Shown piece after piece: positions 1 through 34,222 of a stretch of 34,222 bases of DNA. Source of the DNA: Bacteroidales bacterium. GTDB lineage: Bacteria > Bacteroidota > Bacteroidia > Bacteroidales > UBA7960. The first letter of the stretch is position 1, and each line of letters begins with the position of its first letter. A model generated the notes under the pieces. It did not search any database. It saw nothing but the letters and a program-made list of their open reading frames with translations, and was not told where the DNA came from. Where the stretch lies: assembly GCA_007118495.1 (NCBI GenBank), contig SKRM01000032.1, positions 1-34,222 on the forward strand. Direction: 5' to 3'. The position numbers and the translations under genes are program-made.

Positions 1-152
1 AAGCCGTGGGCGGCCACTACGTCGGGTCCTGTAATGCTCATTACAACCGGGATGATGGCGTCATAATCATAGTCATTGTCATCCTCACAGGCACTAAAGA
101 ACACCAGCATACCCATCGATAGACTCAGTAGGATTTTGCTTTTATTGTTCAT
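1..152 (-). CDS. Lipoprotein N-terminus, third gene of SusC/SusD operon (partial)
   Basis: Only the first 50 codons are inside the window; the gene continues past position 1. The start is the ATG read on the minus strand at 152-150. The translation opens with a short basic and hydrophobic signal peptide and a lipobox (FFSAC). An acidic run, EDDNDYDYD, follows the cysteine. In Bacteroidota, acidic residues right after the lipidated cysteine act as a surface-export signal, so a cell-surface lipoprotein is likely. It starts 35 bp after the SusD gene on the same strand. Genes in this position usually encode an accessory ligand-binding lipoprotein (SusE/SusF-like or with Ig/PKD folds), but too little is visible to name a family. 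Confidence 0.75.
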   Translation of the reverse strand, partial: MNNKSKILLSLSMGMLVFFSACEDDNDYDYDAIIPVVMSITGPDVVAAHG

Positions 153-187
153 GGCATTTGTTTTTGTCATATAAAACATACATTAGA

Positions 188-1810
188 TTAAAAATGGTAG
201 TATGGCTTGATCCAATCGCCGCCATCAGAGGTGTTGACACCATCTGCGTTATGATAACCGCCAAAGGTATAGATCTCCATACCCAGGGTTTCCAGCTCAC
301 GGCCGGGAACCGGGTAGTGCAGCGGTGTTCCTTGTTGCAGCATATCCCTGCGACGCATGTCACCAAAATGGATCATCCATCCGTTATGTACCAATTCGAT
401 GTCCCTTTCATAAAAGATCGCATTCAGTACCGCATCCAGTTCAGCGGGTACATCGGGCAGTTGACCGCGCACCTTGCGTTCGAGAGCCGGATCATTCAAA
501 ATGGCAGCAGCACCGGCCACATTGCCCGTACGGGCCATGGCTTCAGCCCTGAGCAGTTGTACATCATATACCCTGAACTCTCGAAGCGGCCCAAGAGACT
601 CACCCATATAATAACCTTCATCATTGACAGATGCCGGAAAATCATACCGGCCATGGCGGTAGTGGGTATAATGCCAGCCACCCCGGTCAGCCGGAAAGTC
701 GTTACTTGGCAAATACTGAAAGTCTGTGAGCAAACGCGCATCATCTGAATAGGCCCTGCCAGGTGATTCTCCCGGCCCATGAGGGTTGTTGAAATTGGGA
801 TCGTCAACAGATAGTGGCAAGCCAAGTTCATTTGTGGGATAACGCACCCAGTGCGCCGGATCCATCAGCTTAACCACGCGGGTATGTATCCTACCCCAGC
901 CCGGGTTACGCAGGTACTTGATGTTCAAATCCCACCAGGTACCTCCTTCCCATGGCAGACCATCGCCGATAGGTGCAAAGTCTGAAGTAATGCCATTTTC
1001 GGCAAAAGTCAACACATCGCTCCAACCATAGGTTGACCATGAAATGTTGTTGTCATTCTGGGCCTTGGTCCGCGAGCCATGTGCCAGCAGCCTGGCAGCA
1101 TAAGAATTGGCCAGGCGTGCGATATAATCATTGTTCATGGTAATGCCAGGAACCGCTGAGGATGACCAGGCAAACGGTGCAGCTGAATTGGCAATCTGGG
1201 CCGCCATTTTCAATTCATCGATGGCGGCATTGATCACCTCATCCCATGGATAAAATTCCAAAGTAGCCAGGTCGCTGTCTTCATAAGGCAGCATGGCCTG
1301 GTCAAATGCAACTCCCAATTGGCCAAAACTGATCCCACGAATCAGGTAGGCACTGGCCTTGACCATGTCGTTATCACGGCCACCGGGGCCAATTTGCATG
1401 CCTTCTTCATTGATGGCGAACAAAGCATCGTTTACCTGTGAAATGGTGGCATAGAAACTATACCAAGGGGTTTCTGTCATGTCTGATTCCCCGTATGAAG
1501 GATCATTATTCCAAGGTGTACGGGGCTCTTCAGAAGCATCCCGCCAGGCAAAGTTACCCCAGCTGACAGAAGAGTGGCTGGCTGCAACAGATGCCGTCAT
1601 ATTGATTGTGTAAAGTTTCATCGATTGCCACATGGAGAGAAAAGCCGACTCAGTGGCTGCCCTCACATCATCAGGCGAAGCGAGCACCAGTGCTAGGTCA
1701 GGTTGGTTCAGGTTCTCGACCTCAAGTTTCTCGCAACCTGTGACCAGTCCCATAGCCAGCACGACGGCAATCACTATGATATTATTGAATAGTCGTTTCA
1801 TGATGATCAT
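188..1810 (-). CDS. SusD/RagB-family outer-membrane lipoprotein
   Basis: This 540-residue surface lipoprotein would capture a nutrient and pass it to its SusC partner. The signal peptide ends in the lipobox LVTGC (Cys26). The SusD fold is supported by the N-terminal helical part (NQPDLALVLASPDDVRAA), the TPR-like segment LLRAEAMARTGNVAGAAAIL and the C-terminal family signature ERDIELVHNGWMIHFGDMRR. The SusC stop lies 9 bp upstream of this ATG, so the two are co-transcribed. An alternative ATG three codons in (position 1801, MKRLF) is equally plausible. No glycoside hydrolase or other degradative enzyme is in view, so the substrate (glycan, peptide or other) cannot be named. Confidence 0.93.
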   Translation of the reverse strand: MIIMKRLFNNIIVIAVVLAMGLVTGCEKLEVENLNQPDLALVLASPDDVRAATESAFLSMWQSMKLYTINMTASVAASHSSVSWGNFAWRDASEEPRTPWNNDPSYGESDMTETPWYSFYATISQVNDALFAINEEGMQIGPGGRDNDMVKASAYLIRGISFGQLGVAFDQAMLPYEDSDLATLEFYPWDEVINAAIDELKMAAQIANSAAPFAWSSSAVPGITMNNDYIARLANSYAARLLAHGSRTKAQNDNNISWSTYGWSDVLTFAENGITSDFAPIGDGLPWEGGTWWDLNIKYLRNPGWGRIHTRVVKLMDPAHWVRYPTNELGLPLSVDDPNFNNPHGPGESPGRAYSDDARLLTDFQYLPSNDFPADRGGWHYTHYRHGRYDFPASVNDEGYYMGESLGPLREFRVYDVQLLRAEAMARTGNVAGAAAILNDPALERKVRGQLPDVPAELDAVLNAIFYERDIELVHNGWMIHFGDMRRRDMLQQGTPLHYPVPGRELETLGMEIYTFGGYHNADGVNTSDGGDWIKPYYHF

Positions 1811-1819
1811 TTTTTAAGG

Positions 1820-4800
1820 TTAGAAATTGAGCTCTAGTGAGAACGTGATGGTTCTGAAGTTGGGGTAGTTGAACATGTCAATAAAGTAGTTGGTTGTATT
1901 TGACTGTCCATAGTCTACCTGGGCAACTTCGGGATCCCATCCGGAATACTTTGAGAAAGTGAGTAAGTTACGACCTATAACACCCAACCTGATGCCTTCC
2001 ATAAATTGGATACCCACATTGCCGAGGGCCTGGCGGTTAAAAGTGTAGTACAGGGATGCTTCCCTGAGTTTTAAATAGGTGCCATCTTCAGCAAAAAAGC
2101 TGTTGGGTTCATTGACCCGGTAAAAGGCAGTATAATAAGACGCCACCTTCTTTTCGTTGGGGGCTTTCCCTGCCTGGTCAAAGTCTCCGTGACGCAGATC
2201 ACGGAACAGCCATTGTTTGGTCTGGTTGTATACATCACCGCCCTGTTTCCAGTGCCAGAGCATATTGAACGTAACTCCCTTGTACCTTATGGTATTGTTC
2301 CAGCTCAGGTTGAAATCAGGGTTCATATCGGCAATTTGCACAAATGCATCCCTGCCATTTTCATCAAGCAATCGGATTGGAGCTTCGTTGACTGTGCCTT
2401 CTGTGCCTGCTCTGATCACGTACCCATCAGCATTAATGGTATAATCTCCAAGGCTGCGGCCGGCAGGCAACTGCTGCGACATTTGTTCCAATGTGCGCAC
2501 CCAGTCACCACCATACATGATTCCGAAAGGTTCTCCTTCACGGATATAGAAAGCCTGCAGCGCGTTAATGGTCGGACCAACCCTGAACGGTGCAGCATCC
2601 AAACGTGTTACCATCTGGCTGATGCGGTCAAAGTTGAAGCCCATTCTCCAACGCAAATCAGGTGTATTGATCAGCATGGCGCCCAAAGATATCTCAAATG
2701 CAGTAGCAGAGATATCTGCCGCATTCTGCCACTGGAATGAAAAGCCTGTAGCAGCTGGTAGCGGCACGTTCAAAAATGCACCTTCGGTTACAATATCTGC
2801 ATAGGTTATTTCCAGGTCAAATATACCCAGGAACTCAGCGTTCAAACCAAACTCCAGCTCCCTTGTTTCACTGGGACGGAGATCTTTGTTCCCAATGGTA
2901 GACTTAGACAGTGACCCACTGGAAACGCTGTAAGTTTCATATTGCCAGTTGAATCCGGGACGCTGTCCTGAAGTACCCAGAGCAGCCCTCAGGCGAAATT
3001 CACTCACACCGGGAATATCAAATTCTTCGGCCACACGCCATGCCCCGGAAATCCGGTAGTAAGGGTTCCAACGGGCGTCTTCACCAAAGAGTGAAGAACC
3101 GTCCATACGGAACAAGGCTGAGATGATGTAACGATCCAGGTAGTCCATGTCGACAATACCGGAATAATTCCTTGACCTCACTGTGGTAGCTGAAGAAGCG
3201 ATCGTCTTACCTCCGGTAACGGCATTCAGTGTGCGTATTCCGCCCACTGCAAGATCTGCACCCTGGATAGAGAAAAACTCAGTTTGAAAATCTTCATACA
3301 GGTATTGCAAACGGCTCCTTACGCTCAGTTCACCAAAATCCTGGTCAAAGTTAGCTGTAAAGCTCAGGTTCTGGCTGACACCCTCACTGCTTGACTTATA
3401 CATCTGTCCGTCTGTGGTGGCTTGCCCGGTGTTAAACCCTTTGGGCCTGAAAGTATTGTTGAAGTTGTTGTAACGTTCATAACTATAGGCTGCGTTAAAT
3501 ACCAGCCAGTCTGTTGCATAGAAGCTTGACTGGATGCTCTGCAGGATATTCCTTCGCTGCAGGTCACGATCCTGATAATGGAGTGCGTGCAATGGGTTGG
3601 CATTGTCACTTTGCCAGTGATTGGCATGGGCATAATATAGTGGCAATGGTTCACCTTCAGGAGCATTCATCAGCAAGTCGGTATCCGGATCAAAAAACAG
3701 CATGTTAAAGAATGCTGAACCCTGTCCACCGCCCCATCCTGTAAGGAAACGACCTTCAGCCATATCAATCTCGGTTTGGGCAATCAATGAAGATGTTGAA
3801 AAAGACAGCCTGTCACCGAACCAGTGGTCGGCGTTCAGCCTGAAATTTCTTCTTACAGAGCCATCAGTACCCCACACAATACCTGAGTTTACAGCGTTCT
3901 CAAATGAGGTAAAGATCCTTGTGCGTCCGGCATTGTGCGCCACTGAGATGTAGTTCGTATAAAACTCGCCATCCAGAAATATAAGATCCTGGTGGTCAGA
4001 AGTTCTGGCAAATGGGTTATCGGCATAGCCATCATACTTCACGGTACGGTTACCCTCAATCCTGCCATCACGTCCACCGGCATACCCATCAGGGTAGGTA
4101 ACTCCTCCGTATTTTGTAAACAGGCTGTATTGCTGCCAGTCAGGTGCCAGGGTAAAAGGATGGCTCATGGATAATGGCACTTTCTTAGGCAACGATGACA
4201 TCCCATACTCATTACGGATGCGTATGGCTGTTGTCCCTTCGCGCGCAATATTGCCTCGTTTGGTAGTGATCACAACAACGCCTGCCCCTGCACGTGATCC
4301 GTACAGAGCAGAAGCTGCTGCACCCTTGACAACCTCTATGTTGGCAATATCGTCAACGTTCACGTCGGCCAGCGAGCCTTCCATCATAACCCCGTCAATA
4401 ATAATCAGAGGTTCGGAGTCACCCAAAAGGTTGGTTGATCCCCTGAGGCGGATACCGGCTGCCTGTCCCGGGTTACCACTGGCCTGAACAACCGTGGCAC
4501 CTGAAACCTTGCCCTGAAGGGCCGATGAGGCTGATGTAGCCGGAACGGCTTCAAGCAGCTCGCTTCCCACCTGATTAACGGTCACACTCATTTTGTTTCT
4601 GGGTGTGGCACCAGCCACGCCGGCTGTGATAACAATCTCCTGCAAAATGGTCACATCTGGTACAAGTACCACATTGATTGTTGTTCGGCCATTCACAGGG
4701 ATTGTCTGAGAAGTCATCCCAATAAAAGTGAACACCAGCGTTGCATCGGGGGCAACTGTCAGCTGGTAACGGCCATCCATGTCCGTTACGGTTCCCAATG

Positions 4801-4945
4801 TGGTTCCCTGAACCGCCACGGTCACACCTGGCAATGTCGCCCCATCCTCTGAACTGGTAACAACTCCGGAAACCCGGATCTGTTGCCCGAATAGGGATCC
4901 ACTCACAAAGAGCAACACCCCCATCAGAATCAGAATTCGCTTCAT
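1820..4945 (-). CDS. SusC/RagA-family TonB-dependent outer-membrane receptor
   Basis: This 1041-residue receptor imports a nutrient across the outer membrane using TonB energy. Residues 1-21 are a signal peptide (cleavage near SLFG-QQ). Residues 23-107 form a carboxypeptidase-regulatory-like domain (GVVTSSEDGATLPGVTV). Residues about 110-230 are the plug, with EPLIIIDGV and IEVVKGAAASALYGSRAG typical of SusC proteins. The rest is a 22-strand-type barrel ending in an aromatic residue (LELNF). Length and domain order match SusC proteins. It is the first gene of a minus-strand operon with the SusD gene 9 bp downstream. It diverges from two SusD-like genes across a 277-bp spacer. The substrate is unknown; no anti-sigma/ECF extension domain is seen at the N-terminus. 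Confidence 0.95.
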   Translation of the reverse strand: MKRILILMGVLLFVSGSLFGQQIRVSGVVTSSEDGATLPGVTVAVQGTTLGTVTDMDGRYQLTVAPDATLVFTFIGMTSQTIPVNGRTTINVVLVPDVTILQEIVITAGVAGATPRNKMSVTVNQVGSELLEAVPATSASSALQGKVSGATVVQASGNPGQAAGIRLRGSTNLLGDSEPLIIIDGVMMEGSLADVNVDDIANIEVVKGAAASALYGSRAGAGVVVITTKRGNIAREGTTAIRIRNEYGMSSLPKKVPLSMSHPFTLAPDWQQYSLFTKYGGVTYPDGYAGGRDGRIEGNRTVKYDGYADNPFARTSDHQDLIFLDGEFYTNYISVAHNAGRTRIFTSFENAVNSGIVWGTDGSVRRNFRLNADHWFGDRLSFSTSSLIAQTEIDMAEGRFLTGWGGGQGSAFFNMLFFDPDTDLLMNAPEGEPLPLYYAHANHWQSDNANPLHALHYQDRDLQRRNILQSIQSSFYATDWLVFNAAYSYERYNNFNNTFRPKGFNTGQATTDGQMYKSSSEGVSQNLSFTANFDQDFGELSVRSRLQYLYEDFQTEFFSIQGADLAVGGIRTLNAVTGGKTIASSATTVRSRNYSGIVDMDYLDRYIISALFRMDGSSLFGEDARWNPYYRISGAWRVAEEFDIPGVSEFRLRAALGTSGQRPGFNWQYETYSVSSGSLSKSTIGNKDLRPSETRELEFGLNAEFLGIFDLEITYADIVTEGAFLNVPLPAATGFSFQWQNAADISATAFEISLGAMLINTPDLRWRMGFNFDRISQMVTRLDAAPFRVGPTINALQAFYIREGEPFGIMYGGDWVRTLEQMSQQLPAGRSLGDYTINADGYVIRAGTEGTVNEAPIRLLDENGRDAFVQIADMNPDFNLSWNNTIRYKGVTFNMLWHWKQGGDVYNQTKQWLFRDLRHGDFDQAGKAPNEKKVASYYTAFYRVNEPNSFFAEDGTYLKLREASLYYTFNRQALGNVGIQFMEGIRLGVIGRNLLTFSKYSGWDPEVAQVDYGQSNTTNYFIDMFNYPNFRTITFSLELNF

Positions 4946-5222
4946 GTTAATTGGTTTTTAGTTAATAAAATGTAATTGGTTTGGTAGTTTGTAGAAACTT
5001 TCCATTAGTTCCAAGTCGTAAATATACGTAAAAACATGCAAATTGTATAATTCATCGACCAATAATTTAACCGGGATAGACTATTTTTATTAGTTTTACG
5101 TTGTTTTTACAGTTGATAGACATGTCTCAAAACATTGACATTTATCAACTTACACAGAATAAAGAAAAACCGTTAGCTTGCTGTAATTTTTTAATGTTTT
5201 TTTTACTTAATTGGTATAATAT
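4946..5222. promoter_or_regulatory. Divergent regulatory region between susC and the tandem susD-like genes
   Basis: This is a 277-bp AT-rich spacer with no gene. On the plus strand, TAGTTTTA at 5091-5098 matches the Bacteroidota -7 element TAnnTTTG at 7 of 8 positions, with a weak TTTA at 5066-5069, 21 bp upstream. On the minus strand the best -7 candidate for susC is TATATTTA (plus 5019-5026), without a good -33 partner. Both assignments are tentative. An imperfect stem-loop at 5112-5149 lies in the predicted plus-strand leader and is listed separately. Confidence 0.45.
5112..5149 (+). promoter_or_regulatory. Imperfect inverted repeat in leader of susD-like gene
   Basis: The arm GTTGATA (5112-5118) pairs with TATCAAC (5143-5149). 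The stem continues with two further pairs, a 2-nt bulge, and TGTC (5123-5126) against GACA (5137-5140) around a 10-nt loop. It sits about 75 bp before the start codon and just downstream of the predicted promoter. No T-tract follows, so it is not an intrinsic terminator. It could be an operator or a leader RNA structure. Confidence 0.4.
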
Positions 5223-6587
5223 ATGCTTAAGAGGGTGATTTTTTCTTTTTTATCTGCAATTTTACTACTAACAAATTCCTGCAGCCTGAATGTTCCCACT
5301 GAAGAACCGGACACAGAAACCGAGATCAGACATAACCTGTCAACCACACAGATGTATATCGCACACTGGCAGGCAAGCGAGTTCGGCTTCTATCAGAACA
5401 TCTGGATGCAGCAGCTATCTGGTGTCAGATCTGGCAGTGTCATGGAAAAGATTGACCGCTATCAGATGGATCCTTTACATACGAATGAAATCTGGGCATT
5501 TTATTTTGAATACTGCCTGCTCGGTCTTGAAACCATCCTTGACCAGGCCAATACACTTGATGCGCACGCTTTCAAGGGCATCGCCAACACGCTTAAGGCA
5601 TACACCATGCTTATGATGACCGACAGTTGGGGAGACATCCCTTTCACCCAGGCACATTTTTATTTTGCGGCAGGACTGCCAGTTTATGACCAGCAGCAGG
5701 ATATCCTCCCTGCCCTGCTTGAAATCCTTGATCTGGCAACTGACCAACTGGAAATGGCCAATGAACCTGGTAGCATGCTACCCGAATCACAAGACGATCT
5801 CATATTTTCCGGTGACCTGGACAAATGGATAAGAACAGCCAATTTGGTCAAGATCAGAATCTTGCTCAGAATGGCCAATAAAGACTCCGATTATTCACAG
5901 GTAAACCAGGCCTTACAGTCACTTCAACTGCTCAGGGACAATGCTGACAATATGTTGTTTCCCTTTAGCGGATCGGGCACTTCGGGCACCAACCCATACT
6001 ACTATTACGATCAGGAAGTACAGCAAAGCCGACTGGGCAGTTTTATTGTCAACCTGCTGAAACAAACTGATGACCCCCGACTTCCGCGATATGTCCGAAA
6101 AAATATTCAGAATGACTATGTAGGCTCAGCACCAGGACAAAGCCTTACCAGTGCTTCGTATATTGGCCCCGGTATTGCATCGGCTACATCCCCGTTAATG
6201 ATGATCACCTTTGCCGAACAAAAGTTCATTGAAGCAGAATTGAACCTGAGGATGGGACAACAGTCGGCTGCCGACCAGGCATTTGCGCAGGCAGTGCGGG
6301 CATCTTTGAACTATATGCAGGTAAGTAACCCAGACTGGGAAACCATTCATGCAGATGTCAACAATGTTGGTTTGGAACAAATCATTACGGCTAAATATAC
6401 TGCCATGTTTCTTCAGCCGGAGGTTTGGTCAGACTACCGAAGGACAGGTTATCCCGCTCTTGAACCCTTTGACGAAAAGACCATTCCCCGCAAGTATATT
6501 TATCCGCAAAATGAAATCAGCGGAAACCAGTCAAACATACCCGACCCCGGTACGATATTTGACAGGGTATGGTGGGACAATGAATAA
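5223..6587 (+). CDS. SusD-like nutrient-binding lipoprotein (first of a tandem pair)
   Basis: This 454-residue lipoprotein resembles the SusD-like_2 branch of SusD/RagB proteins. The signal peptide ends in lipobox LTNSC (Cys20). Shared family features include QQLSGVRSG near residue 65, MMTDSWGDIPFTQA near 140, the TPR-like EAELNLRMGQQSAADQAF, and the C-terminal EVWSDYRRTGYP and FDRVWWD motifs. These motifs recur in the next gene, so the two are tandem paralogues. There is no SusC gene on this strand, and the nearest SusC is divergent and already has its own SusD. The start is the first ATG of the frame and is followed directly by a good signal sequence. The ligand is unknown. Confidence 0.9.
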   Translation: MLKRVIFSFLSAILLLTNSCSLNVPTEEPDTETEIRHNLSTTQMYIAHWQASEFGFYQNIWMQQLSGVRSGSVMEKIDRYQMDPLHTNEIWAFYFEYCLLGLETILDQANTLDAHAFKGIANTLKAYTMLMMTDSWGDIPFTQAHFYFAAGLPVYDQQQDILPALLEILDLATDQLEMANEPGSMLPESQDDLIFSGDLDKWIRTANLVKIRILLRMANKDSDYSQVNQALQSLQLLRDNADNMLFPFSGSGTSGTNPYYYYDQEVQQSRLGSFIVNLLKQTDDPRLPRYVRKNIQNDYVGSAPGQSLTSASYIGPGIASATSPLMMITFAEQKFIEAELNLRMGQQSAADQAFAQAVRASLNYMQVSNPDWETIHADVNNVGLEQIITAKYTAMFLQPEVWSDYRRTGYPALEPFDEKTIPRKYIYPQNEISGNQSNIPDPGTIFDRVWWDNE

Positions 6588-6589
6588 AA

Positions 6590-6606
6590 CACAGTATCTT
6601 TGTGTA
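6590..6606 (+). promoter_or_regulatory. Possible internal promoter before second susD-like gene
   Basis: TATCTTTG at 6595-6602 is an exact TAnnTTTG -7 element. It lies inside a short ACACA...TGTGT inverted repeat (6590-6606), about 62 bp before the second SusD-like start. No convincing TTG element sits 19-21 bp upstream, so it may be weak or regulated. Confidence 0.35.
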
Positions 6607-6663
6607 CCCACTAAACAGTGCGATCAAAACTACATTATGTAAATCAATTATTCAATATTGTCT

Positions 6664-8055
6664 ATGTTTATAAGCAGTTCTTACCGAAAAATATTCTTGG
6701 TTTCTCTGGCGGGCTTATTTCTTTTTTCTGCCTGTCTGGAGATGGATGATCCGGATGTTCTTGACCCTGATAAAGTGCTTGAGGAACTTTTACCCCTTGC
6801 CCAAAGAAACCTGGTCTACTGGAAAACAGCAGACATTGGACGTTACACAGCCATCTGGACACAACAACTGGCAGGTGTAAGAGGCGTTGAAGGAACCATT
6901 GACAGGTATGATCCCCTACCAGTTTCAAGCAACAAAATGTGGTCTGACCATTATAATTACGTCAACTTGTATTTTGAAAATCTGATTTTTTACGCCAATG
7001 AGGCAAATTCAAAAGCCTACAGGGGAATAGGCAGGATATTGCAGGCTTACTCCCTCGGATTGATGACTGATGCTTTTGGACATATCCCATTTTCTGAAGC
7101 TGACAAATATTTGTCAGCACATGAAACCCCATCATACGATGATCAGGAAATGATTCTTTTGCATATTACAGAAATCATGGATGCCGCCATCATAGATCTT
7201 CAAAATGCCATGGATGGCCAGGGAGTTGTACCGGGTCCGGCCCAGGATTTTATTTATGGAGGAGATCTCAATCAATGGATGAAGGCGGCCAGGATGCTCA
7301 AGCTCCGCTATATGACGCGTTTTGCCCATTTTCGGCAAGAATATACTGAGCTTTTTTATGCTTTGCAAGAGCCCGGCCTTTTCATCAGCAATGCCGATAA
7401 CATGACCTATGAACTCCCCGATCCGCTCGGCAGTGAGAACCCTTATTACAATTATGATGAGAAAGTGAGAAACACAAGAATGGGCAAACATTTGGTGGAC
7501 ATGCTCAAGCAAACAAATGACCCGAGACTGCCACGCCTTGTCAGAAAAAACACAAGCAACGAATATATAGGTTCAGCTCCTGGAGAGAGTAATTTCAACG
7601 CATCATTCCCCGGAACGGCAGTAGCCGGCAGACATGCACCAATTGTCCTTCTCTCGTATCCCGAATTAAAATTCTTGCAGGCAGAAGCATCTTACAGGTA
7701 TGGAGAACATGAAATGGCCGACCAGGCCTATGCTGAAGGGGTAAAAGCTTCACTTGAATGGTTCGGGGCTGCTTCAGATCCGGCATGGGAACAAGAAAAT
7801 GTCTATAAAGAAAATGTGACAATCAAGCAAATCATAGAGGCCAAATATATTGCTTTGTTTATGCAGCAAGAAGTTTGGTCAGATTACCGTCGTACCGGTT
7901 ATCCCGAGTTGGTTCCCTTCGAGGATGTTTCTGAAAAAATCCCCCGAAGAAAGCTCTATCCCGAAGATGAATTAACCCACAACCCACATAATGTGTACCA
8001 GGATGAAACTATTTTCAACAGGGTTTGGTGGGATGGCAATCCCGGAGAAATATAA
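6664..8055 (+). CDS. SusD-like nutrient-binding lipoprotein (second of a tandem pair)
   Basis: This 463-residue lipoprotein is a paralogue of the preceding gene and is nearly the same length. The signal peptide ends in lipobox LFSAC (Cys24), followed by LEMDD, an acidic tail consistent with surface export. Shared motifs are QQLAGVRG, LMTDAFGHIPFSEA, NPYYNYDEKVRNTRMGKHL, EVWSDYRRTGYPELVPF and FNRVWWDGN. I chose the ATG at 6664; an in-frame TTG at 6658 would add two residues and is less likely. Nucleotide divergence from its neighbour is substantial, so the duplication is not recent. The pair may serve a SusC encoded elsewhere, or may divide ligands between them. Confidence 0.9.
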   Translation: MFISSSYRKIFLVSLAGLFLFSACLEMDDPDVLDPDKVLEELLPLAQRNLVYWKTADIGRYTAIWTQQLAGVRGVEGTIDRYDPLPVSSNKMWSDHYNYVNLYFENLIFYANEANSKAYRGIGRILQAYSLGLMTDAFGHIPFSEADKYLSAHETPSYDDQEMILLHITEIMDAAIIDLQNAMDGQGVVPGPAQDFIYGGDLNQWMKAARMLKLRYMTRFAHFRQEYTELFYALQEPGLFISNADNMTYELPDPLGSENPYYNYDEKVRNTRMGKHLVDMLKQTNDPRLPRLVRKNTSNEYIGSAPGESNFNASFPGTAVAGRHAPIVLLSYPELKFLQAEASYRYGEHEMADQAYAEGVKASLEWFGAASDPAWEQENVYKENVTIKQIIEAKYIALFMQQEVWSDYRRTGYPELVPFEDVSEKIPRRKLYPEDELTHNPHNVYQDETIFNRVWWDGNPGEI

Positions 8056-8104
8056 ACAGGGACCAGACTTCAGTAGGTCTGCCCGATTGTTTCACCAAAC
8101 ATAA

Positions 8105-8611
8105 ATGGCCATGAACTTTTTGATCAACAGCAGTTTCTTTGACATTTTGCTTTCTTCGTGGTGGTTTGTTGTTACCCTGGTTCTCTTGCTTTTGGCCATT
8201 CTGTGGATGCAACACATGAAAGCCTCAAAGAGAAAACGTGTCCATGATAAAAGACGCCCCGGCATAAATCCGGTGATTATTCTGGGCATGGTCACTGTGT
8301 TTGCCATTGTACTGCTTGCCCTGCCCTGGTATCTTGGAACCCTCGAAAACAGCAAGCCTTTAACCCCTGTTGAAATGGAAGAGATTGATCATGAAAACCG
8401 CATGGAAATCGTATTACAGGTTGAGGGCATGACCTGTACAGGTTGTGAGGCTCTGATACATCGCAGGGTGGGCGAATTGGAAGGCGTTCAGTTTGTCAGG
8501 GCTGACCATACATTGCATGAGACCACCATCGTGTTTGACAAGACAAGGGTTGACAGAAACCAAATAGTATCTGTTATAGAAGATGCCGGTTACCGGGTTG
8601 CGAATCCATAA
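8105..8611 (+). CDS. Two-pass membrane protein with C-terminal heavy-metal-associated (HMA) domain
   Basis: 168 residues. Hydrophobic segments lie at about 18-36 and 57-77, joined by a strongly basic loop (KASKRKRVHDKRR). Residues about 100-168 are an HMA ferredoxin-like domain with the metal-binding motif GMTCTGCE (Cys111, Cys114) and the family ending VIEDAGYRV. HMA domains bind soft metal ions such as Cu(I) or Hg(II). The basic loop suggests it is cytoplasmic, which would place the HMA domain in the periplasm, as in a MerT-MerP fusion. The cysteine pair of MerT helix 1 is missing, so I do not call it MerT. It lies 49 bp after the SusD-like gene and 15 bp before ruvC. Confidence 0.8.
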   Translation: MAMNFLINSSFFDILLSSWWFVVTLVLLLLAILWMQHMKASKRKRVHDKRRPGINPVIILGMVTVFAIVLLALPWYLGTLENSKPLTPVEMEEIDHENRMEIVLQVEGMTCTGCEALIHRRVGELEGVQFVRADHTLHETTIVFDKTRVDRNQIVSVIEDAGYRVANP

Positions 8612-8626
8612 AAAGGGACAAAATCT

Positions 8627-9187
8627 TTGGACTTTGACAAGATCATACTGGGTATTGATCCCGGCACCAATAATATGGGTATCGGGATTATCGGTATACA
8701 AAATGGCCAGGTGAGCCTGATCGCCATGGATGTACTCAAACTTGGCAAGCTGGGGAGCCATGCCCTGAAACTAAAAAAAATTTTCGAGACCGTACTACGA
8801 AACATCGATCATTATAGGCCCGATGAACTGGCCGTCGAGAGTCCATTTTTTGGGAAAAATGTCCAGTCTATGCTAAAACTGGGCAGGGCACAGGGTGTGG
8901 CAATTGCTGCAGCCCTGTTCAGGGACATTCCGGTTTTTGAGTATTCTCCGAGAAAAATCAAGCAATCCATAACCGGCAAAGGAGCTGCTTCAAAAGAGCA
9001 GGTGGCTGCCATGTTATATAACATACTTCAAATAAAGGGTGTCCCTGATAACCTTGACATCACTGATGCACTGGCAGTAGCCCTTTGCCATTTCTACCAG
9101 GGAGATCACCCAAAAAATGCAGGGGACAAAAATTATAGTGGCTGGAAGGCCTTCATTAGTGAAAATCCCCGAAGAGTTTCACGCTAG
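8627..9187 (+). CDS. ruvC: Crossover junction endodeoxyribonuclease RuvC
   Basis: RuvC cuts Holliday junctions made by RuvAB during recombinational repair; 186 residues is the normal length. The four acidic catalytic residues are visible: Asp11 (GIDPGTNNMG), Glu71 (AVESPFF), Asp144 and Asp147 (LDITDALAVALCHF). The start is unusual. No in-frame ATG exists between the stop at 8609-8611 and the catalytic motif, so TTG at 8627 is the best start; a purine-rich GGGA lies 9 bp upstream. The gene follows the HMA protein by 15 bp and ends 2 bp before the convergent HIT gene. ruvA and ruvB are not in the window. Confidence 0.96.
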   Translation: MDFDKIILGIDPGTNNMGIGIIGIQNGQVSLIAMDVLKLGKLGSHALKLKKIFETVLRNIDHYRPDELAVESPFFGKNVQSMLKLGRAQGVAIAAALFRDIPVFEYSPRKIKQSITGKGAASKEQVAAMLYNILQIKGVPDNLDITDALAVALCHFYQGDHPKNAGDKNYSGWKAFISENPRRVSR

Positions 9188-9189
9188 CT

Positions 9190-9588
9190 TTACAAACTGA
9201 TCGCTTCAGAAACCCTGCCGGCAATTAGGTTGAACTCTTCAGTTTCAAGTTTCAGCTTAGGTCTGCTGAAATCAATGTCATACATCCCATGAATAGGGAC
9301 AAGGTGGATATGTGCATGGGGAACTTCCAGACCGACCACGGCAACTCCGATGCGCTCACACGAAACGGTTTTATGCAGGGCCTGGGCCACCTTTCTTGCG
9401 AAAAGCCACAGGCCGGCATAGGTTTCACCATCAAGGTCAAAAAGGTAGTCCACTTCTGTTTTGGGAACAACAAGGGTATGTCCCCTGGCAAGCGGATTGA
9501 TATCTAAAAATGCAATATAATGATCAGTTTCTGCAATTTTATATGATGGGATATCACCGCTGATAATTTTCGAAAATATACTTACCAT
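9190..9588 (-). CDS. HIT-family nucleotide hydrolase/transferase
   Basis: This 132-residue histidine-triad protein is of the HinT/HIT type, which hydrolyses nucleotide phosphoramidates or dinucleotide polyphosphates. The triad is His91-x-His93-x-His95 (VPHAHIHLVP), the central histidine being the nucleophile. The N-terminal half carries the usual FSKIISGDIPSYKI and FLDINPLARGHTLVVP segments. It is the second gene of a minus-strand operon, 20 bp after greA, a pairing common in Bacteroidota. The zinc-binding cysteines seen in some HIT proteins are absent. The exact substrate cannot be told from sequence. Confidence 0.93.
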   Translation of the reverse strand: MVSIFSKIISGDIPSYKIAETDHYIAFLDINPLARGHTLVVPKTEVDYLFDLDGETYAGLWLFARKVAQALHKTVSCERIGVAVVGLEVPHAHIHLVPIHGMYDIDFSRPKLKLETEEFNLIAGRVSEAISL

Positions 9589-9608
9589 TGGATCAAAAGG
9601 ATTGATTT

Positions 9609-10082
9609 CTATCTGGATATTTCCAAAATATTGAAAGTCATCAGGCCTGCCGGTACCTTAATTTCAACAGTCTCTCCTGCTTCCTTTCCCAAAAGTCCTT
9701 TTGCGATGGGAGAGTTCACAGAAATTTTTCCATTTTTGATATCTGCCTCATTTTCAGGCACCAGGGTATAAACCATGACCGCTTTGCTCTTCATGTTTTT
9801 GAGCTTCACCTTTGAAAGTATAGAAACCCTGCTGTCATCAAGCTGGCTTTCATCTATTACCCTGGCGTTACTGAGAGTCTCCTCTAGTTTTGAGATTCTT
9901 AGCTCAAGCATTCCTTGCTCATTTTTTGCAGCATCATATTCCGCATTTTCCGACAAATCTCCCTTTTCCCTGGCCTCTGCAATTTGCTGGGAAATGGCAG
10001 GTCTTTCAACTGATTTTAACCTCTCAAGCTCTTCTTTCAGTTTCTCGAGACCTTCTTTGGTAAAATACTTTACTTCGCTCAT
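9609..10082 (-). CDS. greA: Transcription elongation factor GreA
   Basis: GreA rescues backtracked RNA polymerase by stimulating transcript cleavage through its secondary channel. The 157-residue protein has the standard layout. An N-terminal coiled coil (to about residue 75) carries the acidic tip motif REKGDLSENAEYDAAK, and a C-terminal FKBP-like domain contains NSPIAKGLLGKEAGETVEI. I chose ATG at 10082 (MSEVKYFTKEGLEKLK) because family alignment begins there; an upstream in-frame ATG at 10115 adds 11 atypical residues. It is the first gene of the greA-HIT operon. Its long upstream region contains a promoter and terminator-like hairpins (see ncRNA entry), which suggests premature termination in the leader. 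Confidence 0.96.
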   Translation of the reverse strand: MSEVKYFTKEGLEKLKEELERLKSVERPAISQQIAEAREKGDLSENAEYDAAKNEQGMLELRISKLEETLSNARVIDESQLDDSRVSILSKVKLKNMKSKAVMVYTLVPENEADIKNGKISVNSPIAKGLLGKEAGETVEIKVPAGLMTFNILEISR

Positions 10083-10186
10083 GGCATATATCTTAAAATA
10101 ATACCAGACATTCATCTGGTTCTGTTAAAACCTCTTTGAACGCCTGGAACAAAAACTTTGAATTAATCAAAAACCCCATTCCTTAC

Positions 10187-10324
10187 AAAAAAATGGCCAC
10201 ACTTGTCTGACTCAACACTAGCAACAAGTGACCATGCACTTTATAAAAAATCCGGGGCTTACAGAAAAAACACCTGACAATGGACTAATCCAGAATCAGG
10301 CTAAACACATTTTCTCATTACGTT
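10187..10324 (-). ncRNA. Candidate short RNA or attenuated leader upstream of greA
   Basis: The predicted transcript runs on the minus strand from about 10324 to the T-run at 10193-10187, roughly 138 nt. Hairpin 1 (10300-10273) has outer arms CCTGA/TCAGG and inner arms TGGA/TCCA around a 4-nt loop, and is followed by TG and six T (10270-10265). Hairpin 2 (10234-10194) has arms CACTTGT/ACAAGTG extended by TGG/CCA and is followed by seven T. Both resemble intrinsic terminators. No plausible ORF is inside. It could be a free small RNA or the aborted greA leader; E. coli greA makes comparable short leader transcripts (GraL). Confidence 0.5.
10194..10234 (-). terminator. Intrinsic terminator-like hairpin in greA leader
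   Basis: On the minus strand, TGG-T-CACTTGT and ACAAGTG-TGG-CCA form a stem with one asymmetric internal loop and a 17-nt loop. Seven T residues (plus A-run 10187-10193) follow immediately. It lies between the consensus promoter at 10330-10362 and the greA start, about 105 nt before the ATG. Confidence 0.55.
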
Positions 10325-10329
10325 ACGAA

Positions 10330-10362
10330 CAAAGGTAACGAATATTTTAATTCGCAACCAAA
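10330..10362 (-). promoter_or_regulatory. Consensus Bacteroidota promoter for greA leader
   Basis: Read on the minus strand: TTTG (plus 10359-10362), a 21-bp spacer, then TACCTTTG (plus 10330-10337), an exact TAnnTTTG. The -7 element overlaps one arm of an inverted repeat, CGTTAC (10321-10326) and GTAACG (10335-10340), a possible operator. The predicted start is near 10324, which would give greA a leader of about 240 nt. Confidence 0.6.
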
Positions 10363-10367
10363 TTAAA

Positions 10368-10898
10368 TCAGCTATATTTTTTATTCAGAATCTCTGAAAA
10401 AATTACAGCATCTCTTAAATTGAACTCAGGGATATCAGCCCCCTCTGAACCACCATATTCTTCTTCAGCACGCGCCAGTTCAAGGGCTTCTTTCTTTTTA
10501 TGGGCGGCAATCAGTTCATCAATTGTTTTAATCTTGCCTTCAGCTGAAAACTCAAAATCATCTGAAACACCACTCTTGCCTGTATGCTCTTTAAAAACAG
10601 CCTGAGTGGAAGGTTCCCATGTCTCATGTTCAGCCAAAACCGGTTGATCATCTGAACTGTCCTCATATGCAACTTCCGGCTGGTAACTTTCACTGCTTTG
10701 CTCTTTTTTCTTTTTCCCGCCACCAAAGAAATCTTCAAGCATGTCTTCCATGCTCACCTCTTTACCCGGACTTGCAGTTGTTTCTTCTTGCGATGACGGT
10801 TGTGGTCTCCGGTCAGCCTGATCCTTTTTTGGTTTCTTTTTCAGAAAACTAACCAGCAACCAGACAACAACCAGTATAATGTAAATAAAATCTTCCAT
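10368..10898 (-). CDS. Membrane-anchored acidic protein of unknown function
   Basis: 176 residues, no named function. Residues 4-19 form one hydrophobic segment directly after the N-terminus (FIYIILVVVWLLVSFL), followed by KKKPKK, so it is most likely anchored N-terminus first with the rest in the cytoplasm. The middle is low-complexity, rich in Ser, Glu, Asp and Lys, and probably disordered. Only the end looks conserved: a helical IDELIAAHKKKEALELA stretch and the terminal FNLRDAVIFSEILNKKY. I recognise that terminal motif from small hypothetical proteins of other Bacteroidota. It is a single gene, divergent from the Rieske-like lipoprotein across 149 bp. An exact minus-strand -7 element, TATTTTTG (plus 10963-10970), precedes it. 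Confidence 0.8.
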   Translation of the reverse strand: MEDFIYIILVVVWLLVSFLKKKPKKDQADRRPQPSSQEETTASPGKEVSMEDMLEDFFGGGKKKKEQSSESYQPEVAYEDSSDDQPVLAEHETWEPSTQAVFKEHTGKSGVSDDFEFSAEGKIKTIDELIAAHKKKEALELARAEEEYGGSEGADIPEFNLRDAVIFSEILNKKYS

Positions 10899-10962
10899 GC
10901 GTGGGTATCAGCTTAACAAAAAATAATGATCCTGAAGATGCACCGGAACTGTTCCGCAAAAA

Positions 10963-10989
10963 CAAAAATACCAAAATTTGATAACTTTA
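10963..10989. promoter_or_regulatory. Divergent -7 elements between membrane protein and Rieske-like gene
   Basis: Minus strand: TATTTTTG (plus 10963-10970), an exact TAnnTTTG for the gene ending at 10368. Plus strand: TAACTTTA (10982-10989), 7 of 8, for the gene starting at 11048. Neither has a clear TTG at the usual -33 spacing. Confidence 0.35.
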
Positions 10990-11047
10990 CGTTTACTAAT
11001 CAGGGTTTTTTAATGAATTTAATAACACATCCAAATAACTGAACGCG

Positions 11048-11482
11048 ATGTTCCGACGTCACACTTGCCTGATTCTGTTTCTGGTCATGGTTTTTACGAC
11101 TGCCTGTGACAGAGAATACCCACATCCGGTTCCTGATGTGGTTGTTTCATTCGATTTCAATGTATTGCACCACAACCTGAGTAATCCCGGATTTTCAGCA
11201 CAATTTCACAAAGAGATATCAGGCGGAATTGGTGGTGTTTTCGTGTACCGCCACTCCATGGATGAATTCAAGGCTTTTGACAGGGCATGTCCGTCGAATC
11301 CCCATGTCTGTGTCCTGCATATCAACACAGACAATATGCTGCTGGCGTCATCAGAATGCTGCAACAGCACCTTTCTCTTGATAGACGGATCAGTGGTAGA
11401 GGGCTCCTCTGAGTTTCCGCTTAAACAATACAGGGCTAGTTTCGATCCGGCCACCAACCGGGTCAGGGTCTCTAATTTCTAA
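11048..11482 (+). CDS. Rieske-like lipoprotein, cluster ligands not canonical
   Basis: 144 residues. The signal peptide ends in lipobox FTTAC (Cys20). The remainder follows the Rieske-like pattern found in Bacteroidota lipoproteins: [19 protein letters not shown], a cysteine-containing stretch, then [16 protein letters not shown] and [12 protein letters not shown] true Rieske [2Fe-2S] site needs CxH and CxxH. Here the cysteines are 81, 88, 104 and 105, and the second histidine position is Asn-Ser. The cluster is therefore either absent or bound differently, perhaps by cysteines alone. It is a single gene whose 3' end overlaps the convergent ahcY by 4 bp. Its role is unknown; periplasmic or surface location is inferred from the lipobox. 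Confidence 0.75.
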
Positions 11483-12900
11483 TACCTGTAATGGTCAGGT
11501 TTATAAGGACCTTCAGGTTTCACTCCTATATAGGTAGCTTGCTCAGGCGTCAGGCTGGTAAGCCTTACACCAATCTTTGCAAGATGCAGGCGGGCCACCT
11601 CTTCATCAAGATGCTTGGGCAGGCAGTAAACACCTGTCTGATAATCATTCTGCCACAGGTCAATCTGGGCCAGCACCTGATTTGTAAAGCTATTACTCAT
11701 TACAAATGAAGGATGCCCGGTAGCACAACCCAAATTTACCAATCGACCCTCTGCAAGAATAAAAATCTCATGACCATCAGGAAATACATACTTGTCAACC
11801 TGGGGTTTTATATTTATTTTTTTGACCTCGGGCATATTATCCAGAGGGTCAACCTGAATCTCGTTGTCAAAGTGACCAATATTGCAAACGATGGCCTGGT
11901 CTTTCATCCTGGCCATATGGTCGGTGGTGATAACGTCGAGGTTTCCGGTGGCTGTCACATATATATTGCCCTCATCAAGACTTTCTTCAAGGGTTTTTAC
12001 TTCGAAACCCTCCATGGCTGCCTGAAGTGCACAGATAGGATCAATTTCGGTAACAATAACCCTGGCACCATAACTCCGCATAGAATGGGCACAGCCCTTG
12101 CCAACATCGCCATAACCCGCAACAACTACAACCTTACCAGCAATCATTACATCAGTAGCTCGCTTTATACCGTCTGCAAGTGATTCACGGCAACCATAAA
12201 GATTATCAAACTTCGACTTGGTTACTGAGTCATTCACATTGATGGCAGGAACCAGTAATTCGCCCTTCTCCATCATCTGGTATAGGCGATGCACACCAGT
12301 TGTGGTTTCTTCAGAAATGCCGCGCAACTCTTCTGTCATGCGATGCCATTTTCCGGGATTTTCATCAAGTGTTTTCCTGATCAGTTCCAATATAATGGCT
12401 TCTTCCTTGTTTGAAGGCTTTTGCGATAGAAACGAGGAATCTTTCTCAGCCTGGTGACCTTTATGGATCAACAGGGTTGCATCTCCACCGTCATCCACAA
12501 TCAGGTTCGGGCCTTTGCCACCGGGAAATGTCAAAGCCTCATTGGTGCACCACCAGTATTCTTCAAGTGTCTCTCCCTTCCAGGCAAATACCGGAATCCC
12601 TGCAGCAACCATGGCTGCAGCCGCATGATCTTGTGTTGAAAAAATATTGCAGCTCGCCCAGCGTACATCTGCACCCAGGGTAACCAGGGTTTCAATCAAG
12701 ACCGCAGTCTGCACCGTCATATGCAATGATCCGGTTATGCGGGCACCCTGCAAGGGCTTTTCTTTTCCATGCTTCTCTCGCAGAGACATCAGTCCCGGCA
12801 TTTCTTTTTCTGCAATTTCAATCTCTTTTCGGCCAAAGTCTGCCAATGCTATATCTTTAATCTTATAGTCCATCATTTTTTCTGTGATTATCTGATCCAT
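11479..12900 (-). CDS. ahcY: Adenosylhomocysteinase (S-adenosylhomocysteine hydrolase)
   Basis: AhcY reversibly splits S-adenosylhomocysteine into adenosine and homocysteine, relieving product inhibition of methyltransferases. The 473 residues match the long bacterial form. Visible motifs are [53 protein letters not shown] with substrate-site Lys and Asp, the NAD site [10 protein letters not shown], and the C-terminal [13 protein letters not shown] second possible ATG lies eight codons downstream (12876). A promoter fit is good: minus-strand TTG, 20 bp, TACCTTCG (plus 12926-12956). It is transcribed alone and overlaps the Rieske-like gene by 4 bp at its 3' end. Confidence 0.97.
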
Positions 12901-12925
12901 TGTATACCTTTACATTAATTTTTTG

Positions 12926-12956
12926 CGAAGGTACAATTTTCGCAGCTGAAGCACAA
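12926..12956 (-). promoter_or_regulatory. ahcY promoter
   Basis: Minus strand: TTG (plus 12954-12956), 20-bp spacer, TACCTTCG (plus 12926-12933), 7 of 8 to TAnnTTTG. The predicted start is about 20 nt before the ahcY ATG. Confidence 0.5.
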
Positions 12957-12982
12957 TAAATCCACTAACAAATTGGCCGGTA

Positions 12983-13621
12983 ATGGGTCTGCTGTTTACA
13001 AAGCACCTAAGTGAAGCCACCCTGGGGGTTTGGGAAATCACAGAACCGCTGCATGAACTGGTGCAAGATACTGTTTTAACACCTGAAGAAGCCAAAGCTT
13101 TCCAAAACCTGAAGGCTCCGCAGCGAAAAAAACAATGGCTCAGTTACAGGCATATTATCCCCCACCTGAAGCCACACCTGAACCGCTCCGGTATACTGTA
13201 CGACGCATACGGAAAGCCATACCCCAAAGACAGATCGGCCTTTTTGTCCGTTTCACATGCAGGTAAGTTCTCTGCCATGATCGCCAGCAAAACAAAGCAT
13301 GTAGGTATCGATATTGAATGCATGCACCCAAGAATACACAAAATATCCGTGAAGTTTCTCAGCGAGAATGAAAAATCATGGCTTGGCCCGGATCCTGGGC
13401 TGGAAAGTCTTTACCTGGTTTGGGGGGCGAAAGAATCTTTATATAAATTGCATGGCAAAGGACAACTGGTATTTAGTGAGCACCTGCATACCGAACCCTT
13501 CGTATACTCAGGCTCAGGAGAGTTTTGGGGACAAATACTTAATGCAGGAAAGGTCACAAGGTATCAGCTTCATTATGAAACCATTGACGACTATATATTG
13601 GTATATACCATGTCTGCGTGA
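12983..13621 (+). CDS. 4'-phosphopantetheinyl transferase, Sfp-type
   Basis: 212 residues. The enzyme moves the phosphopantetheine arm of coenzyme A onto a serine of a carrier protein. The family motifs appear in order: YGKPYPK (about 73-79), FLSVSHAGKFSAMIA (about 87-101), VGIDIE (Asp and Glu bind Mg2+) and KFLSENEKSWL, then WGAKESLYKLHGKG with the catalytic Glu/Lys. Length and the two-lobed arrangement fit the Sfp/AcpT group rather than the short AcpS type. No carrier protein, polyketide or peptide synthetase gene is nearby, so the target may be the fatty-acid carrier protein. It is divergent from ahcY and lies 80 bp before lpdA on the same strand. Confidence 0.88.
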   Translation: MGLLFTKHLSEATLGVWEITEPLHELVQDTVLTPEEAKAFQNLKAPQRKKQWLSYRHIIPHLKPHLNRSGILYDAYGKPYPKDRSAFLSVSHAGKFSAMIASKTKHVGIDIECMHPRIHKISVKFLSENEKSWLGPDPGLESLYLVWGAKESLYKLHGKGQLVFSEHLHTEPFVYSGSGEFWGQILNAGKVTRYQLHYETIDDYILVYTMSA

Positions 13622-13701
13622 ACAACTTACCACCCGGCAGGGTTCTCCAATAAATGGTTTTTATTAATTTCGTACTGAAGTTCCCTTAAAAAAAGAAACC
13701 C

Positions 13702-15093
13702 ATGAAATACGATCTGATTGTTTTGGGCAGTGGCCCGGGAGGATATGTGGCTGCCATCAGGGCCTCTCAGCTTGGCATGAAAGTGGCGGTTGTTGAAAAA
13801 GCTGAACTTGGTGGAGTTTGCCTTAACTGGGGATGCATCCCAACCAAGGCATTGCTCAAAAGCGCACAGGTATTTGAATACCTTAAACACGCTGCCGATT
13901 ATGGAGTAAAAATAAGTGAGGAGCCATCACCCAGCCTGAATGATATGGTAAAACGTAGCCGGGAGGTGGCAGAAGGCATGAGCAAAGGCATCCAGTTTTT
14001 GCTCAAGAAAAACAAGATTGAACACATTCAGGGGCATGGCAAAGTATTGCCGGGCAAAAAGCTTGGCATAACAGATGATAATGGTAAAACCACCGAAGTT
14101 GAAGCTGAACATATTATTATTGCCACAGGTGCACGCAGCCGACAACTTGATAGCATGCCGCAGGATGGAAAAAAAATCATAGGCTACCGTGAGGCCATGG
14201 TATTGGACAAGCAGCCCGGGTCTATGGTTGTTGTTGGGTCTGGCGCCATTGGTACTGAATTCGCCTGGTTTTATAATGCCATTGGAACCCAGGTAACACT
14301 GGTCGAATTCCTGCCCAATATTGTCCCCGTTGAAGACGAAGAGGTCTCAAAGCAGCTCGAGAGGTCTTTTAAAAAAGCCAAAATAAAGGTAATGACCAAT
14401 AGTTCGGTTGAAGCAGTTGATACCAGCGGAAAAAAATGCAAGGTAACTGTCAAAACCAAAAAAGGTGAAGAAGTAATTGAAGCTGATGTTGTTTTATCAG
14501 CTGTTGGCATCACACCAAATACTGAAAAAATAGGCCTGGAAGAAACTGGCATCGAAACAGAAAATGGCAAAATAAAAACAGACCAATACTACAAAACCAA
14601 TGTGGAAGGCTACTATGCCATCGGTGATGTAGTTGCAGGCCAGGCACTTGCCCATGTAGCTTCGGCCGAAGGTATCATTTGTGTCGAAAAGATCGCAGGT
14701 CATCATCCTGAGCCCCTTGATTACAATAATATACCCGGATGCACATATTGTTCTCCCGAAGTGGCCTCAGTTGGTTATACTGAAAAAGCAGCCAAAGAAG
14801 CCGGCTATGAGATCAAAGTTGGGAAGTTCCCATTTTCGGCTTCAGGAAAAGCCAGCGCAGCCGGCAGCAAGGAAGGTTTTGTCAAACTGATTTTTGATGC
14901 AAAATACGGAGAACTTCTTGGGGCTCACATGATAGGTGCCAATGTAACTGAAATGATTGCTGAAGCAGTTGTGGCCAGAAAACTGGAGACAACAGGTCAT
15001 GAACTGATCAAATCAGTCCACCCCCACCCCACCATGTCAGAAGCTATTATGGAGGCGGCAGCAGCAGCCTATGACGAAGTAATCCATATGTAA
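13702..15093 (+). CDS. lpdA: Dihydrolipoyl dehydrogenase (E3)
   Basis: This flavoprotein reoxidises dihydrolipoamide of 2-oxoacid dehydrogenase or glycine-cleavage complexes, reducing NAD+. The 463-residue protein has an FAD-binding GSGPGG near residue 9 and the redox pair Cys40/Cys45 (GGVCLNWGCIPTKALLKSA). It also has an NAD-binding VVVGSGAIGTEF near 178 and the C-terminal catalytic pair His442/Glu447 (HPHPTMSEA). The ATG at 13702 gives a standard N-terminus. A possible -7 element, TAATTTCG, lies at 13665-13672. E1, E2 or glycine-cleavage genes are not in the window, so the complex it serves is open. rfbC follows after a single base. Confidence 0.97.
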   Translation: MKYDLIVLGSGPGGYVAAIRASQLGMKVAVVEKAELGGVCLNWGCIPTKALLKSAQVFEYLKHAADYGVKISEEPSPSLNDMVKRSREVAEGMSKGIQFLLKKNKIEHIQGHGKVLPGKKLGITDDNGKTTEVEAEHIIIATGARSRQLDSMPQDGKKIIGYREAMVLDKQPGSMVVVGSGAIGTEFAWFYNAIGTQVTLVEFLPNIVPVEDEEVSKQLERSFKKAKIKVMTNSSVEAVDTSGKKCKVTVKTKKGEEVIEADVVLSAVGITPNTEKIGLEETGIETENGKIKTDQYYKTNVEGYYAIGDVVAGQALAHVASAEGIICVEKIAGHHPEPLDYNNIPGCTYCSPEVASVGYTEKAAKEAGYEIKVGKFPFSASGKASAAGSKEGFVKLIFDAKYGELLGAHMIGANVTEMIAEAVVARKLETTGHELIKSVHPHPTMSEAIMEAAAAAYDEVIHM

Positions 15094-15094
15094 A

Positions 15095-15637
15095 ATGGAA
15101 ATCACAAAAACCCCGTTCAAAGATCTGCTCGTTTTACAACCCAGGGTATTTACCGATGAAAGGGGGTATTTTCTTGAAACATGGAACAGGGTGGGTTTTT
15201 CAAAGGCAAATCTGCCGTGGGATTTTGTGCAGGATAACCAGTCGGGATCAATGGCCAATGTAATCCGTGGATTACACTTTCAGATGCCTCCCCATGCGCA
15301 GGGGAAACTAATACGGGTTATTTCCGGCGCCGTGCTGGATATTGCACTCGATCTGAGAAAGAATGAACCTACCTTCGGAAAGCATTTCAAGATGCACCTT
15401 TCTGCAGGTGACAACCTGATGGTATATATTCCCGAAGGATTTGCCCATGGTTTCAGAACCCTGGTGAACGACACCATTTTCGCATACAAATGTACCCATC
15501 AGTATGTGAAAGAAGCTGAAAGGACTATTCAATGGAATGATCCGGCATTGGATATAGATTGGGAAACTGATGACCCCGTATTATCTGATAAAGACATGCA
15601 TGGTAAGGCATTCAGCGATTTCAGCAGTCCATTTTAA
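15095..15637 (+). CDS. rfbC: dTDP-4-dehydrorhamnose 3,5-epimerase
   Basis: RmlC/RfbC epimerises dTDP-4-keto-6-deoxyglucose at C3 and C5, the third step to dTDP-L-rhamnose for surface polysaccharide. It has 180 residues, the normal size of this cupin. Key features are FTDERGYFLETW, the catalytic base His61 in VIRGLHFQ, VYIPEGFAHGF, and the acid Tyr131 in FAYKCTHQY. The gene begins 1 bp after the lpdA stop, so it is co-transcribed or translationally coupled. It is an isolated rfbC; no rfbA, rfbB or rfbD is nearby. It ends 18 bp from a convergent gene with no obvious terminator between. Confidence 0.96.
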   Translation: MEITKTPFKDLLVLQPRVFTDERGYFLETWNRVGFSKANLPWDFVQDNQSGSMANVIRGLHFQMPPHAQGKLIRVISGAVLDIALDLRKNEPTFGKHFKMHLSAGDNLMVYIPEGFAHGFRTLVNDTIFAYKCTHQYVKEAERTIQWNDPALDIDWETDDPVLSDKDMHGKAFSDFSSPF

Positions 15638-15655
15638 TATACCAGCTGACAGGAA

Positions 15656-18538
15656 TCAGGGAATGGACAGGGTGAAAATCAGTTGATACCTGAAGCTCCG
15701 GTCATCAGGGATATAGATTGTTCTCATCCCCAATTCAATGGGAGCTACAGTGTTCAGCACCCTGATATCACTCACCAAATCAACCCCAAGTGAGTTAAGT
15801 TGCCTGGTCCTCTCATAAGGTTCGGCATCCTCAGGCCTGACCGTAAAACGTGCCTGCCCATGGTCAGCAAACAGATTCATATGCAATCTTCTTACATAAA
15901 GAAGCGAGGGAATAACCCATTCAGGGTAACCAATGGGATATGCATAATCTGCTGACAATACCCACAAGTGATCATCATATGAAGCATCGTGGCCCCTTGG
16001 ATAAAGAATCAGGTTTGGGAAAGTATAATTGATCCTGTTTTGTAATGGTTCGCCCCTTAGGTGAGACTGAAATGCTGCCCCCAACCTGAAGCTATGGTGT
16101 CTGGTCAATCCCGGAAAGTAAGAAATAATTCGTCCTGCCAGAACTGATCCCATGTCTGTTCCACCCACTGGTGAATGACGGAACTGAACCTCTGCGGCCT
16201 GTCCCCACCCTGGCCTGATGTCGCGGGCTACTGATCGTACCTGCCAATAGCCAAACAGGCGATATTCCAATGGATATACCCTGTTGGCCTGAAAAAATGC
16301 AGGTGTATCTCTTGAAGATGCAGACATGGTCATACCCAGACGCACTGATGGCCTTAACCCGTAAAAGAATTGTCCACGGGTAAAAGACAAGGGAATGCTG
16401 GCACCCAATTTGAAAACATGCTCACGCCATAAAAAAGCAATAGGCTCATCAGGTTGTTCAGATGTAGTATACCATGATCGGCGCATTCCACTCTGAGCAC
16501 GCATATCCAATTCAGGATACAATCCCATATAGCTGTAATTCAAAAAATAATGGCCCAGCTGGTCATTCATATCCCAGCCATACCCCATGTTTACCACCGA
16601 AGTGCTGAGTACATTTTGTGAAAAAACAGACACCCCGGGATTAATGTCCATATTGTCAAGCTGAAGTGAAAAAGGGGCCCAACTGTGAAAATTGAATAAT
16701 GTGCGCCATTTGCTGTAATCGGTTACCTCATGCTCCTGTCTGGGAATATTACTTTCAGTGACAATTCCACCTTCTTGGTTTGCAAGTATCCTGTACATTG
16801 CCAAAGAATGGTCCTCAACCTTATCAAAAGCTGTATGCCAGCCAAAATCACCTTCATGCATGACTGTTCTGTATCCCTTTACAGAGTAATCAGACCAAAC
16901 AATATGTTCACCACCGGGTGAGGGGATTGCATCAAGGGCACCAAATCGGGAGGAGATCAGTTTGCCTCCCTCTCCCCTTTGGGTATCAAAAAGGTAAATA
17001 TTGTTGATCCCTGAAAAAGCAGCATTAAACAATATCCGGCTGGCATCAAGATAGCGGGGGTTTGATATTTCTGTATGACCGGCATGAAATATGGAATGAA
17101 ATGTTTGTCCGTTTATATGGATGCCTATGATGCTCTTTCCGTCCTCATTCCTTGCCACAGCAATGATACGATCGCCATTGGGGTGCCAGGCGGGTTGCAT
17201 TAGAAAAGCCCGGTCAGGTGTCCACCAGCGATAAAGCGTTTTTCCCGTGTGGGCATCCACTACAACCAGGGCATACCGGTCGTCTGAAGTCACCTCTATG
17301 GCTGCAATCATGCTTCCGTCTGCAGAAACTGCGGGCGAAAAATACCGTGTTCCCCTGGTAAGTTGCCTTTTTTCACCAGATATGGTATGATAAATATGTA
17401 TCTCCGACCAACTTCTGTGGCTCCACCTCGGATCATTTCTTGTTTCTGACCAGGCAATCAGATCGCCACCCATTGAAAACATGTCATGATTATAAAACCC
17501 CGGTGTAAAAAGTAGTTTTTCACTACCATCCAAACCAAGCTCAACAACCCGCGGAATATCCCCCATACCTGTTTTCAATGCAACCACAACCGAATCACAC
17601 CTGAAAGCAAATGCCCTATAATTGGTATATAATTCAACCAAAGGACTTATCCTGACATATGGGGTATATACATGCATAGATGCCTGGTGGGTCCATGCCG
17701 AATCCAACATATTGAATGTCTGATGATAGTGCTCTTTAAGGTTCACATGGCCGTATCGCTTCAACCCCAGTGAAAAGGGAGACAAAGTATAGGGCCGGTG
17801 TGCCACGTGCCCAATAACCTTTTTCCAAAAATCAGGACCATGGGTGAGCCTTGCTGCTGCAACCAGTTGATAGCCCAGTTCATAATAGTTGGGAACATGG
17901 TCTTTGAATGAACCAAGAAACGCCTTTTCATATGGATGTATTCCCACATCCAAAGTCTGCGCCCTCAGCCCCTGTTCAAAAGAAGGTAATCTGCCGCGTC
18001 CGCCATATGTCAGGGCAGTTTCTGCAACTACTGCATCACCTTCAATCATCCATAACGGAACAAATGTAAGAAAGGCTGCTCCGGTTATATGCTCACCGAA
18101 GATGCCCGCTAAAAAACCCGTAACACCCTGGTTGAGCATATCCACCTGAACAACATGCCTGAACTCGTGAACAGCCAGGCGTTCATGCCAGTCGTGAATA
18201 CCATCACCAGGAGGTGGATTTGTGAACAATTCCATGCGTGATGGTGCCCAACTGACAAATCCATTGGGAACAACTGTCTGGTTATGTATTATTACCGATA
18301 CTTGACGGGGTTTAAACCCCATTGATTGGGAGGCTAAAGGGTAGGCGTATTCAAGAACATCTGCGAGGTATGTAGCCCGTTCTGTGTAGTCTTCAGGAAA
18401 AATAAGCCTGAAGTGGGGTGTTTCTATTTGCTTCCATTTTATCCCTGCCGGATCTTGCCCCCAGATAAAATACTGGGAAAAAAGTGGAGATACTGAAAAA
18501 AAAATCAACAACCCTGATATGCATATACCTGCTCTCAT
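15656..18538 (-). CDS. Secreted HExxH metallopeptidase-like protein with beta-propeller and C-terminal barrel
   Basis: 960 residues, no gene name known to me. Residues 1-21 are a signal peptide. Residues about 35-200 form a gluzincin-type zinc-protease domain: HEFRH at 124-128, with a downstream glutamate (WMIEGDAVVAE, Glu166) placed as third zinc ligand. Residues about 320-600 show TolB/WD40-like propeller repeats (FSPAVSADGSMIAAIE, QPAWHPNGDRIIAVARN, DAIPSPGGEHIVWSDY). From about 640 to the end, alternating aromatic and polar strands (YFLNYSYMGLYPELDMRA, FFYGLRPSVRLGMTMSAS) resemble an outer-membrane barrel ending in FTLSIP. The start overlaps the RluA stop by 4 bp (ATGA). It is probably anchored in the outer membrane with the protease part exposed; the target is unknown. 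Confidence 0.8.
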   Translation of the reverse strand: MRAGICISGLLIFFSVSPLFSQYFIWGQDPAGIKWKQIETPHFRLIFPEDYTERATYLADVLEYAYPLASQSMGFKPRQVSVIIHNQTVVPNGFVSWAPSRMELFTNPPPGDGIHDWHERLAVHEFRHVVQVDMLNQGVTGFLAGIFGEHITGAAFLTFVPLWMIEGDAVVAETALTYGGRGRLPSFEQGLRAQTLDVGIHPYEKAFLGSFKDHVPNYYELGYQLVAAARLTHGPDFWKKVIGHVAHRPYTLSPFSLGLKRYGHVNLKEHYHQTFNMLDSAWTHQASMHVYTPYVRISPLVELYTNYRAFAFRCDSVVVALKTGMGDIPRVVELGLDGSEKLLFTPGFYNHDMFSMGGDLIAWSETRNDPRWSHRSWSEIHIYHTISGEKRQLTRGTRYFSPAVSADGSMIAAIEVTSDDRYALVVVDAHTGKTLYRWWTPDRAFLMQPAWHPNGDRIIAVARNEDGKSIIGIHINGQTFHSIFHAGHTEISNPRYLDASRILFNAAFSGINNIYLFDTQRGEGGKLISSRFGALDAIPSPGGEHIVWSDYSVKGYRTVMHEGDFGWHTAFDKVEDHSLAMYRILANQEGGIVTESNIPRQEHEVTDYSKWRTLFNFHSWAPFSLQLDNMDINPGVSVFSQNVLSTSVVNMGYGWDMNDQLGHYFLNYSYMGLYPELDMRAQSGMRRSWYTTSEQPDEPIAFLWREHVFKLGASIPLSFTRGQFFYGLRPSVRLGMTMSASSRDTPAFFQANRVYPLEYRLFGYWQVRSVARDIRPGWGQAAEVQFRHSPVGGTDMGSVLAGRIISYFPGLTRHHSFRLGAAFQSHLRGEPLQNRINYTFPNLILYPRGHDASYDDHLWVLSADYAYPIGYPEWVIPSLLYVRRLHMNLFADHGQARFTVRPEDAEPYERTRQLNSLGVDLVSDIRVLNTVAPIELGMRTIYIPDDRSFRYQLIFTLSIP

Positions 18539-19236
18539 ACAAAATCAGAAAAATAAGCCCACAGAGGGTCTCCTTCGGGCAATGGACAAATTACACGCAC
18601 AAGGCTTTGCCTGACAGGATGCATAAACTCAACTGATCGCGCATGCAGGTGGATGCTTCCGTCTTTGTTGGGCCTGTCAAATCCGTATTTCAGGTCACCC
18701 CTTATGGGACAACCAATAGCTGCCAGTTGGGCCCTGATCTGGTGATGCCGCCCTGTTAGCAGGCGAACTGACAGTAAATGGTAGCTGTCACTGCTGGCCA
18801 GCACTTCGTACACCAGTTCTGCCTTTTTTGCCCCACGACCATCTTCAGTTGTCACATATGATTTGTTTTGCTTTTCATTCTTTGACAAATAATGTATAAG
18901 ATGGGCAGTTTGTTCAGGTGGTCTCTGCTTAACCACAGCAAGATAGGTTTTGGTGAGCTTATGCTCTCTGAGCATGGCGTTCATACGTGTTAATGCCTTT
19001 GATGTGCGGGCAAATAGCACAGCACCCGAAACCGGTCTGTCAATCCGGTGTAAAACCCCTAAAAATACCTTTCCGGGCTTTTCGTATTTTTCACCTATAT
19101 AAGCCTTTACCAGATCACCCAGGGTTTTGTCTCCTGTTTTATCACCCTGCACAATTTCTGAAGCCAATTTATGGACTATGATTAAATGATTGTCCTCGTA
19201 CAGAATTCTCCCTGAAATACTCTCCGGTAATAGCAT
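18535..19236 (-). CDS. RluA-family RNA pseudouridine synthase
   Basis: 233 residues. The enzyme isomerises uridine to pseudouridine in rRNA or tRNA. The catalytic motif is HRIDRPVSGAVLF with Asp66. LTGRHHQIRAQLAAIGCPI and GDLKYG complete the family pattern. There is no N-terminal S4 domain, so it is the short RluA/RluC-like form; the exact site modified cannot be predicted. It starts 6 bp after the panB stop and overlaps the metallopeptidase-like gene by 4 bp, making a panB, rluA-like, metallopeptidase transcription unit. Confidence 0.92.
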   Translation of the reverse strand: MLLPESISGRILYEDNHLIIVHKLASEIVQGDKTGDKTLGDLVKAYIGEKYEKPGKVFLGVLHRIDRPVSGAVLFARTSKALTRMNAMLREHKLTKTYLAVVKQRPPEQTAHLIHYLSKNEKQNKSYVTTEDGRGAKKAELVYEVLASSDSYHLLSVRLLTGRHHQIRAQLAAIGCPIRGDLKYGFDRPNKDGSIHLHARSVEFMHPVRQSLVRVICPLPEGDPLWAYFSDFV

Positions 19237-19242
19237 GAGGCT

Positions 19243-20055
19243 TTAATATTGTTCCCTTTCGCTGGGAAATTCAAGGTTTTTTACATCGCTGATATACATT
19301 TCAACCGACCCTTTGATCTCATCGTACAGGTTATGGTACCTTCTCAGAAAGCGTGGTGAGAAATCATGGTTGATCCCAAGCATGTCGTGAAGCACCAATA
19401 CCTGTCCATCCACTTTGCTTCCGGCTCCGATACCAATAGTGGGTATGCGTATCTCGGCAGTAACCTGGGCAGCAAGTGTAGCCGGAATTTTCTCAAGTAC
19501 AAGTGCAAAACACCCTGCGTCAGCAAGCAACCGGGCATCTTCCATGAGTTTCTGGGCTTCATCCTCCTGGGTTGCCCTCACCACATAGGTCCCAAACTTA
19601 TTGATTGACTGGGGGGTTAATCCCAGATGTCCCATCACCGGAATTCCAGCTGTCAATATCCGGTCAATTGACTCCAGTATCTCCTTGCCACCCTCAAGCT
19701 TTACTGCATTGGCATTTGATTCTTTCATGATACGGATGGCTGACAACAATGCTTCCCGGCTATTTCCCTGGTAGGTTCCAAAGGGAAGGTCAACCACCAC
19801 AAGAGCCCTTTGCACTGCCCTCATAACAGAGCTGGCATGGTAGATCATTTCATTCAGGGTTATGGGGAGGGTGGTCTTGTATCCGGCCATAACATTGGCT
19901 GCAGAATCACCCACAAGGATCACATCAATCCCTGCACTGTCCACAATACGCGCCATTGAAAAATCATAGGCCGTCAGCATGGAAATTTTTTCTTCCCTGA
20001 GCTTCATTTCCTGAAGAACATGGGTAGTGATCTTGTTCACTTTAGAGGTGGTCAT
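19243..20055 (-). CDS. panB: 3-methyl-2-oxobutanoate hydroxymethyltransferase (PanB)
   Basis: PanB transfers a hydroxymethyl group from methylene-tetrahydrofolate to 2-oxoisovalerate, giving ketopantoate for pantothenate and coenzyme A. The 270-residue form starts at ATG 20055 ([18 protein letters not shown]), which matches family N-termini. An upstream in-frame ATG at 20097 would add 14 atypical residues and run across a hairpin. Motifs: [34 protein letters not shown] (metal-binding Asp), [14 protein letters not shown] and the catalytic [10 protein letters not shown], where Glu is the base. It is the first gene of a three-gene minus-strand unit, 60 bp after the rubrerythrin-like gene. Confidence 0.96.
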
Positions 20056-20084
20056 ACCTGATGGTTTAATAGATGAAAGCTTCA

Positions 20085-20109
20085 AAGCCTGACACAACTG
20101 AACAGGCTT
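20085..20109 (-). terminator. Hairpin between rubrerythrin-like gene and panB
   Basis: A perfect 7-bp inverted repeat, AAGCCTG (20085-20091) and CAGGCTT (20103-20109), with an 11-nt loop, 7 bp past the rubrerythrin-like stop. Only a short T run follows on the minus strand, so it is a weak terminator or a processing/attenuation structure. Confidence 0.4.
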
Positions 20110-20115
20110 ACCAGC

Positions 20116-20622
20116 TTAGAAAGGCCAAAAGTTATTATCGTACCAGACTTTTTCAGTCAGCTGATTATTTAATTCAATCAACAGTTTATGGTGTCCTTTT
20201 TCCCAGTTGGCCAACCACTGAAACAATTCCTTCTCATTTGGATCTGTGGCCTTTTCTGCCTGACTGGCATATACCTCAACCGATTTATTCTCCATATCAA
20301 TTGCTGCTGAAATGGCAGCTGCTTCAAACCCCGAGCCAGAGATATCCTTTACCAACTCATCGGTTAATATTGTGTTTGCGATGGCCTCGCTGCCTGGTGC
20401 ACTCTCCAGATCATTTTTATCAAACATCCCCTCCTTGTTATAGTGTGCAAGTTGCTTTTGCAAAAAATCAATATGGGTCTGTTCTTCATCGGCCATTACA
20501 GAAAAAATCTTTTTCACATCTTCACTTGAAGTCTGGCTGGCCACTTGCTGGTAGAGGGATTTTCCTCTGTGTTCCATAATAATGGCTTGCTTTAGAATAT
20601 CTGCTACACCTTTTGCATTCAT
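20116..20622 (-). CDS. Rubrerythrin-like ferritin-fold diiron protein
   Basis: 168 residues, a four-helix diiron protein. In anaerobes this family reduces peroxide or stores iron. Likely iron ligands are Glu17 (EHRGKSLY), Glu47 and His50 (MADEEQTH), Glu111 (MENKSVEVY), and Glu141 with His144/His145 (WEKGHH). The C-terminal rubredoxin domain of classical rubrerythrins is missing (no CxxC pairs), so an external electron donor would be needed. It ends in an aromatic tail (VWYDNNFWPF). It precedes panB on the minus strand, separated by a hairpin. An exact -7 element lies upstream on its strand (plus 20659-20666), with a palindrome in the -33 region, consistent with stress regulation. Confidence 0.88.
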   Translation of the reverse strand: MNAKGVADILKQAIIMEHRGKSLYQQVASQTSSEDVKKIFSVMADEEQTHIDFLQKQLAHYNKEGMFDKNDLESAPGSEAIANTILTDELVKDISGSGFEAAAISAAIDMENKSVEVYASQAEKATDPNEKELFQWLANWEKGHHKLLIELNNQLTEKVWYDNNFWPF

Positions 20623-20658
20623 TGTAATTATTTTTGGGTTTTCATTGGATTATCATAA

Positions 20659-20692
20659 CAAAAATAGGCTTTTTATGCGAATAATCCATTCG
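20659..20692 (-). promoter_or_regulatory. Rubrerythrin-like gene promoter with overlapping palindrome
   Basis: Minus strand TATTTTTG (plus 20659-20666) is an exact TAnnTTTG. The region where the -33 element should lie contains the inverted repeat CGAAT-N5-ATTCG (20678-20692), a candidate operator. The predicted leader is about 33 nt. Confidence 0.45.
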
Positions 20693-20734
20693 GGACAGAT
20701 TGTCCGCGTCTTGAATCATCCGGGCCGGGTAATG

Positions 20735-20788
20735 AATAATTCATGCGATTGTACGTAACTTCGCATGAAAATAATTCATGTACTTTTG
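20735..20788 (+). promoter_or_regulatory. Promoter with inverted and direct repeats upstream of amgK-rapZC-like gene
   Basis: TACTTTTG at 20781-20788 is an exact TAnnTTTG, about 20 bp before the ATG. Upstream are a 9-bp inverted repeat, TTCATGCGA (20740-20748) and TCGCATGAA (20761-20769), and an 11-bp direct repeat, AATAATTCATG, at 20735-20745 and 20770-20780. The related AATAATCCA occurs at 20680-20688 and again at 20790-20798. This is a probable operator cluster. Confidence 0.5.
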
Positions 20789-20808
20789 TAAATAATCCAG
20801 ACCTCATT

Positions 20809-22254
20809 ATGCAGTGGAGTGTTGAAAAAGTAATTCGGGAACTGTTCACCAATTGGTATGGCTCCGCCCCCCAACACATGGTTCAATTGCCTCCGTCAGG
20901 GTCAAACCGCCAATATTTCAGGTTATCGGCAAATGACGTATCGGTCATAGCCGCTTTCAATCCTGATAAAAGAGAGAATTTGGCTTTTCTAAAACTAACG
21001 CGATACTTCAAAAGCCTGCAACTTCCCGTACCTGAGGTTCTTGCAGAAGAGACCGATAAACATTGCTACCTTCTCACAGATTTGGGGGATACCACCCTTT
21101 TTTCCTTATTATCCAGACATAGAACACCTGAAGGTTTTGACACGCACATCATGGCTCTCTACAAAAAAGCCATTGAACTGCTGCCGGTATTTCAGGTTGA
21201 CGCAGCCAGAATCATCGATTTCAATATATGCTATCCAAGGCATGCCTTTGACCGGCATTCAATGATGTGGGATCTGAATTATTTCAAATATTATTTTCTG
21301 AAAATATCCGGGGTATACTTCGACGAACAACTGTTAGAAGATGATTTTGAGCGATTTACAGAAAATCTGCTCCGCATCCCCGGTGCCTATTTCATGTACC
21401 GCGATTTTCAGTCGCGCAATATCATGGTCACTGAAGGAGAGGTTTATTTTATTGATTATCAAGGCGGTCGCAAAGGACCCCTGGGGTATGATATGGCCTC
21501 TTTGTTGTTTGATGCCAAGGCAAATATCCCTTTCGGGCAGCGTGACGAAATGCTGACATATTACATGGATTGCATTGAAAAAAAGGTTTCGCTTGACAGG
21601 CAGGCATTCAAAAGGTCATTTTATGATCTGGTGCTTATGCGAATACTTCAGGCGCTGGGTACTTACGGCTTCCGTGGAGGTGTTGAGAAAAAATCCCTTT
21701 TCCTCCAAAGTGTTCCATATGCCCTGAGAAACCTCAGATGGCTCATCGAACAGGAATTAATCCTTTCTGACACACCCCACCTGGCCAGCATCCTCAGAAA
21801 CCTGGCCGATACAGCGCCCGATGAAGTCTTACCAACTCAACAACCGGGGCTTACCGTTAGTATTTGCAGCTTCTCATACAAGCAGGGCATCCCCTCAGAT
21901 AATGCGGGAAACGGTGGGGGCTTTGTATTCGACTGCCGGTCACTCCCCAATCCGGGGCGTCAGGAGGCTTATAGCAATCTCACAGGCCAGGATACTGGCG
22001 TTATTTCTTATTTGCAAGATAAACAACAGGTGAACCGTTTTCTTGAAAACGCCCTCAATATGGTTACTCCTGCCATTGAAAATTACCTTGAGAGGGGCTT
22101 TAACAATCTGGTCGTTTGTTTTGGTTGTACAGGGGGTCAACATCGATCAGTTTATTGCGCAGAGCACCTTGGCCGTATCCTGAAACACCGTTACCCGATC
22201 AATATTCAACTCAGGCACTTTGCCGAGAACAACTGGCCTGAAAAGCCAACTTAG
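20809..22254 (+). CDS. AmgK-like amino-sugar kinase fused to RapZ C-terminal domain
   Basis: 481 residues from ATG 20809; an in-frame ATG at 20743 would start upstream of the predicted promoter. Residues about 5-330 are an aminoglycoside-phosphotransferase-type kinase: YRDFQSRNIMV (catalytic Asp199, Asn204) and FIDYQGGRKGPLGYDMASLL (metal Asp216). This wording is close to AmgK, which phosphorylates MurNAc/GlcNAc at the anomeric carbon. Residues about 350-475 match the RapZ C-terminal domain: SFSYKQGIPSD, VFDCRSLPNP, LTGQDTGV, and VVCFGCTGGQHRSVYCAEHL. RapZ's N-terminal P-loop ATPase is absent. In E. coli that C-terminal domain binds glucosamine-6-phosphate and RNA. A MurU-like gene follows after 10 bp, supporting amino-sugar recycling. 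Function is inferred. Confidence 0.88.
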   Translation: MQWSVEKVIRELFTNWYGSAPQHMVQLPPSGSNRQYFRLSANDVSVIAAFNPDKRENLAFLKLTRYFKSLQLPVPEVLAEETDKHCYLLTDLGDTTLFSLLSRHRTPEGFDTHIMALYKKAIELLPVFQVDAARIIDFNICYPRHAFDRHSMMWDLNYFKYYFLKISGVYFDEQLLEDDFERFTENLLRIPGAYFMYRDFQSRNIMVTEGEVYFIDYQGGRKGPLGYDMASLLFDAKANIPFGQRDEMLTYYMDCIEKKVSLDRQAFKRSFYDLVLMRILQALGTYGFRGGVEKKSLFLQSVPYALRNLRWLIEQELILSDTPHLASILRNLADTAPDEVLPTQQPGLTVSICSFSYKQGIPSDNAGNGGGFVFDCRSLPNPGRQEAYSNLTGQDTGVISYLQDKQQVNRFLENALNMVTPAIENYLERGFNNLVVCFGCTGGQHRSVYCAEHLGRILKHRYPINIQLRHFAENNWPEKPT

Positions 22255-22264
22255 AACCTTGCTT

Positions 22265-23005
22265 ATGCGCGCCATGATATTGGCTGCCGGAAAAGGCAGC
22301 CGCCTGAAGCCAATCACCGATAAAATTCCCAAGGCACTGGTGCCCATTGCAGGCAGGCCCTTGCTGGTGTGGGCAGCAGAAAAACTTATTGCAGCAGGTG
22401 TAAACAGCATTGTGGTGAATGTTCACCATCATGCCGGTCAATTAAAACATTTTATCAGCGAACTTGATTATCCGGGCATAGAGTTTAAGGTTTCGGATGA
22501 ATCAGGTTCACTACTTGATACCGGCGGGGCCATTATGCATGCCAAACACCTGCTTGACAACAGAGAGCCATTCTATGTATACAACGCAGATGTTGTTTCT
22601 GACATCGACCTGCGCGCCATGTTCAACACCCACAAACGTTCGGGTGCACTGGTAACCCTTGCCGTGACTTCACGAAAATCATCACGGTACTTTTTGTGGC
22701 AAAATGGGCAGTTGTGTGGGTGGAAAAATGAGCTGACCGGTCAATCAATCATAACCCGCAATAATGCTTTTACTGATTGTATTCCCATGGCCTTCAGTGG
22801 CATCCATATTATCGATCCGAAAATTTTTACACTCACAGCTAAAACAGGAAGCTTCCCAATCAATGAATTATATCTTGAACTTGCAGCCAGTGAGCATATT
22901 GCACCATTTGCGCATAGCAAACAATTCTGGGCCGATACCGGAACCCCTGAAAAGCTGATGCAGGCTGAAAAAATGCTCAGGAACAACCGTATGAAATTCA
23001 TTTGA
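22265..23005 (+). CDS. MurU/GlmU-like sugar-1-phosphate nucleotidyltransferase
   Basis: 246 residues. It would join a sugar-1-phosphate to a nucleoside triphosphate. The signature AMILAAGKGSRLKPITDKIPK is at the N-terminus. VYNADVVSDIDL carries the metal Asp, and WADTGTPEKLMQAE closes the site. There is no left-handed helix domain as in GlmU, and the size matches MurU, which makes UDP-MurNAc. Placed 10 bp after an AmgK-like kinase, the likely reaction is the second step of anomeric MurNAc/GlcNAc salvage; mannose-1-phosphate or another sugar is possible. I chose ATG 22265; an upstream in-frame start at 22220 would overlap the previous gene. Confidence 0.88.
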   Translation: MRAMILAAGKGSRLKPITDKIPKALVPIAGRPLLVWAAEKLIAAGVNSIVVNVHHHAGQLKHFISELDYPGIEFKVSDESGSLLDTGGAIMHAKHLLDNREPFYVYNADVVSDIDLRAMFNTHKRSGALVTLAVTSRKSSRYFLWQNGQLCGWKNELTGQSIITRNNAFTDCIPMAFSGIHIIDPKIFTLTAKTGSFPINELYLELAASEHIAPFAHSKQFWADTGTPEKLMQAEKMLRNNRMKFI

Positions 23006-23027
23006 AAAGTGTATATTGGTGGGTAAT

Positions 23028-25940
23028 ATGGTACAACCATCCATGCAGACATTCCTTGAAGATATTGCTGATCACATTATCAATACCTATGCCGGTAAAA
23101 CCGGTGACATATGCATTGTCACGCCAAACCGCAGGGCCGGACTTTTCTTTCGTAAATACTTTGCAGCCAGGGTTCAGGGTCCTGTGTGGGCACCTGAGAT
23201 GCTCAGTATTGAAGATTTTATAAACCGTCTTTCGGGCCTCACCATATGTGATAGCCTTGATTTGATTTTTGAGCTATACGAATGCTATAAGTCAATTGAA
23301 GGAGACAATGCCGAAAGCATTGAAAGCTTTCTGAACTGGGCTCCGGCGTTATTGCGTGATTTTGATGACATTGACAGCAGCCTCATTGACAGAAAAGATA
23401 TTTACGGAGATATACGCGATTTCAGGCATATGGATTTGTGGGTACCCGGAGAAAATGACCTGACCCCTTTTCAAAGGCAATACCTCAGATTCATTGACCG
23501 CATGCAGGTTTATCACGATTCACTGACCCAACGCCTGTTAGAGAAAAGAATGGGCTGGCAGGGCCTGTCAACAAACCTTGTTGCCAATCAACTAAAAGCA
23601 GGCAAGCTTGCAATGCCGTGGGAAAAGATGATTTTCACGGGTTTCAATGCACTTACGGGAGCAGAAGAATCCATTGTAAAACAATTGCTTTCAGAGGACA
23701 GGGCCGAATACCTCGTGGATGATGATCCATATTATGCTGATGACCTCCAACATGAAGCAGGTCGCTTTATACGCAAGTATAAAAAGGTATTTCACATTGA
23801 AAAAAAAGGGAGCAATCACCAGAGCCATTTCAAGGCAAAGAAAAAAAAGATCAGAATCTATGGTATTGCAAAAAATGTAAATCAGGCCAGGCTTGCCGGC
23901 AATCTGTTTTTATCTGACGCGGATACTCCACAAGATGAAAGAACTGCCATTGTGCTGGCCAATGAGGCCTTGCTCATACCAACACTGAACTCATTGCCTG
24001 AATCAATAAAGGATATCAACGTCACCATGGGGTATCCCTTGTCAAACACAAATATGTTCGGGTTTTTTGATGCCATATTTCAACTGTTCATGCAAGCCAT
24101 TCATGAACAGCCAGCAAAAGGACCTCAGCCAACCACATACCACTACCTTGACCTGCAGCGGTTTTTTTCACACAGTAGTGTGGCTCTGTTATGGGATATG
24201 GATATGGGTGAAGAACTTTGTCTGAACTTCTTGCAAAAGCTTCGACAAGGTAATCAGTCTTTCCTTTCATATGCTGACATATTTGCATTGACTGATCACC
24301 ACAAAGGGTTCAAGCAAAAATTTGGCTTTCTTGCCAGTGAATGGTCTGAAAATCCCGGTAGTATTTTCGATGCCTTTCTTCATCTGGCCGGAGAACTTGA
24401 CTCACTATTCCGTGAAAAGGCAGCACTGTTTGGCGGAGATATTATCAGAACACCTTTTTTTGCTGACTTTGAGTCACTTTACTATTTTTCAAGGCTATTC
24501 AGAAAACTTAAAACGTTTTGCAACAAGTTCTCTTTCCTGGCGTCCATAAAAACCCTCTACCGTTTATTCAGGCAATCGGCCAATGAAACAAGACTTTCAT
24601 TTTCGGGCGAACCTTTGCAGGGCTTGCAGTTGATGGGGTTATTAGAAACCAGGATTCTTGACTTCAGGCATGTGGTTATTCTGTCTGCCAATGAAAATAT
24701 ATTGCCAAGGTCATCAGCAAGCAGTTCATTCATACCTTACGAGGTAAAGCGCAGCAGGGGTTTGCGTGTTTATCATGATCAGGATGCCATGTATGCATAT
24801 CATTTTTACCGCTTGCTTCAAAGAGCTGATAACATTACCATCCTGTACAATACACAGACCGAGGAAATGGGAAGCAATGAAAAAAGCCGGTATATCACAC
24901 AGTTGCTCCATGAACTGCCAGACTTTAACCCAGACATTTCAATCACCGAAAATATCGTTTCATTGCAACCAATTCCGGGACAGAAAAAATCCGGACTGAA
25001 GGTCACCAAAACACCAGATATTCTAAATAGATTGGGAGAAATGGCCCAAAACGGGTTTTCCCCTTCAGCCCTGAGCAACTACATCACCTGCCCGCTGCAA
25101 TTTTACCTGAAGAGGGTCGCCCGGATTGATGAGGCAGATTCCGTTGAAGAAACCATGGAGGCAATGACTGTTGGAAATATCGCTCATGGCGTGCTTGAAG
25201 CACTGTATCAGCCACACCTTGGCAGTGTTCTTCAGCCAATGCATGTTGAAAAGATGCAGAAAGAACTTGCTGACCAGCTTGCTGTTCAGCTAGAAAAAAT
25301 TTATCCCGGAGGTCATATAACAAGTGGTAAGAATTTGCTTACAAAGCACCTTATCTGCCGCTATTTAGAAAATTTTCTTCATGCTGAATCAATTAAGCTC
25401 AAAAAACTGGAGGCTGCAAACGAATACCTGACCATTGAGGGTCTTGAAACACAACTTTCAACCACCCTTATACTTGACAATGACAACGGGAATCAAATGG
25501 AGGTTGTGGTTAAAGGTAAGGCCGACCGAATTGACAGAACTGGTCATGTTGTCAGCATACTCGACTACAAAACCGGGAAGGTTGAAAGCAGCGAGCTGTC
25601 ATTCAATGACTGGGATGACCCTTTTTCCAATATAAAAAAAATCAAGAGTTTTCAGTTGCTGACTTATGCCTGGCTTTATTACAGGGTACACCCGGAAACA
25701 CATTTGGCAGTGCCTGGTATCATTTCACTCAGAAGCCCCGGCAAGGGAATTCAAAACCTGAAAATCCAGGGGGCAAACGGCGATATTACAAAAGACAGTC
25801 TGCACGAATTTGAGGCCAGGCTAAAAGTACTCCTGAAAGAGATTATGGATCCGGCTGTTGAATTTAACCAAACTGACCAGATGAGTAACTGCAAATACTG
25901 TCCTTTCATTAATCTCTGCTCAAGGCATGAGTCAACATAA
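23028..25940 (+). CDS. AddB-like PD-(D/E)XK nuclease, helicase-nuclease subunit
   Basis: About 970 residues. It resembles the AddB subunit of AddAB, which processes double-strand breaks for recombination. The N-terminal helicase-like region (CIVTPNRRAGLFFRKYF) lacks a Walker A lysine, as in Bacteroidota AddB forms. The C-terminus has the nuclease core KGKADRID...SILDYKTGK and four iron-sulfur cysteines: one in YITCPLQFYLKR (about 688) and three in CKYCPFINLC (about 955-964). Starts at TTG 23016, ATG 23028 and ATG 23043 are all in frame; family alignment (MQTFLEDIADHI) slightly favours 23043. addA is not in the window. It lies 22 bp after the MurU-like gene, and its 3' end is 16 bp from convergent alaS. 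Confidence 0.87.
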   Translation: MVQPSMQTFLEDIADHIINTYAGKTGDICIVTPNRRAGLFFRKYFAARVQGPVWAPEMLSIEDFINRLSGLTICDSLDLIFELYECYKSIEGDNAESIESFLNWAPALLRDFDDIDSSLIDRKDIYGDIRDFRHMDLWVPGENDLTPFQRQYLRFIDRMQVYHDSLTQRLLEKRMGWQGLSTNLVANQLKAGKLAMPWEKMIFTGFNALTGAEESIVKQLLSEDRAEYLVDDDPYYADDLQHEAGRFIRKYKKVFHIEKKGSNHQSHFKAKKKKIRIYGIAKNVNQARLAGNLFLSDADTPQDERTAIVLANEALLIPTLNSLPESIKDINVTMGYPLSNTNMFGFFDAIFQLFMQAIHEQPAKGPQPTTYHYLDLQRFFSHSSVALLWDMDMGEELCLNFLQKLRQGNQSFLSYADIFALTDHHKGFKQKFGFLASEWSENPGSIFDAFLHLAGELDSLFREKAALFGGDIIRTPFFADFESLYYFSRLFRKLKTFCNKFSFLASIKTLYRLFRQSANETRLSFSGEPLQGLQLMGLLETRILDFRHVVILSANENILPRSSASSSFIPYEVKRSRGLRVYHDQDAMYAYHFYRLLQRADNITILYNTQTEEMGSNEKSRYITQLLHELPDFNPDISITENIVSLQPIPGQKKSGLKVTKTPDILNRLGEMAQNGFSPSALSNYITCPLQFYLKRVARIDEADSVEETMEAMTVGNIAHGVLEALYQPHLGSVLQPMHVEKMQKELADQLAVQLEKIYPGGHITSGKNLLTKHLICRYLENFLHAESIKLKKLEAANEYLTIEGLETQLSTTLILDNDNGNQMEVVVKGKADRIDRTGHVVSILDYKTGKVESSELSFNDWDDPFSNIKKIKSFQLLTYAWLYYRVHPETHLAVPGIISLRSPGKGIQNLKIQGANGDITKDSLHEFEARLKVLLKEIMDPAVEFNQTDQMSNCKYCPFINLCSRHEST

Positions 25941-25956
25941 GCCTTTCTTAAGCGAT

Positions 25957-28578
25957 TTAACTTTCGACCATCTTTCTGCTTTCTGACAAGACCTTATCCA
26001 GGCCAGTAGTATCTTTCCCTCCGGCAGATGCAAAAAATGGTTGTCCACCGCCGCCTCCATTAATCCATTTTGCAAGTTCACGTACTATATTGCCGGCATG
26101 AAAGCCTTTGTTGACTGTCAGCTTTTCAGACAACATCACGGCAATACCGGGTTTTCCGTCAAATTCGTGGGCAATTACAAGAAAAAGATCATCCACTTTT
26201 GATTTCAGTTGAAAGGCCAGATCTTTGGCAGCCCGTGAATCCATGCCAAGCTTTACGCCAATATAATTTATTCCATTGATATTTTCGGCCTTACTAACCA
26301 GTTGATCAACCAACTGCCTAAGTTGCTCATGCTGTAAAAGTTCAAGCTGTTTTTCCATTTCAGCATTCTTTTCAAGCAATTGCCTGATGGCAATGGTAGT
26401 GTCTTTGGGTTGCCTTAACAAGTGACGGATGGCTTCAAGCTCATCAAGTTTTTCCTGATAGTGATTTTCTGCAGCTCGCCCTGTCACGGCCTCTAACCTC
26501 CTGATGCCTGCAGCAATGGCACTTTCTGATACTATGGTAAACAGCCCGATCTGCCCTGTTTGATCAACATGGGTGCCTCCGCAAAGCTCGGTTGAAAAAT
26601 TCTTGTCAAAAGCCACGACCCTGACCTTTTCTCCATATTTTTCCCCAAAAAGAGCCGTCGCTCCCATTTGGCTGGCCTGATCCATTGATATCTCACGGTG
26701 TTCCTCCATAGAGATATTCTCGCGGATCTTCTCATTGACCAGCCTTTCCACAGCCCTGACTTCCTCATCGGTCATTCTGCCAAAATGTGAAAAGTCAAAA
26801 CGAAGCCTTTTATCATCAACCAGTGAGCCTTTTTGCTGAACGTGGCTGCCAAGAACCACTTTCAAGGCTGAGTGCAGCAAATGGGTGGCAGTATGGTTAT
26901 TGGCCGTAAGTCTTCGTTTTTTGGTATCAACTACTGCCAACAAAGTTTCAGGCCAGGGGTTCGGGATTTCTGCCATCAGGTGAACAGTCAGGTTATTTTC
27001 TTTTCTGGTATCAATTACCTGGTATGGTTTTCCGTCTGCAAGCAATTGTCCCCTGTCACCAACCTGACCCCCAGATTCTGCGTAAAAAGGCGTCTGGTCG
27101 AGCACTACCTGGTACATGGTTTTGCCCTTAAGGCTAACTTTCCTGTATTTAATAACCTTTACCCTGGCCTCCAGTTGTTCATAGCCCAGAAACCTGGTTT
27201 CTTCACCTTTTGATTGCAAATCTGTCCAGTCATGTGTTTCTAATGCAGCTGCTGAACGGCTTCTGTCTTTTTGGGCTGCCATGCCTTTTTTAAACCCATC
27301 CATATCAACTTTCAACCCCTTTTCTCTGGCCATCAACTCTGTAAGGTCAACAGGAAAGCCATAGGTATCAAATAATTCAAAGGCAAAACCACCTTCAATT
27401 TCTTTACGATCAGGATGGGCAATTATATATTGCTCAAATCTTTGAATCCCTGTCTCGAGGGTACGCAAAAAGGTCTGTTCCTCCTCATGGATCACCCTTG
27501 AAATAAGCTCTTGCTGGGCGGGTAGCTCGGAGAATGCCTCGCCCATACACTCTACCAGAACCGGAACCAGAAGGTGTACAAAAGGGTCTCTCATCGATAA
27601 GAACGTATACCCATAACGAATGGCCCTTCGCAAAATCCGGCGAATCACATAACCTGCCTTGTTGTTTGAGGGTAGTTCACCATCGGCTATGGCAAAAGCC
27701 ACAGCCCTCAGATGATCAGAAACAACCCGCATGGCCACATCCTGACCGGCATCCTCTCCATACTTCAATCCTGTAATCTCCGCAAGCTTATTAATATATG
27801 GTTTGAACACGTCCGTATCATAATTTGACTGTTTTCCCTGCAAAACCATGCAAAGACGTTCAAATCCCATACCTGTATCAACATGTTTTGAAGGCAGGTT
27901 TTTCAGGCTACCATCTGACATGCGGTTAAATTCAATAAAAACCAGGTTCCAGATTTCAATTACAAGGGGGTGATCCTTATTAACCAGGTCGGCACCGGGA
28001 GTCTTATTTCGATCAGCATCATTACGAATGTCGACATGGATCTCCGAACAGGGGCCACAGGGTCCGGTATCACCCATTTCCCAAAAATTATCCTTTTTCG
28101 ACCCATATAGTATGCGATCTTCACTGACAAAAGGTTTCCAAAGCTCAAAAGCCTCATGATCAACCGCCAGACCCTCATCGGGCGACCCTTCAAAGACCGT
28201 TACGTAAAGCCGTTCTTTATCAATGCCATACACTTGTGTAAGCAACTCCCAGGCCCAGGCAATGGCCTCCTTTTTGAAATAATCGCCGAAACTCCAGTTG
28301 CCTAACATTTCAAACATGGTATGGTGGTATGTATCATGCCCCACCTCTTCAAGGTCGTTATGCTTGCCCGACACCCTCAGGCACTTTTGCGTATTGGCAA
28401 CCCGCAGATCAGATGCAGGACTGTTACCCAAAAAAACATCCTTAAACTGGTTCATTCCCGCATTGGTAAACATCAAGGTAGGGTCATTCTTCACAACCAT
28501 GGGAGCAGATCGGTACAGTGCGTGCCCTTTTTGTTTGAAGAAATCATGAAATAAGCGTCGAACTTCTGAAGAGGTCAT
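25957..28578 (-). CDS. alaS: Alanyl-tRNA synthetase
   Basis: AlaRS charges tRNA-Ala and proofreads Ser and Gly. The 873 residues are full length. The N-terminal catalytic domain has FFKQKGHALYRSAPMV, PTLMFTNAGMNQFKDVFLG and MGDTGPCGPCSEIH. The editing domain carries the zinc/active-site residues His562 and His566 (HTATHLLH) and Cys666 and His670 (CGGTHVD). The C-terminal domain ends with the C-Ala glycine-rich segment KWINGGGGGQPFFASAGG. It is transcribed alone, divergent from the M23 peptidase gene across 152 bp. A minus-strand -7 element, TAATTTTG (plus 28613-28620), and a CCGGTAACCGG palindrome (28602-28612) precede the ATG. Confidence 0.98.
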   Translation of the reverse strand: MTSSEVRRLFHDFFKQKGHALYRSAPMVVKNDPTLMFTNAGMNQFKDVFLGNSPASDLRVANTQKCLRVSGKHNDLEEVGHDTYHHTMFEMLGNWSFGDYFKKEAIAWAWELLTQVYGIDKERLYVTVFEGSPDEGLAVDHEAFELWKPFVSEDRILYGSKKDNFWEMGDTGPCGPCSEIHVDIRNDADRNKTPGADLVNKDHPLVIEIWNLVFIEFNRMSDGSLKNLPSKHVDTGMGFERLCMVLQGKQSNYDTDVFKPYINKLAEITGLKYGEDAGQDVAMRVVSDHLRAVAFAIADGELPSNNKAGYVIRRILRRAIRYGYTFLSMRDPFVHLLVPVLVECMGEAFSELPAQQELISRVIHEEEQTFLRTLETGIQRFEQYIIAHPDRKEIEGGFAFELFDTYGFPVDLTELMAREKGLKVDMDGFKKGMAAQKDRSRSAAALETHDWTDLQSKGEETRFLGYEQLEARVKVIKYRKVSLKGKTMYQVVLDQTPFYAESGGQVGDRGQLLADGKPYQVIDTRKENNLTVHLMAEIPNPWPETLLAVVDTKKRRLTANNHTATHLLHSALKVVLGSHVQQKGSLVDDKRLRFDFSHFGRMTDEEVRAVERLVNEKIRENISMEEHREISMDQASQMGATALFGEKYGEKVRVVAFDKNFSTELCGGTHVDQTGQIGLFTIVSESAIAAGIRRLEAVTGRAAENHYQEKLDELEAIRHLLRQPKDTTIAIRQLLEKNAEMEKQLELLQHEQLRQLVDQLVSKAENINGINYIGVKLGMDSRAAKDLAFQLKSKVDDLFLVIAHEFDGKPGIAVMLSEKLTVNKGFHAGNIVRELAKWINGGGGGQPFFASAGGKDTTGLDKVLSESRKMVES

Positions 28579-28601
28579 GTAAAAAGTTTTTTGTTTTTTT
28601 C

Positions 28602-28642
28602 CCGGTAACCGGCAAAATTACATGATTTTTTTTAGTTTTGTA
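28602..28642. promoter_or_regulatory. Divergent promoters for alaS and M23 peptidase operon
   Basis: Minus strand: TAATTTTG (plus 28613-28620), exact TAnnTTTG for alaS, with palindrome CCGGTAACCGG (28602-28612) between it and the ATG. Plus strand: TAGTTTTG (28633-28640), exact, preceded by eight T. The 17-bp string TTTTTTTTAGTTTTGTA (28626-28642) recurs exactly at the iorA promoter (33767-33783). Confidence 0.5.
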
Positions 28643-28673
28643 TTCTGGGAAGTTTTTTCAGGTAGTTATGTTG

Positions 28674-28689
28674 TGTTCAGTTCTGAACA
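28674..28689. promoter_or_regulatory. Perfect 16-bp palindrome upstream of M23-merR operon
   Basis: TGTTCAGTTCTGAACA: 7-bp arms around a TT centre. It lies about 30 bp after the predicted start of transcription and 41 bp before the M23 ATG. It is a candidate repressor site or a tight leader hairpin. Confidence 0.5.
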
Positions 28690-28730
28690 ATTTACCATTA
28701 TAGCAGATAGGGAGCAATCCACAATACCAT

Positions 28731-29699
28731 ATGGGTAAAGTAAAATACCGTTTTAATACCAAATCGCTGGCAGTTGAACAGGTAAAGGAGACATTCAGAG
28801 ACAAACTGAAAGTATTCTTTCGTTATATGCTTGCCGGAATGGTCTTTTCTGCCATCGTTCTATTCATTGGTTTTAGTTTTTTTGATTCGCCCAAAGAGCG
28901 CATGCTAAGAAGGGAAATTGAACAATTTCGTATTCAGTATCAAATGATCAATGACAGGTTGGATATCCTGGCAAGCGTTGTGGATGACCTTCAAGACAAA
29001 GATGACCATATTTACAGGGTCATCTTTGAAGCCGATCCTGTACCCCGTACTGTCAGAGATGCAGCTTTTGGTGGCACTGACCGCTACGCCCACCTGGCCG
29101 GTTACCAAAACAGCCAATTGATGTCGCAGACCATGCAGCGTGTTGACAGGCTGGCCAGACAGCTTTATGTCCAGTCAAGGTCTTTTGACGAGGTTTTCGA
29201 TATGGCTTTGAACAAGGCCGACATGCTGGCCTCCATCCCTGCCATTGTGCCCATTGCCAAAGGGACAGAACGACTTATGTCGGGTTATGGCATGCGCATT
29301 CATCCTATATACAAAACCCTGAGAATGCATACCGGAGTTGACTTCACAGCTCCCCCGGGAACACCCATATATGCTACTGGCAACGGGGTTGTAGTCAGGG
29401 CTGAAATGAACAATCACGGATATGGGCGCATGGTAGTCATTGACCACGGATATGGATATGAAACCCTGTACGCCCACATGAGCGAAGTTGAAGTAAGGCG
29501 TGGACAGGAGATCAAAAGAGGCGAAATTATCGGAAAAGTTGGCAACACAGGTACATCCACTGCACCTCATTTACACTATGAAGTAATCAGGAATGGCAGA
29601 ACTGTGAATCCGGTATATTATTTCTTCAGCGATCTGACCCCTGAAGAATTCGAGATTATTATCGAACGGGCTTCAAGGGTGAATCAGTCACTTTCCTGA
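28731..29699 (+). CDS. Membrane-anchored M23 (LytM) peptidoglycan endopeptidase
   Basis: 322 residues. It would cleave peptide cross-bridges in peptidoglycan or act as an activator of amidases. There is a cytoplasmic N-terminus, one transmembrane helix at about 32-51, and a helical, probably coiled-coil segment (54-95). The LytM domain occupies about 185-300. Zinc ligands are present: His200 and Asp204 (MHTGVDF) and His282, with His280 as the catalytic partner (APHLHYE), so the site is intact. It is the first gene of a plus-strand unit with a short MerR regulator 49 bp downstream. It diverges from alaS. The target bond is not predictable from sequence. Confidence 0.92.
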   Translation: MGKVKYRFNTKSLAVEQVKETFRDKLKVFFRYMLAGMVFSAIVLFIGFSFFDSPKERMLRREIEQFRIQYQMINDRLDILASVVDDLQDKDDHIYRVIFEADPVPRTVRDAAFGGTDRYAHLAGYQNSQLMSQTMQRVDRLARQLYVQSRSFDEVFDMALNKADMLASIPAIVPIAKGTERLMSGYGMRIHPIYKTLRMHTGVDFTAPPGTPIYATGNGVVVRAEMNNHGYGRMVVIDHGYGYETLYAHMSEVEVRRGQEIKRGEIIGKVGNTGTSTAPHLHYEVIRNGRTVNPVYYFFSDLTPEEFEIIIERASRVNQSLS

Positions 29700-29748
29700 C
29701 AAACAGAACCATCTTTTTCTTATTTTTACGTCTTTAATCGAGAGACGA

Positions 29749-30084
29749 ATGAATAAGGCTGATCCTGAAACCGGAAAAATTTACTATTCTATTGGTGAAG
29801 TTGCATCGATGTTTGGTGTAAACACATCACTAATCCGCTTTTGGGAAAAAGAGTTTGAGATTATCCGACCCAAAAAAAACAAAAAGGGTAACCGCCTCTT
29901 TACCCAAAGAGACGTAGACAACTTTCATATCATTTACCATTTGGTTAAAGAAAAAGGGTATACCCTCAAGGGAGCAAGAGAAAAACTCAGAGACAGCAAG
30001 GATGAACTGCTCAGAGATATTGAGGTCATCAAGACCTTAAATAAATTACGCGAATTTCTGGAATCTGTAAAATCGGCCCTCTGA
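29749..30084 (+). CDS. Short MerR-family transcriptional regulator
   Basis: 111 residues, essentially the DNA-binding part of a MerR protein. The winged helix-turn-helix is YYSIGEVASMFGVNTSLIRFWEKEFEIIRPKKN, followed by the wing GNRLFTQRDVDNFHIIYHLVKEKGYTLKGA and a helix for dimerisation. There is no C-terminal effector domain and no cysteines for metal binding, so the trigger is unknown. It shares a transcription unit with the M23 peptidase gene and may control it; the TGTTCAG palindrome at 28674-28689 is a possible target. A GC-rich hairpin follows the stop. Confidence 0.9.
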   Translation: MNKADPETGKIYYSIGEVASMFGVNTSLIRFWEKEFEIIRPKKNKKGNRLFTQRDVDNFHIIYHLVKEKGYTLKGAREKLRDSKDELLRDIEVIKTLNKLREFLESVKSAL

Positions 30085-30088
30085 ACCG

Positions 30089-30116
30089 GTGCCGGATATC
30101 CGCATCGGCCGGGCAC
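30089..30116 (+). terminator. GC-rich hairpin after merR-like gene
   Basis: GTGCCGG (30089-30095) pairs with CCGGGCAC (30109-30116) with one bulged G. Only ACTTTTG follows, so it is at best a weak intrinsic terminator separating the merR-like gene from the MFS gene. Confidence 0.35.
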
Positions 30117-30150
30117 ACTTTTGCGGGATATGATTTGGTATATATTTTAA

Positions 30151-32091
30151 ATGTGTAAACCTATGGTTGCAAAACTCAAGAAAAAACTGCACGAATCCAA
30201 AAGCGCCAGGTGGGGCGTACTGATCCTCGCCAGCTTTGCGATGGCCACCAATTATTATTTTTATGATGCCCTTGCTCCCCTGGCCGACCTCATAAGGATG
30301 AACCTGGGTTTCACCTCAACCGAATATGGGTTTTTCGTATCAGCCTATTCAATACCCAATGTATTTCTGGCCATGGCCGTACTGGGGGGGATCATTCTCG
30401 ACAGGATAGGGATACGGATCACCGGATTTTCATTCATATTTCTCATGGCAATCGGTGGGACCATCACCGCCTATGGTGCATCAGAATCATTTCTTAGCGG
30501 TGGGTTCGGTTACAATTTCATGAACTCGTTCCTGACCAGCTACTCGCCTGCCCTCAAAATGATGTCCCTCGGGTTCTTCGTTTTTGGACTTGGAGCTGAA
30601 ACAAGCATCGTGGTCCTTTCAAAAATTATTGTGAAATGGTTTAAAGGAAAGGAACTAGCCCTGGCCCTCGGTCTGAATCTGGCCATCGGTCGTCTTGGGG
30701 CAGCCCTTGCATTTACCCTTTCTCCGAGACTGATCTATCCTGAATGGACTTTTGCCATTTGGTTTGGCGTATTATTACTTTGGGTGGGTCTGATTGCATT
30801 TATGTTTTACATGTTGCTTGATGTAAAAATAGACCGCCAGGTAGAGATTGACCTGAAAGATCCCGAAGACGAATTCAGGTGGAGCGACCTGAAAGACCTG
30901 GTAACCAATCGATCAGTAATTTACATAACATTGCTTTGTGTAACTTTTTACTCAGCAGTATTCCCCTTTCTGAAGTTTGCACCTGACCTGCTCATGAATA
31001 AGTTCTCCATGCCCAGAGCCCTGGCCGGTGACGTAACCTCTTACCTGATGTATGGAACAATTTTGCTGACACCCTTGTTCGGTTGGATTGCTGACAATAA
31101 GGGTAAGAGTGCCACGCTGATGTATCTGGGGTCGGCACTGCTTATTGTGGCCCATCTGCTTTTTGCCAAAACTTATATTGAGCCGCGTATTCCCATTATA
31201 CTGCTTGGAATTGCCTTTTCTCTGGTTCCGGCGGCCATGTGGCCGGCTGTTACAAAAATTGTACGTCAAAGCAAACTTGGAACAGCTTACGGTTTTATGT
31301 TCTCGGTGCAAAACATCGGTCTGTGGATCTTCCCCATATTGATCGGTTGGGTTGTCGATACTTCGAATCCTTTCTACCGTACAGAAATAGATAGCGAAGC
31401 ATTCAGGACAATACAACAGGAAAATATGGAATACAGGGGGACTTATCTGAACAGACACAGCGAGCCCAACACGGATATGGCCATTCATATTAACAGCTCC
31501 ATTTATGACACCGAAAAAGAGGGTGTCATATGGCGTGAAGTCCATATGGTCACAACAGGAAGTGAAGGTGAATTCACCCTGCAACTGGGTCACGGTGATA
31601 TTATTTCATCCGTTGATTTTACAAGCCTTGTTTCTGACAAACAATACATGGCACAAATTACGGTAACAAGGAGAAATGAAGAACTGATACTTTTCCAGGA
31701 TGCATTTATGGTTGATGCTTCAGGCTATTTCAATGCCCGGGTATCATCACGTTACCAGCACCTTTTCGGGCAAACCTTAAGAGGGAGCGTATCACTCACC
31801 GAGGCCCTTACCGGAGAAAGGGTATGGCTTGAAAACTTCAGATTTTACCTGAACGATGACGGAAGTTTTGAAATCCCCATGGGTTATGGACGCCTGGCTT
31901 ATGCCAATCCGGCATACTTCAGGTTAGACCATGGCACGCTTTCGGCTGAAGTGATCAAGCCACTTGACTATACCAATGCCATGCTGGTATTTTCTCTATT
32001 GGGTTTTGCCGGTTTAATCTTTGCATTCTTGCTAAAGCGAGAAGATAAAACTTCCGGTTACGGGCTGGAATTGCCAAACAAGGATACGTAA
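30151..32091 (+). CDS. MFS transporter with a large periplasmic insert between helices 11 and 12
   Basis: 646 residues, long for this family (about 400-450 usual). Helices 1-11 span about 21-401, with MFS motif A loops at GGIILDRIGIRITG and GWIADNKGKS. Helix 12 (about 608-628) comes only after an extra roughly 200-residue stretch (403-606). Odd-to-even loops in MFS proteins face the periplasm, so this insert should be outside the inner membrane. It is hydrophilic and looks beta-rich. The substrate is unknown. ATG 30151 and 30163 are both possible starts. hldD follows 5 bp later and is probably co-transcribed. The merR-like gene is 66 bp upstream with a hairpin between. Confidence 0.88.
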   Translation: MCKPMVAKLKKKLHESKSARWGVLILASFAMATNYYFYDALAPLADLIRMNLGFTSTEYGFFVSAYSIPNVFLAMAVLGGIILDRIGIRITGFSFIFLMAIGGTITAYGASESFLSGGFGYNFMNSFLTSYSPALKMMSLGFFVFGLGAETSIVVLSKIIVKWFKGKELALALGLNLAIGRLGAALAFTLSPRLIYPEWTFAIWFGVLLLWVGLIAFMFYMLLDVKIDRQVEIDLKDPEDEFRWSDLKDLVTNRSVIYITLLCVTFYSAVFPFLKFAPDLLMNKFSMPRALAGDVTSYLMYGTILLTPLFGWIADNKGKSATLMYLGSALLIVAHLLFAKTYIEPRIPIILLGIAFSLVPAAMWPAVTKIVRQSKLGTAYGFMFSVQNIGLWIFPILIGWVVDTSNPFYRTEIDSEAFRTIQQENMEYRGTYLNRHSEPNTDMAIHINSSIYDTEKEGVIWREVHMVTTGSEGEFTLQLGHGDIISSVDFTSLVSDKQYMAQITVTRRNEELILFQDAFMVDASGYFNARVSSRYQHLFGQTLRGSVSLTEALTGERVWLENFRFYLNDDGSFEIPMGYGRLAYANPAYFRLDHGTLSAEVIKPLDYTNAMLVFSLLGFAGLIFAFLLKREDKTSGYGLELPNKDT

Positions 32092-32096
32092 TTACA

Positions 32097-33068
32097 ATGA
32101 AGTATATTGTAGTTACCGGTGCTGAGGGATTCATTGGCAGCTGCCTGGCAGGCAGGCTGAACAGGGAAGGGTACAGCCATATCATCCTTGTCGATGGTTT
32201 TTCATCAGAGTCGAAGCAGGCTAATTTGTCGGGAAAGTCTTTTGCCGGTCAGGTAAACCGCGATGATTTCTTCAGATGGCTTGAAAAGCACCATCCTGAA
32301 GTTTGCTTCGTTTTCCATCTGGGAGCAAGGACAGATACAGCAGAAAAAGATATGGCTGTCTTTAACCGCTTGAATCTGCAGTATTCGAAAAATATCTGGA
32401 AGGCCTGTGCTTCTTACCAAATACCACTTATATATGCTTCATCAGCTGCCACTTACGGAGCCGGAGAACATGGGTATAATGACAGCCACAGCACCCTACA
32501 TCAATTAAAGCCCCTTAATCCATACGGTAAAAGCAAACATGATTTTGACCGCTGGGCACTCCGCCAGCAATCAACTCCACCCTATTGGGCTGGTTTGAAA
32601 TTTTTCAATGTATATGGCCCCAATGAGTACCACAAGGGGCGTATGGCCTCATCCATATTACATATGTTCAGACAAACCCGGCAACAAGGCGCAATCAGCT
32701 TGTTCAGGAGTCACCGCGAGGATATTGCTGATGGAGAACAAAAACGTGATTTTGTCTATGTTAAGGATGTGGTGGATGTTTGCCTCTACCTGTTTAAGCA
32801 TCAGACCCTGCCGGGCATTTACAATATCGGCACAGGCCAGGCAAGGACATTCAGAGAAGTGGCCACTCTGGTATTCAAGGCAATAGGCAGAGAGCCGAAT
32901 ATCCAATACATTGACACCCCTGAAAGCATCAGGAATAATTATCAATATTACACAAAGGCAAGTGTCCTTAAACTCCGCAAGGCAGGTTATGTAAATGAAT
33001 TCACAAGCCTCGAAGAGGGCATTGAAGATTATATCAGCAATTACCTGTCAGCAGCAAAGTATTATTGA
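32097..33068 (+). CDS. hldD: ADP-L-glycero-D-manno-heptose 6-epimerase
   Basis: HldD (RfaD/GmhD) epimerises ADP-D-glycero-heptose to the L form used in the inner core of lipopolysaccharide. It has 323 residues. It is an extended short-chain dehydrogenase with NADP-binding VTGAEGFIGSCLA and the catalytic Tyr/Lys pair (YGKSK). The family-specific strings are ARTDTAEKD, SSAATYGAGEHGYND, GPNEYHKGRMASSILHMF and DGEQKRDFVYVKDVVDV. The C-terminal NNYQYYTKASVLKLRKAGY also fits. It starts 5 bp after the MFS stop and overlaps the convergent ACP phosphodiesterase gene by 7 bp. Other heptose genes are not in the window. Confidence 0.96.
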   Translation: MKYIVVTGAEGFIGSCLAGRLNREGYSHIILVDGFSSESKQANLSGKSFAGQVNRDDFFRWLEKHHPEVCFVFHLGARTDTAEKDMAVFNRLNLQYSKNIWKACASYQIPLIYASSAATYGAGEHGYNDSHSTLHQLKPLNPYGKSKHDFDRWALRQQSTPPYWAGLKFFNVYGPNEYHKGRMASSILHMFRQTRQQGAISLFRSHREDIADGEQKRDFVYVKDVVDVCLYLFKHQTLPGIYNIGTGQARTFREVATLVFKAIGREPNIQYIDTPESIRNNYQYYTKASVLKLRKAGYVNEFTSLEEGIEDYISNYLSAAKYY

Positions 33069-33682
33069 GCCAGGTTACCCGGCTCAATGCCGTGGTGGCT
33101 GTGAGAAACGCCAAGCAGCTCAACATATGAGGCCAATGCAGGGAAAAAGCTTTTGAATTCTGACTCAAAGAGTGTATAATATTGTTCAAGGTCTTCAACT
33201 GCTGCTTCCATTCCAGAATCAAAAGGTGTGCGTCTGGCCATACCGCCGAAGTTTTGTTTTAGGTTGTCTAGCCTGGCATAACCTGCCAGCCAGTTGTTTT
33301 GTACCATATGTGGCAACACAAAACGGGCACGCTCTGGCATAATCGACAAGTTATCCTGCAATAAATCATATGCATCATGTACAAACTCCTCTAGCGGGTG
33401 GTTTGAATAAGATGTCCAGGCAGCCGCCAGAAAATGATCATAATACATATCCACAACCACCCCAGCATACAAACGGTACTTGTCGCGCAAACGGGCCTTG
33501 CTTTGCTCAACCACAGGATGCGAATCGGTAAACCCGTCTATCAGGCGGTGTAATTTGATCCCTTCAATGATTTCAGGCGAAAAGCCATTAATCTGCTGAC
33601 CTTTGACCATGTCAGCAATAAAATTGCCGATAATCAGGTTTCTTTCGCCACCAGAAAGGTATAAATGGGCCAGAAAATTCAT
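33062..33682 (-). CDS. Acyl carrier protein phosphodiesterase (AcpH/DUF479 family)
   Basis: 206 residues from ATG 33682 (MNFLAHLYLSG), the typical family start; an upstream in-frame ATG at 33724 adds 14 cysteine-rich residues that do not fit. The family removes the phosphopantetheine arm from acyl carrier protein, the reverse of the transferase encoded at 12983. Conserved acidic/histidine motifs are GNFIADMVKG, GIKLHRLIDGFTDSHPVV and VVDMYYDHFLA, in line with an HD-like metal site. It is a single gene, convergent with hldD with a 7-bp overlap of 3' ends. Confidence 0.9.
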   Translation of the reverse strand: MNFLAHLYLSGGERNLIIGNFIADMVKGQQINGFSPEIIEGIKLHRLIDGFTDSHPVVEQSKARLRDKYRLYAGVVVDMYYDHFLAAAWTSYSNHPLEEFVHDAYDLLQDNLSIMPERARFVLPHMVQNNWLAGYARLDNLKQNFGGMARRTPFDSGMEAAVEDLEQYYTLFESEFKSFFPALASYVELLGVSHSHHGIEPGNLAQ

Positions 33683-33752
33683 GCCAGAATCATAAAGGAT
33701 ACATTCTTTCTTACAACAATACAAAAATCCCTTTGTTCAGCCTAATAAACCA

Positions 33753-33783
33753 TTGAGGCTTGGTCTTTTTTTTTAGTTTTGTA
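33753..33783 (+). promoter_or_regulatory. iorA promoter
   Basis: TTG (33753-33755), 18-bp spacer, TAGTTTTG (33774-33781), an exact TAnnTTTG. A run of nine T precedes the -7 element. The predicted leader is about 36 nt. It shares a 17-bp string with the M23 operon promoter. Confidence 0.55.
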
Positions 33784-33823
33784 CCTTATAGTAAATTATT
33801 CATTCATTCAAAATAATACACCT

Positions 33824-34222
33824 ATGCATAAATTATTGCTACTGGGAGATGAGGCCATCGCCCAGGCCGGTATAGATGCAGGTATGTCCGGTATCTTTGC
33901 CTATCCGGGCACTCCTTCCACTGAAATTACCCAATATGTCAGAGACTCGCACGAAGCCAGTAAAAAAGGAATTGTCGCCACATGGACCGCCAATGAAAAA
34001 ACAGCGGCAGAGGCTGCTCTCGGAATGTCCTATGCCGGTAAGCGTTCCATGACCTGTATGAAACATGTGGGGCTGAACGTTGCCGCTGATGTTTTCCTGA
34101 ACGCTTCAATTACCGGAGCCAATGGAGGTCTGATTTTTGTCGTGGCTGACGACCCTTCAATGCATTCATCACAAAATGAACAAGACTCAAGGGTATATGG
34201 CAAATTTGCCATGATACCAATC
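33824..34222 (+). CDS. iorA: Indolepyruvate:ferredoxin oxidoreductase alpha subunit (partial)
   Basis: The first 133 codons are present; the gene runs off the right edge. IorA is the thiamine-diphosphate and iron-sulfur subunit that oxidatively decarboxylates aryl pyruvates to aryl-acetyl-CoA, reducing ferredoxin, during amino-acid fermentation. The visible start, MHKLLLLGDEAIAQAGIDAG, then AYPGTPSTEITQYV, TWTANEKTAAEAALGMSYAG and MKHVGLNVAADVF match the N-terminal pyrimidine-binding domain. The enzyme is oxygen sensitive and typical of anaerobes. iorB would be expected downstream, outside the window. A good promoter lies just upstream, so this is the first gene of its operon. Confidence 0.93.
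   Translation, partial: MHKLLLLGDEAIAQAGIDAGMSGIFAYPGTPSTEITQYVRDSHEASKKGIVATWTANEKTAAEAALGMSYAGKRSMTCMKHVGLNVAADVFLNASITGANGGLIFVVADDPSMHSSQNEQDSRVYGKFAMIPI

What the first reader, a model, noticed from the sequence alone, without database searches (positions are those of the whole stretch)
20809..23005. Amino-sugar kinase fused to a RapZ sensor domain, in operon with a MurU-like enzyme
One polypeptide joins an AmgK-like kinase (YRDFQSRN, IDYQGGRKGPLGYDMASL) to the RapZ C-terminal domain (GCTGGQHRSVY), and a MurU-like nucleotidyltransferase follows after 10 bp. In E. coli, RapZ's C-terminal domain binds glucosamine-6-phosphate and small RNA GlmZ, controlling GlmS. In Pseudomonas, AmgK and MurU bypass de novo UDP-MurNAc synthesis. 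The fusion suggests a salvage kinase gated by amino-sugar phosphate levels, or an RNA-binding kinase. The RapZ P-loop half is replaced by the kinase.
Basis: partly seen in the sequence, partly recalled or inferred. Interest (0 to 1): 0.72.

Follow-up and report, generated by a model that had tools for sequence, protein, structure and literature searches.

The report
Cell-wall-sugar salvage kinase with RapZ domain
One bacterial protein joins a kinase that probably recycles a cell-wall sugar to a domain known from an E. coli regulator, and that domain carries a loop typical of phosphatases, so it may be an unrecognised enzyme in cell-wall recycling.

Summary
The gene at 20809-22254 encodes an APH/AmgK-like kinase fused to a RapZ C-terminal domain; a MurU-like gene follows after 10 bp. 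It is no oddity: 24 of 198 genomes of the phylum carry RapZ-C (20 fused, 3 split in one operon, 1 apart), and titles of named relatives span seven phylum-level groups.

The salvage role is well supported: in a 246-genome class draw RapZ-C is in 16 of 20 genomes lacking MurQ, but 10 of 226 with it. A GlcN6P sensor is not shown: pocket residue H190 is Gly in 107 of 107 salvage-type loci (His/Tyr in 18 of 18 canonical RapZ).

New point: the conserved CTGGxHRS loop is a C-X5-R-S signature, the oxyanion loop of protein tyrosine phosphatases. In E. coli the same Cys is essential, even against Ser. The window's genome has AnmK, lacks MurQ, and its only PGP-like HAD hit is a YjjG nucleotidase. I propose that RapZ-C is the missing MurNAc-6P phosphatase feeding the kinase (0.4), against a sensor or gate (0.37). 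Against it: many RapZ-C genomes lack AnmK, and some have strong PGP-like HADs.

The parts
20809..22254 (+). AmgK-like kinase / RapZ-C fusion CDS (longest ORF starts at 20743)
   Evidence: Met23 (20809) invariant in 18 of 18 aligned fusions
20818..21753 (+). APH-fold kinase domain
   Evidence: 3csv Z 29.7, rmsd 2.6, 308 aligned
21397..21420 (+). kinase catalytic loop YRDFQSRN; D221 and N226 invariant, and D238 (21454-21456)
   Evidence: 18 of 18; catalytic roles recalled from APH kinases
21850..22218 (+). RapZ C-terminal domain
   Evidence: 5o5s Z 20.2, rmsd 1.5, 122 aligned
21901..21924 (+). GNGGGF insertion of about five residues, found in the salvage-type RapZ-C and not in canonical RapZ
   Evidence: scored in 106 of 107 and 0 of 18
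21949..21960 (+). NPGR: Gly405 stands where E. coli RapZ has His190, followed by Arg/Lys
   Evidence: 107 of 107 Gly; 18 of 18 canonical His/Tyr
22126..22149 (+). CTGGQHRS (Cys462-Ser469), C-X5-R-S oxyanion loop equal to E. coli RapZ C247-S254
   Evidence: strand 455-462, loop, helix from 468 in the model
22265..23005 (+). MurU-like sugar-1-phosphate uridylyltransferase
   Evidence: same-strand neighbour in 61 of 80 named loci and 18 of 24 phylum loci
20781..20788 (+). TACTTTTG, resembles the Bacteroidota -7 box TAnnTTTG (consensus recalled), 20 bp before the 20809 start
   Evidence: consensus from memory, not tested against chance

Best explanation
This is a two-gene peptidoglycan-salvage operon. 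The kinase half puts phosphate on C1 of MurNAc (and perhaps GlcNAc), and the MurU-like enzyme turns MurNAc-1P into UDP-MurNAc, standing in for the MurQ route. The RapZ-C half binds an amino-sugar 6-phosphate in its C-X5-R-S loop and, as my committed reading, removes that phosphate with Cys462 as nucleophile. It would make MurNAc from the MurNAc-6P that AnmK produces and hand it to the kinase, the role of the HAD phosphatase MupP in Pseudomonas. Shown here: domains, operon, conservation, profile. Inferred: the kinase substrate, and that RapZ-C hydrolyses rather than only binds.
For: Salvage module: the AmgK and MurU models are the kinase's and the uridylyltransferase's best NCBIfam leads. MurU-like is the same-strand neighbour in 61 of 80 named loci and 18 of 24 phylum loci. 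In the class draw (n=246) RapZ-C is in 16 of 20 MurQ-lacking and 10 of 226 MurQ-bearing genomes (Fisher p 4e-15, relatedness not corrected). Phosphatase: (1) genomes that make MurNAc-6P (AnmK+) but lack MurQ need a phosphatase for AmgK to work; 8 of 8 in the phylum draw and 12 of 15 in the class draw have RapZ-C, 16 of 19 in the union; of AnmK+ MurQ+ genomes 9 of 128 and 7 of 221 have it. (2) The window's genome has AnmK beside MurF, no MurQ, and one PGP-like HAD hit, a YjjG nucleotidase. Of 23 AnmK+ MurQ- RapZ-C+ genomes put to that search, three (G550, G420, G500) have no PGP-like hit at E 1e-5, against 0 of 27 AnmK+ MurQ+ genomes without RapZ-C. (3) C-X5-R-S in 79 of 80 named loci and 24 of 24 phylum loci. 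In E. coli the site binds malonate/sulphate through H190, H252, R253 and the backbone of T248 and G249; C247S and C247A kill function; the authors suggest the SH may be catalytic and report a 'chemically transformed' ligand. (4) RapZ-C exists unfused: split operons in G012, G095, G031, and unlinked in G180, which is AnmK+ MurQ-. (5) 43 genomes with the kinase (42 of them weak matches) but no RapZ-C all lack AnmK.
Against: RapZ-C often occurs without AnmK: 7 of 24 (phylum), 7 of 26 (class; in the window's own order 7 of 9), 15 of 50 named genomes. Where both AnmK and MurQ are missing (6 phylum genomes; 4 in the class draw: G448, G469, G487, G504) no source of MurNAc-6P is visible. 20 of the 23 AnmK+ MurQ- RapZ-C+ genomes have some PGP-like HAD, up to E 4e-46 (G244). 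Of 18 named genomes titled Acidobacteria or Elusimicrobia (Sulfotelmatobacter and Terracidiphilus counted in), 16 have MurQ beside the fusion. Points 1 and 5 would also follow if only the kinase mattered, and 42 of the 43 genomes in point 5 belong to one family. No PTP structure was listed as a fold match; the listed fold is RapZ, then weakly PFK and P-loop kinases. E. coli RapZ-C is a sensor, and the tested pocket and C247 variants also lose RNA binding.
Confidence: 0.4

Rival explanations
1. RapZ-C is an allosteric sensor: it binds an amino-sugar 6-phosphate (GlcN6P, GlcNAc-6P or MurNAc-6P) and turns the fused kinase up or down, dividing MurNAc between salvage and breakdown.
For: E. coli RapZ-CTD binds GlcN6P (KD 10 nM) and RapZ acts as the sensor; the oxyanion loop is kept; it fits RapZ-C genomes without AnmK and those with MurQ.
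Against: H190, needed in E. coli, is Gly in 107 of 107; RapZ-C persists as a separate, even unlinked, gene, which does not favour gating in cis; the Cys is kept in 80 of 80 named loci, which a pure sensor does not obviously need.
Confidence: 0.37
2. RapZ-C makes the kinase an RNA-binding protein, as RapZ binds GlmZ/GlmY.
For: RapZ-CTD binds RNA alone in E. coli, through the same pocket.
Against: The basic residues K270/K281/R282/K283 are not conserved; Khan 2020 says the RNA-binding domain is restricted to Enterobacteriaceae; no Rfam family reaches its gathering score in the window (the rest of the genome was not searched).
Confidence: 0.05
3. The kinase half acts on another small molecule, and the operon has nothing to do with MurNAc.
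For: Scores lie far below the AmgK and MurU equivalog cut-offs (58.8 of 550; 134.9 of 250); the APH fold serves many substrates.
Against: Strong inverse link with MurQ in two draws that share some genomes; pairing with a MurU-like gene in 61 of 80; T. forsythia AmgK/MurU, from the same phylum, were expressed in E. coli and let it take up MurNAc probes, though whether that AmgK is a fusion was not checked.
Confidence: 0.1

Closest known systems
Pseudomonas anabolic recycling: AnmK - MupP - AmgK - MurU
   Same: AmgK-like kinase next to a MurU-like uridylyltransferase; found mostly where MurQ is missing in the class draw; AnmK often present
   Different: The one PGP-like HAD hit in the window's genome is a YjjG nucleotidase; RapZ-C is fused to the kinase; sequences fall far below the AmgK and MurU model cut-offs
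E. coli RapZ (YhbJ), C-terminal domain
   Same: Fold (Z 20) and the CTGGxHRS oxyanion loop
   Different: No adenylate-kinase-like N-terminal half; H190 is Gly; GGG insertion; no conserved basic RNA-binding tail; separate clade; coexists with canonical RapZ in 3 of 99 genomes of the G227 phylum draw
Protein tyrosine phosphatases (C-X5-R-[ST] P-loop)
   Same: Signature, with Cys at a strand end and Arg at the start of a helix (PTP features recalled)
   Different: No PTP fold match was listed; no activity known

Membership tests
AmgK (NCBIfam NF045759 / NF045698) | Curated whole-protein score cut-off | tested here: not met
   58.8 of 550 and 42.3 of 500 bits
AmgK | Catalytic Asp and Asn of the APH fold | tested here: met
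   D221, N226, D238 invariant in 18 of 18; roles recalled
AmgK | Beside murU, and present where MurQ is missing | tested here: met
   61 of 80 named loci; RapZ-C 16 of 20 against 10 of 226; exceptions exist both ways
AmgK | MurNAc/GlcNAc 1-kinase activity | not testable with these tools
   needs an assay
MurU (NF045761) | Curated score cut-off | tested here: not met
   134.9 of 250 bits, best of 40 families
RapZ | RapZ C-terminal domain PF22740 | tested here: met
   116.9 bits against cut-off 27
RapZ | Curated RapZ equivalog cut-off (NF003828) | tested here: not met
   107 of 244 bits, residues 352-492 only
RapZ | N-terminal P-loop domain PF03668 | tested here: not met
   0 matches in the genome
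RapZ | Full sulphate/malonate (putative GlcN6P) pocket H190, T248, G249, H252, R253 | tested here: not met
   4 of 5 kept; H190 is Gly in 107 of 107 loci
Cys-based (PTP-type) phosphatase | C-X5-R-[ST] loop | tested here: met
   79 of 80 named loci, 24 of 24 phylum loci
Cys-based (PTP-type) phosphatase | PTP fold | tested here: inconclusive
   no PTP among listed rows
MupP | HAD family phosphatase | tested here: not met
   only APH and PapZ_C domains found
MupP (role) | Co-occurs with AmgK and AnmK, absent where MurQ is the route | tested here: inconclusive
   16 of 19 AnmK+ MurQ- genomes have RapZ-C, but 7 of 24 and 7 of 26 RapZ-C genomes lack AnmK

The most novel reading that the evidence does not exclude
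The RapZ C-terminal domain is an unrecognised Cys-based sugar phosphatase. In the salvage subfamily it is the non-HAD MurNAc-6-phosphate phosphatase missing from many Bacteroidota, fused to the kinase that uses its product; in E. coli RapZ the same active site was reused as the GlcN6P sensor and RNA-binding pocket, which would explain why C247S is dead and why the crystal ligand looked altered.
Probability: 0.33. Interest if true: 0.85.

Novelty: new variant of a known kind. Interest (0 to 1): 0.62.

Why it matters
It would fill a step in how many bacteria of the phylum recycle their wall (from MurNAc-6P back to UDP-MurNAc, the precursor pool whose de novo synthesis fosfomycin blocks). It also suggests what chemistry lies behind the sensor domain of the E. 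coli regulator RapZ, whose authors reported an unexpected need for its cysteine. Both can be tested with one purified protein and one Cys-to-Ser mutant.

Tried and rejected
PTP homology by fold: for the RapZ-C model Foldseek reports 308 matches at E up to 10, and the 17 at E up to 0.001 are all RapZ chains. The 50 VIA-align rows shown hold five RapZ entries (Z 18-20) and then, at Z 5.2-6.3, mostly polynucleotide kinases, PFK, PFKFB and methyltransferases. No PTP is among the rows shown; this excludes nothing, but no fold-level claim is made, only a local signature.

A simple 'RapZ-C follows AnmK' rule was rejected: 7 of 24, 7 of 26 and 15 of 50 RapZ-C genomes lack AnmK.

'The fusion replaces RapZ' was rejected for the phylum of G227 (the genome of L068, titled Acidobacteriaceae): in 3 of 99 genomes (G227, G312, G321) a canonical RapZ frame (308-331 aa) and a salvage-type fusion frame (482-580 aa) coexist.

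A HAD MupP could not be sought directly, because no MupP model or sequence was at hand. TIGR01449 stood in for it; how strongly true MupP scores on it was not tested (all 14 control genomes ring). Other phosphatase families were not searched. MurK, MurA/MurB and GlmS were not searched in the genome. Whether T. forsythia AmgK is a fusion could not be checked: PMC9464701 and PMC10941766 (references 56 and 55) are not held.

The defence-system library gave nothing for either protein. The promoter scan found 7 sites against 5.2 expected in shuffles and says nothing.

Literature: searches for RapZ with phosphotransferase/Bacteroidetes/fused, with AmgK, and with 'protein tyrosine phosphatase' found 0 papers. 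Searches found RapZ papers, of which I saw the listings and abstract starts (one search listed 20 of 29). Library: open-licence PMC only, so absence there is not absence in print.

Full report
WHAT IS THERE. The window holds a two-gene operon on the + strand: a 503-codon ORF (20743-22254; start most likely 20809) and a MurU-like gene (22265-23005), 10 bp apart. Pfam finds APH at residues 52-269 and the RapZ C-terminal domain at 371-492, both over cut-off. Structure prediction gives two confident domains (mean pLDDT 86.1). The kinase part best matches 3csv (Z 29.7, 308 aligned, rmsd 2.6), and the RapZ-C part, modelled alone at pLDDT 94.5, matches E. coli RapZ-CTD 5o5s (Z 20.2, 122 aligned, rmsd 1.5). 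The genome has no match to the RapZ N-terminal domain.

HOW COMMON. In 198 genomes of the phylum, 24 have RapZ-C. Twenty are fused; in three (G012, G095, G031) kinase, RapZ-C and MurU-like are separate neighbours; in G180 RapZ-C stands alone and a kinase of the same family lies on another contig. G031 and G124 belong to one genus, one split and one fused, and in G031 the two genes lie in one frame with a stop between them, so the domains can part recently and survive. By script, the MurU-like gene is the same-strand neighbour (start within 800 bp of the end of the fusion) in 61 of 80 named loci and 18 of 24 phylum loci; two of the 19 named misses have under 320 bp of sequence left, and the six phylum misses about 1.5 kb. 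Apart from the fusion and the MurU-like gene, no neighbour cluster is in more than 10 of the 80 loci.

A SEPARATE SUBFAMILY OF RapZ-C. I compared 107 salvage-type loci (24 + 80 + 3) with 18 canonical RapZ (17 from the G227 phylum draw, and E. coli). At least three of the 107 repeat others: L007 is the window itself, L151 lies in the genome of L068, and L004 and L057 lie on contigs of equal length with the same MurQ match. The residue at E. coli H190 is Gly in 107 of 107 and His (12) or Tyr (6) in 18 of 18. The GGG insertion was scored in 106 of 107 and 0 of 18; the one miss is L027. A tree of 38 domains separates the two groups on one branch with 100/100 support. In three genomes of the G227 draw both kinds coexist.

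THE C-X5-R-S LOOP. It is kept in 79 of 80 named loci, L084 having His for Arg, and in 24 of 24 phylum loci. In the model a strand ends at Cys462 and a helix starts at Arg468, the arrangement a PTP loop has (recalled). Passages of Gonzalez 2017 (PMC5737377) say that this site in E. [quoted passage not shown] The words phosphatase and tyrosine have 0 occurrences in that paper's main text, and no held paper joins RapZ with 'protein tyrosine phosphatase'.

PATHWAY PROFILE. [quoted passage not shown] I asked the same here. MurQ was called present at best E of 3e-51 or lower in the phylum draw (all others were 5e-12 or weaker) and at 1e-30 in the class draw; AnmK at 1e-3 and 1e-10. Phylum draw (n=198): 136 AnmK+, of which 8 lack MurQ, and all 8 have RapZ-C; of the 128 with MurQ, 9 have it. 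Class draw (n=246): 236 AnmK+; 15 lack MurQ, 12 of these have RapZ-C; of 221 with MurQ, 7 have it. The exceptions G503, G510 and G511 are 98, 96 and 96% complete, and their families f67, f78 and f83 have other members with MurQ, so an assembly gap is possible. Nine RapZ-C genomes occur in both draws. Fisher p values (1e-8 and 4e-13) ignore relatedness; the eight phylum cases fall in six families (f1, f3, f4, f15, f33, f40). All 24 RapZ-C genomes have the kinase (E 3e-75 or better); 43 genomes have the kinase alone (42 from one family, f17, all weak matches at 3e-44 to 1e-20, plus G009 at 5e-106), and none of the 43 has AnmK. Of these 43 I looked at the surroundings of two (L129, L131): in both a MurU-like gene follows directly.

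THE WINDOW'S OWN GENOME. AnmK lies 6 bp after murF. MurQ is absent. The only PGP-like HAD hit at E 1e-5 is a YjjG-type nucleotidase over its own cut-off (215 bits, cut-off 159.9). Of the 23 AnmK+ MurQ- RapZ-C+ genomes put to that search, three others had no hit and several had strong ones (G087 8e-45, G244 4e-46); all 27 AnmK+ MurQ+ genomes without RapZ-C had one. So the lack of a HAD candidate holds for a few genomes and not for most.

AGAINST. RapZ-C is kept in many genomes without AnmK: 7 of 24, 7 of 26 and 15 of 50 (one of the 15, G223, appears to be G156 of the phylum draw again), among them the isolates Alkalitalea saponilacus and Labilibaculum filiforme. In the window's order 9 of 11 genomes have RapZ-C and 7 of those 9 lack AnmK. 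Some of these have MurQ, which itself needs MurNAc-6P, so another source (for instance a MurK kinase as in T. forsythia) may exist; I did not search for it. Among the 50 named genomes AnmK and MurQ are present together in 28. For these the sensor reading is the easier one.

VERDICT. Observation confirmed. Salvage operon likely (about 0.8 by my judgement). Role of RapZ-C open between phosphatase (0.4) and sensor (0.37); RNA binding unlikely (0.05). The curated cut-offs for RapZ, AmgK and MurU are not met, so it is called 'like' these, not a member. Solved structures, kinetics and in vivo data are all still to be had.

OTHER PAPERS. PMC7073468 (Khan 2020; passages): GlcN6P binding by the CTD, RNA-binding domain limited to Enterobacteriaceae. 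PMC7199280 (Khan and Gorke 2020; first part of two). PMC7670621 (passages): T. forsythia AmgK/MurU and MurK/MurQ branches. PMC13046382 (passages): MurU pathway in Caulobacter. PMC13041923 (passages): E. coli expressing T. forsythia AmgK and MurU.

Noticed in passing
L156:1669-4092 (G000:C13): anmK follows murF after 6 bp, so UDP-MurNAc use and anhydroMurNAc recycling share a locus in this genome.
   Followed up: partly
L131:1471-3464 and 42 genomes of family f17: A weaker relative of the kinase without RapZ-C, in genomes without AnmK or strong MurQ matches; in L131, the only f17 locus looked at, it sits directly before a longer (320 aa) MurU-like gene.
   Followed up: partly
window 15656-18538 (-): 960-aa protein with no Pfam match but a HEFRH (HExxH-like) stretch; a metalloprotease-like envelope protein is a guess.
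   Followed up: no
window 23016-25940 (+): AddB-like PD-(D/E)XK protein 10 bp after MurU; a cluster that looks like it by eye lies near the fusion in 10 of 80 named loci.
   Followed up: no
window 5223-8055 (+): Two SusD-like genes in tandem (the first by Pfam; the second by eye). The nearest SusC-like ORF, 1820-4945, is on the other strand and has its own SusD at 188-1810.
   Followed up: no
L084:35-1480: A fusion with CTGGQHHS, the P-loop Arg changed to His; the only one of 80, perhaps a sequencing error.
   Followed up: no
window 30151-32091 (+): MFS transporter of 646 aa with Pfam MFS_1 only over residues 28-395; a long extra stretch of unknown role follows.
   Followed up: no
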